A DNA stretch of 64,000 nucleotides from Arachidicoccus rhizosphaerae (GTDB lineage Bacteria > Bacteroidota > Bacteroidia > Chitinophagales > Chitinophagaceae), in NCBI RefSeq assembly GCF_900107765.1, contig NZ_FNQY01000002.1, positions 124,001 through 188,000 on the forward strand. Reading direction: 5' to 3'. How positions within the stretch are numbered: position 1 is the first letter of the stretch; every line of letters begins with the position of its first letter. The notes beneath the pieces are model-generated. The model was given only the letters and a program-made list of their open reading frames with translations, was not told the DNA's origin and ran no database searches. The position numbers were made by a program, and so were the translations under genes. Below, one piece after another: positions 1-64,000 of the stretch.

Positions 1-57
1 TGGCTTAAAGAAATCAAAAACTTAACAGGAATATTTTACATAATTATCAAACCATGA
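1..57 (+). CDS. C-terminal end of an upstream phage gene (partial)
   Basis: An open frame enters from the left edge and ends at TGA 55-57, leaving 18 residues (ending IIIKP). Its stop overlaps the next gene's start in an ATGA arrangement, the same translational coupling used by many genes in this arm. Too little is present to name it. Confidence 0.5.
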   Translation, partial: WLKEIKNLTGIFYIIIKP

Positions 58-383
58 ACACAACATTTTCATTCGCCAAAAGCATTGTTTACATCCGGAA
101 TGCAAAACTATTTCTGGAAGTGGCTTTAAAAGACAGAATCAATCCTATTGTCAAAATCATGATCAGGGCCTGGATAAAAAAGTTGGACTGGATATTAAAT
201 GACTTCACTTCTCGAATCAGCTATGAATCCAGTAAGGAATTAAAAGAATCGATGTTTAACGAAGATTCCAGTTTACAGGTTCAGGAAATCATGGATCAGG
301 TATTTGACACCACACCTGAACAACGGGAAATTATCGAACAATTCATAATTGATTTAAAAGCAAATAAAGTACAAGTAGCATGA
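54..383 (+). CDS. Hypothetical phage early protein
   Basis: A 109-residue soluble, mostly helical and charged protein that I do not recognise. It has no signal peptide or membrane segment. It starts at an ATGA overlap with the preceding partial gene, which supports this start. It lies immediately upstream of the DNA methyltransferase, separated by 48 bp with no clear terminator, so co-transcription is likely. Confidence 0.6.
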   Translation: MNTTFSFAKSIVYIRNAKLFLEVALKDRINPIVKIMIRAWIKKLDWILNDFTSRISYESSKELKESMFNEDSSLQVQEIMDQVFDTTPEQREIIEQFIIDLKANKVQVA

Positions 384-431
384 ACTACACAGAATTGAAA
401 CTATCCTTTTAACCCTTAACTACAATTAAAA

Positions 432-1934
432 ATGACACATGGATCACTCTTTTCAGGTATAGGTGGCGCCGAATTAGCAGCCGAGTGGGCAGGATGGGAA
501 AATGTATTCCACTGTGAAATAAACCCATTCGGACGTAAAATATTAGACTATTACTGGCCAAAAGCAAAATCATATGCAGACATTAAACAAACAGACTTCA
601 CTATTTGGAGAAACAGAATTGATGTACTCTCAGGCGGATTTCCTTGCCAGCCCTTCAGTACAGCCGGGAAGCGAAAAGGCACAGAAGATGACCGCCATCT
701 CTGGCCGGAAATGCTTAGAGCAATTAGAGAAATTCAGCCGCGCTACGTCGTGGGTGAAAACGTTCGTGGGTTTACTAATTGGCAGTCAGGATTGGTTTTC
801 GACGAGGTGCTATCTGACCTGGAAAATGAGGGCTACGAAGTCGCACCGTTTTTACTTCCAGCTTGCGGTGTCAATGCCCCCCACAGAAGAGATAGAATCT
901 GGATTGTTGCTTACGCCCCGGGCATCGGAAAACGACCAGGGCAGCAAGGCGAACGGGATGAAAGACGGGCAGAGCAGTTGGAAGTCACAAGGGCGGGGTG
1001 CGACATTGACAACCGTAATGAAGCAGGGTCTGTTACCCACGCCAGTAGTGATGGACACAAACCAAGGGGATTTAAAAAAGATAGATGCAAGGCGCGAGAA
1101 AGCGAAAGCGAAAGGCACAAACGGGAATGGATTTGGGATGACGGTCGGGGAATTAGCCAATCGGGGGATGCTCCCGACTCCGACAGCCCAAGATTTCAAA
1201 CGGAGAGGCCCGAACAGCAAGCAACAAGGTTTGAGCAATACGGAGAACTGGACGGGCATGTTACCTACCCCGACAGCCCAAAATTGGAAAGGCGGCCGAA
1301 CAAAAGAGGGATTAGAAGCAGCGGGGCGGAACTCCACCAACAGCCTGCCGGATTTCTTCGCCCAGACTGGCAAGACTTCCCAGCTGTCAGCCCGATTCGT
1401 TGCAAGTATGATGGGATTTCCCAAATCATGGTTAGAAATATAAAATCAGAAGTATATGCCACAATTAGAAAAGATTACACCGACAAAGATTTGCAAGAAG
1501 TGTGGGAAGCCTTTCAATCGGAGGAGATTCAATGGAAGATTGGAAGATTATACAAGATTCATGAGCCGACTATATTGCTCCAAACAGTGCAGCTATGTCA
1601 GACCCCCGATAACGCACAAGGGAAGTTTTCACCATTTGGCGAGAAAGCATCGCAAAGACTCATGCGAAAATTGCGGAGCCTTGGATCATTTGGATGTTCA
1701 CCACGTGGACGGGAACTGGAAAAACAATTCAGTTTGGAATTTAATGACTCTCTGCCACACTTGTCACATGAAATTGCATTGGCGGCAATGGAGATCCAGG
1801 AAGAATCGGAAAGGTTCGCAACATGGCTCCGAAACGAATCAATAAAAGGTTTCGGCAACGCATGGGTGCCACAAGTTGCCTATGAGATATTCAAAGTTAT
1901 TAATCAAATGGAATCACAAATAAACGTAGCGTAA
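432..1934 (+). CDS. Phage DNA (cytosine-5) methyltransferase
   Basis: A 500-residue C5-methyltransferase that would methylate cytosine in phage (and possibly host) DNA, typically to evade restriction. Visible motifs are motif I (LFSGIGGAELA, residues 6-16), motif IV with the catalytic cysteine (GGFPCQPFS, about 68-76), motif VI (ENVRGF, about 109), motif VIII (HRRDRIW, about 152) and motif X near the C-terminus (NESIKGFGNAWVPQVA, about 468-483). The part between motifs VIII and X is unusually long. It coincides with two further reading frames in the +1 phase, a proline-rich overprinted gene (574-1443) and an HNH nuclease gene (1456-1845), yet this frame stays open throughout. The target-recognition region therefore probably includes sequence shared with, or inserted by, those genes. 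The family call is firm. Whether the 140-residue insert is tolerated is inference. Confidence 0.9.
   Translation: MTHGSLFSGIGGAELAAEWAGWENVFHCEINPFGRKILDYYWPKAKSYADIKQTDFTIWRNRIDVLSGGFPCQPFSTAGKRKGTEDDRHLWPEMLRAIREIQPRYVVGENVRGFTNWQSGLVFDEVLSDLENEGYEVAPFLLPACGVNAPHRRDRIWIVAYAPGIGKRPGQQGERDERRAEQLEVTRAGCDIDNRNEAGSVTHASSDGHKPRGFKKDRCKARESESERHKREWIWDDGRGISQSGDAPDSDSPRFQTERPEQQATRFEQYGELDGHVTYPDSPKLERRPNKRGIRSSGAELHQQPAGFLRPDWQDFPAVSPIRCKYDGISQIMVRNIKSEVYATIRKDYTDKDLQEVWEAFQSEEIQWKIGRLYKIHEPTILLQTVQLCQTPDNAQGKFSPFGEKASQRLMRKLRSLGSFGCSPRGRELEKQFSLEFNDSLPHLSHEIALAAMEIQEESERFATWLRNESIKGFGNAWVPQVAYEIFKVINQMESQINVA
574..1443 (+). CDS. Overprinted LLPTP-repeat protein inside the methyltransferase gene
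   Basis: A 289-residue frame lying wholly within the methyltransferase gene in the +1 phase. It carries repeated LLPTP/MLPTPTAQ motifs, a DFLASPSV block that is the shifted reading of the methyltransferase PCQ motif, a RCYLTWK block and the terminal MMGFPKSW motif. From memory, this same set of motifs recurs in proteins annotated near phage cytosine methyltransferases in Bacteroidota, which suggests a conserved overlapping gene rather than a shadow frame. No function is known to me. The start is uncertain because the first ATG used here lies well inside the methyltransferase. It could also be expressed by frameshift from the methyltransferase. Confidence 0.5.
   Translation: MQTLNKQTSLFGETELMYSQADFLASPSVQPGSEKAQKMTAISGRKCLEQLEKFSRATSWVKTFVGLLIGSQDWFSTRCYLTWKMRATKSHRFYFQLAVSMPPTEEIESGLLLTPRASENDQGSKANGMKDGQSSWKSQGRGATLTTVMKQGLLPTPVVMDTNQGDLKKIDARREKAKAKGTNGNGFGMTVGELANRGMLPTPTAQDFKRRGPNSKQQGLSNTENWTGMLPTPTAQNWKGGRTKEGLEAAGRNSTNSLPDFFAQTGKTSQLSARFVASMMGFPKSWLEI
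1456..1845 (+). CDS. HNH endonuclease nested in the methyltransferase gene
   Basis: A 129-residue HNH nuclease. It has two zinc-type cysteine pairs near the N-terminus (CKKC, CSKQC), a second set around the active site (CENC and CHTCH), and the HNH core LDVHHVDGNWKNN followed by LCHTCH. Its frame is the same as that of the upstream LLPTP frame, and it lies entirely inside the methyltransferase frame between the target-domain motif (YDGIS) and motif X. The stop codon falls within the bases that encode NESIKG of motif X in the other frame. This looks like a homing-type insertion that kept the host gene open. The zinc and HNH residues make coding very likely. Confidence 0.75.
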   Translation: MPQLEKITPTKICKKCGKPFNRRRFNGRLEDYTRFMSRLYCSKQCSYVRPPITHKGSFHHLARKHRKDSCENCGALDHLDVHHVDGNWKNNSVWNLMTLCHTCHMKLHWRQWRSRKNRKGSQHGSETNQ

Positions 1935-1935
1935 A

Positions 1936-2211
1936 ATGAAACTGAACATAACAACAACAGAAGGAATTAAGCAGGTAGATGCAATAAGGGTATTTGAACA
2001 CCAGGGTAATAAATGGTTTTATCACATGGACGGGGCATTAATTGCGATCAGTAACTATGATTCAGGAATGCTGGCGGTATCTGGTGAACCAACAATGAAA
2101 GCAGCAAGATATCAGCTTAAAATAAATTTATCTATGGCAAAGCCCGGCTTTATAGAAAACGCGAAAAGGACGTTGGCTTTATTAAACATTTCTTACCCAG
2201 TAAATAATTAA
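1936..2211 (+). CDS. Hypothetical phage protein
   Basis: A 91-residue soluble protein that begins 2 bp after the methyltransferase stop, so it is in the same transcript. The first half has alternating hydrophobic and polar residues (KWFYHMDGALIAISNYD), suggesting a small beta domain. The second half is helical and lysine-rich. I do not recognise a family. Confidence 0.6.
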   Translation: MKLNITTTEGIKQVDAIRVFEHQGNKWFYHMDGALIAISNYDSGMLAVSGEPTMKAARYQLKINLSMAKPGFIENAKRTLALLNISYPVNN

Positions 2212-2213
2212 CC

Positions 2214-2405
2214 ATGAATCAAAAACTAATCAACGACCTCAGAGAAGGCCGGATAGTCTTACACAACGAGCCAAAGAATCCGGAAGCGGTATGGAGGATT
2301 ATAAAGGAAGCGTTTCCTACAAGCACAGCCGTTTTGGTCGGAGCGATAGGATTGGCTATTCTTATTTTTTTAAATATTTTAATTATCAAAAAATCAACAA
2401 AATGA
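2214..2405 (+). CDS. Small single-pass membrane protein upstream of SPFH lipoprotein
   Basis: A 63-residue protein with a charged N-terminal half and one strong C-terminal membrane segment (about residues 37-57, AVLVGAIGLAILIFLNILII) ending in KKSTK. Its stop overlaps the start of the SPFH lipoprotein gene (ATGA at 2402-2405), so the two are translationally coupled and may act together in the inner membrane. Function unknown. Confidence 0.6.
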   Translation: MNQKLINDLREGRIVLHNEPKNPEAVWRIIKEAFPTSTAVLVGAIGLAILIFLNILIIKKSTK

Positions 2406-3166
2406 AAAGAGTTCTAGTAATTATTGGCCTTATTTTGGCCGCAGCATCCTGCACCCGAATTGATGCAGGCTATGAGGGTATTTTAGTCAATCAGTACGGC
2501 TCAGAGAAAGGCGTATCAAATGTAGAAATCCGCACCGGACGTGTCTGGTATAATCCAATTACGCAGGATGTTATTGAATTCCCCTTGTTTGTCAAGACAA
2601 TTGACTATTCAGCATTTACGGTTAACGCCAAAGATGGCAGCGTTTTCACCATTGACCCTACCTTAAGTTATGCAGTTATCCAGGGTAAAGCACCCTTTAT
2701 ATACGTGAAATACCGTAAAGATCTGGACGAGATTACACAGACCACCATGTTTAACTACGTTAAAAACGCATTCCGTATTCAGATGAATAAATACACCACC
2801 GAACAACTGATAAGCAATAGGCAGCAGTTTGAGGATAGCGTGGAGACAAACTTAGGCAAGTTACTGGCAGATGATGGATTCCATTTAGAAAGCCTTACAT
2901 CCGGCCTTGTTTACCCTAAAAGTATAGTTGAAGCGGTGGACTCTAAAAATAGAGCCGTACAGGAAGCCATGCAGGCGCAGAACCAACTGGTAAGAGATAG
3001 CATTAACGCCCGCAGAGAGGTTATTGTAGCTGAAGGAGAAAGGCAGGCCAACCTATTAAGACAATCCTCTCTTACAAACCTTTTGATTCAGCAACAATTC
3101 ATTGAGAAATGGGATGGTAGAACGCCTCTTTATGGCAGTATCCCGACAATTCTAAAAAGTAATTAA
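2402..3166 (+). CDS. SPFH/Band 7 (prohibitin-like) lipoprotein
   Basis: A 254-residue lipoprotein. A signal sequence ending in the lipobox AASC (Cys at about residue 18) is followed by an SPFH domain (about 20-200) that begins with the typical GYEGILVNQYG turn and has the VRTGRxWYNP-like and FPLF elements. A coiled C-terminal helix follows, with the AEGERQA motif common in Band 7 proteins. SPFH proteins assemble into membrane rings or microdomains and often control proteases or lysis. In a phage the role is unknown. The start chosen is ATG 2402. A longer frame from 2291 exists, but it overlaps the upstream gene and would bury the lipobox. Confidence 0.85.
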   Translation: MKRVLVIIGLILAAASCTRIDAGYEGILVNQYGSEKGVSNVEIRTGRVWYNPITQDVIEFPLFVKTIDYSAFTVNAKDGSVFTIDPTLSYAVIQGKAPFIYVKYRKDLDEITQTTMFNYVKNAFRIQMNKYTTEQLISNRQQFEDSVETNLGKLLADDGFHLESLTSGLVYPKSIVEAVDSKNRAVQEAMQAQNQLVRDSINARREVIVAEGERQANLLRQSSLTNLLIQQQFIEKWDGRTPLYGSIPTILKSN

Positions 3167-3171
3167 TTCAC

Positions 3172-3190
3172 GGGGGAGCAATCCCCCTTT
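3172..3190 (+). terminator. Short GC hairpin after SPFH gene
   Basis: GGGGGA-GCAA-TCCCCC, a perfect 6-bp stem with a GNRA-type loop, followed by TTT. It lies 5 bp after the SPFH stop and before the next gene. The U tract is short, so termination may be partial. Confidence 0.5.
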
Positions 3191-3210
3191 AACCCCACAA
3201 ACTTAAAACT

Positions 3211-3369
3211 ATGGCAAAAGGAATCGAAATAAGAGTAACCCTCCGCAGTGGTGACTTAAGATACCATACCCTTCCGTTTGGCCTTAGAGATGCCGAAATA
3301 TCTGGATGGCTGGACGATACTTATGGAGGTTGCGGGTGGACAAGTTATACAGAAATTATTAAATATTAA
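3211..3369 (+). CDS. Small hypothetical phage protein
   Basis: A 52-residue frame from ATG 3211 to TAA 3367-3369. The sequence starts MAKGIEIRVTL and contains a glycine/tryptophan-rich second half (GGCGWTSY). It fills the otherwise empty gap between the SPFH gene and the next gene, and the composition is protein-like. I do not recognise it. Confidence 0.5.
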   Translation: MAKGIEIRVTLRSGDLRYHTLPFGLRDAEISGWLDDTYGGCGWTSYTEIIKY

Positions 3370-3395
3370 TCGGCCACGGCCACAAAGCAAGAGAA

Positions 3396-3725
3396 ATGAA
3401 CGAAATAAAAGCAAAGGTATATACACTTTATACCGAAAATGGAAACTGGTTAGGCAAAGTGGTTTTAACCAGTGATGGGATGTTTGCAGGAGATACAGAC
3501 TGGGGCAGCCTGTGCAATACATGGCCACGAACTGGCTGTGATGATTTTAGAGAGTTCATTTGCAGACTTAATGTTGACTACTTCGCAACAAAGCTTTACA
3601 CAGGAATGTCTTTTATTCTTAATGGTAAAAAGTGCGAGCAGGCCTGTAAAAGATTTGCAGAAAAAATACTTCCACCGCTTCAAAAAGTATTGAAACAAGA
3701 ATTAGAAAACGGAATTGATTGGTAA
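3396..3725 (+). CDS. Hypothetical phage protein, paralogue A
   Basis: A 109-residue protein that is clearly paralogous to the product of 4464-4793. The two share the same length, the segments GWLG/NWLG, LTxDGMF, DFREFI, LYTGM, GKKCEQAC and FAEKILPPLQK, and a terminal tryptophan. The conserved GKKCEQAC cysteines may bind metal or stabilise a fold. No membrane segment and no known family in my view. The pair probably arose by duplication within the early operon. Confidence 0.65.
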   Translation: MNEIKAKVYTLYTENGNWLGKVVLTSDGMFAGDTDWGSLCNTWPRTGCDDFREFICRLNVDYFATKLYTGMSFILNGKKCEQACKRFAEKILPPLQKVLKQELENGIDW

Positions 3726-3748
3726 CCGCCTCCGGCAAAACAAGTAAA

Positions 3749-3970
3749 ATGCAAAAAGGAAAATACAAAATTTCTTTTGATCGGATATGGTTTGATAACA
3801 GGTGGGCCAGACCTTATTATAGCAGGCCGGATTCGTGGGTATTTATCGGAGTTGAGAAATGGTGGGCTTCACCAGAACACTTTATGTATCGCATATCTTT
3901 TTTCGGTTTTGCGTTGCACATATGGTTTAAAAGGGAATTTATCGTTGACCAGGCTCCGGCCACAAAATAG
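3749..3970 (+). CDS. Small aromatic-rich hypothetical protein
   Basis: A 73-residue protein rich in tryptophan, phenylalanine and arginine (for example DRIWFDNRWARPYY). I use ATG 3749 because the frame upstream of it overlaps the end of the previous gene and reads poorly. A hydrophobic stretch near residues 48-60 (ISFFGFALHIWF) could touch a membrane. No family recognised. Confidence 0.45.
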   Translation: MQKGKYKISFDRIWFDNRWARPYYSRPDSWVFIGVEKWWASPEHFMYRISFFGFALHIWFKREFIVDQAPATK

Positions 3971-4016
3971 AGAGTATGAAGCTCAATAAAAAAGACCAAC
4001 AAAATAGAGAGTATGA
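3963..4016 (+). repeat. 17-bp direct repeat spanning a translation start
   Basis: CAAAATAGAGAGTATGA occurs at 3963-3979 and again at 4000-4016, a 37-bp period. The second copy carries the ATG of the gene at 4013. The first copy offers an ATG at 3976 that opens a 23-codon frame overlapping that gene. This looks like a tandem duplication of a translation initiation region. Confidence 0.75.
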
Positions 4017-4429
4017 CAACAAAAGAGACATTAATCGAAAAGATTAAAGAATGGCAATCAATCGAGGGATTAAAGCCGGTAAACGACAAAGGCTTAATTG
4101 CTTCATTTATTGACTTCATGTGGCCCAAAGATGAAAAGGAGTTTACTGATATGTGGATTGAATTTAATGGGGACGGATCATATTTTGGAAAGCAACTGAC
4201 TATGACAGAAGATGCCCGGTACGTACGCCCTGACCCTCTTCTAAACTTTGAAATAAGTTATTCCACCGAACAGATATCAATTTATGATGGGAATCATAAT
4301 GGCTTCTGGACTCCCGAATATATCAAACTGAAAAGAGGGGACGATAGTTTTTTACAACTCAGGGAAGCTATTTATAAAAGGATTGGAGACTTTACTGGTC
4401 TGAAATTAGATTTTAATATCACACATTAA
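4013..4429 (+). CDS. Hypothetical phage protein
   Basis: A 138-residue soluble, acidic protein. The N-terminus (TTKETLIEKIKEWQ) is helical. The middle has many aromatic residues and short beta-like stretches. No signal peptide, membrane span or recognised motif. Its start lies in the second copy of a 17-bp direct repeat. It sits between the two paralogues at 3396 and 4464. Confidence 0.6.
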   Translation: MTTKETLIEKIKEWQSIEGLKPVNDKGLIASFIDFMWPKDEKEFTDMWIEFNGDGSYFGKQLTMTEDARYVRPDPLLNFEISYSTEQISIYDGNHNGFWTPEYIKLKRGDDSFLQLREAIYKRIGDFTGLKLDFNITH

Positions 4430-4463
4430 CCGTCCGCCATGACGTAAACTGGCATGCAAGATT

Positions 4464-4793
4464 ATGGAACAAATTAAATGTAAATCATATCAGCTAAGGG
4501 ATGAAAATGGCGGATGGTTAGGTCAAATAGTATTAACCGAGGATGGGATGTTTTCCAGTGTAACGGATTATGGTAATCTATCAAATGTGTGGCGACACGC
4601 AGGAGGTAAAGATTTCAGGGAGTTTATTATTAGTCTAAATGTCCACTATTTCGGCTCAAAATTATATACCGGGATGGCTTACATCCTGTATGGTAAAAAG
4701 TGCGAACAGGCTTGTCAAAAGTTTGCCGAAAAGATACTACCTCCTTTGCAAAAAGCATTGAAAGAGGACTTAATTAATAACCCAAATTGGTAA
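4464..4793 (+). CDS. Hypothetical phage protein, paralogue B
   Basis: A 109-residue paralogue of the product of 3396-3725, sharing DGMF, DFREFI, LYTGM, GKKCEQAC and FAEKILPPLQKA. The two copies are well diverged but equal in length, which argues that both are functional and old. Function unknown. The conserved KKCEQAC block near residue 78 is the best place to look for a metal site or a binding face. Confidence 0.65.
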   Translation: MEQIKCKSYQLRDENGGWLGQIVLTEDGMFSSVTDYGNLSNVWRHAGGKDFREFIISLNVHYFGSKLYTGMAYILYGKKCEQACQKFAEKILPPLQKALKEDLINNPNW

Positions 4794-4810
4794 CCACAAA
4801 ACCTAAACAG

Positions 4811-5023
4811 ATGACAAAAGAACATATAGTAAAAATACTCAATGACTATTCCCAGCGTGAGTACATTGATACAGGAATTGAAAGGGTTGTTTGCGAAATG
4901 TATTTTGAAGAAATAGCAGACAAAATACTAAAGATCCAATCCATGCCCAAAAAGGATCAAGAATCTATCGACAGAGTAGAAAGGTCGTTTTGGGCTAAAC
5001 AAATGAGGGAGGGCGGATTATGA
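4811..5023 (+). CDS. Small hypothetical phage protein
   Basis: A 70-residue helical protein (MTKEHIVKILNDYS...). I place the start at ATG 4811 because the upstream alternative at 4787 overlaps the previous stop and adds a proline/lysine stretch with no folding potential. The stop overlaps the next start (ATGA 5020-5023). No family recognised. Confidence 0.55.
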   Translation: MTKEHIVKILNDYSQREYIDTGIERVVCEMYFEEIADKILKIQSMPKKDQESIDRVERSFWAKQMREGGL

Positions 5024-5196
5024 CCGTTATCGAAATCCACTACGAAGCAAAGTGCAAGCAGTGCAAAGAATGCTATACCCTAAGAAGGAAAACATTTTGC
5101 GCTTACGGCCTTGAAAGTAAGAACTACTACGATATCCTGAAAAAAGGCAAGCCAATCCGGCAAAACGACAAAGCGTGTAAACATTTTAAATTGTAA
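5020..5196 (+). CDS. Small cysteine-rich (zinc-ribbon-like) protein
   Basis: A 58-residue frame with five cysteines: CKQC followed by C three residues on, a single C at 27 and AC-KHF near the end. The pattern suggests a small zinc-binding fold. The ATGA overlap with the previous gene and the protein-like composition support coding. Possible roles include nucleic acid or protein binding, but none is shown. Confidence 0.5.
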   Translation: MTVIEIHYEAKCKQCKECYTLRRKTFCAYGLESKNYYDILKKGKPIRQNDKACKHFKL

Positions 5197-5199
5197 AGT

Positions 5200-5385
5200 A
5201 TGAACGACCCAAAAGACTATCTGGAAATGTTTGAGCCAGAACTAAAAAAGAAGCTCGAATCTCATGCTTTACGTGGCGAGGTATGCAGGGTAATGGAGGA
5301 TTATTTAAAGCTACACATGCTTCAAGATGTCACAGAAAGACATGAATTTTTAAAAACACATTTAAAAAACAACAAATGCAATTAA
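5200..5385 (+). CDS. Small hypothetical phage protein
   Basis: A 61-residue, highly charged, all-helical protein (MNDPKDYLEMFEPELKKKLE...). The stop lies inside the next gene's start region (10-bp overlap), consistent with translational coupling. No recognised motif. Confidence 0.5.
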   Translation: MNDPKDYLEMFEPELKKKLESHALRGEVCRVMEDYLKLHMLQDVTERHEFLKTHLKNNKCN

Positions 5386-5690
5386 AATCAATCGATCAAT
5401 GCAAAGTGGGAATGACTGTGTACAGCCCTATTTATGGTGTCGGAAAAATAGAGAACGTTGAAACTGATTTTATATTCGTTTCGTTCCAAGAAAGCCGATA
5501 CTATAACGAAAAGGATTACGGGCTTCCATTTTTCAACAATAATAAAAGCAGTTTGCTAATTCAACACCTATACATGGAGCCTGTGTTTTTATGTACCCGA
5601 GTTGGTGCAAAGCAAATAGGATATGTATACAAACCCATAAATCCAGAAAATGAAAAATTTACCAAAGAAAATATACCTACAATTGGGTGA
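5376..5690 (+). CDS. Hypothetical phage protein with small beta-barrel pattern
   Basis: A 104-residue protein. The N-terminal half alternates hydrophobic residues with the turns KVGMTVYSPIYGVGKI and TDFIFVSF, reminiscent of a small beta-barrel (SH3/KOW-like). This resemblance is only a pattern impression. It overlaps the previous gene by 10 bp and the next by 41 bp. Confidence 0.5.
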   Translation: MQLKSIDQCKVGMTVYSPIYGVGKIENVETDFIFVSFQESRYYNEKDYGLPFFNNNKSSLLIQHLYMEPVFLCTRVGAKQIGYVYKPINPENEKFTKENIPTIG

Positions 5691-5946
5691 GTTCAGAGAC
5701 GATACTGATTTTCTCGATACTGATTTTGGAGAATTGACGGGCGTAACATGGGCCGATTCCGATATCGACGAGTACGACCAAGAGTATATCCATGAAGATG
5801 AGGTTAATAAGCTCCGCTCCCTCGTTCAGGCGCAAAAGGAGTTGATAGGGTTTTTGGACATATCAATTGTAAGGGGCTTTTTACTTGAAGAAAGTTTGAA
5901 AAAGGTAAAGGAATTACGTAACCAAATAAAAGAACTAGAGAAATGA
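5650..5946 (+). CDS. Phage protein of the MKNLPKKIYLQ type
   Basis: A 98-residue acidic protein. The N-terminus (KNLPKKIYLQLGE) and the following TWADSDID and DxEYIHED elements match, from memory, a small uncharacterised family that is common in Bacteroidota phages and plasmids. The C-terminal half is a probable coiled coil (VKELRNQIKELEK). It overlaps the upstream gene by 41 bp. Function unknown. Confidence 0.55.
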   Translation: MKNLPKKIYLQLGEFRDDTDFLDTDFGELTGVTWADSDIDEYDQEYIHEDEVNKLRSLVQAQKELIGFLDISIVRGFLLEESLKKVKELRNQIKELEK

Positions 5947-6170
5947 TGATAGGAAAATACACCAAGGCTTGCGACGTATTCAAACCAACTTACATTATTC
6001 AGGCGTTTAGTATGAGACTTTGCAGCAAAGAAAGGCCAAATGCAGGGGCATATCCATTAAGAGGGAAACTAAACCGATCTGTAAAAGTTCGACCTATCCG
6101 TAACGGATACAGAGAAGCCGCAAAGATTATTCAATATTACAAACACCCAAAAAAATACGGATACCAATGA
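5943..6170 (+). CDS. Small basic hypothetical protein
   Basis: A 75-residue basic protein rich in K, R and Y, with two possible starts (5943 or 5946, MM). It begins in an ATGA overlap with the previous gene, and its stop overlaps the start of the YopX remnant. A basic charge could suit nucleic-acid binding. No family recognised. Confidence 0.45.
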   Translation: MMIGKYTKACDVFKPTYIIQAFSMRLCSKERPNAGAYPLRGKLNRSVKVRPIRNGYREAAKIIQYYKHPKKYGYQ

Positions 6171-6241
6171 GACAAATAAAATTCAGGGCAAAACGCCTAG
6201 ACAACGGACAATGGGTAACAGGAGATTTAATTAACTTATAA
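6167..6241 (+). pseudogene. Truncated YopX-family N-terminus
   Basis: A 24-codon frame reading MRQIKFRAKRLDNGQWVTGD and then a stop. The IKFRAK...G.WV.GDLI pattern is the typical N-terminus of phage YopX-like proteins, which are normally well over 100 residues. The rest is missing. An HNH nuclease gene starts 13 bp after the premature stop, so insertion or replacement by that gene probably truncated it. I found no YopX C-terminal part downstream. Confidence 0.6.
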
Positions 6242-6253
6242 ATATTTATAACG

Positions 6254-6745
6254 ATGAAAATATTAACACACAATCAAACAAAGCACGGAATGCGCAATCA
6301 CCCATTATACAATATATGGGGTGGCATGATAGCTAGGTGCGAGATAAAAAGTAAAGGTAATTTCAAATACTATGGTGGAAGGGGTATAAAAGTATGTGAA
6401 GAGTGGAGGCTTAATCCAAAATCGTTTTTCGATTGGGCTTTAAATAATGGCTACAAAAAAGGTCTAGAAATAGATCGTATTGATGTAAATGGGGACTATG
6501 CCCCAAATAATTGCCAGTTTGTAACTCATAGAACTAATTGTCAAAAGAATAAAAGGAGACTAAGAGTAACGAATAAAAGCGGTGAGAGAAATATCTGCAT
6601 ATCAAAAAGCGGAACGTATGAGTCGTATGCATCCGTTGCTGGAATGCAAATTTATATTAAGTCATTTAAAACCATTGAGGAGGCTATTATCGCCAGAGAC
6701 TCCGCCGAAAAGATAGGTAGCGTTTTCGATAACCCTAAATTATAA
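6254..6745 (+). CDS. HNH homing-type endonuclease
   Basis: A 163-residue phage HNH protein. The N-terminal part has the HGMRNHPLYNIWGGMIARC and YYGGRGIKVCEEW motifs common in free-standing phage HNH nucleases. The core is LEIDRIDVNGDYAPNNCQFVTHRTN (D-x-I...N..N...T), and the C-terminal region resembles an AP2-like DNA-binding part. Such genes spread by cutting unoccupied sites. It sits directly behind a truncated YopX frame, which it may have disrupted. It is a different subfamily from the zinc-type HNH at 1456. Confidence 0.8.
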   Translation: MKILTHNQTKHGMRNHPLYNIWGGMIARCEIKSKGNFKYYGGRGIKVCEEWRLNPKSFFDWALNNGYKKGLEIDRIDVNGDYAPNNCQFVTHRTNCQKNKRRLRVTNKSGERNICISKSGTYESYASVAGMQIYIKSFKTIEEAIIARDSAEKIGSVFDNPKL

Positions 6746-6748
6746 GCA

Positions 6749-6976
6749 ATGACAGTAAACCCAAACGACCCCGTATTTCCATGTACAGAATATGGAGATA
6801 CTGACATTAGTATCAGCACAGGCGTACCAATCAAACTGGAGATAGCAGCCAGATTCCATGCGGCGCTCCTTACCGATACTAATTACGGATACCAAGACCC
6901 AGAAGACAGGGCAAGGGTAGCGATGAGAGAAGCCGATGCCCTTATTAATGAATACAATAAACAGGAGGGGAAATGA
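6749..6976 (+). CDS. Small hypothetical phage protein (NDPVFP type)
   Basis: A 75-residue protein with the opening VNPNDPVFP followed by G-I/S-I-STG..LE and a helical C-terminus. A similar opening occurs in many small phage early proteins of unknown function. It starts 3 bp after the HNH stop and overlaps the next gene by an ATGA. Confidence 0.55.
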   Translation: MTVNPNDPVFPCTEYGDTDISISTGVPIKLEIAARFHAALLTDTNYGYQDPEDRARVAMREADALINEYNKQEGK

Positions 6977-7209
6977 CCGAACAAGAACAAGCAATAGGCG
7001 AACTGGCACAACAGCATTACGAGCAGGAGCATATAAAGGCACAAATACTTGAATTACAGGACAAAGCAACAGCAGCATCCCGGGAGTGCATACACTACAT
7101 GAGCGTTGACCATCAGGACAACAAAAAATACTTAGCAGCACTCCGGGAACATACAGAAGCAACAAAAGAGATTAACAAGTTAAAAAGCCTTTTAAAAGAG
7201 CAAAAATGA
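6973..7209 (+). CDS. Small coiled-coil protein
   Basis: A 78-residue, highly charged protein predicted to be a helical coiled coil along most of its length (QEHIKAQILELQDKA..., ATKEINKLKSLLKEQ). It has ATGA-type overlaps with both neighbours, so all three are translated as a unit. Function unknown. Confidence 0.55.
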   Translation: MTEQEQAIGELAQQHYEQEHIKAQILELQDKATAASRECIHYMSVDHQDNKKYLAALREHTEATKEINKLKSLLKEQK

Positions 7210-7625
7210 AAATATACATTGTAACAGACGGGTGTTATTCAGATTATAGCATCAGAGGCGTATTTACCACTAAAGAAAACGCAGAAAAGTTTATTAGAGC
7301 ATATTCGTTTGATGAGCCAAGTATCGAGGAATATGAATCCGATAACCTTAATGAAGAGATCCAAAATGGAAATACCTGTTTTGTCGTTTTCATTGATAAG
7401 GACGGGAATAACGCCAAAGCAGAAAAATCAAACACAGATTATGGAGATTACAGAGACTATGTGGGAAAGGCATATATTGACGAAAAAAAATTCTTTGGCA
7501 ACGACTATAGCCATAATGCAAGAATACGCAACACCGTTTGGGCCAAAGATGAAAAACATGCCATAAAGATAGCCAATGAACGCAGGATAAGGGTATTGGC
7601 AGAAGGTAGATGGAATGAGAAATAA
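7206..7625 (+). CDS. Hypothetical phage protein (KIYIVTDGCYSDY type)
   Basis: A 139-residue protein. The N-terminal strand and loop KIYIVTDGCYSDYSI, the helix TKENAEKFI and the C-terminal DEKHAIKIANERR resemble a small alpha/beta family found in phages where 'YIVTDGCYSDY' opens the protein. No catalytic residues can be assigned. It is followed by a hairpin at 7626-7649. Confidence 0.55.
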   Translation: MKIYIVTDGCYSDYSIRGVFTTKENAEKFIRAYSFDEPSIEEYESDNLNEEIQNGNTCFVVFIDKDGNNAKAEKSNTDYGDYRDYVGKAYIDEKKFFGNDYSHNARIRNTVWAKDEKHAIKIANERRIRVLAEGRWNEK

Positions 7626-7649
7626 GGTCACCCTGAAATAGGGTACCCT
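7626..7649 (+). other. Hairpin containing the palindrome AGGGTACCCT
   Basis: GGTcACCCT-GAAAT-AGGGTACC forms a stem with one bulged base. It overlaps the perfect 10-bp palindrome AGGGTACCCT at 7640-7649. It lies between two genes and lacks a U tract. It may be a weak terminator, a processing site or an operator. Confidence 0.4.
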
Positions 7650-7676
7650 TAACCAGAAATTACATAAATTCACATC

Positions 7677-8057
7677 ATGAAAAGGCATATATTAAAAGGA
7701 ATAATAAAGGCGGAGGATAAGGTATTTTGCGAAGGGGATTATCTTACAATTGGTGACAATTCTCTTTCTGAATACTTTGAAGACAACCTGAACGGCAGAA
7801 TTGTATCTGCAAGGTACTGGATTGCCGACAAAGAGATGCCGTATAATGATTTGCTAAAAACTCATATAAAGCAATTATACGGGAGTACAGATTATAGCCA
7901 CGGCGTAGCATATTCAGAACATACCGGGTATCTGTGGACGGATGATGAAGCTAAAATTGGCGGCCATGATCTTGTTGAGGAACTGACCAGTCATGATACA
8001 AAATACTGCTATCTGGAAATTGATGAATATGAGGTAGGGGATGATACGCCAGATTAA
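7677..8057 (+). CDS. Hypothetical phage protein, last early gene
   Basis: A 126-residue acidic protein. It begins KRHILKGIIKAEDK and has a central block YGSTDYSHGVAYSEHTGYLWTDD. It is the last + strand gene of the early arm, and its stop lies within the T-rich flank of the late-operon terminator. No recognised family. Confidence 0.55.
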   Translation: MKRHILKGIIKAEDKVFCEGDYLTIGDNSLSEYFEDNLNGRIVSARYWIADKEMPYNDLLKTHIKQLYGSTDYSHGVAYSEHTGYLWTDDEAKIGGHDLVEELTSHDTKYCYLEIDEYEVGDDTPD

Positions 8058-8084
8058 AAAAGCCCCCTATTTGCGTAGTGGGCT
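8055..8084 (-). terminator. Terminator of the phage late operon
   Basis: On the - strand AGCCCACTA-CGCAAA-TAGGGGGCT forms a 9-bp stem with one mismatch and is followed by TTTTTT. It lies 80 bp beyond the lysin stop, at the point where the two phage arms converge. Confidence 0.75.
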
Positions 8085-8165
8085 TACTCATGTGACTTTG
8101 AGAGTTTGTTTCGAGCCGCCCAGGCATAGTCGTACTAAGGCCGAACAGCAATCAAAGATAAGGAA

Positions 8166-8720
8166 TTATAAACGTTTGCCCCACCCATTCGTAAAATCCT
8201 CAAACTTAGGATTCTTTTTAGCCAGATCCTTATAATATTCACCCTGAAACGAGTTCATGTATTTTGCAACCGCTTCGGGGTTTTTATTTTTCAGTACAGC
8301 GTTCATCGTATTAGGCCCAAATATGCCATCTTCAATAAGATCGGGGTAATCCTTGCCTTGATGGTTTAAGATGTTCAGAGCGATTTGTAAATTACGAATA
8401 GCCCTACCTTTGCCCATATTTACGGACTGGTCAAATACTTCGTAGGCCACCGATTCAGGGAGCTTATCCAATTGAGCATAGTCCCAGTATTTTGCCTTGT
8501 AGTACGGCGCTGCCATTGCCCTAAGTACGTCATAGGGAAGGTTTTTAGGGAAGCCAGACTTTGTACGGTATTGATTTACAATTGCCCATCCCTGCCAATC
8601 GGGGTCCGCAACCCTGGTTAGGCCGAAAACAGTTTCTCCGCCCGGGTCGTTTTTGTCATTTGAGTAAAAGCCTTCTGTTTCTACTACTAGCTGCTGAAAA
8701 ATTTCGTTGTAGGTCATCAC
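8166..8720 (-). CDS. Endolysin, glycoside hydrolase family 108 muramidase
   Basis: A 184-residue peptidoglycan hydrolase. The N-terminal domain has the family signature E-G-FYSNDKNDPGGETVFGLT (about residues 15-34), with the catalytic glutamate at about 15-16. The middle has AYEVFDQSVNMGKGRA, and the C-terminal part (DGIFGPNTMNAV) resembles the PG_binding_3 domain that usually follows in this family. It has no signal peptide, so release through a holin-like partner is expected. It is the last gene of the late operon and overlaps the spanin-like gene by ATGA. Confidence 0.9.
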   Translation of the reverse strand: MMTYNEIFQQLVVETEGFYSNDKNDPGGETVFGLTRVADPDWQGWAIVNQYRTKSGFPKNLPYDVLRAMAAPYYKAKYWDYAQLDKLPESVAYEVFDQSVNMGKGRAIRNLQIALNILNHQGKDYPDLIEDGIFGPNTMNAVLKNKNPEAVAKYMNSFQGEYYKDLAKKNPKFEDFTNGWGKRL

Positions 8721-9322
8721 ACAAACATTTTAAAGATTAATTTTCTGAAATTCCAGCCCAGAGAAAGGATAAGCGCCACAATAAGCCATATAATCCATTT
8801 CCCCCGCTTTTCTGCTTTGGCCTGCCAGTTATCCCGGTCGGCGGTTATCTTTGAAATTTGCCCATCCCTGACAGCGATAGCGGCAAGATCTGGCACGGTG
8901 TCTGTCTTTTCGAGCCGTATTGTGTCCGGGGCGCATGGCTTATAGTTTCTTTGTAGCTGCTCAATCTTTTTTCGGTATGCATCTAACTGATCTTTTAACC
9001 CCTTGATGATGTTCTGACATGAAGTGTCGCCGGAAGCAGCAATAAGGGCATTTTCGTACTGCTGGTATAGGTCAAAATATGATTGCCGTAATCCGTTCAG
9101 GCTATCTGTAAGGTCAGGATTGTTTGCCTGCCTGTACACGGTGTCTGTTTTACCCTCTTTTGCTGTTACCGGGAACTTTTCAGCACACGCCCCGGCAAAT
9201 AGTTGCGGGTTCCTGCCCTGTATCTGCGCCAGATGATTCTGGTCTTTTTTCAAGGTGCTGCAGCTGGTCAGCACCATTAAGGCCATAATACACCATCCTA
9301 TGCCATCTCTTAACTTTCTCAT
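8717..9322 (-). CDS. Candidate unimolecular spanin (lipoprotein with C-terminal TM)
   Basis: A 201-residue protein with an N-terminal signal ending in a lipobox (LTSC, Cys about residue 21). A long periplasmic part contains predicted coiled coil (about 65-130, with paired cysteines near 107 and 129), and there is a C-terminal membrane segment (about 177-195, WIIWLIVALILSLGW) preceded by KRGK. Lipid anchoring in the outer membrane plus a C-terminal inner-membrane anchor is the defining layout of u-spanins, which fuse the two membranes at the end of lysis. The position next to the endolysin fits. No sequence family is claimed. Confidence 0.6.
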   Translation of the reverse strand: MRKLRDGIGWCIMALMVLTSCSTLKKDQNHLAQIQGRNPQLFAGACAEKFPVTAKEGKTDTVYRQANNPDLTDSLNGLRQSYFDLYQQYENALIAASGDTSCQNIIKGLKDQLDAYRKKIEQLQRNYKPCAPDTIRLEKTDTVPDLAAIAVRDGQISKITADRDNWQAKAEKRGKWIIWLIVALILSLGWNFRKLIFKMFV

Positions 9323-9801
9323 TTCTTACTCTTTTTAGGCCTGATTCCAAATAATTTCCTGATAAACCCCCTTTCTTTCCATGCCTTATCAATCGAATCC
9401 CTTTTAGCCTGTGCCAGTGAGTCCGTATACTCTCTTTGCCGCTTCCAATAATCCGCTTTGTCGGGAACAGGGATGTATTTGGTTTTTACTTTCACCACGG
9501 CCACTGTGTCTGGCTGTTTATTAATCAGCTTATCAACGTTGTTTTTCAGGGCTTTTACTTTGCCCGGCAAGTCATTAGCCACGTTTTCCAGATTAGAGAC
9601 AACACGGGCGTTTAATTCAGCCAGCGAATCCGCCACACAGTTAACCGAATCAACGGCTTTTAAAACAGAATCCGTTCTTAACGAATCCACCGCTTTTTTA
9701 ATGGTCTCTTTAGTTCCCTGTCCTGTGCTGCTCAGGTGGGGCTGAAAACAGAATACTATACCTAAAAGCAGCCCGGGTATCTTTAGATTACTGTATTTCA
9801 T
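9319..9801 (-). CDS. Secreted coiled-coil lysis-cassette protein
   Basis: A 160-residue protein with a signal sequence (KIPGLLLGIVFCFQPHLSSTG), a long valine/aspartate heptad-like helix (about 35-95) and a basic C-terminus ending KKSKK. A longer start at 9828 is possible, but ATG 9801 places the signal peptide correctly. It overlaps its neighbours on both sides (ATGA with the spanin candidate; inside the end of the upstream gene), so it belongs to the lysis unit. Role unknown, possibly periplasmic. Confidence 0.55.
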   Translation of the reverse strand: MKYSNLKIPGLLLGIVFCFQPHLSSTGQGTKETIKKAVDSLRTDSVLKAVDSVNCVADSLAELNARVVSNLENVANDLPGKVKALKNNVDKLINKQPDTVAVVKVKTKYIPVPDKADYWKRQREYTDSLAQAKRDSIDKAWKERGFIRKLFGIRPKKSKK

Positions 9802-10177
9802 TTTGAACTTTTTTATTAAGGTTATCAATAGTTTTTTTTGTCTGGTTAACGGTCATCATTGCATCCTCATACTTTTTTCTTCGTTCCCGTTCGGCTTTTT
9901 CACGCTCTAAACTTTCCTTTAGGCGGTCGGAGGTCATTTTATTGATTACTCCTTGCAGGGAATCTATCTTTATATCCTTCATTGCGCCTGAATTTCGGCA
10001 GGTAACAAGGTCGTTGGTCAATAACTCAATTTGCGCCTTTTTGGCCGCTTCCCCGCCGTTGTAAATGGCAGGGATAACGAACTTTACGAGTAACCACAAT
10101 GCAGCCCCCAACATCAGCACAATAAAGAATGCCTTGCTTTTTTTGAAAACCTCGAATAGCCATTGTAGTTTTTCCAT
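9788..10177 (-). CDS. Single-TM coiled-coil protein, holin candidate
   Basis: A 129-residue protein with one N-terminal membrane span (about 16-37, AFFIVLMLGAALWLLVKFVI) and a long charged coiled coil (about 60-125). It is the first gene of the lysis cassette, where a holin would be expected, but one span and a long coil are not a classical holin. It could instead be an i-spanin-like protein or an accessory tail-proximal membrane protein. Confidence 0.5.
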   Translation of the reverse strand: MEKLQWLFEVFKKSKAFFIVLMLGAALWLLVKFVIPAIYNGGEAAKKAQIELLTNDLVTCRNSGAMKDIKIDSLQGVINKMTSDRLKESLEREKAERERRKKYEDAMMTVNQTKKTIDNLNKKVQNEIQ

Positions 10178-10245
10178 TCATGTTATATTGTGTTGGTTAG
10201 GGCATAAGTGTTAGGTTTAAAGCGGCCACCGGAGCAGGCGCCGGA

Positions 10246-13194
10246 TTAATAGGAATTAAAGTTCTTTCTATAAATCAACTCATTAACTAACTCCATTGAG
10301 GTTCTATTAATCTGATAAGTAACAGCGTTATATATTTTATCGGTCAATAGTGGTGACAGATCTTGCATTCCAATAACAAGCTTTGTGCTGACAATGGTCT
10401 CATATGCCACTATTAATTTATTGTTGTAGCAGGTGAGTTCTGCATATCCGTAACCTCTATTCAAATCAATTACATATACGCGCACCCATTTGAGCATATC
10501 TGTTGATGCCCATAGCGTTAAATTATAACGGGAATTGTTTGGATCTGGAGCATTAACGTCTGATTTATCGCAGAATGCTTTTAGGTAAATTGTTTTACCA
10601 TTAACTGTTATCCGTTCAATATCGAACTTACATGGTAGGTACCCATTAAACGTTCTATCAGTCGAGTGGCTGACAAAACTATTCGTTGAGATATTGAATT
10701 TATAGACCGAATGTAAATATGATCCGCCATCAAACCGGCAGGATAATAATATATCACCATTGAACTCAGTAACAACACATTCACTATCTCCAGTACGAGG
10801 TGTAAGACCTGAATAAGTCCAGTCTCCTGTAGGTGTTTTGTATAACAGGCCGGCTTCCCAATTCCCGGAACCTATTGCGGCCATACATGGGAGATAAAAT
10901 GTGCCGTCATCGGTCTGAATACCATTGTTAGGAGCAACACCTATCAAATTATACCCAGATGCTGCCCATTTTGATTTTAGTGAAACTGGTGAACTCCAGG
11001 TTACGCCATCATCGTCAGAATAGATATATAAATGGTCGGATTCTGCTTTTGGAGATACATTTGCCGTTTTAGTAGGGTCAAGAATAGTCATTACATGCAT
11101 ATATATTCGACCAACAACCCCGTGCGCCCCAGTCCTGTCTACCACAAATGAAGGATTCATGGCCCTACCATAAGTTGAGGAATCGTAAGGGAATACCGGT
11201 ATTACATCGTAGCCAGAACCGCCGGAAACCTTTCTTTTAATAAATACGTCAAATTCTCCTAAATCTCCTCCTCCCTGTGCATCTGTTCTGTATTCAGCAG
11301 CGACTAAAAGAGTGCTGTTATTTGTAAGGATGGCTGTAGGAATGCGTATATATGATTTCCCTGGAATATCGTCGGCTGCAAATACAATTTCAGAGCTGAT
11401 GGGCGTGGAAGGATTTGCGGTGTTAAAAGTCGCTAGGCTATCCATTTTACTATTTGCGATTCTTGTCTCCTGCCCAGAAGTCAAAGACCCGGAAGAAGAT
11501 GCTCCAGTATCTCCGATGCTTAAAATTCTGAAGTTCAGAGGGGGAAATGTGTCATTCCAGGAATACCCATAATATTTTGCGGTCGGGAAACTTTCTCTTG
11601 AAATGAAAGACTCCATATAATTTACATTGCTCGGCATGGACGCCATGCCTATTACGTTCATATTTGCGTCCCAAAATATTACTCCAGACGATGATGATGG
11701 AAAAGTAGAATATTTAATTTTGCTCCAGCCGCTGGGTAAAGCAATTATTGGGGTGCTTCTGTAATTAGGAAATGATGTATTTAGAGTTCCGTCGATTTTA
11801 TAGAAACCGGCTAAACTAAATTGTTCCGTCGTGTATCCAATTCTGGCAACGGCATAGCCATTAGCCCTATGGATAGCATCTTCCGTATTTATGCCATCCT
11901 GGTAGGAAACAACCGGGTAATAAATATGACATTCAAAATCATTTTTCCGTGAAGTTACTTCGCTCATCACTGCATAAACTGCGGTGGGATAGTCAGTTGC
12001 CTTTACTTCGGTAAATGTTCTTTTACGCAGATTTGAATCCCCAGTAACGTATTTTAATAGCGTCAGGCTAGCATCATATAACGCTATTCCCGTAAAGGAG
12101 CTATAAGGAATCATTGCCCTTATAGTGTCAAATCCGGATATGTTAAGGAATACCGAACAACTGAACAAAGCATTTGCAGCAATTGCCCCACTTGATGTAA
12201 CAGTTTTTCCATTTTGAGAAAGCACCTCTGAACTATAAACCATCTTACGCAACTTACCAGCGACCTTTGTTTTGTCATAGGTGTTGTTATCAAACATATC
12301 CTGAACCATATAGTAGTTCTTGGATAGGTCAACTCTGGTTTTAATATTCAATTTGAAATTATATGAATCTGCTGCTGTTTTGTTGAAGCTAAACCGAACA
12401 TACACCGCATTTGGGTATTGGGTTTTTGTAACAGATTTCATGCCCACTGTACCATCGGTTGCAGCAGGAGAAATGAATACTTTTGATAAATCGTATAAAG
12501 CCAAACCATAAAATGCTGATGCTTGTTGATACCAGTCTATACTATCCCAATTTACGGGCAGCTCATAAAAGTCTAAAGCAGACGAATCAGCTTGTGACAC
12601 AATTTCACCGGTCGCAAATTTTATTGCTGACCCAGACACTGTTAAGTCATCTGGAGCTAGAGATACTATGTCATATCCCTTATGGCTACTTTTTACGTCA
12701 AGGTTTACTTGCGGAGTGAAATCTTCGTTTTTTCTTGTTAACAAGGGTCCTTGGTCAGCGCCTAAAGCAGCTTCACTATCTGTGCTATCGAGGGAATTTA
12801 CAATTTTGGTTGAGTTAGCGTTTGGCACAAACTCCCAGCTTCCGCCGCTTTTTCTGATAACGCCGCTTTTGCCGTCGGGAAGTGCGATCGGATCACCGTT
12901 ACTGTCGAGGAAGTTCGTAAACGTCTGTTCCGCTCCGCTGGTATTGCTCACATCATACCCCTGCCCGTTTGCTTCTGTTCCTGTAGGAGAATCCGTTGGA
13001 TGCGCTACGCCTAGGATGTTGGTAGCGGAATTAGCTTGTAAGGTTTCCAGCCTTATGCTTATAGGACTTCCTGACTGGCTGTCATAGCCGAGAATGGTGT
13101 CATTTGAGCTTGGCGTTTCTTTTACGGGGAAATCTGCATCCCACTGGTCTACTACAATTTTATCCCCTGGCTGTAATGTTATTTCAGTTGCCAT
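10246..13194 (-). CDS. Tail fibre/tailspike with sialidase (BNR) domain
   Basis: A 982-residue virion protein. Residues 1-130 (starting TEITLQPGDKIVVDQWD) look like a tail-attachment domain, and 130-600 hold repeated beta-rich modules. From about 610 there is a sialidase-type beta-propeller: a FRIP-like motif (YIRIP), an arginine-containing AAEYR strand, the Asp-box SDDDGVTW, and SECVVTEFNGDILLSCR, where the conserved glutamate/arginine of family 33 would lie. It probably binds and trims a surface glycan during adsorption. True sialic-acid specificity is inference, since related propellers act on other sugars. Confidence 0.75.
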   Translation of the reverse strand: MATEITLQPGDKIVVDQWDADFPVKETPSSNDTILGYDSQSGSPISIRLETLQANSATNILGVAHPTDSPTGTEANGQGYDVSNTSGAEQTFTNFLDSNGDPIALPDGKSGVIRKSGGSWEFVPNANSTKIVNSLDSTDSEAALGADQGPLLTRKNEDFTPQVNLDVKSSHKGYDIVSLAPDDLTVSGSAIKFATGEIVSQADSSALDFYELPVNWDSIDWYQQASAFYGLALYDLSKVFISPAATDGTVGMKSVTKTQYPNAVYVRFSFNKTAADSYNFKLNIKTRVDLSKNYYMVQDMFDNNTYDKTKVAGKLRKMVYSSEVLSQNGKTVTSSGAIAANALFSCSVFLNISGFDTIRAMIPYSSFTGIALYDASLTLLKYVTGDSNLRKRTFTEVKATDYPTAVYAVMSEVTSRKNDFECHIYYPVVSYQDGINTEDAIHRANGYAVARIGYTTEQFSLAGFYKIDGTLNTSFPNYRSTPIIALPSGWSKIKYSTFPSSSSGVIFWDANMNVIGMASMPSNVNYMESFISRESFPTAKYYGYSWNDTFPPLNFRILSIGDTGASSSGSLTSGQETRIANSKMDSLATFNTANPSTPISSEIVFAADDIPGKSYIRIPTAILTNNSTLLVAAEYRTDAQGGGDLGEFDVFIKRKVSGGSGYDVIPVFPYDSSTYGRAMNPSFVVDRTGAHGVVGRIYMHVMTILDPTKTANVSPKAESDHLYIYSDDDGVTWSSPVSLKSKWAASGYNLIGVAPNNGIQTDDGTFYLPCMAAIGSGNWEAGLLYKTPTGDWTYSGLTPRTGDSECVVTEFNGDILLSCRFDGGSYLHSVYKFNISTNSFVSHSTDRTFNGYLPCKFDIERITVNGKTIYLKAFCDKSDVNAPDPNNSRYNLTLWASTDMLKWVRVYVIDLNRGYGYAELTCYNNKLIVAYETIVSTKLVIGMQDLSPLLTDKIYNAVTYQINRTSMELVNELIYRKNFNSY

Positions 13195-13197
13195 ATT

Positions 13198-13737
13198 TTA
13201 ATCTTTAATTGGTGGTAATCCACCTGTTACATATTTAATTACTAGTGCTAATTTTCCTTGATCCATAACCCCTAAAACTGATTTAGGGTCGTTTATTCCT
13301 GTCTGGAATAGGTGTATTTCGTAGGGGTTGGTTGTGATCAACCCGCCGTCTCCGGTACAAGAAATGGAATACATCTGTACATTGTCGTAATTCTTATCCA
13401 AGGAAACGGAGTTCACTATAACATGACCTGCGTAAAACTCATCATGATTATCAAGATCTTTGCCTACCCAAAACATTGGCTGTCTGTTAATTTGCAAATT
13501 CATTATATCCCGATGGGTGAAACTATCACTCAGGTTGCATATACCTGTTGCTGTAAGCGTATAAGACAATTCCCCATAATAATTGCTAGCCCAGAAGGTA
13601 TTTGGCGGTTTTGTGGCCTTTTTAACCTCTGCTGCTGTAGTCAAATTGAAATTCTGGCTGCCACACATTTTTTGCATGGCGCCCTCCTTACTTCCGTAAA
13701 GCATAAATCTGCTGCCTATCAAATAATTATCATCCAT
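13198..13737 (-). CDS. Phage tail-tip associated protein
   Basis: A 179-residue beta-rich soluble protein. It lies between the sialidase tail protein and the large distal tail protein and shares a TAATG-type junction with the latter, so it is most likely a tail-tip or baseplate component. It contains FWASNYYGELSYTL and YSISCTGDGGLIT segments. No family recognised. Confidence 0.5.
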   Translation of the reverse strand: MDDNYLIGSRFMLYGSKEGAMQKMCGSQNFNLTTAAEVKKATKPPNTFWASNYYGELSYTLTATGICNLSDSFTHRDIMNLQINRQPMFWVGKDLDNHDEFYAGHVIVNSVSLDKNYDNVQMYSISCTGDGGLITTNPYEIHLFQTGINDPKSVLGVMDQGKLALVIKYVTGGLPPIKD

Positions 13738-15710
13738 TATGCTGTATTATAGTGTTCGTAAAGATCATTTTCTGAATCCGGGTCATCCGCCGTCTGATCA
13801 GGCAAAAAGACCGGGTTTAATTCAATTGCCGTAATAGACTGTTCGCACTCTTTCACTTTGTATTTATTCACAAGCTGCATATACACGTTCGGTAATGCGT
13901 CCTGGTCGAATTTTAAAAGGTCGCCAAATCGTATAGTGTTTGACAGAACAGAAAACAAGACATGCGTTTGAGCGGACCGGTACAGCGACATATAATTTCT
14001 GACAACGTAATGAGTTAAAGACCTTGGAATTCCATCATCCTTGTAAATTCCTTCAGTAGGCATAAGAGAGCCGGACGGAATAAGCGTCCCTGTGCCAGAT
14101 TGCGTAAAATCTATGCTGTTGAATAAAGCACCTGAGACAGATTCTTGTAATCCGCAATCCATGTAAACCTGCTGTTTATCCTTTTTTAGGGAAAAGTTTT
14201 TGCTTTGGCTTAAATAATTTGTCTCCCCGCTATCAGCGATACTGGTACTTAATACAACACTTTTATAAATAACCCCAGTTCTTTCTTTTACATTTGCGGA
14301 TGTTATCCCGAAATCAGCCTTAGATAAGCAAACAGAATAAATAGGTATTCTAAGGGTGCCTTCATTTGGCATGGCGGGTATATCTACTGATATGCTCTGG
14401 GCTTTATTTGTTGACTGCAGCTGCATCCATATTGGGTTATATGTTCCGCCAAAAAACCAATTATTCCCTCCATTTGACGTGCCTATATCGTATGTCTTAC
14501 CTGTTAAATCAGTAAATTTCATAATGCCGGAGAATCCTAGCGCTGGCGGTTCATCTGTAGAGCTTCCCCATCCGCTATAATCGGCATAAACTAAATTGTA
14601 GGTTACTTTGTATGACCACCCTTTATATACTTTTATCTCTTGCCACGTACCAAAAGATTGAAGACCGTAGTCCGTAGATGCATTCCAAGTTGCCGAAACG
14701 AGCGCACCGGAATTGCTTTCTGTTCTCTGGTTATTGCCTACTCTTTCTATCTCGTAGCCACCTGAGCCGACATAATCCCACTCAAGCGGACTCCACGGGT
14801 ACATGTACGGCGGACCCGGAGTCCAACCTAAAAAGAATGGATTTTTTAATAGTCCGTTTTCTGTATTAAAACTGATATATGCGCTAACCTCCTTTGCTCC
14901 ACGAAGGGATGATATTTGCTCATCGTCGGCAATCAGAAATTCAGATTGGGTGTCGGATGTCTTAAAATAGAGCGTCTTGAAAACAGATAGATCTCTATCG
15001 GATGGGCAGATTATATTAACCTCTGATCCGTCAATAAAACAATAAGCCGATAGTGAGGATATTATTTTTTCCGCAATATTATAAGCGGTATCTGGCCTCC
15101 CTTCGCTGGTATTAAACCCCTCTGCCGTTGCGGCTATTTGATCCAGAAATTCTACTCCTGTTAATTCCGGCGCCGATGGGTCTAATGTGTAGGGGGCGAT
15201 TATGTTATACGTCAAGTCCGTTAATCCCGACGTTCCGGACGTTAACTGCTTTTTAATGTAAGGGCCTAATGTTTGCTGTCCGAATAATAATTGCGTAGAG
15301 GATGCATATACATTCGTTCCTTTCATTTGAGAGAAGAAATCCTGAGCGGTAATGCTTATTTCTGTTTTGAATGTACCAAAGCTCCTTGCCACCTGGTCGG
15401 GTACCACAAATCCCCAGAATCTGTCTATACCCGCTACCGAAATCCTTATACCCATTGTGGTATCGTCAATGACCTGCATATCCTGGACAAACAGTTGACT
15501 GTTTTCGTCACTTATGATATTCACAGTGGCTTTTGTTGCTCTGATTGGGTCAAACGGGTTGCTTTCGTCTCCCTGGGCAGAAATACTTACAGGAGACTCA
15601 GCGCCTATTAAATCTATAACATCACCTTCGTAGTCAGACAGAAATATATCGACTATACACGCTGCGCCCAGCATGTCATTAAAGGATATTTTATATTTAA
15701 TATTATACAT
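13737..15710 (-). CDS. Large distal tail/tail-tip protein
   Basis: A 657-residue protein directly downstream of the tape measure gene, the position of distal tail and tail-associated proteins in siphoviruses. The N-terminal 110 residues (NIKYKISFNDMLGAACIVDIFLSDYEGDV...) are beta-rich and recall the Dit/Tal start. The middle, around residue 290, is a tryptophan- and glycine-rich carbohydrate-binding-like region. It overlaps both neighbours by a single base (TAATG). The name rests mainly on gene order. Confidence 0.6.
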   Translation of the reverse strand: MYNIKYKISFNDMLGAACIVDIFLSDYEGDVIDLIGAESPVSISAQGDESNPFDPIRATKATVNIISDENSQLFVQDMQVIDDTTMGIRISVAGIDRFWGFVVPDQVARSFGTFKTEISITAQDFFSQMKGTNVYASSTQLLFGQQTLGPYIKKQLTSGTSGLTDLTYNIIAPYTLDPSAPELTGVEFLDQIAATAEGFNTSEGRPDTAYNIAEKIISSLSAYCFIDGSEVNIICPSDRDLSVFKTLYFKTSDTQSEFLIADDEQISSLRGAKEVSAYISFNTENGLLKNPFFLGWTPGPPYMYPWSPLEWDYVGSGGYEIERVGNNQRTESNSGALVSATWNASTDYGLQSFGTWQEIKVYKGWSYKVTYNLVYADYSGWGSSTDEPPALGFSGIMKFTDLTGKTYDIGTSNGGNNWFFGGTYNPIWMQLQSTNKAQSISVDIPAMPNEGTLRIPIYSVCLSKADFGITSANVKERTGVIYKSVVLSTSIADSGETNYLSQSKNFSLKKDKQQVYMDCGLQESVSGALFNSIDFTQSGTGTLIPSGSLMPTEGIYKDDGIPRSLTHYVVRNYMSLYRSAQTHVLFSVLSNTIRFGDLLKFDQDALPNVYMQLVNKYKVKECEQSITAIELNPVFLPDQTADDPDSENDLYEHYNTA

Positions 15711-18163
15711 TATCTGTCGTAATCGTTTTGCGCCTTTATATTGGCCAGGCGAATTACATTATTTTCTATTTTACCGTCTACGGTTACGTTAACGGGTATT
15801 TCTTTTATCTGATTGGCTAGTCCTCCAGATACACTGTCGCCGCCGCTGTAAGACGCTGATGTTCCTGAATAAGACGGGCTGGATGGAGCGTAGAAATTAT
15901 TTTGCGGGGTTATATTAGAGCCTACCGAAGAACTACCGCCAGAAGCGCCGCCAAGACCTTTATGCGCGAAAGACTGCAACGCTGCGCCTACCGCTATCAT
16001 TGCTACGCCAATGCCTACCGCCGCCCAGGGATTTATGCTTTTAATTGCTGCTTCAAACGCTTCTTTTAGTGTAGCAAATACAGTCGCCTGAGCTACCAGC
16101 TCCTTACCAAAGCTTTCTATGGCGTTACCAAGACCTGCAAGGAATTCTGCGCCCAATCCTTTCCAGTCGCCGGACCCTAGCGCCTGCCCAACGCTTTCTA
16201 CCAGGTTTATGCCCAGTTCTTTTGTGATTTCTGTTGCGGCGGTGGAAAGGTTATCTAATCGTTCCCTGTATTCGTCGAGTGCTTTTTTTAGATCCGCTTC
16301 CGGCACGTCAAGGCTGACGGGTACTTTAATATGTTGGCTCATGACAGAATTAACGCCTACCTGACGCAACTGCTGCACTAAATTTGCTTTGTCGGTACCA
16401 AGTAAATCCGCTATGTCTCCACCCTTACCTGATTTATACTGTCTGTATTCTTTTATAGCCAACTCGTTCGCGTCTTTATATACCGCGGCCATCTGTTCGC
16501 TTAAATTCTTTGCCTCTGGGTTGCCCTTAAATGATATAAGACTTACAGGCACTGTAGATTGAGCAATGTATAATTGCTTTTGCAGGTCCTTAATAGCCGT
16601 GGAGTCAAAAGGCTGCTTAAATCTTATATGCAGGGTTGATATTGCGTTTGATAATAATGACACCTGTTTAGTAGAGTATTCAATATTATCAATAACGCCG
16701 CCCTGAAATTGCCTGTCTAGGTCCTCTTTTGACCTGGATATTTTATCAAGCTCATCAGATAGCTTTTCTGTGTCTGTTTTTTTAGCTTTTGGAGTATTTG
16801 CCACCCGGTCGTTATATACCTTTAGCTTGTCATTAAGGCCATCGATTATTTTTTGTTGCTTCTGGAATGCAGGAGATGAAGAGTCTTCTATATTATCCCT
16901 TACCGCCCTTGCTTCTTTTAACTGTTCCTCTAATTTTTGCTTGTAAGTCTGTGAGCCTAATATAGATTTGTCTACTTCATTTCGATACTTAATTTGAGAC
17001 TTAAAAAGACCGTCTATGCCAAGCTCCATCTTTTTCGCCTCTTTTACATTGTCTGAATATGCCTTCGTGGCATCATCTGATGCCTTTTTAAGGAGGTGTA
17101 GGTCTTTGTCGGTTTTCCCATTAAAGTAATTGTACACATCCTGCACATTATCACCTGTTCCGCCAGCTTTCAGATATTCTTTTTTGGCTGCTACTGCCTT
17201 TCTGAACAATTCCGGCTGCTGCGCTATCAGTTCAGCCTCTTTAGATGCCTGTTGTTGCGCCTGAGCTGCGAATCCCTCAGCAATAGCCTGATTCCTTAGA
17301 GCCGGGATTAAATCGTGGTTTATAACATCAGCCAGAGATCTGATTTTATCCTTTTGACCGTCCAGGTTTTTAGCCAATTGGGGATATAGAGTTATAAGCT
17401 GATTATACTTGCTTAATCTTACATCTTGCGCCACGCTCTCGTCTGTCATTGCGGCAACTAGCGCCCTTACAGTAGCTATATTATCGGTAACAGAACTTGC
17501 GCCCCTTTTGAATGCACTATCAAGGCTTTCCTGTTCTTTTTTTAGAGCTTCGGCTTTTTTCTTCGCTTCTTCCGCACCGGTTGCCCAGTTGTAAATTTCC
17601 CCGCCGTACTTGATAAGAACGGCAATGCCCAATCCTATAGCAAGATTGAGCGGATCAAAAGCTGCTTTTAATATCGAGGCGGACGATGCCGCCTTGCCTC
17701 CGCTAGCTGCGATTTCTTTATTTGCTGCCGAAAGCTCTCTATATCTGTTTATTAGTTGTGGTAAGTCATTGGCAAGTATCAGCGCTGCACGTCCGGGAGA
17801 TATAAAAAGCTCCGCAACACCGTGAAGATTTCTATTCATCAGCTGTGATAGCGCCTTAGACCCGTTGCCGACATTAGTCATGCCTTGAGTCAGACCTTCT
17901 GTTGCTGTAGCGGCATCCTTGATAGGAGCGGCTATCCCGGATACACCACCCTTACCGCTCAATACATTGAAGTTTCTTTGCAGGTTAGCCAGCTTCGCAC
18001 TTAGCCTGTCTACAGATGTGCCGTCTGTAGCCTCGCCAATAGCTTTCTGTGTTTTGACCATTTCAGCCTGAATAGCCTGTAATGAACTGACAGCCTTACT
18101 AGCACCGGCGGTTACACCGGTGACATTAACCTCTAAATCTGCACTTATTCTATTGTCGGCCAT
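15710..18163 (-). CDS. Tail length tape measure protein
   Basis: An 817-residue protein. It has a helical coiled N-terminus (residues 1-90), a membrane-like segment near 170-190 (LNLAIGLGIAVLIKYGGEI), long coiled-coil stretches (200-600), a hydrophobic region near 690-740 (WAAVGIGVAMIAVGAAL) and a serine/glycine-rich tail. The size, composition and position behind the tail chaperone pair are typical of tape measure proteins, which set tail length and help DNA enter the cell. From the usual ratio of length to residues, a tail somewhat over 100 nm would be expected. Confidence 0.88.
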   Translation of the reverse strand: MADNRISADLEVNVTGVTAGASKAVSSLQAIQAEMVKTQKAIGEATDGTSVDRLSAKLANLQRNFNVLSGKGGVSGIAAPIKDAATATEGLTQGMTNVGNGSKALSQLMNRNLHGVAELFISPGRAALILANDLPQLINRYRELSAANKEIAASGGKAASSASILKAAFDPLNLAIGLGIAVLIKYGGEIYNWATGAEEAKKKAEALKKEQESLDSAFKRGASSVTDNIATVRALVAAMTDESVAQDVRLSKYNQLITLYPQLAKNLDGQKDKIRSLADVINHDLIPALRNQAIAEGFAAQAQQQASKEAELIAQQPELFRKAVAAKKEYLKAGGTGDNVQDVYNYFNGKTDKDLHLLKKASDDATKAYSDNVKEAKKMELGIDGLFKSQIKYRNEVDKSILGSQTYKQKLEEQLKEARAVRDNIEDSSSPAFQKQQKIIDGLNDKLKVYNDRVANTPKAKKTDTEKLSDELDKISRSKEDLDRQFQGGVIDNIEYSTKQVSLLSNAISTLHIRFKQPFDSTAIKDLQKQLYIAQSTVPVSLISFKGNPEAKNLSEQMAAVYKDANELAIKEYRQYKSGKGGDIADLLGTDKANLVQQLRQVGVNSVMSQHIKVPVSLDVPEADLKKALDEYRERLDNLSTAATEITKELGINLVESVGQALGSGDWKGLGAEFLAGLGNAIESFGKELVAQATVFATLKEAFEAAIKSINPWAAVGIGVAMIAVGAALQSFAHKGLGGASGGSSSVGSNITPQNNFYAPSSPSYSGTSASYSGGDSVSGGLANQIKEIPVNVTVDGKIENNVIRLANIKAQNDYDR

Positions 18164-18167
18164 AATA

Positions 18168-18446
18168 TCAGTTCATTTTCATCAGAAACCTTTTTAACTG
18201 TTCGGGTGTTAGCTTGCGTCCGCCATTTATTCGGTCAGGCTTACATATATCGTCTATGTCAAGATGCCACCAGCTTTGCGGGCTTTTGGGTATTTTTTTG
18301 GGGTCCGCAAAGGAGTTCATTATAAGCCATCCCAATTGTCTGAAATTAGCATCTAAGGTTTTTTGCACCCTCAGTTGATAGCCCTCCCATGCTGCCATAG
18401 CGGCGTTATACGGCATTCTTATATAGTCAGCCCACGACATCCCCAT
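18168..18446 (-). CDS. Tail assembly chaperone, T-like part reached by -1 frameshift
   Basis: A 92-codon frame containing GMSWADYIRMPYNAAMAAWEGY, the kind of sequence found in the T extension of siphovirus G-T chaperones. Reading the upstream gene with a -1 slip on its nine-A run passes without a stop (KSDDPIGTARRCFLGE) straight into this frame. The joined product is 229 residues. The frame also has its own ATG 18446, with AGGAGGT 14 bases before it, so independent initiation is an alternative. The G-T product would recruit tail tube subunits to the tape measure. Confidence 0.75.
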   Translation of the reverse strand: MGMSWADYIRMPYNAAMAAWEGYQLRVQKTLDANFRQLGWLIMNSFADPKKIPKSPQSWWHLDIDDICKPDRINGGRKLTPEQLKRFLMKMN

Positions 18447-18475
18447 TTCGCCTAAAAAACACCTCCTTGCGGTTC

Positions 18476-18856
18476 CTATGGGATCATCGCTTTTTTTTTG
18501 ATATTGTCGGCTGTCTTAATAAACTCCTTGTACACAAACATATTTGACAGGGCTTCGTCTACTTTGCGCATGGCTTTATACCCCTCCTCTGTTACACCTG
18601 ATGAAATAACCCACCTGAAAACCTCATCATACGTGAAACCCTGTTCCTGGCCGGTTATCTCTTCCTCATTAGCTATTGCTGCCATGATGAGATTGGATAT
18701 ATTTCTGCTGTTAGCGGTACGATTGCGCTTTACCTTTTGTTCGTCACTCAATCCTTCGCTAACAGCAGACTCTTGCAGCAGATATGCCTGCACCTGCTCC
18801 CAGCATATCATACCAAAACTGAGTACCGCTTCTTTTTTGCCGATTTTAATTTTCAT
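18476..18856 (-). CDS. Tail assembly chaperone, G-like protein
   Basis: A 126-residue helical protein between the tail tube and tape measure genes. It starts KIKIGKKEAVLSFGM and ends NIKKKAMIP. Position, size and the frameshift signal at its 3' end identify it as the G-like tail assembly chaperone, although sequence identity to named families is not claimed. It is the abundant product. A fraction of ribosomes should produce the 229-residue G-T fusion. Confidence 0.75.
   Translation of the reverse strand: MKIKIGKKEAVLSFGMICWEQVQAYLLQESAVSEGLSDEQKVKRNRTANSRNISNLIMAAIANEEEITGQEQGFTYDEVFRWVISSGVTEEGYKAMRKVDEALSNMFVYKEFIKTADNIKKKAMIP
18491..18500 (-). other. Programmed -1 frameshift slippery site
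   Basis: On the - strand the gene reads ATC AAA AAA AAA GCG: nine A residues 15 bases before the stop codon. Moving back one base after the A run opens a frame continuous with the downstream T-like gene. The region from start to the final stop is 689 nt, and 689+1 is exactly 230 codons, the arithmetic expected of a -1 event. Confidence 0.75.
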
Positions 18857-18858
18857 AC

Positions 18859-19314
18859 TTAGGTTGTTTCGGGGTTTTCTACAATGGGTTCACCTATGCC
18901 CTCGAAAGTGGCGTTATAGGTCATATGCCCGTCAACGGGTGCGGCCTCCTGGTAGGACGTCAGTCTGCAATTACCTTCACGGTAAATGCTTCCGTCTTCG
19001 TTAGCCATCTTGACGGAGAAGATTTCGCCCGTAATAGATAGTTTCAAAAGCTGCTGGAAGCTAAACCGGGATGGTGCTGGGTTGCCTTCTTCATCTACGA
19101 TAATAGCCTCGCCTGTTTGGGTAACCTCCCATGTTGCTGACCCTTTAGAGGTGCTGCTCCATCCATAATTACACTTATTGGCTGTTTTGGTAGTGGTACG
19201 GGATACATTGAAATTATCTCCAGTGGAGCATCCTACAACCGTATATCCAGTATCACCGGCTCTTTTAATTGACGTTACAACGGTGTCGCCGTCAATGTAT
19301 ACTTCTTCATCCAT
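18859..19314 (-). CDS. Major tail tube protein
   Basis: A 151-residue, beta-rich protein. It contains STGDNFNVSRTTTKTANKC and GWSSTSKGSATWEVT, a pattern typical of TP901-1-like tail tube subunits (phage major tail protein 2 type), and SFQQLLKLSITGEIFSVKM. It lies two bases upstream of the chaperone gene, as in other siphoviruses, and overlaps the upstream tail-completion gene. Confidence 0.8.
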   Translation of the reverse strand: MDEEVYIDGDTVVTSIKRAGDTGYTVVGCSTGDNFNVSRTTTKTANKCNYGWSSTSKGSATWEVTQTGEAIIVDEEGNPAPSRFSFQQLLKLSITGEIFSVKMANEDGSIYREGNCRLTSYQEAAPVDGHMTYNATFEGIGEPIVENPETT

Positions 19315-19759
19315 CGCTCAATTGTTTAATGGTGTGTGAAATTTGAATTACTTTTCTATAAACTTTTTTTGTGTCGCTTTCTTCTGTTAATGACTGGGAA
19401 TTAACCCTCTTTGCTGAAATGCTTTGGAAATCAGGGAATAGATTAAAGTTTGATCCGCATGCCACTTTTGGCAGCAATATTTTTGTCACTTCCCCAGAAA
19501 TCATATCGCATTGATACCTGCTATCTGTTGACCCTTTATCGAATTCAGTTACTATATCAACGGTAACCGTCAGATTATGCCCGAAATGCACCTTATCGGT
19601 ACCGTCATTCCCGTTTATTCCAGCTATAACTACGTAGGGAGCGGGAGTAGATATATTAGCGTAATCGTCAAATACAGGGACGTTATTAGAGAGATACTTA
19701 ACATTCCCGTTAAGTAGCCTGTAATATTCTGTCCTTAATTTGTAATCAGCATCTATCAT
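19307..19759 (-). CDS. Tail completion/terminator-like protein
   Basis: A 150-residue protein of the size and position of DUF3168/gp17-type tail completion proteins. It has an N-terminal helix (LRTEYYRLLNGNVKYL), the strand PYVVIAGINGND, and GHNLTVTVDIVTEF followed by an MISGEVTKIL helix. This arrangement fits the tail terminator fold. Overlaps with both neighbours indicate coupling. The assignment rests on order and general pattern. Confidence 0.65.
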   Translation of the reverse strand: MIDADYKLRTEYYRLLNGNVKYLSNNVPVFDDYANISTPAPYVVIAGINGNDGTDKVHFGHNLTVTVDIVTEFDKGSTDSRYQCDMISGEVTKILLPKVACGSNFNLFPDFQSISAKRVNSQSLTEESDTKKVYRKVIQISHTIKQLSDG

Positions 19760-20385
19760 AATCTATCTTTAAACCATCCACCAATCCTTTTTAATAGCGT
19801 ATTTCTGAGTATCTTGTTTAACTCCTTTTCAAAATCTTTGGTGTTCTTAAACCATGCAGGAAAGAAAAAAGGCTTGGGTTTTATCCCGTGCAGATAAATC
19901 GATCTGGCAATCAAATAAGCCACCCTTTCATCCTCGGCGTCGTTGTTGTACTTTTTACCCGTTAACCTTTTTCTGGTCTTTACCGAATACACACCGGTTA
20001 TGCCTTTCTTTTTAACCCAGTCCAGAACAGACGCCAAAAACTCTTCCCATGTACCCGTTGGCTTTCCTTTAAATTGGCTGGCGTATGCTTCTAATCCGTA
20101 ATCAACCCTCACCTGACCCTTGGTTCCCCATTCGACCGACGGGGCGTATTCAACACCTACAAATACATCCTGGCTTAGCCCGTTCTTTTTGGGTATTGCC
20201 GTTATTCTTTGCATCAAGGTGCCATAATTGGTAGACCCGTTCGCCCTTACGTTATTTACAGCATCCCTTACAACGCCCTGCGCGGTATCTTCAACCAGCT
20301 CTTTAACTGATTGCTCCAATTCTTTTGGGATCTTTTTGATATTTAGAATCAAATCCGGCATCCCTTTAAATCCGCCTTTCTTCAT
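19756..20385 (-). CDS. HK97 gp10-like head-tail protein
   Basis: A 209-residue protein with the typical gp10 layout: an N-terminal amphipathic helix (IKKIPKELEQSVKELVEDTAQGVV), a central DAVNNVRANGS...LMQRI, VGVEYAPSVEWGTKG (the EYAxxVExGT motif of the family), and C-terminal PKPFFFPAWFKNTKDFEKEL. It acts at the head-tail interface. It is coupled to both neighbours by short overlaps. Confidence 0.82.
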   Translation of the reverse strand: MKKGGFKGMPDLILNIKKIPKELEQSVKELVEDTAQGVVRDAVNNVRANGSTNYGTLMQRITAIPKKNGLSQDVFVGVEYAPSVEWGTKGQVRVDYGLEAYASQFKGKPTGTWEEFLASVLDWVKKKGITGVYSVKTRKRLTGKKYNNDAEDERVAYLIARSIYLHGIKPKPFFFPAWFKNTKDFEKELNKILRNTLLKRIGGWFKDRL

Positions 20386-20714
20386 CGCCGTCTCGTTAGG
20401 TATAACTTATAATCTCTTAACCCGACCTCTAAAACCTGCTGTATTACATATTCTTCTGAATCGATGTATGCTTTGTGTATTAATGCCTGGGGGATAAAAG
20501 AGGCTCTTTTCCTTATAATAACCTTGAATACATCGTTTGTTCCGAACTGCATTGCCTGTAGTACAATCTGTGACCTTTCCTGCTCATACGAACACCGGGT
20601 AGTCAAAACCTCCTGTTCACCTCCGGTTCCTGGTATAGTACCGCCGGTTCCGTCCGGATCTCCAGGAATTAAGATTTTGAATGTGATTTTTTTATATCCT
20701 GATCCAGCTTGCAT
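20382..20714 (-). CDS. Head-tail adaptor (head closure) protein
   Basis: A 110-residue beta-rich protein between the connector and gp10 genes, where SPP1 gp16-like head closure proteins sit. It has TRCSYEQERSQIVLQAMQFGT, a common feature of such adaptors, and YIDSEEYVIQQVLEVGLRDYKLYLT. Its 5' end overlaps the small CxxC gene upstream by 46 bases in another frame. Confidence 0.68.
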   Translation of the reverse strand: MQAGSGYKKITFKILIPGDPDGTGGTIPGTGGEQEVLTTRCSYEQERSQIVLQAMQFGTNDVFKVIIRKRASFIPQALIHKAYIDSEEYVIQQVLEVGLRDYKLYLTRRR

Positions 20715-20830
20715 ACTTCTTTGTTTTTAACCAGGTCTTTAATGCAGTTCCAGCAAACGGTGTTTATTTTTTCTCCCTTCTTAACAGGCTTTCCGCAAAA
20801 AATAGTGTCCTTTAGCGCTAGGTAGATCAT
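20669..20830 (-). CDS. Small CWNC protein between connector genes
   Basis: A 53-codon frame, ATG 20830 to TAA 20669-20671. Cysteines occur at about 12, 26, 29 and 40 (FCGKP, CWNC, VCKL), with many lysines, which is consistent with a small zinc-binding knuckle. It starts at an ATGA overlap with the connector gene and its 3' part overlaps the adaptor gene. The conserved-looking cysteine spacing and coupling support coding. Confidence 0.55.
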   Translation of the reverse strand: MIYLALKDTIFCGKPVKKGEKINTVCWNCIKDLVKNKEVCKLDQDIKKSHSKS

Positions 20831-21333
20831 AACAACACCCTCCGTCTGAATTTTGCCAGCAAGTCACCGGAATTAAAAATCACCTCATGAAGGCTATCAA
20901 TCGACTGATCTTCTCTTTTCCAGTAAGCCTGAGCCACCATCTTACAAATAGCCAGTTTTAAACCGTATGGAAGAGTGCTTGAATCAAACCCTACCTCCAT
21001 GTCAATTCCCGGGTTTTCGTTCTTTGTGGCTTTAAACCTGTTGGCGCCTATTTTTTCAATATCACCGTCAATTACCGGAGTTAAAGGAAGCCATCCCTCG
21101 CCGTTGCCATCGGAATAAACCGTAATCGTTTTTAGTCCAATACCAAATCCTGTTTCTATTTCGGCGAACTCTTCGGCTGCCCGGCCCAGATCTTCTATTA
21201 ACTCGTCATCGTCCGGGAAATCTACCAGGCAATGCCTTTTCAGATCCTCCAGACTTACTACGGGGTTTTGATTTGGCGTCTTTACCTCGTAGGTCACGAT
21301 CGGCTCCTTTGTTTTTGTATATCGGCTTAACAT
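20827..21333 (-). CDS. Head-tail connector protein (gp6/gp15-like)
   Basis: A 168-residue protein with the classic connector opening NPVVSLEDLKRHCLVDFPDDDELIEDLGRAAEEF, the SLxxxKxHL...DDxLI..I..A pattern of phage gp6-like connectors, and C-terminal KLAICKMVAQAYWKREDQ. It joins the portal to the tail completion proteins. It is the first gene after the terminator behind the capsid. Confidence 0.85.
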   Translation of the reverse strand: MLSRYTKTKEPIVTYEVKTPNQNPVVSLEDLKRHCLVDFPDDDELIEDLGRAAEEFAEIETGFGIGLKTITVYSDGNGEGWLPLTPVIDGDIEKIGANRFKATKNENPGIDMEVGFDSSTLPYGLKLAICKMVAQAYWKREDQSIDSLHEVIFNSGDLLAKFRRRVLL

Positions 21334-21363
21334 CTTTTGTATGATAGGTCTTGCTGTACATAA

Positions 21364-21390
21364 TTAAAATAAGGGGGCCGTAGCCCCCAT
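21364..21390 (-). terminator. Terminator after the capsid gene
   Basis: On the - strand GGGGGC-TACG-GCCCCC, a perfect 6-bp stem with a stable tetraloop, is followed by TTATTTTAATT. It lies just after the capsid stop. It may let capsid message outnumber the downstream tail message by partial termination. Confidence 0.75.
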
Positions 21391-21394
21391 TTTG

Positions 21395-22657
21395 TTAGGT
21401 AGTCTCGTCAAAAGTTACTTTAACGATGGCCTGGGTATCAGTAACCAACATACCGATTCTTTCCTCAGCACGGACCGTGATTAAGTTCTTAATGAAGTTG
21501 TCTCTTTCCTCGTATGACATCCTGATTTCAGGACTCATGCGGCTAATGAACTGAATGGCGCTTCTGTCGAATGCCAGGGCAGATCCTTTAGCCACATTGG
21601 GCGCACCGATAACAGGTACACCAGACAAGTACAGCTGTCCGCCGATGATGGAAACCGTACCGTTTGGCAGGTCATATTCACCGGAACCGTTAGCCTTGTT
21701 AAAGGCAATCAGGTTGATAACATCCCTGTGATTCATCAAGAATGCGGAAGGATTGAAATAGTTGTCACGAAGCTGACCGAAACCTGCATCGTATAACATT
21801 TCTACCGGGATTGTCTTATCGCCGTCATATGCCGTTGCATTTGCATTCAGCTTGTTGGTGATAAAGGTGTTTTCTGCCACGAAAAGGCCACGTTTGCCAG
21901 TGGTTAACTGCTGTGTGATGTAAGCGTATAGCCAAGGGATATCGTCAAACATTTCACGTGGAATACGGGTAATACCGGCAATCCATTCAATGTTTTCGGT
22001 CTCTTTGGTGAACTTGTAAGATACGCCAGGTTTTTCTGGACGGTCTGCGATTTCACCAGATCCATCCCACGGACCAACTGCGCCCAGTCCGCCATCTTCT
22101 TTCAGATAGCGAATAGAATCACTGGTAGTGGTGGAGTTAGGGAATAGGGTTCTTAGCCAGATAGGAGCAAATGGCGCCTGATACAATCCTCTACGTTCAG
22201 TAGTCAGGTCTGCATAGGTATCATCTGCGAAATTGGTAAACTCCATGTTTTCATCACCGGCCGCTTTGATATCCATGCGGAAATCATTAACGCTACCTGC
22301 TTTGATCTGGGATAATTTACCTTTGTTTTCTTTCAAGGCTGATTTTACCAGCGTATTGAAATTCTGGCCTTTTTCAGAGCCGCCGCCGAACATTTCGGAT
22401 TTAGCGAACTTAACGCCCAGGTCCTCAATGTCCTTGTTTAGCTTTGTTAGCTTAGTTTCCAAATCGGTTTTTTCAGTAGCGGACTTGGTCTCGTTTTCGC
22501 CTACTTTTGTTTTCAGGGCTTCTACCTGATCGGTAAGAGCTTTCTTCTCGGCCTCAAAGACTTCTTTAGCCTTGGCTGCCATGCTTTCCGTAGCGAAGGA
22601 TTTCACCTTCTCGGTTACATTCTCCAGCTGTTTTTCGATTGATAATTCTTCTGCCAT
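21395..22657 (-). CDS. Major capsid protein, HK97 family
   Basis: A 420-residue capsid protein. Residues 1-105 form a charged coiled coil (delta/scaffold domain, EKQLENVTEKVKSFATES...). After this come the HK97-fold elements, including LRTLFPNSTTTSDSIRYL, the tryptophan/proline-rich TENIEWIAGITRIPREMFDD, the E-loop region and the C-terminal NLITVRAEERIGMLVTD. The protease directly upstream would remove the N-terminal domain during maturation. It is followed by a strong terminator. Confidence 0.92.
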   Translation of the reverse strand: MAEELSIEKQLENVTEKVKSFATESMAAKAKEVFEAEKKALTDQVEALKTKVGENETKSATEKTDLETKLTKLNKDIEDLGVKFAKSEMFGGGSEKGQNFNTLVKSALKENKGKLSQIKAGSVNDFRMDIKAAGDENMEFTNFADDTYADLTTERRGLYQAPFAPIWLRTLFPNSTTTSDSIRYLKEDGGLGAVGPWDGSGEIADRPEKPGVSYKFTKETENIEWIAGITRIPREMFDDIPWLYAYITQQLTTGKRGLFVAENTFITNKLNANATAYDGDKTIPVEMLYDAGFGQLRDNYFNPSAFLMNHRDVINLIAFNKANGSGEYDLPNGTVSIIGGQLYLSGVPVIGAPNVAKGSALAFDRSAIQFISRMSPEIRMSYEERDNFIKNLITVRAEERIGMLVTDTQAIVKVTFDETT

Positions 22658-22659
22658 GA

Positions 22660-23343
22660 TTAATGGTTTAAAAAGTTTGTAATGGATTGTTTATCACACC
22701 ATGCTTTCAGCTGAGCGGCTTGGTCAGAAGTGGAATTAACCGGCTCCTTGGCGTCAAGTGCTTTTAAAGCAGCTTCAATCTGCTTTAACCTACCGTCCGA
22801 GTATTTGGCGTTATACATCATAACCAGCTCTTTCATGTGAGCTGTGATCTGATTGTCTGTGAGTGATTGAAGGGATTTGGCGTCCTGCACCACGGCAAGA
22901 GGATTGGCCCCTAAAAAGGTGAGAAAAGAGTATTCGTGTAGCTTATACTCCGTGATGATCCGGCGGTCCTTCTGGTCTCTCTTTACCACATCGTAACCGA
23001 TGGATAAGTCGGAATCCTGACCCTTTTCCTGCTCAAGCATTATATCAGTGAACATGTCATGCGATACCTGCTTATTCAGATTGAATTGAGTAACCGTAAA
23101 TAACCCGATGGGGTCAGCAGCGTTAATCTCTAAGGGAACGCCTAGCTTGATATCCCAGAAGTGATCTTTAAGTACACGTATCTTTTTTCTATTGTCAGCA
23201 ACTGTTTTGGTGAAGGATCCGGGAGCGGAAATATCAGAAGCATAATCAACGTTATTGTAAACATTTGCATAAGCTTCTACGACGCCTTTTTTCTCGTCGA
23301 TTCCCTTAACGGATATTGAAAAATCTTTCTGGTTCCACTTCAT
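22660..23343 (-). CDS. HK97-family prohead protease
   Basis: A 227-residue serine protease. Visible features are the N-terminal KGIDEKKGVVEAYANVYNNVD, the catalytic-histidine strand VLKDHFWDIKLGVP (about 55-68) and the catalytic serine in DLSIGYDVV (about 114-122), followed by LHEYSFLTFLGANPLAVV. It cleaves the capsid scaffold domain. The gene starts 2 bases from the capsid on the operon and has its own -7-like element upstream. Confidence 0.92.
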   Translation of the reverse strand: MKWNQKDFSISVKGIDEKKGVVEAYANVYNNVDYASDISAPGSFTKTVADNRKKIRVLKDHFWDIKLGVPLEINAADPIGLFTVTQFNLNKQVSHDMFTDIMLEQEKGQDSDLSIGYDVVKRDQKDRRIITEYKLHEYSFLTFLGANPLAVVQDAKSLQSLTDNQITAHMKELVMMYNAKYSDGRLKQIEAALKALDAKEPVNSTSDQAAQLKAWCDKQSITNFLNH

Positions 23344-23359
23344 TTTTCAGTGCTTTACA

Positions 23360-23367
23360 CAAAAGTA
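23360..23367 (-). promoter_or_regulatory. Possible -7 element for protease-capsid genes
   Basis: TACTTTTG on the - strand matches the Bacteroidota -7 consensus TAnnTTTG and lies 17 bases before the protease start. No TTG is found at the usual -33 distance, so an activator or weak use is possible. The same octamer occurs before the terminase operon. Confidence 0.4.
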
Positions 23368-23402
23368 AATACGCTGAAAGGCTTACCAGTAAAGGGTTTT
23401 GA

Positions 23403-23430
23403 ACGATAGCTAACAATCGTAACGATAGCA
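23403..23430. repeat. Repeated AACGATAGC motifs with a palindrome, candidate operator
   Basis: AACGATAGC occurs twice (about 23402 and 23421), and ATCGT-A-ACGAT at 23416-23426 is a palindrome. They sit between the terminator of the accessory block and the -7 element of the protease-capsid genes, a good place for a regulator to bind. Confidence 0.4.
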
Positions 23431-23453
23431 AACATTAATTTTCATATGGACAT

Positions 23454-23486
23454 AAAAAAGCCCCTCGATTATAAAAAAGAGGGGCT
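23454..23486 (-). terminator. Terminator of the accessory block
   Basis: On the - strand AGCCCCTC-(12 nt)-GAGGGGCT forms a perfect 8-bp stem, followed by TTTTTTATG. It ends the transcript of the accessory genes at 23507-26590, just before the protease promoter region. Confidence 0.82.
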
Positions 23487-23506
23487 AAAACCTGCCAAAA
23501 TCAACA

Positions 23507-23806
23507 TCAATCATCTAAAAACTTAAACCTTTCTTCGGGTGCATCTTCATTTCTTAGTTTACCCTGCAACCTCAATACTTGCTTAGGAGTGAGTTTAATA
23601 TTATTCTCCTTTACGTGGTACAAAATAGATCCGTCCTCCCTGGACTCCTTTATCATTCCCTTTTTAACACGCCTAATGATAGACATGCATGTACACCGCC
23701 TGTACTCGGCCAGTTCCGCCCTGGTAATAAATGGTGACACATAGGTCACATGATTTCCCTTTACCTCTATGCTATTGTTTTCTGTTGGTTGCTGTATGTG
23801 GGTCAT
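23507..23806 (-). CDS. Hypothetical phage protein, possible small DNA-binding protein
   Basis: A 99-residue soluble protein. Residues 28-60 (TRAELAEYRRCTCMSIIRRVKKGMI) read like an excisionase/MerR-type helix-turn-helix followed by a hydrophobic wing (SILYHVKENNI). This is only a pattern resemblance. It is the last gene of the accessory block and overlaps the upstream gene by ATGA. Confidence 0.5.
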   Translation of the reverse strand: MTHIQQPTENNSIEVKGNHVTYVSPFITRAELAEYRRCTCMSIIRRVKKGMIKESREDGSILYHVKENNIKLTPKQVLRLQGKLRNEDAPEERFKFLDD

Positions 23807-24078
23807 GGGTGGTTAATTTTGTTGTATTCTGAAATAGCTTCTTTTACGCTGTCTATTCCCCAATCGTTGCTATCATACCATTCTACTGATTTAAAAACAG
23901 GCGATAGCTTGCCTAATATATCCTCTGCTTTGCGAAGCATATTAATAGCCTTTTTTGCGTCCTTTGCGGGCTTTTCGCCACCCAACTGTTTCAAGCGAGC
24001 TATCATATCTTTTATGTCTCCATATCCCGGATAACAAACATCTTGGTCGCATAGATAATTGTAACTTCCTCCGCTCAT
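23803..24078 (-). CDS. Small protein of the MSGGSYNY type
   Basis: A 91-residue protein whose opening MSGGSYNYLC is, from memory, shared by a small uncharacterised family seen in phages and plasmids. The remainder is helical with a WYDSNDWGIDSVKEAI motif. It overlaps both neighbours by ATGA. Function unknown. Confidence 0.55.
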   Translation of the reverse strand: MSGGSYNYLCDQDVCYPGYGDIKDMIARLKQLGGEKPAKDAKKAINMLRKAEDILGKLSPVFKSVEWYDSNDWGIDSVKEAISEYNKINHP

Positions 24079-24539
24079 AGCCTTACGTCTTTACTGTTTA
24101 ATTTGGTTGTAATCCCGCCACCAGCAAAGGCTCTATTCAGCCCCTCTGCTCTTGCCAGGGCGGCTTCAAGCTCTCTGATGCGGGATGCCCGCTGCTTTAC
24201 ATCATCTTCCGCATTTCTTATTATTTTAAAATACATGTCCCTGCTATCAGAAAGCCCCTTCAATTGATTGTTTAGGTCTTTGATTTTCTCCTTTAAATTA
24301 TTGTTTTCGTATTGAATTACTGTGATGGATGAATTCGCGCTTATCATTTTCTTTTGATGATCATCCCGGCTATCCATCATATCGTAGTATCTCTTTTTGA
24401 AAGATTTTTTCAGCCTTGATTCAGATTCGAGACTCTCCTTCAATGACCGCTTTTCCTTAATGTATGCCCTGAATTCAGCATAAGCCCCCAGAAAAAAGAA
24501 AATAATACACAAGAGCGCTGTAATCAAAATTGTTGTCAT
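24075..24539 (-). CDS. Membrane-anchored coiled-coil protein
   Basis: A 154-residue protein with an N-terminal membrane span (about 4-22, ILITALLCIIFFFLGAYAEF) and a long charged coiled coil (about 30-135). The topology would place the coil in the cytoplasm or periplasm, anchored at the inner membrane. It recalls spanin- or exclusion-type proteins, but there is no family evidence. Confidence 0.5.
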   Translation of the reverse strand: MTTILITALLCIIFFFLGAYAEFRAYIKEKRSLKESLESESRLKKSFKKRYYDMMDSRDDHQKKMISANSSITVIQYENNNLKEKIKDLNNQLKGLSDSRDMYFKIIRNAEDDVKQRASRIRELEAALARAEGLNRAFAGGGITTKLNSKDVRL

Positions 24540-24555
24540 GGTTTATAATTTAGGT

Positions 24556-24774
24556 TTAAAATTTTGTTGAATCAAGGCTATAAACTTGGCCTATACTGCA
24601 TTTAAGAATATACTTCCGACCATCAACATACGCCGCCTTTCCGTCTAAATGGGCTTTATCTTTATGTTTGTCTATCCAATAATGTAAAGCAGGAACAATC
24701 AAAAAATTACCTATAGAAGCACCGATAATGCCTCCCATTGACGCATATAATACTATCTTGAATAATAATTTCAT
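24556..24774 (-). CDS. Small membrane protein
   Basis: A 72-residue protein. Residues 4-30 (LFKIVLYASMGGIIGASIGNFLIV) form one membrane segment with glycine-rich packing, and the polar C-terminal half contains YVDGRKYILKCSIGQVYSL. No family recognised. Part of the accessory transcript. Confidence 0.5.
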   Translation of the reverse strand: MKLLFKIVLYASMGGIIGASIGNFLIVPALHYWIDKHKDKAHLDGKAAYVDGRKYILKCSIGQVYSLDSTKF

Positions 24775-24872
24775 GTCTATAATTTGGGTTTGTGGTTAAA
24801 TAATTCCATATCCGATTCTCTCAACTCCTTAATAGCAATTTGGATAAACCTATCAATCTGATCTGCCGTTAA

Positions 24873-25190
24873 TTAATTTATACCAGTTACGTTGTAAAAG
24901 GCTACAATTTCTGCGGTTACTTCATTTATTATAACCTCTTTATCCCTAAGTATCTGGCTGTTTAAATATTCTGCCTCAACTCCAATAAAAGCCCTAGGCG
25001 TTTCTGTATCAACTTTGCCAGGGTGTGGCATGCCATGTAGAAAGTAGTTAATATGATTGCTGCTCATATCTACCTTATAATGTGGCCCACCTTTTCTATC
25101 CAGATCTTTGGGCCTGCGCAACCGCACCCCGTCTGCTATTACAACCAGTGCCAGTACGGTTATGATGAGAATGTTTAGCATGTACTTCAT
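24873..25190 (-). CDS. Small secreted or membrane-anchored hypothetical protein
   Basis: A 105-residue protein with an N-terminal hydrophobic segment (MLNILIITVLALVVIADGV) that could be a signal anchor, followed by a polar domain. It begins immediately after the stop of the upstream small membrane protein gene. The 98 bp downstream hold only an ATG-less open stretch, perhaps a remnant. Confidence 0.45.
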   Translation of the reverse strand: MKYMLNILIITVLALVVIADGVRLRRPKDLDRKGGPHYKVDMSSNHINYFLHGMPHPGKVDTETPRAFIGVEAEYLNSQILRDKEVIINEVTAEIVAFYNVTGIN

Positions 25191-25391
25191 TTAATCTTCG
25201 AAAAAATGCTTTTCCACTAGCGACGCAACAAGGATTACTCCGCCGATAAAAGCCAATAAAAAACTTATACAACCTAGTATACAATCTGATATACTAAGGC
25301 CTCTTGATATGTGTCCCATCGTGAATCCACCTACCACTACCAAGATATAGGCTAAAACTTTCATTAAGGAGCTTTTTTTCATGTGCTTCAT
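25191..25391 (-). CDS. Two-TM small membrane protein
   Basis: A 66-residue protein with two predicted membrane segments (about 9-29 and 34-57) separated by a short loop. It overlaps the end of the glycosyltransferase gene by ATGA, so it is translationally coupled to it. Small membrane partners next to phage glycosyltransferases are common in serotype-conversion clusters, but no homology is claimed here. Confidence 0.5.
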   Translation of the reverse strand: MKHMKKSSLMKVLAYILVVVGGFTMGHISRGLSISDCILGCISFLLAFIGGVILVASLVEKHFFED

Positions 25392-26590
25392 TTTAAATGT
25401 GACGTTTCATTAATGGGATCATCAGAAAGAATCCGGTAACAATGGAACATGTAAAGTCCTTTTGCTAAACCTATTTTGCCGCCATTCTTTCGGACGTCGT
25501 TGTTGAATTCTGTGTCAAACTTGATGGAATCTTTAAACTTAGCCTTATCCCATACTTTTTTAGGGAACATCATGCAAAATCCCGCTACTCCCGTTGTTGG
25601 TTCGACCTGCGCCCAGTATTTATCTTCCAGGTCCTTAGCCAGGCTTGCATGCTTCCTGATATCGTATTCCTCGAACATCCCTTTTACTTTCTGGTGTTCT
25701 GCTCTGATTCTGTTAGTCATGCAGCCTATCAGGTCGTACTTATCCCGATTCCTTATAATAAGTTCAGAAATATGCCTGCCATAGTCTGGCGTTAAGAACA
25801 TGGCGTCGTAATCCATTAATACAATCCAGTCGTTTGAATCAGCATTCAGCCTTTCAATAGCCTGATTGATTGCCTGCCCGAACTGTTTATTGATGGAATA
25901 TGGCTGTATGTAGTGAATGATTACCGGCTCCCGGTTAATGTGCGGGTGCGTTCTGAAATTCTGTTGGTAGTAACTGTACGGTATGGCATCTATTCTTATG
26001 CCGGATATCTCCCTGGCCTGTACGATGCTCATCTGATCTCTATGAGAGCCTTTTGTTATCAGAGCCCACCAGATAGAGCAAATTCTATTGACTTCCCCCG
26101 TATTGCTCCGGATAATAACATTTGTCTCGTACATTCCGGCTCCGGGTTGAATGCCCATATCTAATGCAACTTTCATTTGCCCCTTGAGTAGTTCGGGATC
26201 TGCTTTTTTCTTTTCAATACAGGCAAATCCTTCCTGGTACACGCAATTCCTTTTAGGATGCTTTTTTAGGCTTATTCCGCCTTTGTGGCAACGGAGATAA
26301 GTACTGGCTGGTCGGATTATATCAACGTTGGCGTCAATGTAAATTACGGTGTCGTAATCTTTGAGGGCGTCAGGGATGATTATTTTTAATTTTCGCTGAA
26401 TCAGGACCGGATCTATTGGGTTTCCCGTTTCATCAAGTGATTGCGGTATTACCACCATCTGCCAGCCCTTACACGTCATATTTACATCATCCGTGAACAT
26501 AAAGCAATCAATTCCCTGAACGTATGCAGGGTTTAAAGGAATCGGATTATCATATCCGCCAACATTTACTGTATAAAGGGCTGTTTTCAT
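25388..26590 (-). CDS. Two-domain phage glycosyltransferase
   Basis: A 400-residue protein with two glycosyltransferase-like halves. The N-terminal half (about 1-210) starts KTALYTVNVGGYDNP and has IQRKLKIIIPDAL..YDTVIYIDANVDI (a DxD-like site) and the histidine-bearing HRDQMSIVQA, resembling the DUF616/TOD1 group. The C-terminal half (about 225-400) has GQAINQAIERLNADSNDWIVLMDYDAMFL, a GT-A fold nucleotide and metal motif as in family 2 enzymes. No signal or membrane span. It may glycosylate virion or host-surface structures. The fusion and its place inside the structural operon are unusual. Confidence 0.75.
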   Translation of the reverse strand: MKTALYTVNVGGYDNPIPLNPAYVQGIDCFMFTDDVNMTCKGWQMVVIPQSLDETGNPIDPVLIQRKLKIIIPDALKDYDTVIYIDANVDIIRPASTYLRCHKGGISLKKHPKRNCVYQEGFACIEKKKADPELLKGQMKVALDMGIQPGAGMYETNVIIRSNTGEVNRICSIWWALITKGSHRDQMSIVQAREISGIRIDAIPYSYYQQNFRTHPHINREPVIIHYIQPYSINKQFGQAINQAIERLNADSNDWIVLMDYDAMFLTPDYGRHISELIIRNRDKYDLIGCMTNRIRAEHQKVKGMFEEYDIRKHASLAKDLEDKYWAQVEPTTGVAGFCMMFPKKVWDKAKFKDSIKFDTEFNNDVRKNGGKIGLAKGLYMFHCYRILSDDPINETSHLK

Positions 26591-26677
26591 ATTTATACAA
26601 ACCTAACTATTAGCACGCACCGTATTTATGATTTTATAAACATTAATAATTTATTGGGTACTATTTGTTACTAATCT

Positions 26678-27472
26678 TTACAGCTGCCTGTTTAACATCC
26701 TTTCAGACAGATAAACCGCCCTGCACCTACAATTAGCCGTCTCTTCAATCGGGGCATTGGGGTCACCTGGGGCGTCCATTCCGTTGCCGCCGACATTAAA
26801 CTTTTCTTCTGCCGGAATAGGCGGTTGCTCGTCCATGTCTTTATGGTCCGGCCTTGTTCTGTTGTCTATTATGGGAATCCATTGCTTATACTGTCTGGAG
26901 CCGGTTTCTTTTGACCACGATTCACTAGCTAATTTATGACCCTTGCTGGCCGCCCTGGTCCCTTCTGTGCGGGTAATAAGCAAAGCCCTGCGCTTGCCTA
27001 ACTCCCCTGCCAGTTCCTTATCCATGAGCCGGGCCGCCTTCTCTGCTCCATAACCCTCCTGAATATACCGGTTAAGTTCTTTTTTTATGACATTCAGGGT
27101 GTTTTGGTTGATATCCTGAATCATATTGCCCAGGTTGTAATAAACATACATCTGGAGGTCTTTGAGCCAGGACCGGGCAAATTTGGCTATACTGCCGCCT
27201 AGTGACTTGTAGCCCTCATATAATTTGCGGTACTGCCATTTAGCATGAATAAGCCCTGCTTCTGAGTAAAACTGGATCATAGCCTTTTGCATCTCATCCG
27301 CCTGTATAAGCATAGGCAAGGCCTGGACGGTATTCTCTAACCCGTGCTGACGGACAAAGCTTGCCACATCCTTATATTGCTTTTTGAGTACCGGATAAAA
27401 GATATTAAAGCCCTTAAGCTCAGTTTTCTTCGTCAGGTACTCCAGCTCCTTGATTATTTTCGTCTTGTCCAT
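26678..27472 (-). CDS. Head morphogenesis protein (MuF/SPP1 gp7-like)
   Basis: A 264-residue protein. The C-terminal half has the family signature: LITRTEGTRAASKG, KQWIPIIDNRTRPDHKDMD (the W.....D.RTR..H motif), and a final ETANCRCRAVYL with the NCRC motif. The N-terminal half is helical. Such proteins bind the portal and are injected or packaged in small numbers. It overlaps the portal gene by 53 bases. Confidence 0.87.
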   Translation of the reverse strand: MDKTKIIKELEYLTKKTELKGFNIFYPVLKKQYKDVASFVRQHGLENTVQALPMLIQADEMQKAMIQFYSEAGLIHAKWQYRKLYEGYKSLGGSIAKFARSWLKDLQMYVYYNLGNMIQDINQNTLNVIKKELNRYIQEGYGAEKAARLMDKELAGELGKRRALLITRTEGTRAASKGHKLASESWSKETGSRQYKQWIPIIDNRTRPDHKDMDEQPPIPAEEKFNVGGNGMDAPGDPNAPIEETANCRCRAVYLSERMLNRQL

Positions 27473-28829
27473 CGTCTATTTCTGTATCAAATCCGATCCC
27501 GGTAACATCTAAACTTAAGTCCTCGATTGGTTTTAAATTGGCGGGGGCGTAAATCTTATCCATGTTGGGGTCTCCGTCTGTTGCAAAGTCCATTTCTTTT
27601 CTCTTTTCGTTGGGGTTAATCCACCATGCATCCTTAAGCCATTTAACCTTTTCTGTCATGTCTGGCTGGCATTCGGGATAAACGGATCTGTCAAAGGCGA
27701 TATACCATGAATCATCATTAAACCATCCGGGTACTAACCATTCGGTCAGGCAGTCCTCAATCATGGTCTGAACAGGGAAAACACCATCAGTGATACATGC
27801 CTTTCTGGCTTCCTTCATGTTGTTGTATGTAGACCCTTCTTTATCGTTTAGTACGACCTCGCTTTTCAGGTGTACGACATTCGCTATTTTGCGGCTTGAA
27901 TTTAGACCGGCTTCCACCACATTGAGGTCTACGATTGATTGCCCGAATTCTAGCCAATCCATAGGGGCAGACGCCGCAACAATAGATTTATAATTCTCGA
28001 CACCTTTTATTCGTTGGTTGACATTCTTTTGCAGTTCCTGCATTTGCTCTGGTGTTATCTTAGACCCGTTCGCCGGAGATAACATACCCATTGCACCACC
28101 GTTATCAAATGCACGAGACAGCGCATTAGCGCCCTTGTTGCTCGAATCTATCTGCATTGCTGCAGCCGTAAAGGGAGACATACCCATGATGTAGGGATTC
28201 TCAGTGGTAAAGTCTGGATTAAAGTACCTGACGTGTAGAACATCCTCAACCGGAATGGTCTTTTCGAGCAGTAAGGTAAATTTCCATCCCTTCACCTCGC
28301 CTAATTGAGAAGCGGCAACCGGTCGCATCTTACGGGGATCCTGCAAGTATATCTCTTTGAACTTACCCGGTGATGTTGGGGGCGCAATACCTACTGCGAA
28401 GCCGTTGCCCATCGTCAGTAAGTTGATGGTAAGCCCCTTCATGAATAAAGATCCCGTCATGGTCTTGTTTGGCCGCTTATTCAGGATAGTTAATAGTTCA
28501 TGTTCCGGTATTTCCTCAACCTCACTACCGACCATCCGGGCCGCTTTGACGTGGTCTCTGCTGTCGTGTGACTTCCTGAGCCGTTGAAAGTTCTGCCATT
28601 GCTTTTCCTTGCCGGGGATCTTGTGGTATAGGGTAAGGGGCGCTTCTGATACTTTCTGGGCTATCCAGTCGATACAGGTGAAGGCATCAGCATTTAGCTT
28701 ATACACTTCCTCAATCAGCTTAAAGCAATCCATATCGAACGTGTACAGGCCAATCATAATTGAATTGGATAGGCTGTTTGTCCGGTCCAGACCTATAATC
28801 GACCCCAGCTTACTTAAAAATTTATTCAT
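27420..28829 (-). CDS. Portal protein
   Basis: A 469-residue portal of the HK97 type: NADAFTCIDWIAQKVSEAPLTLY near the N-terminus, then TGSLFMKGLTINLLTMGNGFAVG, VLHVRYFNPDF, and the LSRAFDNGGAMGMLSP and YNNMKEARKACITDGVFPV blocks. It forms the twelve-subunit ring for DNA entry. It sits between terminase and MuF-like genes, as expected. The C-terminus is acidic. Confidence 0.9.
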   Translation of the reverse strand: MNKFLSKLGSIIGLDRTNSLSNSIMIGLYTFDMDCFKLIEEVYKLNADAFTCIDWIAQKVSEAPLTLYHKIPGKEKQWQNFQRLRKSHDSRDHVKAARMVGSEVEEIPEHELLTILNKRPNKTMTGSLFMKGLTINLLTMGNGFAVGIAPPTSPGKFKEIYLQDPRKMRPVAASQLGEVKGWKFTLLLEKTIPVEDVLHVRYFNPDFTTENPYIMGMSPFTAAAMQIDSSNKGANALSRAFDNGGAMGMLSPANGSKITPEQMQELQKNVNQRIKGVENYKSIVAASAPMDWLEFGQSIVDLNVVEAGLNSSRKIANVVHLKSEVVLNDKEGSTYNNMKEARKACITDGVFPVQTMIEDCLTEWLVPGWFNDDSWYIAFDRSVYPECQPDMTEKVKWLKDAWWINPNEKRKEMDFATDGDPNMDKIYAPANLKPIEDLSLDVTGIGFDTEIDDGQDENNQGAGVPDEEN

Positions 28830-28839
28830 TTTATTTCAT

Positions 28840-30150
28840 TTAAAATGTGAAAGTCACATACGTTTCAAGGGTGAAGTACATGCGCATCATTATCATATCT
28901 GAGTAGTCCGGGGACCGCCCTATAAGTTCTTTTACCTGCTCTTTCGGAATGATTGCCTTTTTACCGTCCTTATCCATATCCTTTTGTTTGATCTGGCCTA
29001 ATTCCTCTTTAATATGGTCCTGGACGTCTCCATCCGGGATATCCAAGAATATTTCATCGGCGCACATCTTTTGAGCCAGTTTGTAGGAGCATTGAGATTT
29101 CAGATTGTTGAAATTCTCTTTGTCGCCATCAACTACAATAGGGGCCGAATTATTGACAAAACCGGTGCAGTTTAAAATATCGGTCACTCCACCGCCTACG
29201 CCATCATCATCAACAAGGACGTTAGAAATTGGTACATGATACTCCAGCATCAGGTCTTTAATAGCGTCGGCGGCCTCGGTAACGCTGTTTTTATCAAAAT
29301 CCACGATCTTAACCAGCCTGAAACCATCCCATACCCCTATAACGGTTTTATCCCTGCCATAACGGGCAATATCGGCTGTGATATACTTTTCCCCGCCATC
29401 TACAAATCTGTTTGAAAAGGCGTTTACTATCTTCTCAAATGGGATAAGGGCTGCCGGGTCATTGTCATAATCCCAGTTACCCAAAAGGAGTCTTTGTTTG
29501 CTCGCCTCTGAGGTCATGGACCTAAGGCTGTCAATGTAATGCCTACTGATATATCGGTTGTCGGTTGCCAAGGACTGAACAAATGCCCTCCCTTTTGGCA
29601 TATTGCCGTCTCTATTTGGTTTATAGAATCGATTGTAGACCCAGTTCTTTGACGGATTGCAGCTCCCCATTATCTTTGGGATAAGGCCGTTTTCATCAAG
29701 TTTATATCTGATACGGGATTTTAAAACCTCCCACGCCTTCATGACAATCTGGTTGCACTCATCCACGAAAGCCCCGGTAATTTCAAGCGATCCCAGCTCG
29801 TCAAACTCTTTATCGCTCGGATATTGGAAAAGGTCTTTCAATAATATCTGGGAGCCGTTGAACAGATTTATTATGTTGGATTGGGCGTTGTAGGAATAGT
29901 GGGTGCCGGATTTTAGTCCTTGCCCTTTAGCGACCTCATAAAAGCTGTTAAGGGTAGTTTCTTTTAAGGTCTTGAGAACCGCACGGCCCATTACCCATCT
30001 GGTACCGGGATATTTAAGGCACATTTTAAGCAGCCAATAGCAACCGAGGGCCGATTTACCCCCGCCCGCGCCACCTCCAAAGACTAACTCCGTTGTTACA
30101 TCATCTTCGAGGAAATCAAGCGCCTTCGTCTGTTTTATCGTCAGATTCAT
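28840..30150 (-). CDS. Terminase large subunit
   Basis: A 436-residue packaging ATPase/nuclease. Walker A is GGGAGGGKSAL (about residues 25-35), Walker B is TGAFVDECNQI (about 129-139), and the nuclease domain has ITADIARYGRDKTVIGVWDG (about 240) and VLVDDDGVGGGVTDIL with metal-binding aspartates. It resembles the Terminase_3/PBSX group. The gene start overlaps the end of the small subunit gene by 35 bases. Confidence 0.93.
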   Translation of the reverse strand: MNLTIKQTKALDFLEDDVTTELVFGGGAGGGKSALGCYWLLKMCLKYPGTRWVMGRAVLKTLKETTLNSFYEVAKGQGLKSGTHYSYNAQSNIINLFNGSQILLKDLFQYPSDKEFDELGSLEITGAFVDECNQIVMKAWEVLKSRIRYKLDENGLIPKIMGSCNPSKNWVYNRFYKPNRDGNMPKGRAFVQSLATDNRYISRHYIDSLRSMTSEASKQRLLLGNWDYDNDPAALIPFEKIVNAFSNRFVDGGEKYITADIARYGRDKTVIGVWDGFRLVKIVDFDKNSVTEAADAIKDLMLEYHVPISNVLVDDDGVGGGVTDILNCTGFVNNSAPIVVDGDKENFNNLKSQCSYKLAQKMCADEIFLDIPDGDVQDHIKEELGQIKQKDMDKDGKKAIIPKEQVKELIGRSPDYSDMIMMRMYFTLETYVTFTF

Positions 30151-30565
30151 ACGTCTTTGTTTCCTCCCATTTTATCTGGATGCCACCGGAGTGGTTAATA
30201 TCTGTCTTCTCTGTCAGTCCGTTAAGTCGTTGGGTAATAGATGGATTGTACACCCCTAATAAGCCGCCGGTGATCTGGTCTTCTCTGATTTCCTCTTTTA
30301 TCCGTGAACAGATAGCACAGAAGTCGTCATAATACCCATCGGTATTGTCAAAATAATGCTGAGCTTCCCCATGATTTTCACGGCAATAGCGCTTAAATCC
30401 CTCTAGGGTATAGGGTACTTTCAAGGGGTCTTCCTTTCGTTCCGCAAACTTACCTACATATTGTACCCTGGTCCACCGGTTACCCTCGGACTTTATCCAG
30501 TCCTTATATCCGTTCCAGGCTTCTTGTAGTTCTTCCGGTGATTTAAATATGCGTGTAGGATGCAT
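30116..30565 (-). CDS. Terminase small subunit
   Basis: A 149-residue DNA-recognition subunit. Residues 48-105 carry the PYTLEGFKRYCRENHGE...YFDNTDGYYDDFCAICSRIKEEI region seen in small terminases of gp3-like type, followed by GVYNPSITQRLNGLTEKTD, a common C-terminal motif. It is the first gene of the late operon, preceded by a good promoter. Confidence 0.85.
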   Translation of the reverse strand: MHPTRIFKSPEELQEAWNGYKDWIKSEGNRWTRVQYVGKFAERKEDPLKVPYTLEGFKRYCRENHGEAQHYFDNTDGYYDDFCAICSRIKEEIREDQITGGLLGVYNPSITQRLNGLTEKTDINHSGGIQIKWEETKTYESDDKTDEGA

Positions 30566-30581
30566 CTGTTTACTCTTTCTA

Positions 30582-30611
30582 CAAAAGTAAACAGGGTGTA
30601 TGCCGTATCAA
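30582..30611 (-). promoter_or_regulatory. Promoter of the late operon
   Basis: On the - strand TTG (30609-30611), 19 bases, then TACTTTTG (30582-30589). This fits the Bacteroidota -33/-7 pattern TTG-N19-TAnnTTTG. The -7 element ends 16 bases before the small terminase start. Confidence 0.65.
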
Positions 30612-30622
30612 TAGTGGATAAA

Positions 30623-30635
30623 TAACGAATCGTTA
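30623..30635. promoter_or_regulatory. Palindrome TAACGA-A-TCGTTA, possible operator
   Basis: A perfect 13-base palindrome 12 bases upstream of the -33 element of the late promoter and between that promoter and the integrase stop. It is a candidate site for a phage repressor or late activator. The only related short motif seen is near 23420. Confidence 0.45.
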
Positions 30636-30657
30636 CAAACAGAACGCTTGTAAACTT

Positions 30658-31767
30658 TTATTTTGTTTTTGGCTTAATCAGGGAAAGCATTTCTTTCTGG
30701 AGGTCTACATTTTCAATTCTGGCATATATTTTAGCGATCTCTGGGCTATCGCCCAGGAGTTCGGCAACTCTATCAATGGATAATCCCTTTTTAATCCACA
30801 TCATGGCAAAGGAATGCCTCCCTGAGTGGAACTTTACTTTTTTGGGGTTTGGAATCCCGGCATCTTCGCAAATGGCCTTTACCGTTTCCCGGGCGTCCTG
30901 TTCGTATTCTATAAATGGGTGGTCCTTGCAGTAGTTTAGTATCTCGTCTAAGGGATGGTAAATGGGAGAGGATACAATATTTCCGTTCTTTTTCGCCCTT
31001 AAAACTACAGTTTTGCCCTTTACTGAGGTATTATAGTCAAATGCCTTGCAATCGCTGATTCTGTACCCGGTATAGCAGGATAGTAGGAAGTAATACCCAG
31101 TGGATTTCTTGGCTTCGTTTTTAAGCGGCTTTACAATATTGTAAAAGTCGTTTATCTGGTCTTCATTGAGGTAAACCGGTATCTTTTGCTTTGCGGAGGG
31201 TCTTTTATAGCCGGAATACTGTTTTTTATCGATAAGCCCTTTCCTTTCAGCTGCATTAATAAAAGACAGGACCATGGATATTTTACTCACTATGGTGGCA
31301 TCCTCCCGCCCGGGGCGGATATGCTTCTCAAAACCTTGCAGGAATTCTATATTAATGTCGCTGAATTTTATTTTAGGCTTATAGGCAAGCACAAATTCCA
31401 ATGCGCTTTCCAGGTGTCTTATCCGGTTGTCTGAAAACTTGCCCTTATGCAAATCGATGTGTTTATTCACAAAAGCCTCGAAATCGGAGCCGCCTTTTTC
31501 TTCAAACAGATCTTTGGTGATAGGCGCCCCTTTTTGGATAGCCTCTAATATTTTAGCCTCAACGTCGTGCTTTTTACCCGAAAGGACGGAATTGTACTGT
31601 CTGGCTTTGGTGTTGGTTATGACTTTCTGGTCTCCCCAATGCTTATCTGGTATTCTTACCGCCGTCGGGATCTTTATATTCTGAGGCAATACCCGTACAT
31701 AAATACGGACGTCACCTTTTTTATCCTTATTGCCCTTGAAATAGGAGAGGTGGTACTTTTGAGTCAT
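30658..31767 (-). CDS. int: Tyrosine recombinase, phage integrase
   Basis: A 369-residue tyrosine recombinase. It has an N-terminal arm-binding domain, a core-binding SAM-like domain (about 90-200) and a C-terminal catalytic domain with the arginine in TGYRISDC, the HxxR box in FHSGRHSFA and the nucleophile tyrosine in IAKIYARI. I use ATG 31767. A longer frame up to 31893 runs through the tRNA-Arg in antisense and is not credible. It faces away from the tRNA, the usual arrangement for an integrase using the tRNA 3' end as attachment site. Confidence 0.93.
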   Translation of the reverse strand: MTQKYHLSYFKGNKDKKGDVRIYVRVLPQNIKIPTAVRIPDKHWGDQKVITNTKARQYNSVLSGKKHDVEAKILEAIQKGAPITKDLFEEKGGSDFEAFVNKHIDLHKGKFSDNRIRHLESALEFVLAYKPKIKFSDINIEFLQGFEKHIRPGREDATIVSKISMVLSFINAAERKGLIDKKQYSGYKRPSAKQKIPVYLNEDQINDFYNIVKPLKNEAKKSTGYYFLLSCYTGYRISDCKAFDYNTSVKGKTVVLRAKKNGNIVSSPIYHPLDEILNYCKDHPFIEYEQDARETVKAICEDAGIPNPKKVKFHSGRHSFAMMWIKKGLSIDRVAELLGDSPEIAKIYARIENVDLQKEMLSLIKPKTK

Positions 31768-31834
31768 ACTAAAGTCGTTATTTGAGTCGTAAATTAGTAA
31801 AAAATAGTGAAGATTAGTAAACTTTAGTAACCTA

Positions 31835-31866
31835 AAATAAGGAAGCCCCCTGTTTATAAGGAGGCT
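31835..31866 (-). terminator. Terminator/hairpin after tRNA-Arg
   Basis: On the - strand AGCCTCCT-TATAAAC-AGGGGGCT, an 8-bp stem with one G-T pair, followed by a T-rich stretch. It lies 3 bases after the tRNA 3' end and before the integrase. It may lie on the phage side of the attachment site. Confidence 0.6.
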
Positions 31867-31869
31867 TTG

Positions 31870-31943
31870 TGACCCGGATTGGATTCGAACCAATGGCCTA
31901 CTGCTTAGAAGGCAGTTGCTCTATCCAGCTGAGCTACCGAGCC
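31870..31943 (-). tRNA. tRNA-Arg (anticodon TCT), prophage attachment site
   Basis: A 74-nt cloverleaf: acceptor GGCTCGG/CCGGGTC with discriminator A, D stem GCTC/GAGC, anticodon stem ACTGC/GCAGT with loop CTTCTAA (anticodon TCT), variable region AGGCC, T stem ATTGG/CCAAT with TTCGAAT. CCA is not encoded. The 3' end faces the integrase, so it is the likely prophage integration site. The repeat at the left end lies outside the window. Confidence 0.95.
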
Positions 31944-31962
31944 GGTTGTTATTTAACGGCTG

Positions 31963-31993
31963 CAAAAATATAGGTTTCAATCAGAAATCCCAA
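31963..31993 (-). promoter_or_regulatory. Promoter of tRNA-Arg
   Basis: On the - strand TTG (31991-31993), 20 bases, then TATTTTTG (31963-31970). This matches TTG-N20-TAnnTTTG and lies 19 bases before the tRNA 5' end. Confidence 0.7.
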
Positions 31994-32018
31994 AAAAGAT
32001 TTATCTTATTTAATTCTG

Positions 32019-33452
32019 TTAGCCGGTTGGTATATTTAGAGCACCGCTTTGGATCAACTGTCCCATAACAAGATAAGCAGTTACAAAGTATATGATAATA
32101 CCGGTAACATCCACCAGTGTTGCTACAAATGGGGCAGAGGATGTGGCCGGATCCGCACCCAGTTTTTTTAATAAGATGGGCAGCATGGAACCGGTCAGAG
32201 AACCCCAGAGAATTATGCCTACCAGCGCAGATCCGACAGTTAGGGCAATCATTAACCAGTGTTCACCATAAGTGATATCCCAGACTCCTAGATTGTGTAA
32301 CAGTTCCCAAAGTGAAATTCTTAAAAATCCAATGATGCCTAGAATTAGTCCTAAGGTTAGGCCGCTAAGGATTTCTCTACGCATAATGCGCCACCAATCT
32401 TTGATGGTTACTTCCCCGACTGCCATGGCCTGAATAATCAAGGTGGAAGCCTGAGAACCGCTATTTCCGCCACTGGACATAATCAGTGGGATAAAAAGCG
32501 CCAGGACGGTCGCATTCTGTAATTCATCAGAATAATGTGTCATCGCTGAAGTTGTCAGCATTTCACTTAAAAAAAGAATAATGAGCCAGGGCGCTCTTTT
32601 TCGAATCAGTTTAAAAAATGGCGTGTCCAGATAGGGCTCATCCAAAGCCTCGGTACCCCCCATTTTTTGCATATCCTCGCTATATTCTTCATTGGTCACC
32701 CACAGGATATCGTCAATGGTTACAATACCTAATAGTATATTATTGTCATCCACAACGGGAAGGGCCACTCTGTTATTCATTCTGAATATATGACCGGCTT
32801 TTTCCTGATCGTCGTTGACATTTAAGGCAATGATTCTGCCATCCATTAACTCGCTGATTTTCATGTCGGATGAGGCCAGAATCAAATCCCTTATTCTGAA
32901 GTCATCCACCAGCTCTCCTTTCTTATTGATGACATAAATCACATCAATGGTTTCAGAATTCTTACCGTTTTTGCGAATAATCCTGAATGCTTCTGCCACC
33001 GTATCTGTTTCATAGACATAGATATAGTCAGGTGTCATCAGACGACCAACGCTGTCCTCCGGATAACCCAGCATGCGAAGCGTAATCTTAACTTCTTCAG
33101 GGTTTAAGAGCTTTATGAGGTCTCTTAAGGCACTCTTTGGTAATTCTTCCAGAAAGTCAGTACGGTCATCCGGAGATAACTGATTGAGTAACTCTGCTGT
33201 TTTAAAGGGTGGTAGCTCTTTAATAATTGATTTCTGGGTGGAAATGTCCAGCAATTTAAATACCCTGGAAGCTCTGTGTACCGCCATATTGGAAATGATA
33301 GCGGCTTCATTTTCTGGATAACGGTCAATTAAGGCCACCACGTCGCTAATCCCCTGGTCATTCAGGAATTCCTGGAGCTTAGCAGCATCTTTATCGAATA
33401 ACAACAGTTCAAACTGTGCGTCGATCAGGTTTTGTTCTAATTCCTCACTCAT
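32019..33452 (-). CDS. mgtE: Magnesium transporter MgtE
   Basis: A 477-residue Mg2+ channel. It has a cytoplasmic N domain (superhelix, about 1-130, including SPDDRTDFLEELPK), two CBS domains (about 135-255, DDQEKAGHIFRMNN and ILLGIVTIDDILW) and five C-terminal membrane segments from about 285, including the conserved PLIMSSGGNSGSQASTLI pore region and a final DVTGIIIYFVTAYLV. Start ATG 33452: an upstream TTG (33470) overlaps a -7-like element TAGTTTTG at 33468-33475, so transcription would begin too late to use it. Confidence 0.95.
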   Translation of the reverse strand: MSEELEQNLIDAQFELLLFDKDAAKLQEFLNDQGISDVVALIDRYPENEAAIISNMAVHRASRVFKLLDISTQKSIIKELPPFKTAELLNQLSPDDRTDFLEELPKSALRDLIKLLNPEEVKITLRMLGYPEDSVGRLMTPDYIYVYETDTVAEAFRIIRKNGKNSETIDVIYVINKKGELVDDFRIRDLILASSDMKISELMDGRIIALNVNDDQEKAGHIFRMNNRVALPVVDDNNILLGIVTIDDILWVTNEEYSEDMQKMGGTEALDEPYLDTPFFKLIRKRAPWLIILFLSEMLTTSAMTHYSDELQNATVLALFIPLIMSSGGNSGSQASTLIIQAMAVGEVTIKDWWRIMRREILSGLTLGLILGIIGFLRISLWELLHNLGVWDITYGEHWLMIALTVGSALVGIILWGSLTGSMLPILLKKLGADPATSSAPFVATLVDVTGIIIYFVTAYLVMGQLIQSGALNIPTG

Positions 33453-33575
33453 CGGCCAAAATTTTTGCAAAACTACAATTTCAAATCTAGTTTAAAGATA
33501 GTTGATATAATTTATTGCCCATAGTTACGTTTTTTAAAGATATTTGTTTAATATTTAATTAATTAAGTCATTGTC

Positions 33576-34322
33576 ATGATTTTACGGGCCAGGCATATAA
33601 TATTTTTATTAACGGCGTTATTTGTGAACGGGCTTCTTGTGGCTCAAACCAGGTTAAATAGGGAAAATCATGACTTATTACCATTTTATTTTGGGATAAG
33701 TATCGGCTATAATAATAGTAATATACAATCTACCAGGGCTGCCGCATTTGAAGGACAGTCCACCTTTTCAAGGGTGGAGCCGCATAGCAGCAATGGTCTG
33801 GCCTTAGGATTTGTGGCCACTAAAAGATTGTCTGACCGGTTTGAGATCAGAACGGTTCCTAAATTAATCCTGGGGGGCTCTAAATATCTATCTTATTATT
33901 ATACAACAGATTATTTGCAAGAACACCCTGATAAGAAAGCCATAGAAGATATAAAACTACCGGCCAATATTTTCAGTATTCCACTTCAATTAAAACTGAA
34001 TTCTGATAGAATCAACAATTTCAGGGTATTTATGTTTGCCGGTATGAAATATGACATCAATCTAAGCGCTAATTCTGCAGAATATAAGGCCGCAATGCAG
34101 TTAGACCAGAATCCCCCTCCTTTATTTAGAAAAGGAGATGTAGGGTATGAAGGAGGTATAGGCTTTAATTTTTATCTGCCATTTACTGTTATATCTCCAC
34201 AGATAAAATTATCTAATACTTTGGGAAACAGCCATGTAAGAGATGTTGAGAATCCATATTCCAATGTTATGCAGCGGTTTAGAACGCAGATGGTTGTGTT
34301 TTCTGTAACATTTGAACAGTAA
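33576..34322 (+). CDS. PorT-family outer-membrane barrel protein
   Basis: A 248-residue protein with a signal peptide (to about residue 24, VAQ) and alternating beta-strands ending in an aromatic strand (QMVVFSVTFEQ), typical of a small outer-membrane barrel. It has FYFGISIGYNNSNI, NGLALGFVATKRLSDRFEIRTVP, NFRVFMFAGMKYDI and YEGGIGFNFYLPFTVISPQIK, which match the PorT family of the type IX secretion/gliding machinery. A protein with a type IX sorting domain is encoded at 58,710. It could also be a related barrel outside the core system. Confidence 0.72.
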   Translation: MILRARHIIFLLTALFVNGLLVAQTRLNRENHDLLPFYFGISIGYNNSNIQSTRAAAFEGQSTFSRVEPHSSNGLALGFVATKRLSDRFEIRTVPKLILGGSKYLSYYYTTDYLQEHPDKKAIEDIKLPANIFSIPLQLKLNSDRINNFRVFMFAGMKYDINLSANSAEYKAAMQLDQNPPPLFRKGDVGYEGGIGFNFYLPFTVISPQIKLSNTLGNSHVRDVENPYSNVMQRFRTQMVVFSVTFEQ

Positions 34323-34414
34323 AGTTCTAATGCGTATTCCAGGCAGTTTTTATACAGGATGTCAGGTTTTTAGGGCAAAATTGATAGCTTCGCTGCTGAA
34401 ACAGTAAAATAGTA

Positions 34415-35431
34415 ATGCATTATCCTCTTGTTGCAATTGTTATTCTGAATTTTAATGGCCGGAAATTCTTGGAGAAATTTCTGCCATCTGTTTTAGCGTC
34501 TACTTATCCGAATTATAAAGTGGTTGTGGCCGATAACGGGTCAACGGATGATTCCGCAGCCTTTATGAAGGCTGCATATCCGGACATAGAGCTTGATTTA
34601 CTGGGAATGAATTATGGTTTTGCCGAAGGGTACAATCAGGCCCTGCTTAAAAGACAGGAAGATTATTTTATTTTGCTCAATTCTGATGTAGAAGTAGTAC
34701 CTGGATGGATGGAGCCGGTTATTGCACTGATGGAAGCGAATGAAAAATTAGCCATTTGTCAACCCAAGATACTTTCTTACAAGCAAAAAGATCAATTTGA
34801 ATACGCCGGAGCTGCAGGAGGCTTTATTGACGTCCTGGGGTATCCTTTTGCTAGGGGCCGGGTATTCGATACTATTGAACAAGACCGTCATCAATTTAAA
34901 ACCAGTGTAAATGTGTTTTGGGCCTCCGGATGTGCACTTTTTGCCAAAGCAGCCGTGTACAAGCAGTTAGGGGGGCTTTACGGCGTTTTCTTTGCTCATC
35001 AGGAAGAAATAGACTTTTGTTGGCGTGCTCAGAACGCGGGGTTTAAAATTGGCTGTTGCACCGAATCTGTTGTATATCATGTAGGAGGGGGGACCTTACC
35101 CAAAGGTTACAGAAAGACTTTTTTGAATTTTAGAAATAGTCTGATGATGTTGTCAAGGAATTTAAGTAAGCGGGAAAAATGGTGGAAAATTCCGGTAAGG
35201 CTTGTGCTGGATGGTGTTTTTGCCATAAAAAGTTTGTTCTCAGGAGATTTTACTTCTTTAAAAGCCATCTGGAATGCGCATATGGCATTTTATAAATGGT
35301 GCTTTTCGAAACCGAAGGTAAAAGATGCCCCAAATAAGCCTATGTCAATGCTTTCAGGTATTTATGAAGGTTCAGTAGTTGCTGGTTATTTTATTAAAGA
35401 GAAAAAAAAGTTTGAAGATTTTTCTAAATAA
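34415..35431 (+). CDS. Family 2 glycosyltransferase
   Basis: A 338-residue GT-A enzyme. It has the N-terminal VAIVILNFNGRKFLEKFLPSV, VVVADNGSTDDS (nucleotide site), YFILLNSDVEVVPGWMEP (DxD-like), and FWASGCALFAKAAVY with HQEEIDFCWRAQNAGFKIG, as in WbbL-type rhamnosyltransferases. It acts on envelope polysaccharide or lipopolysaccharide, probably at the cytoplasmic membrane. Substrate unknown. No membrane span except a short C-terminal helix. Confidence 0.88.
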   Translation: MHYPLVAIVILNFNGRKFLEKFLPSVLASTYPNYKVVVADNGSTDDSAAFMKAAYPDIELDLLGMNYGFAEGYNQALLKRQEDYFILLNSDVEVVPGWMEPVIALMEANEKLAICQPKILSYKQKDQFEYAGAAGGFIDVLGYPFARGRVFDTIEQDRHQFKTSVNVFWASGCALFAKAAVYKQLGGLYGVFFAHQEEIDFCWRAQNAGFKIGCCTESVVYHVGGGTLPKGYRKTFLNFRNSLMMLSRNLSKREKWWKIPVRLVLDGVFAIKSLFSGDFTSLKAIWNAHMAFYKWCFSKPKVKDAPNKPMSMLSGIYEGSVVAGYFIKEKKKFEDFSK

Positions 35432-35433
35432 TA

Positions 35434-35464
35434 TTGTGAGTTTTCACTTTGATACTTACATTTG
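35434..35464 (+). promoter_or_regulatory. Promoter upstream of small membrane protein
   Basis: TTG (35434-35436), 20 bases, TACATTTG (35457-35464), a good Bacteroidota -33/-7 pair. It lies 24 bases before the ATG at 35489. Confidence 0.65.
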
Positions 35465-35488
35465 CAAAGTAATTTTAAAACGAAGGAT

Positions 35489-35713
35489 ATGAGTCACGAA
35501 AATCATGAATATCAGCAGGAATTAGAGAAAATGAAGAACATGGACTATGGCTATAATAAAGTCTCTTCTTCCAGATTCTTATTTTATGTTCAGGTAATCG
35601 GATTTGTTCTTTTTATGTTCACTGTTTTCTATGAACTTTGGGCAAACCGTTATCAGGGTAAACCAGATATCGAAATTCAAAGCAGCACTTTATACACGCC
35701 ACAGTATAAATAA
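35489..35713 (+). CDS. Small single-TM protein of unknown function
   Basis: A 74-residue protein with a charged N-terminal half (SHENHEYQQELEKMKNMDYG) and one membrane span (about 32-52, LFYVQVIGFVLFMFTVFYEL). I choose ATG 35489 because the promoter's start point falls after the longer upstream start. No family recognised. Small proteins of this shape are often conserved within Chitinophagales. Confidence 0.6.
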   Translation: MSHENHEYQQELEKMKNMDYGYNKVSSSRFLFYVQVIGFVLFMFTVFYELWANRYQGKPDIEIQSSTLYTPQYK

Positions 35714-35727
35714 ATTTGAAAAAAAAT

Positions 35728-35757
35728 TTGGAAGTGTAAAATTAAATATTATCTTTG
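35728..35757 (+). promoter_or_regulatory. Promoter of the tRNA-Gly/tRNA-Leu genes
   Basis: TTG (35728-35730), 19 bases, TATCTTTG (35750-35757), a full match to the Bacteroidota consensus. It lies 57 bases before the tRNA-Gly 5' end. Confidence 0.75.
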
Positions 35758-35814
35758 CACTCCAATTACGAAACAAGGTAATTAGTTCTTTAACAAGCAC
35801 TTATAAAGTAAAAA

Positions 35815-35887
35815 GCGGAAGTAGCTCATTTGGTAGAGCACAACCTTGCCAAGGTTGGGGTGGCCGGTTCGAGCCCGGTCTTCCGCT
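35815..35887 (+). tRNA. tRNA-Gly (anticodon GCC)
   Basis: A 73-nt tRNA: acceptor GCGGAAG/CTTCCGC with discriminator T, anticodon stem CAACC/GGTTG with loop TTGCCAA (anticodon GCC), T loop TTCGAGC. CCA is not encoded. Confidence 0.95.
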
Positions 35888-35892
35888 CTAAA

Positions 35893-35919
35893 AATCCCGC
35901 ATGTCGCGGGATTTTTTTT
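35893..35919 (+). terminator. Rho-independent terminator after tRNA-Gly
   Basis: AATCCCGC-ATGTC-GCGGGATT, an 8-bp stem, followed by TTTTTT. It separates tRNA-Gly from tRNA-Leu. Termination must be partial, or tRNA-Leu must have its own promoter, because tRNA-Leu begins 5 bases later. Confidence 0.8.
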
Positions 35920-35923
35920 CACT

Positions 35924-36009
35924 GCCCTGGTGGTGGAATTGGTAGACACGCAGGACTTAAAATCCTGTGATCAGCAATGGTCGTGCGGGTTCAAGTCCCG
36001 CCCGGGGCA
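35924..36009 (+). tRNA. tRNA-Leu (anticodon TAA)
   Basis: An 86-nt class II tRNA: acceptor GCCCTGG/CCGGGGC with discriminator A, anticodon stem CAGGA/TCCTG with loop CTTAAAA (anticodon TAA), a long variable arm (TGATCAGCAATGGTCG) and T loop TTCAAGT. CCA is not encoded. Confidence 0.95.
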
Positions 36010-36014
36010 CAATT

Positions 36015-36049
36015 AACCCTTGTAATCGTTCGGTTTACAAGGGTTTTTT
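36015..36049 (+). terminator. Terminator after tRNA-Leu
   Basis: AACCCTTGTAA-TCGTTCGGT-TTACAAGGGTT, an 11-bp stem, followed by a T run. A strong intrinsic terminator closing the tRNA unit. Confidence 0.85.
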
Positions 36050-36548
36050 AATTTCGGAGGTGTCGTATTTTACCCCTTTTTGAAGCTTTTTCCCTCATTT
36101 TTTGACACCTAAAAGACACTCAAAAATGAGCGAATGACACACGGGTGTGCAGCCCACACGCGAAAAAAGAAAAATTTTCTTTCCTTGCCGGCCCGCTTGC
36201 TTTTCTGGGGAAATCGACACTAAAATAGTCACTCTTGCCTGTCGGCACTGAACGGTAACGATACAGGCACAGAAAAGGCACGGCATTTCAAAGCGTACGG
36301 TAAAAAGGAGGATGGTGCATTTTGTCATTGTCCGTACTTCATGCAGCGCCTAGTTTCGAAGATCTTAGCAAAATTTTATTTAAATTGTTTCACCTAACTA
36401 TTTTACGTTTTTCCGGTGCGCAGAAAAGCCAATCATTGCTTAGAAGCACGGAAGCCTTTGCGGAAGAGACGGCATAGGTTTTATACTCCTAGGGGATTTT
36501 ACGCTTTTTCGCTGGCTGCCATATAGCCTTTGTTCATTGGAAGGTGCT
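36050..36548. other. Intergenic stretch without a recognisable gene
   Basis: About 500 bases with only short frames of odd composition, including a 77-codon - strand frame that has no credible motif. I see no terminator, tRNA or clear promoter. It borders a zone of pseudogenes and may itself be decayed sequence. Confidence 0.5.
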
Positions 36549-36933
36549 TCAATACCAAAATGCTGCGCTCGATATTTTGGGCTGTGAAAATGCCGGTTTT
36601 GGAAGTGCTGACAGGATGCTGTTGATTTCCTTTAATTGCTGTCGCAGTATATCATACAGCAGCACATTAGTAGTTTTGCCGCCTTTAAGCCTTTCGGCTT
36701 CTGTCGGATTCAGGCCTGCATGTTTTGTAGTTTTTTGTATACTCACTTCTACTTCATTTCTGAGTTCCGCCAGAATAATATCCATGTTGAACAAATCAGC
36801 TTGATATACTTTGTAAGTTCCATAGATATATAGGTAGCCTTTCCAAATAGCTTTTGGCTAATTGGGTTATTGTTGCATGAATGCCTAAAATTTCCTGTAT
36901 GTATTCTATTGTTTTCTTCATTTGATACTCCAT
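36549..36933 (-). pseudogene. Frameshifted chimera with an HsdR-like N-terminal fragment
   Basis: Reading from 36933, one frame gives KKTIEYIQEILGIHATITQLAKSYL and ends near 36796. A shifted frame continues it (GTYKVYQADLFNMDIILAELRNEVEVSI). It then passes into PTEAERLKGGKTTNVLLYDI and LRQQLKEINSI, which resembles the N-terminus of type I restriction HsdR proteins. The first part resembles a small regulator/antitoxin-like protein sometimes found in restriction loci. The junction and frameshift indicate a degenerate remnant. The family assignments are from memory and moderate. Confidence 0.5.
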
Positions 36934-37021
36934 AATAATTCTATTTATGCTTAATAAAGTGAGAAGCTTTATTAAGCAGATTTTGAGTTATTAATTTGAT
37001 TTACAAATAATTGAATTTATT

Positions 37022-37760
37022 TCAAATAGTCTGTGCTCATTTTGCTAAACAAAACCCAACTTCTTGGTAATAATAAGGTTGTATTTTCGATGCTAAATTC
37101 CGCAGTGTAGTTGTGATGATGCCCTTATGCTCAAAAGCCAATGCCCGATGCTTCAATCAGGTCATATAGCTCTACTGCAAAAGCCCCGTTCAACACATCG
37201 CCTTTATATACATCGGAGTAGTTTAAGAAAGTGGAAAATGATGGCGGAAAACAGTCGTCTTATCCCTTCCAAAGTTTTTAATTCCTTTCGAATACCGGTT
37301 AAACTTTCTTCATGCAACTGATTGTATTATTCGGCTGAAAAGCGATAATTCTTGTACTTGATGAGCTAAAAATCATTCAGGCTTTTTTCAATCTGCTACT
37401 GATGTGCGAAACTGATTTTGCTCCAAAATGTAGAGGAAATCAGTTTGACATTGTTATGTACGACTGAGGTATTGTTTACTAAAAGTATATTACTAATGAT
37501 TTTTTCATGTAATACACCACTTTTTGCAACCATATCGAAATGGTAATACTCATGATTGCCAGGTAGCCAGTATGTAGTTTTAACATGGTTAGCCTCATAA
37601 GCAAAAAATCCTTGTGCTGGCTCATTACGGAAAAAGGCATGATATCACCTGCCTGCACCATAATTTTGCCTTCATGCGGCAACGAATGCCGCATTACAAA
37701 TCCCTTGTTAGCAGGCAATTCTAAGTGAAGATCGGTGCCAAATTGAAGTTTGAATGGCAA
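37022..37760 (-). pseudogene. Metallophosphoesterase gene broken by frameshifts and stops
   Basis: Starting at ATG 37760 the protein reads KLQFGTDLHLELPANKGF...AGDIMPFSVMSQHKDF (metal ligands DxH and GD). A one-base loss in a T run near 37612 then shifts the frame. In the next frame FAYEANHVKTTYWLPGNHEYYHFDM continues with the GNHE motif. Further downstream are in-frame stops (after FAHQ, NDF and FSAE), another shift near GIRKELKT, and a last recognisable GHHHNYTAEF. The whole calcineurin-like phosphoesterase can be followed by eye but cannot be translated. Confidence 0.8.
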
Positions 37761-37799
37761 ATTCTATTTTATTGTGAGTTTTGCCATAATAGATTAGCC

Positions 37800-37959
37800 G
37801 CCTTAGGCATATTAAATAGATAGGATAAAATTGCGAATCTGCATTCTTCTTCGAAATAATAACTGTATATGCCGGGTTTGCAATTCCTTCTAATCTCGAT
37901 AAGGTACTTCTTCCTTGCCACATTCGAATCGTATTATAACTAATGATAATATTGGCAAC
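37800..37959 (-). pseudogene. Fragment of a type I restriction specificity subunit (HsdS)
   Basis: The stretch VANIIISYNTIRMWQGRSTL and SRLEGIANPAYTVIISKK is the conserved half-domain segment of HsdS target-recognition domains (N.IRMWQG ... G..NPAYTVL). It is preceded by a stop and followed by unrelated residues, so only about 50 codons remain. It abuts the metallophosphoesterase pseudogene on the same strand, suggesting deletion of a former restriction locus. Confidence 0.6.
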
Positions 37960-38087
37960 TCAGCATGCTTTATATAAGCTTGGCAATGATGATTTTACTA
38001 TAGCACAGATTATCTATTTATCAACCACAAATTTTTATCCATTCGTGAAGCTCGGACGAGAAAGTATCAAAAAGATTAATTAATACT

Positions 38088-38504
38088 CTACCTGGTTTTT
38101 AAATAAATGCCTGGTGTCATTACCGATAGTTCACTTGTTTTATAGTCCTTGATGTTTCTTGTGATTATTATAGAGACATCCTTCTCATTGTCAGCGGCGA
38201 AATTTTGAAGGGCATCTTCAAAATCCTTAAACCCTGAGTGTAGCGCATTTAAAACAGTTTGCTTGTTTATTTGGGCAACTTCTATAATATTCAATAACTT
38301 TTTTAAGCTCTCTATTACCTTTTCATGCCTGGCAGTTTTCCTCAATATATAATAGACATTGCTAATCATTACAGGTGTTACAAACCCTTGTATCTCCCCC
38401 TTTTCGCATAGGCTGAGTAACTGGGTAGCATCGTTAGAAAAGGGCTTCCTGTCAAAGAAAAAATCAAGCACGACATCTGTGTCAATTAGTACTTTCTGCG
38501 CCAT
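38088..38504 (-). CDS. PIN-domain toxin (VapC-like)
   Basis: A 138-residue PIN-domain nuclease. The first acidic site is LIDTDVVLDFFFDR (Asp near residue 8). The central KGFKDFEDALQ-like segment FKDFEDALQNF supplies further acidic ligands, and SIIITRNIKDYKTSEL holds the last Asp. It cleaves RNA when free of antitoxin. The start codon shares a base with the antitoxin stop, typical of toxin-antitoxin coupling. Confidence 0.85.
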   Translation of the reverse strand: MAQKVLIDTDVVLDFFFDRKPFSNDATQLLSLCEKGEIQGFVTPVMISNVYYILRKTARHEKVIESLKKLLNIIEVAQINKQTVLNALHSGFKDFEDALQNFAADNEKDVSIIITRNIKDYKTSELSVMTPGIYLKTR

Positions 38505-38749
38505 TATAAGTATTTTTCTAATAAGGAATCTGTAAGCTCTTTTTTGTAGTCGAAATTTTTGGGGAGTTTATAGGAGCCTCTTAGCGCTTTGACAATAGGT
38601 GTATTGTCATTACTGTTGATTGAGCTTCCTGTCAGCGCCTTAAGATAACTTTCCACTAAATCCGACAGGCTCCTTTCCTTTTTATTCGCGTATCTTTTTG
38701 CCCGTTCAATAACAGATTTTTCTATCGTCAATGTGAGTTTCGTATTCAT
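38504..38749 (-). CDS. Antitoxin of the PIN toxin (DUF6364-like)
   Basis: An 81-residue protein. The N-terminal half (KLTLTIEKSVIERAKRYANKK) is a ribbon-helix-helix DNA-binding pattern with SLSDLVESYLKAL, as in DUF6364 antitoxins. The C-terminal half would wrap the toxin. It is the first gene of the pair and probably represses its own promoter. The region upstream is AT-rich. Confidence 0.8.
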   Translation of the reverse strand: MNTKLTLTIEKSVIERAKRYANKKERSLSDLVESYLKALTGSSINSNDNTPIVKALRGSYKLPKNFDYKKELTDSLLEKYL

Positions 38750-39311
38750 AATTCCTCTTTTTACAAAGATAAGGTTTATTTTATTATACGTGCTATTTGG
38801 TTAAATAAAACACGTGTTTGAGGGGTGTTTATTTATTTCTGGAATTCGGCCTATTCAAGTCACTGAGGAAGATTATTTAATATTATGGCTATTTCTTTGA
38901 ATGTAATTGTAAATCAATTTATTAAAGCTGAAAGGTTAATGAAGGAATGAATTATCTAATTGACGGTGAATGGGAAGTCACGGAATCATATAATTTTTAA
39001 GGATTAAAATAGGAATTACCTATCTGAGGAATGCTCAAACAATCGTGATTTAAACAATGCATGCTCCTCTAAAAATAATTAATCTGGATAATTAATTAAT
39101 GATCTGTTCGGTTAGGTTCATCTTGCCCTACATATTCAAAGGATAAGTCAATACAATTCATATTGTCCGAATTGTATCAAAAGCGTACAATTTATAAATT
39201 ATTATTGAATAATATATTAATTGGTTTTCAGTTAGATATAAGTGTGGCATATTAATAGGTGAGATTATAGAACAATACAAATATTGATAATGTTTAAAGT
39301 TCTAATTGGCT
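38750..39311. other. AT-rich intergenic region, no gene seen
   Basis: About 560 bases of AT-rich sequence with many short stops in all frames. It must hold the divergent promoters of the toxin-antitoxin pair and of the permease gene. I cannot fix either one with confidence. Confidence 0.5.
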
Positions 39312-41720
39312 ATGCTTAGACACTATTTACGAATTTCATGGAGAAATTTATTGCGTAATAGAAGTTTTACTTTTATTAATATTGGAGGCTTGGCAATAGG
39401 AATGACGGTTGCATTACTAATAGGTCTTTGGATTTTTAGTGAATATCAGTTTGATAAAGAATTTAAAAATTACGATAGCATTGTACAGGTAATGAGACAA
39501 GATACGATAGAAGGAAACATTGAAGTATCATCAGCAATTCCAATCCCATTAGTCAAGTTATTAAAAAATAAATATAACCAGTATTTTAAACATATCATTA
39601 TAGGTAGTCTGGACGAGGATCATATTTTAAGCTATCATAATAAGCCTTTGGCAATTAGTGGTATGTATATGGATGAAGGTGTTGAAGATATGCTCTCTCT
39701 TAAAATGATTTATGGGAATTATGACAATTTTTCTGATCCTGAATCCATTTTAATTTCTCAGTCTGCATCTAAAGCATTCTTTGGAAATAGAAATCCTATA
39801 GGACAAAATTTAATGATTGATAACGAATATCCGGTTGAGGTAGCTGGAGTATATGAAGACTTTAAAAAGGATAATAGTTTTAATGGAAAAAACTTTATTG
39901 CAACTTGGAACCAATTTCTCAAATCAAATAATTGGGCAAAGGAAGCGGAGGATGATTGGGGAAATAATTCGTTTCAACTCTTTGCAGAGCTCGCCGGAAA
40001 TCAATCTAGTCAATATGATAAAGTAATTACCCAAATAATTCAAAATGGCTTTGGAAAAGAAAATATACCAAATCTAAGAGCGGCACATTCAACTTTTCGC
40101 TTACTACCAATGAGAGACTGGCATTTAAGAAATCGATTTGAAAATGGTGTTCAGGATGGAGGTCTTATAACTCAGATTAGGTTATATTCCTTTATTGGCA
40201 TGTTGGTATTATTGATTGCTTGTATTAATTTTATGAACCTTTATACCGCCAGAAGTGAAAGGAAATCCAAGGAGGTCGGTATCAGAAAGGCTCTCGGCTC
40301 AATTAGAAATCAACTCATTCTTCAATTTTATTTTGAGACGCTTTTAATTAGTGTGATAGCTTCAATTATTGCTATGATAATTGTTTGTATGGGTTTGCAA
40401 TGGTTTAATAATTTTTATGAAACTGTTGTTATTATTCCTTGGCACAACCTTCTGTTTTGGGGAAGTTTCTTGCTATTTATTTTAATTACAACATTATTTG
40501 CAGGCAGTTATCCAGCATTTTATTTGTCTTCAATAAATGCTATTGTCGCATTAAAAGGTAAATTTAGAGTGGGAAAGAATACTGTAAATTCAAGGAAAGT
40601 TTTAATCGTTGGACAATTTTCAATTTCTTTAATTTTAATTATTGCCACCTGTGTGATATATGGTCAAATAAAATTTGCTGAAAAAAGGAATCCGGGATAT
40701 AATAAAGATCAATTGATAACGATAAGAATGAAATCTAAAGATTTTTATGGGAAATACGATTTAATACGAAATGAGTTATTAAAAAAACGCTCTATAATTG
40801 AAATGTCAGAATCTTCCAGCCCTATGACTGAGGTATGGACATACAATGATGCATTTGATTGGGAAGGAAAAGATCCACGACTTGCTCAACGTTACGGCAC
40901 AGTTTGGGTGACACCTAATTATGGGAAAACAGTTAACTGGAAAATAATTGATGGTAGAGATTTTTCTAATAAGGGTTTATCTGATAGTACAAGTATCATT
41001 TTAAATGAGGCTGCTGTTAAATATATGGGATTGAAAGATCCTATAGGCAAGCGAATTAAATGGGGTGATGGACCGGAGGCAAAATTTTATGAAGTTATTG
41101 GGGTTGTGAAAAATCTAATTACCCAATCCCCTTATCATGCTGCCTTGCAAACTGTTTACTTTTGGGACAATGAACAGAATTGCAATTGGATGATTTTAAA
41201 ATTGAATAATTGGAAGGGCGGGCAAGAAGCAATTTCAAATATAGAAAGTGTTTTTAAAAAATATATTCCTGAAGCCCCTTTTGCCTATAACTTTGTAGAC
41301 CAAAATTATAAACAAAAATTTGCTTCCGAAGATCGTGTTGGTACTTTGGCTGCATTATTTGCCACGTTGGCAATTTTCATTTGTTTTATTGGGCTTTTTG
41401 GTCTCGCTTCATTTATGGCAGAACAACGTATTAAAGAAATCGGAATTAGAAAAGTACTAGGAGCATCTGTGGTGCAACTTTGGTTGATGCTGTCAAAAAA
41501 TTTCATTTACCTGGTTATAATTTCTATTGTTATTTCCATACCTTTTGGATGGTATATTATGAATCTTTGGCTCCAAAATTATAATTACAGGATTCCCATA
41601 AATGGATGGCTACTTGTTTTACCTGCATTATTATCTTTAATTATAGCACTTCTTACTGTTAGCTGGCATACAATTCGTGCTGCAAAAGTTAATCCGGTAA
41701 AAAGTATTGAAACAGAATAA
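39312..41720 (+). CDS. MacB/FtsX-type ABC transporter permease, ATPase not adjacent
   Basis: An 802-residue protein with two FtsX cores. It has an N-terminal span (FTFINIGGLAIGMTVALLIGL), a periplasmic MacB_PCD domain (about 60-270), three spans with ARSERKSKEVGIRKALGS (about 315-430), a second periplasmic domain, and a final three-span unit with MAEQRIKEIGIRKVLGAS. Such permeases are common in Bacteroidota and may drive export or envelope processes. No ATP-binding partner lies next to it. The codons are AT-rich like the flanking pseudogene zone, and neighbours differ. Start ATG 39312; a TTG two codons earlier is possible. Confidence 0.88.
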   Translation: MLRHYLRISWRNLLRNRSFTFINIGGLAIGMTVALLIGLWIFSEYQFDKEFKNYDSIVQVMRQDTIEGNIEVSSAIPIPLVKLLKNKYNQYFKHIIIGSLDEDHILSYHNKPLAISGMYMDEGVEDMLSLKMIYGNYDNFSDPESILISQSASKAFFGNRNPIGQNLMIDNEYPVEVAGVYEDFKKDNSFNGKNFIATWNQFLKSNNWAKEAEDDWGNNSFQLFAELAGNQSSQYDKVITQIIQNGFGKENIPNLRAAHSTFRLLPMRDWHLRNRFENGVQDGGLITQIRLYSFIGMLVLLIACINFMNLYTARSERKSKEVGIRKALGSIRNQLILQFYFETLLISVIASIIAMIIVCMGLQWFNNFYETVVIIPWHNLLFWGSFLLFILITTLFAGSYPAFYLSSINAIVALKGKFRVGKNTVNSRKVLIVGQFSISLILIIATCVIYGQIKFAEKRNPGYNKDQLITIRMKSKDFYGKYDLIRNELLKKRSIIEMSESSSPMTEVWTYNDAFDWEGKDPRLAQRYGTVWVTPNYGKTVNWKIIDGRDFSNKGLSDSTSIILNEAAVKYMGLKDPIGKRIKWGDGPEAKFYEVIGVVKNLITQSPYHAALQTVYFWDNEQNCNWMILKLNNWKGGQEAISNIESVFKKYIPEAPFAYNFVDQNYKQKFASEDRVGTLAALFATLAIFICFIGLFGLASFMAEQRIKEIGIRKVLGASVVQLWLMLSKNFIYLVIISIVISIPFGWYIMNLWLQNYNYRIPINGWLLVLPALLSLIIALLTVSWHTIRAAKVNPVKSIETE

Positions 41721-42083
41721 TTTGTAATTTAGGAAACTTTGAAATTGGTAGAACAGACTAAAATTATGTCTGGCTAAATTGTCTATCCTATCCCAAGGCG
41801 TATTTATAGGCAATATGAAATTTTAAATAGTATTTTCATTTGAGAATTTAAATGCGATTATGAATGAATTGTTAGGGCTTACTTCTATTATTCAGCCGCT
41901 ATAGCCACTGGAAACTAAATTACTTATTAATTCCTTAAGCTAGGTTAAGATTTGCGTCATATGCTTATTTATCAAACCACTAACTATCTACATCGATTAT
42001 CAACCAATGTCGATAGTTAGTGGTGTAAATTAAGTGAAAAATAAAGGCAATATTTAAGTTAGTGGGATTAAAACAGAATTTGC
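41721..42083. other. Intergenic region between convergent genes
   Basis: About 360 bases without a gene. The only structure seen is the long inverted repeat at 41977-42023. Confidence 0.55.
41977..42023. repeat. 17-bp inverted repeat (hairpin)
   Basis: CCACTAACTATCTACAT pairs with ATGTCGATAGTTAGTGG, with one mismatch and a 13-base loop. There is no U tract, so it is not a standard intrinsic terminator. It lies between convergent permease and ferritin genes. It could stabilise transcripts, block read-through or be a relic of a mobile element end. Confidence 0.6.
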
Positions 42084-42581
42084 TTAACTGGCATCCATGG
42101 TCATAATATCCCTATCAAAGAGATAAAGACCGCTTCTGTCCTCGCCAATCATCTCTAATTTATCATTGCATTCTCTGGCCAGTCTTTCTTCTTCCATTTG
42201 TTCATTGACATACCATTGCAGGAAGTTATGGGTGGCATAATCTTTTTCCTGTAAGGCCAAATCGACCAGATTGTTAATACTGTTACTGACCTTTATTTCA
42301 TGGTCAAGCAGGATTTCAAAAGCTTTTTTCAAGGAAACAAAAGTTAGTGTTGGCTGTTCCAGTTTTGGGATTATAGCAAACCCACCTCTTTCATTAATAT
42401 AATGAATCAGTTTCAGCATATGCATGCGCTCTTCTTCACTATGGCGAAAGAAAAATTGAGTCACGCCTTTTAGACCTGGTTGAATTTCGCCCCAGCTACC
42501 CATCGCAAGATAGGCCTGAGATGATTGCGCCTCCATTAATACTTGCTGGTTTAGCGCATCCTTCATTGTTTGTGATAACAT
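42084..42581 (-). CDS. ftnA: Non-haem ferritin
   Basis: A 165-residue ferritin storing iron as ferric oxide. The ferroxidase ligands lie in VLMEAQSSQAYLAMG (Glu17), HSEEERMHM (Glu50, His53) and EQMEEERLA (about 127-130). The four-helix layout and QWYVNEQMEEE are characteristic. It is a monocistronic - strand gene facing the permease. Regulation (iron or oxidative) cannot be seen. Confidence 0.93.
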   Translation of the reverse strand: MLSQTMKDALNQQVLMEAQSSQAYLAMGSWGEIQPGLKGVTQFFFRHSEEERMHMLKLIHYINERGGFAIIPKLEQPTLTFVSLKKAFEILLDHEIKVSNSINNLVDLALQEKDYATHNFLQWYVNEQMEEERLARECNDKLEMIGEDRSGLYLFDRDIMTMDAS

Positions 42582-42930
42582 TCTTTATGGGTTTATCGGG
42601 TTAAATAATATGCGTTCTTTAATATCAAATTTAGGGTTTTCCATTCTAATAACGACTGATTAACAATAAGATTTTCTTTTGTTTTTATTGTCAATGTCTG
42701 CAAAATATTGAACTAGAACTGAAGGGTTTTTCGAAATTCGGAATATTTAAGAAAAAATGGCTTGTTAGGTTTTATGGTGACAAATTTGTCTTTTAAACTA
42801 TTGATTATAAGCTAGTAAGATGTGTTGGATGAACGGTATATCTAAATTGCGGAAATAGAATTAAATTTAATTGATATTAAGGGCCAGGGATTTTGAAATT
42901 TTTATTTTCCATAAAGTTAAATGGCAAACT
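42582..42930. other. Divergent intergenic region
   Basis: About 350 bases between divergent ferritin and glycosyltransferase genes. An octamer TAAATTTG (- strand, 42626-42633) is a possible -7 element for ferritin, but no TTG lies at the usual distance. I see nothing else. Confidence 0.4.
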
Positions 42931-44556
42931 ATGAGCTCAACTAATCATTATGTTTCCTTGAGTACTGATTTTGATAATAATCCATCTTCTATTGCTGGAA
43001 AACAGGTACATTTTTCAGATAAAATTTTACTCTATTTACTGGCGCTTCTCATCGTATTTATTCCGTTTTTACTATTAAACGGTTATTATGAACCGCACAG
43101 AGATGAATTTTTATATTTGGCCGAGGGCAATCACCTTTCCTGGGGATTTATGGAAGTACCCCCCATGCTTTCTCTAATTTCATCCATGATTCATTGGATG
43201 GGAGGATCTATGTTTTGGATTAGATTTTGGCCCGGATTGTTTGGAGGAGCTACATTTCTTTTAGCTGGATCTATTTTGCTTTCTTTAGGTGGGAGAAAAC
43301 TGGGCTTATTATTGCTTTATTTGCCTTTTCTGTGTGGTGTGTACCTAAGGCTCTTTTTGCTGTTTCAGCCCAATTCTCTGGAAGTTTTCTTTGATACATT
43401 GTGTGCATTTTCCATTATCCGGTTTATACAGACAAGGGGTATAAAATGGCTTTATTTATTCGGAGTCAGTGCAGGACTTGGCATGCTCAGTAAATATTCC
43501 GTTGGGGTATTTATAATAAGTCTGGTGATAGGTTTATTACTAGGGAAACAGCGGCATGTTATTTTCAACCGACATTTTTGGTATGCTACTTTGATTGGTA
43601 TTATTATATTTTTACCGAATTTACTCTGGCAATTTCATCACGGCTTACCGGTGGTTCATCATATGGAACTACTTAATAAATATCAGCTGCAGTATATTGA
43701 TAGAATGGGATTTCTGAAAGACCAGTTATTGATGAATCTGGCTACGGTGTATATTTGGGTTGCAGGGTTGCTATATTTGTTGTGGGGCCATAAATTTCGT
43801 CCATATCAATTTATAGCCATTGCTTATTTATCTGTACTGACTATTTTAATGATGCTGCATGGTAAAAATTATTATGCATTAGGTGCTTATCCTTTTTTAT
43901 TTTCCTTTGGAGCTCTGGCTATTGAAAATTGGTTTCGGAAAGGGAAAAAAGTGGTTGTCGCCTTACTGATATGTTTTTCTGTAGTACTGGGATTCTGGCT
44001 GGTTCCCTTAATGATTCCTGTTTTTGAGCCGGTAAAATTAGCTGCGTATTATCAGAAAATGGGGGTAGCAAAAACGGGGGCCTTAAAATGGGAGGATTTA
44101 AAGGATCATGCTTTGCCACAGGATTTTGCAGACATGCAGGGCTGGAGGGAGATGGCCGCCAAAGTTCAAAAGGCCTATAACCTGTTAACGCCTCAGCAAA
44201 AACAGCATACAATCATCTTCTGTGATAATTATGGACAGGCCGGAGCGGTCGATTATTATCGAAAGTTGTTTGATCTGCCCGAGCCTCTAAGTACCAATGC
44301 GAGTTATTTATACTGGATACCAGATCACCTATCCATGAATCTGCAGAATATCGTTCTTGTTACAGATGATCAACAGGAAATGAGCCATCCTTTTATTAAA
44401 CAATGCCGGGAAGCGGTTTTGGTGGATAGTATTACGACGCCTTATGCAAAAGAGAGAGGTAGCCTGATTATTTTATTCAAAGACATAAATGATACATTTA
44501 AAGCCATGATCAAGACGAAAATTGAGAATGAAAAGTCCGTTTTTAAAAAGAAGTAG
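42931..44556 (+). CDS. GT39-type (ArnT/PMT-like) membrane glycosyltransferase
   Basis: A 541-residue multi-spanning enzyme that transfers a sugar from a polyprenyl carrier. An N-terminal cytoplasmic tail is followed by about ten spans beginning LLYLLALLIVFIPFLLL, and the first periplasmic loop holds YYEPHRDEFLYLAEGNHLSWGFMEVPPML, with the acidic residues typical of the family (HRDEF). A soluble C-terminal domain (about 380-541) follows. I use ATG 42931. A TTG at 42871 would add 20 residues without support. Confidence 0.87.
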   Translation: MSSTNHYVSLSTDFDNNPSSIAGKQVHFSDKILLYLLALLIVFIPFLLLNGYYEPHRDEFLYLAEGNHLSWGFMEVPPMLSLISSMIHWMGGSMFWIRFWPGLFGGATFLLAGSILLSLGGRKLGLLLLYLPFLCGVYLRLFLLFQPNSLEVFFDTLCAFSIIRFIQTRGIKWLYLFGVSAGLGMLSKYSVGVFIISLVIGLLLGKQRHVIFNRHFWYATLIGIIIFLPNLLWQFHHGLPVVHHMELLNKYQLQYIDRMGFLKDQLLMNLATVYIWVAGLLYLLWGHKFRPYQFIAIAYLSVLTILMMLHGKNYYALGAYPFLFSFGALAIENWFRKGKKVVVALLICFSVVLGFWLVPLMIPVFEPVKLAAYYQKMGVAKTGALKWEDLKDHALPQDFADMQGWREMAAKVQKAYNLLTPQQKQHTIIFCDNYGQAGAVDYYRKLFDLPEPLSTNASYLYWIPDHLSMNLQNIVLVTDDQQEMSHPFIKQCREAVLVDSITTPYAKERGSLIILFKDINDTFKAMIKTKIENEKSVFKKK

Positions 44557-44561
44557 TCTTT

Positions 44562-45203
44562 TTAAATGCCATCGGAATATTTATTTGAATTATTAAAGGA
44601 CGGTAGCTTCCAGTGATACCTGAGCGCTAGTATTCTAAGTACAAAGCATAAGGCGAATCCCAGTGGGAATGTCCAGCCATTGGGAATGGAAAAATAATCG
44701 CCGGCGACTACCACCAAGGCGCCCAACAGTGCAGCTGAGGCGTAGATCTCATTTTCAAAAATTACAGGGATGCGGTTTAGGAATATATCTCTGATAACGC
44801 CGCCGCCAACAGCCGTAAGTATTCCCAGCATAACGGCCACTTCATAATTATGCCCATATCCCAGGGCTTTTTCGGCTCCGGAAACAGCAAAAAGCGATAA
44901 CCCCAGCGCATCAAATAATATGACTGGCCTGTTCAATAATTTTAACATTGGGCCAAAGCCTAAAGCGACTCCCACAGCAATGAGGGAGGTTAAAAGATAT
45001 CGCCAGTCAGAAATTCCTGCGGGAGGAATGGCGCCTATACTGATATCTCTTAATATGCCTCCGCCGCAGGCTACGGTAAAGGCGACGACAATGATCCCAA
45101 ATATATCCAGCCCTTTGACTTTGGCCGCTATTGCGCCACTGATAGCAAATGCAAAAGTGCCTCCCAGGTCAATGACTGTATAAAAGGTGTGTAAATGATC
45201 CAT
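44562..45203 (-). CDS. TRIC/UPF0126 family cation channel
   Basis: A 213-residue membrane protein with two repeated three-span units. Each has a GxxRD motif: AVTACGGGILRDISIG near the N-terminal repeat and LTAVGGGVIRDIFLN in the second. These proteins (E. coli YicG type) form trimeric potassium-selective channels. It is followed by the amidohydrolase gene with a 3-base gap, so the two may be co-transcribed on the - strand. Confidence 0.9.
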   Translation of the reverse strand: MDHLHTFYTVIDLGGTFAFAISGAIAAKVKGLDIFGIIVVAFTVACGGGILRDISIGAIPPAGISDWRYLLTSLIAVGVALGFGPMLKLLNRPVILFDALGLSLFAVSGAEKALGYGHNYEVAVMLGILTAVGGGVIRDIFLNRIPVIFENEIYASAALLGALVVVAGDYFSIPNGWTFPLGFALCFVLRILALRYHWKLPSFNNSNKYSDGI

Positions 45204-45206
45204 GAA

Positions 45207-46481
45207 TTATTCAGGCTGATTTAACCAGGTTGCTGCTGCACTAATCATTGCCTGCAAGCCTGTTTTTAGGGTAGGGTGAATGACCGGGTAGAATTTTGGG
45301 GAATGATTACTGGGTATGGTATTTAACTTATTGTTTTGTTTGGCTGTCCGGTAAAGGACAGGGTCTGTACCTCCTACAAACCAAAACACATAAGGGACAT
45401 TCCAGTTGCGGCCAAAAATGCTAAAATCTTCACTGGCAGTGGCCGGGGCTGTTTCAAAAGACTTGTCCCCAAATTGAGCATCAAAACTGGCTGCGAGTTT
45501 TGAAGTTGCCTGGACATCGTTTTCTGTAACCGGATAACTGTCTAATGTCGTAAATTCAGGGTCTTTTGGTGCGTTGGATGCCAGGCACTCTGCTTTACAG
45601 ATTCTGTGAACGGCAGATAAAATATGGTCCTTGACGCTGTCATCAAAGGTTCGGATATTCAATTTAAGAGTCGCATCATCCGGAATGATGTTTTCTTTGA
45701 TACCTGCCTGCAATGCGCCAATAGTCAGTACCGCCATTTTATTTGGATCGATTTCCCTGGAGACGATGGTTTGCAAGCGCATGGCGGTCGAGGCTGCCAT
45801 GATTACCGGATCTATAGAAGTCTGAGGGGAGGAGCCGTGGGCGCCCTGACCAAATAATTTTACTTTAAGACTATTGCCCGCCGTCAGAATTTTTCCTGGT
45901 CTGTGACCAACTGTTCCTGCTTCTCCCACCATAACGTGCTGGCCAAGGATAATATCCGGTTTAGGGAACCTGTCCATCATACCATCATCTATCATGGATT
46001 GGGCACCTTTTCCCACTTCTTCCCCTGGCTGGAAAACCACCATGAGGGTGCCCTGCCAAAGGCTTTTGTGAGTGGCAAATAGTTTGGCGACACCTATCAT
46101 CCAGGTGACATGGATATCATGACCACAGACATGGGATACACCGACTTCGTTGCCTTCCTCATCTTTGCCTTTTACGGTGCTCGCATAGGGCAGGCCGGTG
46201 GCTTCCGTTACAGGCAGGGCGTCCATATCGGCTCTGACCATTACAACAGCGCCCGGCCCGTTTTCCATTAAGCCGACAACACCTGTAATGCCCACGGGTG
46301 CAGTGACTGTATATCCATATTGTTTTAAATGATCTGCCGCCAGCTTTGATGTTCTGAATTCCTGCATGGAAAGTTCAGGATGACTGTGAATGTCTTTGTA
46401 AATTGCTTCCAGCTCAGGAAGTAATTGTTCTATGTCCTTATCCAGGATGCTATTTAGGGAAATTATTTGTTGCGGAGTCAT
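45207..46481 (-). CDS. M20 family amidohydrolase (hippuricase/N-acyl amino-acid type)
   Basis: A 424-residue zinc peptidase/amidohydrolase. It has YKDIHSHPELSMQEFRTSK, VRADMDALPVTE, HVCGHDIHVTWMIG and PGEEVGKGAQSMIDDGM, with metal ligands Cys/His/Glu, and the C-terminal ASEDFSIFGR. It hydrolyses N-acyl or amide bonds, but the substrate is unknown. No signal peptide, so it is cytosolic. The gene lies upstream of the TRIC-family channel on the - strand. Confidence 0.9.
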   Translation of the reverse strand: MTPQQIISLNSILDKDIEQLLPELEAIYKDIHSHPELSMQEFRTSKLAADHLKQYGYTVTAPVGITGVVGLMENGPGAVVMVRADMDALPVTEATGLPYASTVKGKDEEGNEVGVSHVCGHDIHVTWMIGVAKLFATHKSLWQGTLMVVFQPGEEVGKGAQSMIDDGMMDRFPKPDIILGQHVMVGEAGTVGHRPGKILTAGNSLKVKLFGQGAHGSSPQTSIDPVIMAASTAMRLQTIVSREIDPNKMAVLTIGALQAGIKENIIPDDATLKLNIRTFDDSVKDHILSAVHRICKAECLASNAPKDPEFTTLDSYPVTENDVQATSKLAASFDAQFGDKSFETAPATASEDFSIFGRNWNVPYVFWFVGGTDPVLYRTAKQNNKLNTIPSNHSPKFYPVIHPTLKTGLQAMISAAATWLNQPE

Positions 46482-46567
46482 TGTCCTTGATTTTAGATAA
46501 AGTAAGGTACGAAACTTTGACCACAGAAAGGCGCTGCTTTTTACCCTAGATTGCTTTTGGCCATAAT

Positions 46568-47542
46568 TTAAGATTCCTTTTCAAGCACTTCAGGATTGGC
46601 AATACCTGTGGGCGTTCCCTTTATATAATTTAAAATGTTTTCAAAGGCTTTGCTGAAATATAACTCATAACCCGCCTTTTCCACATACCCGATATGGGGC
46701 GTACAGACATTATTAGGGAATTGCAATAGGGGATAGTCTTTATCATATATGGGTTCCTGCTCATAAACATCCAAGCCGACATTTATTTTTTTGCCAGCCT
46801 GAAGTACTTCAAGAAGGGCCCCGGCTTCAATGAGTTCCGCTCTGGAGGTATTTATCAGGGTCGCATTCTCTTTCATTGTTAAAAGATCTGCTTTGCGCAG
46901 TATGCCCAGGGTATCTTTATTTAGTCTAAGGTGCAGGGTGATAATATCTGCAGATTGGAAAAAGGTGGCTTTACTGTCTGCTGCAAGGAAGCCGTCTAGT
47001 ATGGCCTTTTGCCGGGAGCTGTCACTTCCCCAAACTAAAACGGAGGCGCCGAACACTTTGGCATATTGGGCAATTTTTTTGCCTATTTTTCCATACCCCC
47101 AGATGCCAATGGTTTTGCCGTAAATACAATCTCCGATGCCGATCTGCCAGTTGCCGTTTTTCATGCCTTCGATGGCCTGAGGAATTTTTCTAACCGTATT
47201 CATCAGCAGGGCCCAGGTGAGTTCAGCAGGAGCGGTGGGTGAACCGACGCCTTCGGCCACAGCTACCTTATGGCTGGTACAGTCGGCAAGGTTTAGATGA
47301 TTGGAGATTTTACCGGTTTGGCTGATAAGTTTCAGATTGGGAAGCCGGTGAAGCAGTGCTGCATTTATTAAGGTGCGCTCCCGGATAAGCACCAGCGCTT
47401 CTGTCTGTAGTAACCGTTTTGCCAAAATCTCAGGGTCTTTCTGCGTGGTGTTATAAATTTCAACATCCTGATGCTGAAGTAACTTAAAACAGGATAAAGT
47501 GCGGACAACATCCTGATAGTCATCTAATATTGTGATTTTCAT
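46568..47542 (-). CDS. D-isomer 2-hydroxyacid dehydrogenase
   Basis: A 324-residue NAD-dependent enzyme. Its Rossmann domain holds GIWGYGKIGKKIAQYAKVFGA (about 148-168). The catalytic triad is Arg in LINTSRAELIE, Glu in DVYEQEPI and His in CTPHIGYVE. It resembles D-3-phosphoglycerate dehydrogenase-like members, but a hydroxyacid substrate cannot be assigned. It is an isolated gene opposite the aminotransferase. Confidence 0.88.
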   Translation of the reverse strand: MKITILDDYQDVVRTLSCFKLLQHQDVEIYNTTQKDPEILAKRLLQTEALVLIRERTLINAALLHRLPNLKLISQTGKISNHLNLADCTSHKVAVAEGVGSPTAPAELTWALLMNTVRKIPQAIEGMKNGNWQIGIGDCIYGKTIGIWGYGKIGKKIAQYAKVFGASVLVWGSDSSRQKAILDGFLAADSKATFFQSADIITLHLRLNKDTLGILRKADLLTMKENATLINTSRAELIEAGALLEVLQAGKKINVGLDVYEQEPIYDKDYPLLQFPNNVCTPHIGYVEKAGYELYFSKAFENILNYIKGTPTGIANPEVLEKES

Positions 47543-47774
47543 ATTCTTTTTTAGTAGGTGAACCGAATGCTATTCATGGTACTGTCTCAGGATATAAAAA
47601 AATATAGAGAAACCGTACTGGATGATCAAAATTAATGAATAAAGTGGGAACACTTTTGTTTTTCAAAGGGTTAGGCGCATAAAAGGATTTTGGAGGGCCA
47701 ACAGATACCTTATATGGATTTTAACCTCCAAATCCTTGGTTTTGCGTTATTTTTGCCCACATAAATATATTCAT

Positions 47775-48902
47775 ATGCGCCCAATACAAATGGTCGATTT
47801 AAAGACCCAATATCAAAAAATAAAACCTCAAATTGATAAAGCAGTCATAGATGTACTGGAAAGTGCTGCCTTTATTGGTGGCAAACCGGTCACTGAGTTG
47901 GCAGAGAAATTAGCTAACTATTTGAATGTTAAGCATGTAGTTCCTTGCGCCAATGGTACCGATGCGTTGCAGATTGCCTTGATGGCACTCGATTTGCAAC
48001 CTGGGGATGAAGTTATTACACCATCTTTTACTTTTATTGCCACCACTGAAGTAGTGGCCCTATTAAAAATAAAGCCTGTATTTGTGGATGTGGATCCGGG
48101 CACCTTCTGTATGGATATTGAATCTGTCAAAAATGCCATTACGGACAAAACCAAGGCCATCGTTCCAGTTCATTTATATGGTCAGGCAACCGATATGGAA
48201 CCTTTAATGCAATTGGCAAAGGCGCATAATATTGCAGTCATCGAAGATAATGCCCAAGCCATTGGATGTGACTATACCTTCAGTGATGGGACTGTTAAAA
48301 AGACGGGGACAATCGGCGATATTGGTACCACCTCTTTTTTTCCGTCCAAAAATCTGGGTGGTTATGGAGACGGAGGCGCTATTTTTACAGATAATGACGA
48401 GCTGGCTAGTAAGATGAGGATTATTGCTTCTCACGGCTCAGCCAAAAGGTACTACCATGAAGTTGTAGGTGTTAATTCAAGATTAGATACTATACAGGCC
48501 GCTATTCTAGGTATTAAATTGCCGCTATTAGATGAATATATTGCAGCACGCAATAAAGCCGCTGCTTATTATGACACGGCTTTTGAAGGTCATCCCAATA
48601 TTAAAATTCCGGCCAGAAGCCATTACTCAAACCATGTCTTTCATCAATATACCCTGATATTGGAAAATGTAGACCGTGACGCCTTGCAATCCTATTTAGC
48701 AGAACAGCAGATTCCGGCCATGATTTATTATCCTGTTCCGGGCCATCGTCAGCAAATGTTTGCAGCATTTGATACCAATTATGATTTGCCGGTGACTGAT
48801 TACCTTACGACAAGGGTGATTTCCTTGCCCATTCATACTGAGCTTGATGAAGAACAACTGGCTCATATCACAAAGCATGTTTTAGCATTCTGTAACCGTT
48901 AA
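47775..48902 (+). CDS. DegT/DnrJ/EryC1-type sugar aminotransferase
   Basis: A 375-residue PLP enzyme that transaminates a nucleotide-linked keto sugar. It has IQMVDLKTQYQKIKPQID at the start, PCANGTDALQIAL, VIEDNAQAIG, and TTSFFPSKNLGGYGDGGAIFT with the PLP lysine. ATG 47775 is used; the upstream frame to 47736 lacks support. It is followed after 12 bases by rfbD, pointing to O-antigen or surface-polysaccharide sugar synthesis. Confidence 0.92.
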   Translation: MRPIQMVDLKTQYQKIKPQIDKAVIDVLESAAFIGGKPVTELAEKLANYLNVKHVVPCANGTDALQIALMALDLQPGDEVITPSFTFIATTEVVALLKIKPVFVDVDPGTFCMDIESVKNAITDKTKAIVPVHLYGQATDMEPLMQLAKAHNIAVIEDNAQAIGCDYTFSDGTVKKTGTIGDIGTTSFFPSKNLGGYGDGGAIFTDNDELASKMRIIASHGSAKRYYHEVVGVNSRLDTIQAAILGIKLPLLDEYIAARNKAAAYYDTAFEGHPNIKIPARSHYSNHVFHQYTLILENVDRDALQSYLAEQQIPAMIYYPVPGHRQQMFAAFDTNYDLPVTDYLTTRVISLPIHTELDEEQLAHITKHVLAFCNR

Positions 48903-48914
48903 ACCCGAATTATT

Positions 48915-49787
48915 TTGAATACAAATGCACCAACAATCCTGGTGACAGGGAAAAACGGACAGCTTGGAAGTGAGCTGATGGGAATTCAGATGTCTTATCC
49001 AGGTTATAGGTTTGTTTTTTTAGACAGAAAGGATTTGGATCTTTCAACCTTGGAGGGATTATCCGGATTATTTGAACAATATCAACCTGCATTTTTTGTG
49101 AATGCAGGAGCTTATACTGCTGTGGATAAGGCGGAGTCAGATAAAGAACTGGCGATGTCCGTGAATGGTATTGCACCTGGAAAAATTGCCGCCATTTGTA
49201 AACAGTTTGGAACGAAGTTGATTCATGTGTCAACAGATTATGTGTTTGACGGAAATGGGGAATATCCTTATCTGCCCGATCATCCAACTAGTCCGGTAAA
49301 TTATTATGGCCAAAGTAAACTACAGGGGGAGCAAGCAGCGATGGAAGCAAATAATGCTTCCATTATTATCCGCACTGCCTGGGTATATAGTGCCTATGGT
49401 AATAATTTTGTAAAAACCATGCTGCGATTAATGAATGAAAGGCCATCGATTGGCGTTGTCAGCGACCAGTTTGGGGCGCCTACTTATGCCAGAGATTTGG
49501 CAATTGCCATAATGGATATTATTGAAAAAGGAGCCGGCCATTATGGTATTTATCATTTTAGCAATGAAGGCAAAATTACCTGGTGGGATTTTGCGGTAGC
49601 CATTAAGGAGATTGCCGGCTTAAATTGTCAGGTAAATCCAATTTCCACGGCAGATTTTCCTACCCCTGCCAAAAGACCAGCTTATTCTGTATTGGATAAG
49701 GATAAACTCAAAAAGGATTATGACGTTCAGCCAAGAGACTGGAAAGCTGCCCTAAAAGAGTGTATGGGTTATCTCGAGCGAATTTAA
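48915..49787 (+). CDS. rfbD: dTDP-4-dehydrorhamnose reductase
   Basis: A 290-residue SDR enzyme for the last step of dTDP-L-rhamnose synthesis. It has the NADPH loop TGKNGQLGSEL, STDYVFDGNGEYPY, the catalytic YGQSKLQGE and FSNEGKITWWDFA. It most likely starts at TTG 48915, since no in-frame ATG lies nearby and the following residues suit the family. rfbA, B and C are not in the window. Confidence 0.93.
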   Translation: MNTNAPTILVTGKNGQLGSELMGIQMSYPGYRFVFLDRKDLDLSTLEGLSGLFEQYQPAFFVNAGAYTAVDKAESDKELAMSVNGIAPGKIAAICKQFGTKLIHVSTDYVFDGNGEYPYLPDHPTSPVNYYGQSKLQGEQAAMEANNASIIIRTAWVYSAYGNNFVKTMLRLMNERPSIGVVSDQFGAPTYARDLAIAIMDIIEKGAGHYGIYHFSNEGKITWWDFAVAIKEIAGLNCQVNPISTADFPTPAKRPAYSVLDKDKLKKDYDVQPRDWKAALKECMGYLERI

Positions 49788-49840
49788 TGATAACAAGTAC
49801 TGCACCGGACTGGCGCCAGAACTTTGTCTTTATAGACTGG

Positions 49841-49910
49841 AAAAAAGAAAGGGCCATGAGCCAGTTAAGATTTGAACATTTCAATTTAACTGCCTCATGG
49901 CCTTATTTTT
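49841..49910. terminator. Bidirectional terminator between rfbD and tex
   Basis: GGCCATGAG...CTCATGGCC, with an inner CAGTTAA/TTAACTG pairing, forms a long hairpin. On the + strand it is followed by TTATTTTTATT, and on the - strand by CTTTCTTTTTT. It serves both convergent genes. Confidence 0.82.
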
Positions 49911-49942
49911 ATTGGGTCTGACTTTTATAATGCAGCCTGCTG

Positions 49943-52201
49943 TTATTTACCAAACTTCTTTTTAAGCAGGGATAACGCGTCGCCCATAGCGAGATTAGAC
50001 AAGTCCTGTTCCGGTTTTTTATTAACCGTACGAGCCTTTTCTCTTGGTTTATTGCCCGAAGCGGGTGCTGAGGAGCTGTTTTCTTCCGCCTGTCTGATGG
50101 ATAGCCCTATTCTGGAGCGGGCAATATCCACTTCCATTACTTTTACTTTTACCTTGTCGTTTAATTTAACCACCTCGTTAGGGTCTGTAATATACCGGTT
50201 GGCCAGTTCGGAAACATGGACCAGGCCATCCTGTTTTACACCGATATCCACAAATACCCCAAAGCGGGTGATATTGGTTACAATACCTGGAACAACCATG
50301 CCTACCATGACGTCTTCGATTTTATAAATGCTGGCATATTCAAATTGCTCGATTTCACTACGTGGATCCAATCCCGGTTTTTTTAATTCGCTGAGTACAT
50401 CTTTTATGGTATGTTCTCCAAAGGACTCAGATATGTATTTTTTGACATCAATTGATGCAATCAGTTTTTCATTGCCCACCAAATCTCCAACAGAAATTTG
50501 CAGATCCTTGGCCATGGTCTCTACTAAAGGATAAGACTCAGGATGCACCGCACTCGCATCCAGCGGATTTGTTCCTTTTTTAATTCGCATAAAACCTGCA
50601 CATTGTTCAAAGGCTTTGCCGCCAAGTCTGGGAACCTCTAAAAGTTGTTTTCTGGTAGAAAATCCGCCAATTTCCGTACGGTGACGGATGATATTTTCTG
50701 CAAGAGAGGGGCCGATACCACTCACGTAGCTTAATAAATGTTTGCTGGCTGTATTGAGGTTCACTCCAACGGCATTTACACAACTGACCACCGTTTGGTC
50801 CAGTCTTTCTTTAAGCCTGAACTGATTGACGTCATGCTGATACTGACCGACACCAATGCTTTTCGGGTCGATTTTTACTAGTTCGGCCAGAGGGTCCATC
50901 AGGCGTCTGCCGATACTAACGGCTCCTCTAATGGTAAGATCCTGTTCAGGAAATTCTTCTCTGGCAATTTCTGAGGCTGAATAAATAGACGCTCCATCCT
51001 CATTGACCAGAAATACAGGTAATCCTAAATTAAGGGAACGAATGAATTGGTCCGTTTCTCTGCCCGCTGTTCCATCTCCAATAGCAAAAACCTGGATATC
51101 AAATTGCCTGACAAGGGAGCGAATGGTGTTTTCAGCTTCAATTATTCGGTGATTTTTTTCATGCACGTAAATCAAATCTGTTTTGAGCAGATCTCCTTTA
51201 TCATCTAAAATAACCACTTTGCAACCCGTCCGGTATCCCGGATCAATTGCCAGCATTCTTTTACTGCCTAAAGGAGAAGACAACAACAGTTGCCTTAAGT
51301 TTTCGGCAAATACATTGATGGCTTCTTCGTCTGCCTGTTGCTTTAATTGAGTGCGGAACTCCGTTTCCAGGCTGGGCTGCAATAATCTACGATAGGTATC
51401 CCGGACGGCCTTTTTGACCTGAAGGCTGGCAGCCGTGCCATTAGGTTTGTAATATTTATCCTCTAATTGCAGCAGTGCAATTTCTTCTGATGGGCTAATG
51501 GACATTCTTAAGAAGCCTTCCAGAAAACCACGCAGCACCGCTAGAATTCTATGGGAGGGAATCTTGGATATTAATTCAGAAAACTCAAAATAATCTTTGA
51601 ACTTGGCACCTTCTGTTTCTTTACCGGAAATAACAGAGCTTTCCAAAACGGCCTCGTTTTCAAATAATCTGCGTACTTCGGCGCGGGTCTCGGCGTCTTC
51701 ATTAATCATTTCCGAGATAATATCTCGCGCTCCTTGTAAAGCCTGATCGGTTGTTAATATCGTATCATTAAGGTATTTGGAAGCCTCTGCCTCTATATCG
51801 AAGTCAGCCTGCTCCAATACACGCAGTCCTAAAGGCTCCAGACCGGCTTCTCTGGCTGCCTGCGCCTTGGTTTTTCGTTTTGGCTTATAAGGGAGGTATA
51901 TATCCTCAATCTCTGCCAGGGTAGTGGCTTTCGATAATTTATCCTGCAGGGTGTCGGTCATTTTTCCCTGTTCGGTAATGGCGTTTTCAACAAAGGCCTT
52001 GCGCTCCGTAAATTCTTTCAAAAATTTGGCCTCATCCTGAATGGACTGGATTTGGACTTCATCGAGTGCACCAGTCTTGTCTTTTCGGTAACGGGCTATA
52101 AATGGGATCGTACTGCCTTCTTGCAGCAGTGTCAGGACTGCTTCGACTTGAACGGCGCGTAGATTTAATTTAGACGCTATAGGTTGTGCGAATTCCAGCA
52201 T
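49943..52201 (-). CDS. tex: Tex-family RNA-binding transcription accessory protein
   Basis: A 752-residue Tex protein. It has an N-terminal helical Tex domain (FIARYRKDKTGALDEVQIQ), a YqgF-type domain (LAIDPGYRTGCKVVILD, about 325), helix-hairpin-helix repeats (VGVNLNTASKHLLSYVSGIG, about 490-560) and a C-terminal S1 domain (GMVVPGIVTNITRFGVFVDIG, about 635-705). It binds nucleic acid and helps transcription under stress. Its length is typical. Confidence 0.95.
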   Translation of the reverse strand: MLEFAQPIASKLNLRAVQVEAVLTLLQEGSTIPFIARYRKDKTGALDEVQIQSIQDEAKFLKEFTERKAFVENAITEQGKMTDTLQDKLSKATTLAEIEDIYLPYKPKRKTKAQAAREAGLEPLGLRVLEQADFDIEAEASKYLNDTILTTDQALQGARDIISEMINEDAETRAEVRRLFENEAVLESSVISGKETEGAKFKDYFEFSELISKIPSHRILAVLRGFLEGFLRMSISPSEEIALLQLEDKYYKPNGTAASLQVKKAVRDTYRRLLQPSLETEFRTQLKQQADEEAINVFAENLRQLLLSSPLGSKRMLAIDPGYRTGCKVVILDDKGDLLKTDLIYVHEKNHRIIEAENTIRSLVRQFDIQVFAIGDGTAGRETDQFIRSLNLGLPVFLVNEDGASIYSASEIAREEFPEQDLTIRGAVSIGRRLMDPLAELVKIDPKSIGVGQYQHDVNQFRLKERLDQTVVSCVNAVGVNLNTASKHLLSYVSGIGPSLAENIIRHRTEIGGFSTRKQLLEVPRLGGKAFEQCAGFMRIKKGTNPLDASAVHPESYPLVETMAKDLQISVGDLVGNEKLIASIDVKKYISESFGEHTIKDVLSELKKPGLDPRSEIEQFEYASIYKIEDVMVGMVVPGIVTNITRFGVFVDIGVKQDGLVHVSELANRYITDPNEVVKLNDKVKVKVMEVDIARSRIGLSIRQAEENSSSAPASGNKPREKARTVNKKPEQDLSNLAMGDALSLLKKKFGK

Positions 52202-52283
52202 ATATAATGTGTTTTTTAGCTAATAGGGGAGCGAAAGTAAAAATTTTCTGGTGAAATCCAGTTTTTAAATGGCTTAGACAAAG

Positions 52284-52838
52284 TTATCCTTGATATTCTT
52301 TTTTGATCATAGCTTCTGTTAGTCGCTCTCCGCCATTTTTAAGAATGAGTTCCAGTACCTTAGTAGTAGCCAGGGCGTCACCTCCGGCGCGGTGCCTGTT
52401 GTCTAAACAGATATTTAAATCCTCGCAAAGGCTTTCAAGGCCGTGTTTGACTAAATTAGGGAATGCTTTTCTGCTAAGCTCCAGTGTGCATAATACAGGC
52501 GCTGCTAAGCTATACCCTGCCTTTTCCAGAAAATATTTTAAATAAGGATAATCAAAGGAGGCATTATGGGCCACAAAAGTGGTTTTTTCCAAAAATTTCA
52601 AAATGGTCGGCGCCACCTCTTCAAAAAAAGGTGCGTCAGATACCATTTTATCACTGATCCCAGTCAATTTTGCAACATATTTAGGTATGGGAATCGTGGG
52701 GTTGACTAATGTAGAATATTGGTCCACAATATTTTTGCCATCAAATAAGACTATAGCAATTTCTGTTATACCATTCTTACTTGCGGGACTGCCTGTACCT
52801 TCTATATCAACGACTGCATACGTTCTTTTACTCTTCAT
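52284..52838 (-). CDS. DEDDh 3'-5' exonuclease (DnaQ-like)
   Basis: A 184-residue exonuclease. Exo I is VVDIEGTGS (Asp, Glu at about 11 and 13), Exo II is FVAHNASFDYPYL, and Exo III is HRAGGDALAT with the DEDDh histidine. It degrades single-stranded ends or acts in proofreading or repair. The short length and absence of other domains argue for a free-standing enzyme, not the polymerase subunit itself. Confidence 0.9.
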   Translation of the reverse strand: MKSKRTYAVVDIEGTGSPASKNGITEIAIVLFDGKNIVDQYSTLVNPTIPIPKYVAKLTGISDKMVSDAPFFEEVAPTILKFLEKTTFVAHNASFDYPYLKYFLEKAGYSLAAPVLCTLELSRKAFPNLVKHGLESLCEDLNICLDNRHRAGGDALATTKVLELILKNGGERLTEAMIKKEYQG

Positions 52839-52979
52839 AATCTATTAAGGCTACAATAATAAGTCTTTTTTTATGAAAACAGCCTAACGGATGTAGGTAT
52901 CAGGGGTTAAGTTATACATATTTTCACGATTTTTTTATTCATGTGTTATTCCTTATCTTTGGATATCAAATTTTTGGCT

Positions 52980-53207
52980 ATGCGAAAAATTCTATATTGC
53001 TGTTTGTTCATAGGAGGGTTTATGCTTACTTCCTGTAAGAACCAAATGGCCGAGATCAAGGATTTTAAAGCTGATTTACAGAGTAAACTCTGGCAAACTG
53101 TTCTCGATCAGGTTGGAATGGATCAGGGAGATACTTCGGCAGTCCAGCATGCCCTGCCCCTTAATTATTTTTTAAGAGAAGGGTTTGCCGCTAAGTTCGG
53201 ACTCTAG
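52980..53207 (+). CDS. Small lipoprotein
   Basis: A 75-residue protein with a signal sequence ending in the lipobox LTSC (Cys about residue 19) and a short acidic helical body. ATG 52980 is chosen because the signal then starts at residue 1. TATCTTTG at 52954-52961 is a likely -7 element. Function unknown. Confidence 0.65.
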   Translation: MRKILYCCLFIGGFMLTSCKNQMAEIKDFKADLQSKLWQTVLDQVGMDQGDTSAVQHALPLNYFLREGFAAKFGL

Positions 53208-53317
53208 GCATTCTTTTTTATCCAATAGCTTGTTATATATAAATATATTGTTATATCTGAAATTTTTTTCGGCAAAAAATGCGTGCAAAAAAGAAAAACG
53301 CCTAACTTCGTTTTTTA

Positions 53318-54253
53318 ATGGCACTATCTACACAACATCTGTTAGGCATTAAAGATATAACTAAAAAGGATATTGAAATCATCCTTTCAACTGCCCATCA
53401 ATTTAAAGAAGTTTTACAACGACCCGTTAAGAAAGTACCTTCACTCAGGGATGTTACCATAGTTAATTTATTTTTTGAAAATTCCACGCGCACCAGGATG
53501 TCTTTTGAACTGGCTGAAAAAAGGCTTTCTGCTGATACCCTGAATTTTTCTGCCGCTGCATCTTCTGTCAAAAAAGGAGAAACACTACTGGATACCGTCA
53601 ATAATATATTGAGTATGAAAGTAGATATGGTGGTGATGCGCCATAGTGCCAGCGGAGCTCCTCATTTTTTGGCCAAGCATATCAATGCAGCTATTGTGAA
53701 TGCCGGGGATGGTATCAATGAACATCCTACGCAGGCATTGTTGGATGCGCTGTCTATGAAAGAAAAGTTTGGTAAACTTGAAGGGCTGAAGGTAGCTATT
53801 ATCGGGGACGTTATGCACAGCCGGGTGGCTTTGAGTAATATTTACCTGTTAAAAAAGATGGGAGCAGAAGTCATGGTGGCAGGACCGCCGACTTTAATCC
53901 CGAAATATATGGCACAGGCCTTAGATGTAAGGGTTGAATATAGTGTTAAAAAAGCGTTGGCCTGGTGCGATGTCGCTAATGTTTTAAGAATCCAGCTTGA
54001 AAGACAAAACCAGCCGTTGTTCTCTTCCTTAAGGGAGTATAATCTGGCTTATGGAGTCAACAGAAAACTATTGGAGTCTTTAGATAAAGAAATCGTAATT
54101 ATGCATCCTGGACCGATTAATAGAGGAGTAGAACTGGATAGTGATGTTGCGGATGGTCCTTTTTCAATTATATTAAATCAGGTTGAAAATGGTGTCGCTG
54201 TTCGCATGGCCGCACTTTATCTGTATTCAGGAAAAGATATTTCTGAATCCTGA
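53318..54253 (+). CDS. pyrB: Aspartate carbamoyltransferase, catalytic chain
   Basis: A 311-residue pyrimidine enzyme joining carbamoyl phosphate and aspartate. It has the carbamoyl-phosphate motif FFENSTRTRMSFE (about 50-62), the aspartate-site ADTLNFSAAASSVKKGETL, the catalytic-loop HPTQALLD and MHPGPINRGVELDSDVADG near the C-terminus. No regulatory chain gene lies adjacent. The region upstream shows no recognisable attenuator. Confidence 0.96.
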   Translation: MALSTQHLLGIKDITKKDIEIILSTAHQFKEVLQRPVKKVPSLRDVTIVNLFFENSTRTRMSFELAEKRLSADTLNFSAAASSVKKGETLLDTVNNILSMKVDMVVMRHSASGAPHFLAKHINAAIVNAGDGINEHPTQALLDALSMKEKFGKLEGLKVAIIGDVMHSRVALSNIYLLKKMGAEVMVAGPPTLIPKYMAQALDVRVEYSVKKALAWCDVANVLRIQLERQNQPLFSSLREYNLAYGVNRKLLESLDKEIVIMHPGPINRGVELDSDVADGPFSIILNQVENGVAVRMAALYLYSGKDISES

Positions 54254-54285
54254 TTGGTTTGCTCTCACAACAAAGCCCAAATTAA

Positions 54286-54756
54286 ATGAAAAGAATTGCC
54301 TTGTTTCCAGGAACTTTTGATCCAATGACCTTGGGCCATGTGGACATTATAAACCGCTCCCTCGATCTATTTGATAAAATTGTTATTGGTATCGGAACCA
54401 ATATCAATAAAAAACCCATGTATTCTGAACAGCAAAGGGTAGATTGGATTAGAGAAATATATAAGGATGAGCCTAGGGTAGAAGCAAAGATTTACGAAGG
54501 ACTTACTGTAAATTTTTGCAAGGAGGTGGAAGCGAAATATATTATCCGTGGAATCAGGTTTGTGAGTGATTTTGAATATGAGAAGACGATTGCGGATATG
54601 AACCGAAGCCTTGACAGTAAAATTGAAACTATATTTTTGACCTGTTTACCAAAGTATTCTTCTGTGGCCTCTACTTTAGTCAGAGATGTTATCCGAAATG
54701 GTGGGGATGCTTCCATGTTTTTACCTGAAGTTATTCGAAGAAGTATCGGACAGTAA
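54286..54756 (+). CDS. coaD: Phosphopantetheine adenylyltransferase
   Basis: A 156-residue CoA-pathway enzyme. It has ALFPGTFDPMTLGHVDII (the TxGH ATP motif), KYIIRGIRFVSDFEYE and the C-terminal YSSVASTLVRDVIRNGG. It sits 32 bases after pyrB on the same strand and may be co-transcribed with it. Its length is typical. Confidence 0.95.
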   Translation: MKRIALFPGTFDPMTLGHVDIINRSLDLFDKIVIGIGTNINKKPMYSEQQRVDWIREIYKDEPRVEAKIYEGLTVNFCKEVEAKYIIRGIRFVSDFEYEKTIADMNRSLDSKIETIFLTCLPKYSSVASTLVRDVIRNGGDASMFLPEVIRRSIGQ

Positions 54757-54835
54757 AAGTAGGTCTGAATAGTCTTTTAGTAATCAATATAATATGTCAG
54801 TAGTTTATTGCTGGCATGTTCAGCTGTGTAACCTT

Positions 54836-57800
54836 ATGAAAAGACCACTGACGCTATTAATTTTTATTTGTTGTATTTTAACAATTAAAGCACAGCCTGG
54901 ACAGCTTGTGCTTCATTCCATTGATTTACCAGCCAGATTTGAGCAGCAAATAATCATTAGCCTGGAACAGGATAAATTAGGGATGTTATGGTTTGTTACC
55001 AACGAAGGCCTATTCCGTTTTGATGGTAACGAGGTCGTTCACCTTGGGCCGGAAACAAAACCTGGTATTCCCCACAGTAATATTAAAGCCTTGTTTGCAG
55101 ATTCTAATGGTAATCTGTGGGTGGGCGCTCAGGATGGGGTTACGCGTTTGAACCTTAAATCCTGGCATACCACAGAACTCAAATTTCCTGCAGGGACAGA
55201 CGCATTAAGCAGGTATATCCGAACCATGGCGGAAGACAATAATGGAACTGTTTATGCAGGCAGCCAAAATGGAAAGGTGTATAAAATCCAGAAAGATAGC
55301 CTGGTCTGCATTTTCGATATGAACACTGCTTTTAAGGATTTATATGATTTGCCCAATATAACCTTCATTAAGCAGACCGGGGGCCATCAGTTATGGTTTG
55401 GTACCTCGGTCGGGAAGATGGTGCGGTTGGATATTTTGAAAGACGGGAAGTATGGCCCCCCAAAATTCTATGGGCAGGATTTATTCAAAAAAGAACAAAT
55501 TGTGGCTGCCAGTTTTGGACCAAAAGGTAATTGTATCATATCGGTTCCTAACCTGGGCTTGTTTTATTTGGAAGCTTTTACCGGCGAAATCAGAAAAATA
55601 AAGGGTCCTTACGGAGAACTAGGTGCACATGGGCAGGTATTTATGGTTCCACTGGATAGTGTACGGACCATTCTGATGACCAATACACCAGGTATCGGGA
55701 AGGAGAAACTCTTCATTTATGATTTTTCAAAAAATGATTTTAGTGTTCAGGATTTACATTATCCCAGGTTTTTAGAAGAAAATCATATTGTCTGGTTAAG
55801 TCATACCGGTTCCAAAATATTACTTTCTCTTAATGATTATCTGCTTGAACTGGCTCCTTCTACCAGTCCATTTGAGACCTTAATGGCAGAACCAAAATCT
55901 TTAAATAGTATAAGAGCTATATACAAACCAACTAGTGGTCCGCTTTTAGTGGGCTCCTATAAAGATGGTTTTGTGAAATACAATGAACAGACAGGCGATA
56001 AGGAGGTGATCGCCAGGAAATATGTTTATAGCATTTTGCCTTGGAATAAGGACTCGGTAGTACTAAGTACGGAAGGGGATGGGTTATTCTGGTATGAGAT
56101 AGCAAAAAATAAGCTGACACCCATAGATTTTGAATCAGATCAGATTCAAGGAAAGCCAATGGGCAAGTTCCTGACTTTTTTAACCCGTCATGACAGCAAT
56201 CATTTTTTGGTAGGAACCTATGAAAGACTGTATATGGTAAATCCCTATCAGCATACCGCACGGTCCATCAGGGAAGATAGACTGCTTAAAACCAAGGTAT
56301 TGAATATATTGAAAAGGAAATCAGATTACCTGATAGGCACAGAACATAATATTCTGAAATGGAATTATAAGACGGATTCAATTGCTGTTTTTTCCCGGCA
56401 CGGTCAATATGAAAATCAGGCCAGTCTTTCGGTCTATGGCATGCTTGAGGTGGATCATAATATTTGGGCTGCGACAAGCGGGACCGGTATTATTATTTTT
56501 GATCAGAATGGGAAAGCTATTGATACCCTGACAAAAAAAGACGGACTGGCGGCAAATATCGTGTTTACCCTGGCTGCGACAGATAAATACGTGCTGGCGG
56601 GTACAAAAAACGGGTTAAGTATCATTGATAAGCAGCGTCATCATATTACTAATTACTCTACAATCGATCAATTGCCTGCCAATGAATTTAATAGCGCCGC
56701 TATATATCAGGGCTCGGGTAAGGTGTATTTAGGTACCATTGACGGAGTGGTCCGTTTTAAAATGGATCAATTAAAAGGGGAGTTGTTTAAAAATAAAATA
56801 AAGGACTTATATATTACAGATCTGGTTATCACAGATAAAAAGGGACATTCTTTTTATGATTATACTTTGCCGTATCAAAAGATAAAAACAGATATTAAAA
56901 TCCCTGCCGGAACCTCTTATTTTTCTATTGGATTTGGCAGTATGTATCAATCGATGAAATATCTGGATTACTATTACCGTTTGGATAAGGAACAACAGTG
57001 GATTTCTGTGGGCAACGGCGGCAAGATATCCTTTATAGGAATGCCTCCGGGTAAATATCAGTTGGAAATGGTTGCAAAACTGCCCGATGGCCATTGGAGC
57101 AATAATCTGCTAAGTTTACCTATAATCGTAGAACCAGCCTTTTATCAGACAATCTGGTTTAAATTATTAATGGGAATCCTGGTAATGGCTTTGATTTGGT
57201 TGTTGATTAAGTATAGGGAAAAACAGGCCGAAAAGGAAAGATCGCTCCGACTTAAAATCGCAGGAGATTTGCATGATGAAATAGGAAGTACCCTGGCCGG
57301 AATGTCCATGCAGGCTGAAATGTTATTAAATGGCCATCGTCAACATCAGGATACTTATTTGAAAAGCATTGCGGATAATGGAAGAGCGGCCGTACAGACC
57401 ATGGGGGATATCGTCTGGTCTATTGATCCTAGAAACGATGATAGTCTGAGCCTGTTTCAAAGGATAGAAAGATATGGTAATAAAGTTTTGGGAGAAACTG
57501 ACATTACCATTCAATTTGAAAGCCATGGGGTTAATGAGAAGCAATTTATACCCCAAAAAATAAGGCAAAATGCGATGCTGATCTTTAAGGAGGCAATAAC
57601 TAACATTATTAAACATTCTAAGGCTACCAGGGTTGTTGTTGTATTTAGCGCATATGATAATGGCTTTAAATTATCTATAGAAGATAATGGAAAAGGTATG
57701 GCCAGCATTAGTGTTGAAGATAATCACTTTCCAAGTGTGGGGCATGGGTTGCGCAATATGGAGATGCGCGCTGAATTAATGGGGGCCGAACTCTTTTTTC

Positions 57801-57850
57801 CTGCAATTAGCAAAGGATTTAAAATTTTATTGATCTGCAAGGGCGAATGA
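54836..57850 (+). CDS. Two-component propeller sensor histidine kinase
   Basis: A 1,004-residue sensor kinase. Signal peptide (residues 1-23, TIKAQ), a periplasmic two-component-type propeller (about 35-690, with repeated LWVGAQDGV and LWFGTSVGK-like blades), a Y_Y_Y domain (about 690-780, PGKYQLEMVAKLPDG), one membrane span (about 784-806) and a HisKA_3 domain with the phospho-histidine in AGDLHDEIGSTLAG. The C-terminal HATPase has KEAITNIIKHSKA, DNGKGM and GHGLRNMEMRAELMG. ATG 54836 fits the signal peptide. It is followed by the cognate LuxR-type regulator. Confidence 0.92.
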   Translation: MKRPLTLLIFICCILTIKAQPGQLVLHSIDLPARFEQQIIISLEQDKLGMLWFVTNEGLFRFDGNEVVHLGPETKPGIPHSNIKALFADSNGNLWVGAQDGVTRLNLKSWHTTELKFPAGTDALSRYIRTMAEDNNGTVYAGSQNGKVYKIQKDSLVCIFDMNTAFKDLYDLPNITFIKQTGGHQLWFGTSVGKMVRLDILKDGKYGPPKFYGQDLFKKEQIVAASFGPKGNCIISVPNLGLFYLEAFTGEIRKIKGPYGELGAHGQVFMVPLDSVRTILMTNTPGIGKEKLFIYDFSKNDFSVQDLHYPRFLEENHIVWLSHTGSKILLSLNDYLLELAPSTSPFETLMAEPKSLNSIRAIYKPTSGPLLVGSYKDGFVKYNEQTGDKEVIARKYVYSILPWNKDSVVLSTEGDGLFWYEIAKNKLTPIDFESDQIQGKPMGKFLTFLTRHDSNHFLVGTYERLYMVNPYQHTARSIREDRLLKTKVLNILKRKSDYLIGTEHNILKWNYKTDSIAVFSRHGQYENQASLSVYGMLEVDHNIWAATSGTGIIIFDQNGKAIDTLTKKDGLAANIVFTLAATDKYVLAGTKNGLSIIDKQRHHITNYSTIDQLPANEFNSAAIYQGSGKVYLGTIDGVVRFKMDQLKGELFKNKIKDLYITDLVITDKKGHSFYDYTLPYQKIKTDIKIPAGTSYFSIGFGSMYQSMKYLDYYYRLDKEQQWISVGNGGKISFIGMPPGKYQLEMVAKLPDGHWSNNLLSLPIIVEPAFYQTIWFKLLMGILVMALIWLLIKYREKQAEKERSLRLKIAGDLHDEIGSTLAGMSMQAEMLLNGHRQHQDTYLKSIADNGRAAVQTMGDIVWSIDPRNDDSLSLFQRIERYGNKVLGETDITIQFESHGVNEKQFIPQKIRQNAMLIFKEAITNIIKHSKATRVVVVFSAYDNGFKLSIEDNGKGMASISVEDNHFPSVGHGLRNMEMRAELMGAELFFPAISKGFKILLICKGE

Positions 57851-57864
57851 AATTAAGCGATAAA

Positions 57865-57880
57865 CCCCCCTTTTGGGTAG
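57865..57880. promoter_or_regulatory. Palindrome copy 1 (CCCCCC-TTTT-GGGTAG)
   Basis: A 6-4-6 inverted repeat 64 bases before the response regulator gene. The same pattern occurs at 58634 and 62621. It is a candidate binding site for the regulator itself. Confidence 0.55.
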
Positions 57881-57944
57881 GTGTTTTCTTGAAAAATTAT
57901 GCGTATTTTGCTTTTGCTTCTACAATATTTAGAACACAAAACAA

Positions 57945-58577
57945 ATGACCCAACTAGCGATTATAGAAGATAATATTAATATCAGAGGAGTATTAAAAGA
58001 TTATTTTACAGCGGAACCAGGTTTTGAGGTAGTCTTTTGCTGTGGCAGTTTTGAAGATTTTTGCGAAGATTGGCAAAAAAATGAGGGGCGAATAGATGTT
58101 GTTATATGTGACATTGGTTTACCAGGTAAATCCGGAATTGACGCCGTGTGGTATATTAAAAACAGGAGTGAGAAGACGCACGTATTAATGCTGACGGTAT
58201 TTGAGCAAAAAGAAAAAATATTTCAGTCTCTATGTGCGGGTGCATCCGGCTATATGCTTAAAAGCACGCCTTTGTCAGAAATCAAAGCAGCTATAGGTGA
58301 TATACTAAATGGAGGGGCAGCCATGTCTCCAAAGATTGCCATGCAGGTGATCAGTTATTTTAATAAAAGAAAGCAGGGAGGAAGTATCGAAAATGAAAAA
58401 CTGACCGCCCGGGAAATTGAGATCTTATCTTTTTTGGAGCAGGGCCTTTCCAATAAATCGATAGCGGATCAAATGAATCTTTCTATAGATACCGTAAAGT
58501 TCCATATTAAGAATATTTATTTAAAATTGCAGGTCACGAGCAGAGCGGAACTTATTGCCAAATACAGACAATTCTAG
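57945..58577 (+). CDS. LuxR/NarL-type response regulator
   Basis: A 210-residue regulator. The receiver domain (about 1-120) has the acidic pair LAIIEDN, the phospho-aspartate in VVICDIGLPGKSG (about residue 58) and ASGYMLKSTPLSEI. The C-terminal HTH has LTAREIEILSFLEQGLSNKSIA and MNLSIDTVKFHIKNIYLKL. It is the partner of the propeller kinase directly upstream. A 6-4-6 palindrome lies in the 94-base gap before it, consistent with autoregulation. Confidence 0.93.
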   Translation: MTQLAIIEDNINIRGVLKDYFTAEPGFEVVFCCGSFEDFCEDWQKNEGRIDVVICDIGLPGKSGIDAVWYIKNRSEKTHVLMLTVFEQKEKIFQSLCAGASGYMLKSTPLSEIKAAIGDILNGGAAMSPKIAMQVISYFNKRKQGGSIENEKLTAREIEILSFLEQGLSNKSIADQMNLSIDTVKFHIKNIYLKLQVTSRAELIAKYRQF

Positions 58578-58633
58578 ATTTTGTTAGTTTAAAAAAGGTT
58601 GAAACAGTTGAATGCCATTTAATTGCATAAAAT

Positions 58634-58649
58634 CTACCCGCGTGGGTGG
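58634..58649. promoter_or_regulatory. Palindrome copy 2 (CTACCC-GCGT-GGGTGG)
   Basis: A 6-4-6 inverted repeat 60 bases before the secreted BspA-like protein gene. Its distance to the start codon is close to that of copy 1 (64 bases before the regulator gene). Confidence 0.55.
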
Positions 58650-58709
58650 GTCTTATTGTTTTAGCAATGATTTTCTTTGTGCATTCAATCATTATTTTAA
58701 CCTATTGTC

Positions 58710-61700
58710 ATGAAAAGACTTTTACTCCTATTTGCTTTTGTTCATGTGATGTGTTTGCTTTATGCGGCCGATCCGCTGACTGAAAACAATAATCGTTATG
58801 CTGCAGGGCCTATTACAGATGGTTTTATTACTCAATGGGTCACCACAAAGGATGCACAACAAATCATTATACCAATAACCCCTTTGCTGGCCAGTCAATA
58901 TAATTATGACGTAAACTGGGGAGATGGCAGCAACTCTACAGGTCAAACGGGTGATGCGACCCATACATACACTTCAAAAGGGACTTATACGGTAACTATT
59001 AAAGGCGAATTTCCAGGCATCCAATTTAATAGTAATTCAAGCCCTGCAAGTAATGACTCCCTTATTCATGCCGTATTACAATGGGGTAATGGTACCTGGG
59101 AAGGGATGGATGCAGCTTTTATGAATTGCGTTAATCTAGTAACCGTGCCCAATGCGGACGGTCCCATTTTTGCGCCTAATGCTACTTTATATTGTATGTT
59201 TTTAAATTGTTATTCTTTTAATGGTGATTTGGATAAATGGGATGTAAGTAATGTAAGGGAGACGGCCAATATGTTTCAAAATGCGACCTCTTTTAATGGA
59301 AATATATCGACCTGGGATGTTCATAATGTTACCAATATGCAATATATGTTTTCTAATGCAAATCATTTTAATGGTGATTTATCTTCCTGGAATGTCGCGA
59401 ATGTTCAATATTTCCAGTCAATGTTTGCATACGCGACTGCTTTTAATGGGGATCTTAGTACGTGGAATACAGGCAGTGCCACAACGATGCAGCAAATGTT
59501 TGGCAATGCCATTGCCTTTAATGCTGATATAAGTCATTGGGATGTGTCTAGTGTTACTGAAATGGAATTAATGTTTAACGGAGCCAGAAATTTTAATCAA
59601 AATCTATCTGCCTGGGATGTGTCAAAAGTTGTGGATATGTCTAATATGTTTACTAGTGCGGTGTCATTTAACGGTGATATTGCTGCCTGGGATGTTCATT
59701 CCGTAAAAACCACTTCTGGGATGTTTCAGAATGCGGCTGCTTTCAATAGAGATCTGCCCAATTGGGATCTGTCCAGTGATACGACTATGGAATTAATGTT
59801 TTATCAGGCCACTTCTTTCAACGGTAATATCAGCAATTGGAAAGTGAATAATGTAAAATCAATGTCCAATACCTTTGGTTTTGCTACCTCTTTTAATCAA
59901 TCTATCGACGGATGGAACGTTTCAAATGTGGAAAACATGTCTCTTATGTTTTTTGGCGCTTTGAAGTTTAATCAGGATTTAAATAACTGGAATGTCTCCA
60001 AAGTAACCAATATGTATGAGATGTTTAGAAATGCAACTGCATTTAACGGAGATATTTCTTTATGGGATGTTTCCAGCGTTACCGATATGTCCGCCATGTT
60101 TAGTTTGACCGGTTTTAATAGGGATATTACTAATTGGAATACCCAGGCCGTTCAGACTTTAAGTCAAATGTTCATGGACAACAGCTCCTTTAATCAGGAT
60201 ATTTCGGGCTGGAATGTTGCCAGCGTAATGGTCATGGCGGATGCTTTTAACGGAGCTACGTCTTTTAATCAGAATCTGGGCAGCTGGGATATTGAAAAAG
60301 TAACATCGATGAACCAACTATTTGATAATAGTGGTCTTTCTACGGCTAATTATGAGGCTACGCTAAACGGTTGGGCGTTGCAGGATGTTAAGTCAGATGT
60401 TTCCCTGGGAGCAACTGGCATAAAATATTGCGATAATACGGGGCATGATGAGCTCACTGATACCCATAGCTGGACTATTAATGGAGATCGGCAAGTTTGC
60501 CTGGTCCCAGCTGTTCCGGATGCAGACGGAATTGTCTATGTAGATAGTACTGCTGCAGCAAATGGGGATGGGAGCAATTGGAAAAAAGCGCTCAGGTATT
60601 TAAGTAACGCAACAGAATCGGCCAGAGAGAATACCGCCATAAAGGAAGTGCATATTGCCAAAGGAACTTATTATCCCACTGGTCAACAAAACGCTAAATA
60701 CCAGGATAGCACTTTTATCATTAGCAGATCGAATTTAAAATTATTAGGAGGATATCCTAATGGAGGAGGTGTCCGTAATACAGAGACGAATGGTACTATA
60801 TTAAGTGGCGATATTGGTGTGCAGGAAGATTATACGGACAATGTGGGTTGTGTCTTAAGCATACAAAATATTCCGGAAACGGATAGCTTATTAGTAGATG
60901 GTTTAACCATTGCAAATGGAAATATTACACCTGCTAATTTTAAGGAGGATTACTCCAGAATTGCCAGCGGGGTCACTATTCTTAATTCATTTGCCAACAC
61001 TGTTTTGAATCATTGTAAAATTGTGGATAATCATAGTGTTTTCTGTTCCGGGATTGCGGTAATTTCCTATAGCGAGCAAGGTGATGGGGATAATTTGAAA
61101 TTAGCCGATCCTCAAATCTTAAATTGCCTCATTCAGCATAATAAGGTAATACTGGATGCGGATCAGGCTAATTATGGATATGAATACGGTTCGTCTTTCT
61201 GGAATGCCAATGCAAAGCCTTATGTTTACAATTGTTCATTTTTGGAAAATCAAGGCTTTATTGGCGGTGCGAATTTTAGTTATTACAATGGTGCACCTCT
61301 TTTTAATAAGTGTAGGTTCACCGGTAATACTGCTTATGGAATATCTGTCTCAGTCAGCCTTTACAATTCATCCCCTAAATTTATTAACTGCCTGATTAAT
61401 AACAATATCGTATTGGGATTAAGTGAACTGTTGGGTGAGGAAGATGAAGATGCGTATAAAATTTATGATAATGCGATAGTAGCCAATTTAATGTATTCAA
61501 ATTCCAGCCTTGTAAATTGCACAGTTGTTAATAATAAAAGTGCAGTAACACCTGTAACGGATGCGGGACTGATATTTAATTCCATGCAATCAAATGTAAA
61601 TATTACCAATAGTGTCTTCTGGGGAAATCAGAATCATACCATAACGGATTCTCTAACGAATTTGCCTTCTGCGGTGTCTTATAGCCTAATAGAAGGCGTG

Positions 61701-62495
61701 GCGGCTGACGCCTCAAATCACTTGCTCGACGGGACCGTTAATCAGGCAGTATTTACTGATTCTGCAAATGGGGATTATAGTTTAGTGGCCGGTAGTGAGG
61801 TCATTGATGCAGGGTTCAATGATTCCTTAAAAATATTGCTGGGAACGCATCTTGATGGCATGACTGATGGAGGCACTGATCTGGCTTCCAATCAACGGAT
61901 CTTAAATGACGTTATCGATTTAGGAGCATTTGAGCTGTTAGGGGGAAATTTACCGGTAAATGCCAGTGATTTAAGCGGACAGGTCGATGCCAGCGGGCAG
62001 GTAATATTAAACTGGACTACCTACACCGAATCCAACAATAAAGGCTTTCGGATTCAAAAATCTATGGATGGAATTAATTTTCAGGATCTGGATTTTGTGG
62101 CCAGTCAGGCTTATAATGGTGTCAGCAGCAGCGCCTTAGATTATAGTTTTCGCGCAGGGCTGTTAGACGGGACTGCGTATTACCGTTTTGTTCAGGAAGA
62201 TCAAAATGGGACAAAAAAGAGTTCTAATGTAATTCGCTTAATAAATAACCTTCTTGAATTTAAGGTCCAGGCTTATCCCAATCCCGTCCAAAATACATTA
62301 CAGGTAAAAATTATTGGAAAAAGGTCTGCAAATGCGGGGTTAACCTTATTGAATTTTGCCGGTAAGGTATTGCGTAGGCAGCCCGTTACGGGGGCACAAA
62401 CTAAGATCGATATGCAAGGTCTGGCGGCTGGTATTTATTTGCTGAGGTATAAGGATAATGCAAATACTACAGTAATAAAAGTGATTAAACAATAA
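58710..62495 (+). CDS. Secreted BspA/DUF285 repeat protein with type IX sorting domain
   Basis: A 1,261-residue cell-surface protein. Signal peptide (1-20), PKD-like fold (about 70-105, VNWGDGSNSTG...TYTVTIKG), about fifteen 25-residue DUF285/BspA repeats (about 150-545; unit FNGDISxWDVSxVTxMxxMF), then a parallel beta-helix region (about 605-1,085, VYVDSTAAANGDGSNWKKAL, many NC/NS turns). An Fn3-like part (about 1,090-1,175) and a C-terminal sorting domain (last 75 residues, AYPNPVQNTLQVKI, GIYLLRYKDN) follow. The sorting domain targets it through the type IX system to the surface. It probably mediates adhesion or glycan contact; no enzyme motif is seen. It is the gene next to the kinase-regulator pair. 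Confidence 0.92.
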   Translation: MKRLLLLFAFVHVMCLLYAADPLTENNNRYAAGPITDGFITQWVTTKDAQQIIIPITPLLASQYNYDVNWGDGSNSTGQTGDATHTYTSKGTYTVTIKGEFPGIQFNSNSSPASNDSLIHAVLQWGNGTWEGMDAAFMNCVNLVTVPNADGPIFAPNATLYCMFLNCYSFNGDLDKWDVSNVRETANMFQNATSFNGNISTWDVHNVTNMQYMFSNANHFNGDLSSWNVANVQYFQSMFAYATAFNGDLSTWNTGSATTMQQMFGNAIAFNADISHWDVSSVTEMELMFNGARNFNQNLSAWDVSKVVDMSNMFTSAVSFNGDIAAWDVHSVKTTSGMFQNAAAFNRDLPNWDLSSDTTMELMFYQATSFNGNISNWKVNNVKSMSNTFGFATSFNQSIDGWNVSNVENMSLMFFGALKFNQDLNNWNVSKVTNMYEMFRNATAFNGDISLWDVSSVTDMSAMFSLTGFNRDITNWNTQAVQTLSQMFMDNSSFNQDISGWNVASVMVMADAFNGATSFNQNLGSWDIEKVTSMNQLFDNSGLSTANYEATLNGWALQDVKSDVSLGATGIKYCDNTGHDELTDTHSWTINGDRQVCLVPAVPDADGIVYVDSTAAANGDGSNWKKALRYLSNATESARENTAIKEVHIAKGTYYPTGQQNAKYQDSTFIISRSNLKLLGGYPNGGGVRNTETNGTILSGDIGVQEDYTDNVGCVLSIQNIPETDSLLVDGLTIANGNITPANFKEDYSRIASGVTILNSFANTVLNHCKIVDNHSVFCSGIAVISYSEQGDGDNLKLADPQILNCLIQHNKVILDADQANYGYEYGSSFWNANAKPYVYNCSFLENQGFIGGANFSYYNGAPLFNKCRFTGNTAYGISVSVSLYNSSPKFINCLINNNIVLGLSELLGEEDEDAYKIYDNAIVANLMYSNSSLVNCTVVNNKSAVTPVTDAGLIFNSMQSNVNITNSVFWGNQNHTITDSLTNLPSAVSYSLIEGVAADASNHLLDGTVNQAVFTDSANGDYSLVAGSEVIDAGFNDSLKILLGTHLDGMTDGGTDLASNQRILNDVIDLGAFELLGGNLPVNASDLSGQVDASGQVILNWTTYTESNNKGFRIQKSMDGINFQDLDFVASQAYNGVSSSALDYSFRAGLLDGTAYYRFVQEDQNGTKKSSNVIRLINNLLEFKVQAYPNPVQNTLQVKIIGKRSANAGLTLLNFAGKVLRRQPVTGAQTKIDMQGLAAGIYLLRYKDNANTTVIKVIKQ

Positions 62496-62620
62496 TCCGG
62501 TGTTTAAATAGGGGGATATGTATAACTAATTGTTAATCAGTAAATTGATTTTGAGCCGGTGATTATCCAGCTTCATTAAAGATATTGAAGGATACTGTTT
62601 TATCCGGTTTTGGCGAAAAA

Positions 62621-62636
62621 CCACCCTTTTGGGTAG
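62621..62636. promoter_or_regulatory. Palindrome copy 3 (CCACCC-TTTT-GGGTAG)
   Basis: The third copy of the 6-4-6 inverted repeat. It lies downstream of the BspA-like gene, with no gene start within 600 bases except a 21-codon frame at 62666. It could control a small transcript, or it may be a leftover of a duplicated promoter. Confidence 0.5.
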
Positions 62637-63038
62637 GACTGAAAAATGGAATTTTACCGTTCTTTATGCATCCATGGAAATGGATGGATCACTCAAAATC
62701 AGTGTTGGACAGTTATTTATCAGTATGTTAGGATTATTTATGTTTCCGACTAGGGATCACCTATATAATCAGAGTTATCCATTAGCTGATCTTTAACTGA
62801 TTGTAAATCACTGAAATAATAAGTTATTTGCGATGTTAAGTTGATATTGCCAAAACGCATAAACTGTATGAGATTTGCGATAAATGAGGGATTTTCGTGG
62901 GGTCGCAACCAAATTTGCCTTTCTTTTCAGGAAGGTATAGTGTCAGTGTTCAGGGTGAGAACTTTAAGGGTAGTTCTTGCCCTGATTTGATTTGGGGCTA
63001 ACTGTTATGAAATATAAAATCTTTTTAGTAAATTCTTG

Positions 63039-63046
63039 TACCTTTG
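63039..63046 (+). promoter_or_regulatory. -7 element upstream of the cobalamin riboswitch
   Basis: TACCTTTG fits the -7 consensus TAnnTTTG, just before the riboswitch. No TTG at the expected -33 position. Confidence 0.5.
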
Positions 63047-63049
63047 CCG

Positions 63050-63227
63050 CCGATACGGTTTTTGCTTCGGCAAAATTAAAAGGGAAGTTGGTGCAATCCC
63101 AACGCTATCCCCGTAGCTGTAAACTTTCTTACAATGCGTGATTGTAAGTTTCTGAAAAGTGTCACTGCCAGATAATAATTGGTGGGAAGACCCAGAGCAA
63201 AGTGAGCCAGAAGACCTGCCTGATCAA
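63050..63227 (+). ncRNA. Cobalamin (AdoCbl-class) riboswitch
   Basis: Ordered conserved elements are visible: AAAAGGGAAGTTGGTGCAA and TCCCAACGCTATCCCCGTAG (core and L5), the variable P7-P8 region with CTTACAAT/ATTGTAAG, GTCACTGCC, TGGGAAGACCCA and the B12 box AGCCAGAAGACCTGCC at 63205-63220. It senses adenosylcobalamin and reduces expression of the receptor gene 183 bases downstream. The expression platform is probably the pairing of GAAGACCT (63210-63217) with AGGTCTTC (63260-63267). Confidence 0.95.
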
Positions 63228-63402
63228 TTTTAATAGCTAAAAACAGACTTTCGGGTGAAAGGTCTTCAGCGCATGTTATTGCTTAGGACAGACTGTCTGT
63301 TGGTTCTCTCAACATAGTCTGTGTGTTCAGGTGATTTCAGTCCTGCTGTTTTCCTGCTTCCTATTTTTAAGGAACCCCGGTGTCTGCTATCGTTTGATAA
63401 CA

Positions 63403-64000
63403 ATGATAAATGATAATTTGGGCAGCATACGTAAAATTTCTTCATTCCTTGCAGGATGGATCGGGTTATGTATATTCATATTGTTGTCTGGTGTCTTAAC
63501 CGCCCAATCCTCCATTCATTCATTACCAACCCGGAATAAAAACACCGAGAGACCGGTTGCTGATACCTCCCTGCCTTTCAATGATTCGGCAAATATATTG
63601 CAGGATGTAAATCTGTATACCACCATTTTACCGGCTGTTATTAGCTGCATAGATCCCATTCAGGTAATTACCCGTAAATACCCGGTCTGGCAGGACGGTT
63701 TAAGCGTATCTGATATGGTACGATATTTTTCAGGGGTACAGTTAAAGGATTATGGCGGTGTCGGAGGACTTAAAACGGTCGATGTCCGCAGTCTGGGTAC
63801 CAGACATACGGCGGTTTTAATGGATGGCTTACCTCTTGAAAATGCACAAAATGGCCAGGTTGATTTAGGAAAATATGGATTGAATGATTTAAGCAGTATC
63901 TCCATTTACAAAAATCAAAATAGTCAGATATTCCAGCCGGCAACGGCCTTTGCAAGCAGTAATGCCATTTATTTGGAATCCAGGATGGAGTCCCTGGATA
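63403..64000 (+). CDS. TonB-dependent receptor, probably for vitamin B12 (partial)
   Basis: An open frame from ATG 63403 to the window end (199 codons, no stop). Signal peptide (about 1-36, ISSFLAGWIGLCIFILLSG), then a plug domain: GLSVSDMVRYFSGVQLKDYGG, GGLKTVDVRSLGTRHTAVLMDG and GLNDLSSISIYK, the standard TonB receptor plug layout. The cobalamin riboswitch in its leader implies a BtuB-type corrinoid receptor. The barrel lies outside the window. Confidence 0.88.
   Translation, partial: MINDNLGSIRKISSFLAGWIGLCIFILLSGVLTAQSSIHSLPTRNKNTERPVADTSLPFNDSANILQDVNLYTTILPAVISCIDPIQVITRKYPVWQDGLSVSDMVRYFSGVQLKDYGGVGGLKTVDVRSLGTRHTAVLMDGLPLENAQNGQVDLGKYGLNDLSSISIYKNQNSQIFQPATAFASSNAIYLESRMESLD

Follow-up and report, generated by a model that had tools for sequence, protein, structure and literature searches.

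A probable homing-type HNH gene nested out of frame in an overlapping two-polypeptide C5-methyltransferase of an apparent prophage

A stretch of 64,000 nucleotides from Arachidicoccus rhizosphaerae (contig NZ_FNQY01000002.1, positions 124,001 to 188,000; here called the window) was analyzed, and three overlapping frames were found on one strand near its start. Our preferred reading, to which we give a probability of roughly 0.7, is that they encode a two-polypeptide prophage C5-methyltransferase (C5-MTase) carrying a homing-type HNH gene, which would be read through in a phase that permits stops to be avoided, without the help of an intron or an intein. Sequence comparisons support this reading through the architecture of the locus and its conservation, the avoidance of stops, the existence of empty alleles, the use of several insertion sites and the exchange between hosts.

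Results

Three overlapping frames in the window

The features discussed are the following:

432-1934, + strand: alpha, large polypeptide of the C5-methyltransferase (500 aa; PF00145, TIGR00675 dcm)
within 447-902, + strand: alpha motifs I-VIII
574-1443, + strand: beta, LPTP-repeat protein (289 aa; +1 frame; phrog_1008, E 8e-32)
1390-1431, + strand: motif IX-like ARFVASMMGFPKSW near the end of beta, by resemblance to the consensus
1422-1829, + strand: insert in alpha, limits approximate, flanked by YDGIS (1407-1421) and RNESIK (1830-1847)
1456-1845, + strand: HNH nuclease gene (129 aa; +1 frame of alpha, that of beta; phrog_1271 HNH, E 6e-10)
1699-1779, + strand: HNH catalytic region, from HH (1699-1704) through HMKLH (1765-1779)
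1854-1871, + strand: alpha motif X (GNAWVP)

The initial annotation had proposed a single open C5-methyltransferase frame of 500 codons, and this is what was found: alpha is open throughout, its residues 2-172 match PF00145 (Pfam, E 8.7e-42), it matches TIGR00675 dcm (NCBIfam, E 5.8e-36), and PCQ, ENV and GNAWVP are all present, the motif numbers being those of the C5-MTase scheme. The proline-rich +1 frame of 289 codons that had also been described is beta, likewise open and with a clear phrog_1008 match. An identical locus is present on the IMG/VR contig UViG_2651870123_000001 (43,306 bases). A search of the genome of the window (locus L001) showed that alpha is single-copy there and that the HNH has one match. 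The locus looks like part of a prophage, judging from packaging-type genes and an integrase-type gene recognized by eye farther along.

Two other observations were made by eye in the window. A 400-aa ORF (25388-26590), lying among the prophage head and packaging genes, is glycosyltransferase-like, and a pair of 109-aa ORFs that resemble each other, at 3396-3725 and 4464-4793 with around 1 kb separating them, are apparent paralogues.

Alpha and beta overlap in all the loci fetched

Beta was present in 80 of the 80 loci fetched with alpha (window included), always in +1 phase, and in the record of Paenibacillus phage Shelly the second gene was already noted as "g55 internal gene". Alpha bears motifs I-VIII and X, whereas the motif IX-like ARFVASMMGFPKSW, which we take to be motif IX by its likeness to the consensus, stands at the end of beta. 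The motifs are thus split as in M.EcoHK31I, whose beta is likewise encoded inside its alpha.

Selection on both frames was studied in 63 of the 80 loci by randomizing wobble bases. In the catalytic part, beta-frame similarity was 2.12 versus 1.14 when the alpha wobble bases were randomized (27/27 pairs, 55-70% alpha identity), with values of 1.35 versus 1.23 in a non-overlapped control that removes shared ancestry only in part. Over the C-terminal half of beta, alpha-frame similarity was 0.79 versus 0.30, a comparison of 81 pairs (94% exceeding the randomized value) without a control there. As the similarity of each frame exceeds its wobble-randomized value, both frames are selected; by this test dual coding is clear in the alpha/beta part, and the overlap is general among the loci fetched.

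Other arrangements of the same components were also recognized by eye. In L300 (2136-3461) and L297 (2082-3458) the HNH is nested in a beta-type (LWPTP) protein bearing motifs IX and X, with alpha in another frame in L300, an AquI-like split, and in L166 (1993-3504) beta and HNH form one ORF without a stop, both within alpha.

The HNH gene is an insertion in alpha

Beta and the HNH gene share a frame, separated by a TAA, with 12 nt between the beta stop and the HNH ATG. The HNH protein of 129 codons with all its zinc and HNH residues, as first described, was recovered at 1456-1845: it has every residue that is invariant in 60/60 aligned members, window included (C13, C16, C41, C45, C70, C73, H82, H83, N95, C100, C103, H104 and H108). 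Its structure model had a mean pLDDT of 88.9; a fold search of the PDB with this model gave a best E of 0.024 and none below 0.001, so that only the HNH core is supported. The open host frame across this gene is beyond chance, since resampling the window HNH with synonymous codons produced a mean of 8.9 host-frame stops and left the frame open in 0 of 300 draws.

The distance between DG.S and motif X was 23 codons in 70 of the 75 alpha ORFs measured, and not the ten or so residues that had been taken as normal. Three other ORFs had 16, 25 and 36 codons, and the two remaining ones, the window (148) and L002 (151), are the only two of the 75 with an HNH. The enlarged spacing was correctly placed at the HNH position by the initial annotation, its length of about 140 residues being measured here as 148 codons. 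The final HNH codons and the stop fall within the conserved DNA coding for RNESIK. By comparison with these relatives, the HNH gene is an insertion in alpha; entry into an already overlapping MTase without breakage of its frame, as had been suggested, is supported by the difference between 148 and 23 codons and by the open host frame. The two roles proposed for it, that of a homing endonuclease and that of a tolerated insert, are both compatible with the sequences.

No intein or Hint family was detected in alpha (Pfam, NCBIfam) or in eight nested hosts (NCBIfam). Searches for intron RNA found none at E<=1 in positions 200-2300 of the window, where the only match was a sub-threshold one to a ribosomal leader (329-350), and nothing reached the gathering threshold in 10 loci. 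An intron or intein in these MTases was rejected, as family and RNA searches gave no such signature. The alpha insert used as a query had no match in the phage collection. A plasmid search gave a single weak match. When 395 genomes sampled from the phylum were searched, only that of the window exceeded 49 bits.

A subfamily of HNH genes nested in methyltransferases

The HNH protein alone was used as the query, in such a way that loci were gathered irrespective of the host, and the counts given are among the matches listed. A profile of the HNH applied to 328 loci found 261 HNH ORFs, 181 of them remaining after thinning at 90% identity and 101 scoring at least 100 bits. A longer ORF, always in the same phase, covers 100 of these 101 non-redundant genes, and no MTase-matching ORF covers any of the 101 in the other phase. 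Among the host ORFs, the MTase core is recognized in 83, and 98 have either this core or a GNx pattern resembling motif X, the pattern alone identifying 15 of the 98. Eight hosts without a core match were scanned, and four of them match the C-terminal part of PF00145 whereas four (L297, L127, L300 and L264) do not. Three HNH genes have neither core nor GNx pattern; as judged by eye, that of L134 is freestanding, that of L127 frameshifted and that of L300 within a beta-type frame.

Named carriers, with 80% or more of the HNH of the window covered, are the Komagataeibacter phages phiKX1 and phiKX2 and the Staphylococcus phage CUB-EPI_14. The records of phiKX1 and CUB-EPI_14 have no HNH annotated in that frame, and that of phiKX2 lists a "hypothetical protein", so annotation misses such genes.

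Nested rows with at least 100 bits numbered 98 in the host count, 94 in the site classes and tree and 88 in the analysis of start signals, the losses being probably loci dropped because they had a second, weaker HNH row, together with some rows in which the start codon was absent from its expected position. The tests of wobble identity and host-frame similarity used 101 rows of at least 80 bits, 85 of them with an MTase core.

As an observation apart, L134 (2974-3336), the sole member of at least 100 bits without a covering ORF in the host phase, has a Dam-like methyltransferase adjacent to it (by eye).

Host-frame stops are avoided in the HNH genes

In the +1 phase, a host codon combines the wobble base of one HNH codon with positions 1 and 2 of the codon that follows. 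A host stop thus requires a T before AA, AG or GA, and since every NNT has a synonymous NNC, any host-frame stop is removable in this phase. Pyrimidine-ending codons at these risk positions ended in T in 7 of 1469 cases, all seven in the freestanding L134, compared with 2564 of 5035 before other codons of the same 101 HNH genes. A more distant group of 48 HNH genes (40-60 bits) gave 404/684 at risk and 865/1412 elsewhere. Stops in the methyltransferase frame across the HNH region of close relatives had been named as evidence that would speak against co-coding, and none was found in 100 of the 101 genes, when 0.16 genes without a stop were expected (codon usage from ORFs of the same locus, or else from the 40-60 bit HNH group); the exception is L134, with seven. 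In the distant group, 3/48 genes lack host-phase stops.

These figures bear on the idea that the HNH gene is a relic decaying in a dispensable MTase and the open frames are leftovers. Decay does occur, as L127 and L143 are broken or degenerate, but residues invariant in 60/60 members and stops avoided in 100/101 need lasting selection on both frames, which makes this explanation very improbable.

It was also considered that the insert could be a domesticated dual-coding domain, functional in the alpha frame (for instance in target recognition), with the HNH frame as by-product or partner. In its favor, identity to the insert-bearing C-terminal part of alpha is 64% for L082 and 44-45% for L084, L085 and L002. 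In single-polypeptide hosts, wobble identity without the stop-risk positions, given as HNH/core, was 0.503/0.484 at 50-60% HNH identity and 0.547/0.477 at 60-75%, the latter above the control. At 60-80% HNH identity the host-frame similarity (2.08 versus 1.51 randomized) had an excess above that of the control (0.82 versus 0.53). By contrast, the wobble excess vanished in more distant pairs (0.463/0.463 at 25-40% and 0.455/0.472 at 40-50%), and host-frame residue similarity was about that of wobble-randomized sequences in the most distant single-polypeptide pairs (0.225 versus 0.219) and in distant split-class pairs (0.290 versus 0.238). The split class gave wobble identities, with rising HNH identity, of 0.414/0.552, 0.462/0.510, 0.552/0.613 and 0.693/0.615, where the control is not clean because the MTase core is itself overlapped by beta. 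An AlphaFold model of alpha, with block means of 56-96 over residues 1-165, 66 for the GNAWVP block and around 90 for the final 20 residues, gave the insert a confidence of 35-64, again against such a domain. A functional alpha-frame domain in the insert is thus disfavored by the distant pairs, the closer ones leaving room for some constraint, and we consider the dual-coding explanation to have very little chance of being correct. We read the selection as keeping the host frame open, with at most weak constraint on the host residues. The co-coding claimed at first for the whole region holds for the alpha/beta part, where both frames are selected, and is not supported within the insert, where the host frame is kept open but distant pairs show no constraint on its amino acids other than that coming from the HNH frame.

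Terminase inteins with out-of-frame HNH genes

The same arrangement was detected in three terminases. In L168 (1578-4316, HNH ORF 2461-3180) the large subunit has an intein splicing domain with an HNH in +1 phase, and terminase inteins with a +1 HNH are also present in L409 (1558-4317) and L410 (1441-3981), from Gordonia phage Clown and Synechococcus phage S-EIVl. At risk positions T was found in 0/20 codons of L168 versus 56/88 elsewhere, in 0/31 versus 26/139 in Clown and in 0/27 versus 75/123 in S-EIVl. These three cases suggest that the out-of-frame trick is wider than methylases. No publication on out-of-frame HNH genes of terminase inteins was found in the literature searched; an actinobacteriophage intein preprint cited in PMC11855218 may cover them.

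Insertion sites, host exchange and empty alleles

Among 94 hosts, the HNH gene lies before motif X of split MTases in 45, and before or after motif IX of single-polypeptide MTases in 31 and 10, with 8 unclassified; rough motif IX patterns were used, and a few labels may be wrong. When placed on an HNH tree (a quick one, with 15/98 inner branches strongly supported), the site labels, freestanding added, changed 17 times versus 48 in shuffles, so lineages keep to their sites. This clustering, together with a Spearman correlation of 0.55 between HNH and MTase-core identities, points to much inheritance with the host gene.

Exchange between hosts was also apparent. The HNH genes of L228 and L233 are 62% identical in MTases with cores of 30% identity, whereas L124 and L116 have cores 83% identical and HNH genes of 42%, and L205 and L246, with 78% in the core and 45% in the HNH, have the insertion before and after motif IX, respectively. 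Empty alleles were found in the 70 of 75 alpha ORFs with 23 codons and also around L149: among the matches listed, the 80 loci nearest its core (some incomplete) have this kind of HNH in L149's own contig only, one other L149-like locus showing a 15.7-bit HNH match outside the MTase. Of 78 ORFs from these loci, 61 have 17-24 codons from motif IX to GN, L149 has 169 and another one 50 (15 of the 78 unmeasured). The variety of sites, the empty alleles and the exchange seen between divergent MTases all point to what would be a mobile homing-type element devoid of intron or intein.

One aspect counts against this explanation, as a plain homing gene would not require so close a link to C5-MTases. 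The HNH subfamily is almost confined to MTase genes, at several sites, and the sequence and fold matches to the HNH include EcoKMcrA (E 0.001 and 0.04), as would fit a compact restriction-modification pair in which the HNH cuts DNA that the surrounding MTase protects, the linkage being functional rather than selfish. The restriction of the HNH to L149's contig among those 80 listed loci argues against such a pair, as do closely similar MTase cores bearing very different HNH genes and the presence of the out-of-frame design in terminase inteins and N6/N4 methylases, so that we hold it to be unlikely, and a homing-type element is preferred.

Signals for the start of the nuclease

Of 88 HNH genes, 65 have a Shine-Dalgarno-like sequence ahead of the start, versus 25% of random stretches, and in the split class the distance from the beta stop to the HNH ATG is 0-12 nt in 40 of 43. 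In the window HNH, with a spacing of 12, no Shine-Dalgarno-like motif was detected by the pattern used. The HNH is probably made by termination-reinitiation behind beta, as the spacing in the split class suggests.

Discussion

According to the preferred reading, overlapping frames would encode the two polypeptides of a C5-MTase, motifs I-VIII and X being on alpha and motif IX on beta, and a homing-type HNH gene would have entered between the DNA coding for motif IX and that coding for motif X, directly behind the beta stop. The phase taken is the sole same-strand one in which synonymous changes from NNT to NNC clear every host stop. The ribosome translating alpha would read through the insert, so that no intron or intein would be needed, with around 125 additional residues forming a loop in an enzyme that should remain active. 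The nuclease would be a product of its own, its translation probably starting by termination-reinitiation behind beta, and we infer that all three products are translated. The nuclease could then nick or cut MTase alleles that lack the element, into which repair would copy it, the homing step.

A broader reading, which we regard as an even bet, is that selfish HNH genes of a wide class need no intron or intein of their own in order to move, because synonymous codons keep the second frame free of stops, mostly in one phase. They would be read through in conserved coding DNA and would have reached several sites of C5-MTases as well as beta-type subunits, N6/N4 methylases and terminase inteins, the nuclease frame in these inteins being separate from the splicing domain.

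With respect to the host enzyme, PMC3404938 describes M.EcoHK31I, like M.AquI a two-polypeptide C5-MTase, as having motif IX on the smaller polypeptide and I-VIII and X on the larger. Alpha and beta share with it the separate motif IX polypeptide, although beta is a long LPTP-repeat protein, unlike theirs. Freestanding HNH homing endonucleases of T4 type provide another likeness, an HNH gene within a coding sequence; according to PMC2988022, MobE in nrdA of Aeh1 splits its host into two polypeptides, whereas the host frame is continuous here, and stop-start coupling is suggested for mobE of T4.

The closest systems are found in mycobacteriophages. Lamina13 (in which gp62 is annotated as HNH), Briton15 and Optimus have an out-of-frame HNH in +1 phase with T at 0/18, 0/19 and 0/18 risk positions; they differ from ours in that the host belongs to another methylase family (by a Bipolar gp076 search) and the HNH scores 41 bits with this profile. 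Bipolar gp076 itself matches PF01555, and the HNH genes of Bipolar and Totinger lie in +2 phase and reach 16-17 bits with the profile of the C5-MTase HNH subfamily. We take gp076 to belong to the ShiLan gp65 family, from phage clusters, and both elements to be ShiLan-type.

The ShiLan domain, and the insertion of Pacc40, were described by Arsenault, Gosselin and Gogarten (Genes 2025; PMC11855218) as out-of-frame HNH genes in mycobacteriophage methylases, so this kind of element is not discovered here; PMC9957025 and PMC12613952 add to that work, the latter with Applejack gp54/gp55, another out-of-frame HNH of a mycobacteriophage. The likeness is considerable: an HNH ORF concealed in another frame of a stop-free insertion in a phage methylase, a host-frame structure of low confidence, no signs of intron or intein, and a patchy distribution across divergent methylases (PMC11855218). 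The elements studied here are of the same kind, being out-of-frame HNH genes in methylase insertions, with hosts devoid of stops and a patchy, transferred distribution. They fall outside the ShiLan family proper, since they have C5 hosts and the +1 frame versus an apparently N6/N4-type methylase and the third (+2) frame, and, as seen through Bipolar and Totinger, another HNH lineage. The third frame reported for the ShiLan HNH (PMC11855218) agrees with the +2 phase of these two phages, and the choice of phase is thus not universal.

What goes beyond ShiLan here is the overlap with beta, a likely start mechanism, about 100 members and evidence on selection. Around 100 non-redundant members turn an oddity from mycobacteriophages (PMC11855218) into a testable rule: this subfamily keeps one phase because NNT to NNC always clears host stops, and selection acts mainly on openness rather than on the host residues. 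They also offer candidates for the start of the nuclease, a question left open in PMC11855218, namely coupling to the beta stop or an internal ribosome site. Compared with ShiLan, the C5 host, the +1 phase, the other HNH lineage, the nesting in an alpha/beta overlap and the likely translational coupling are new.
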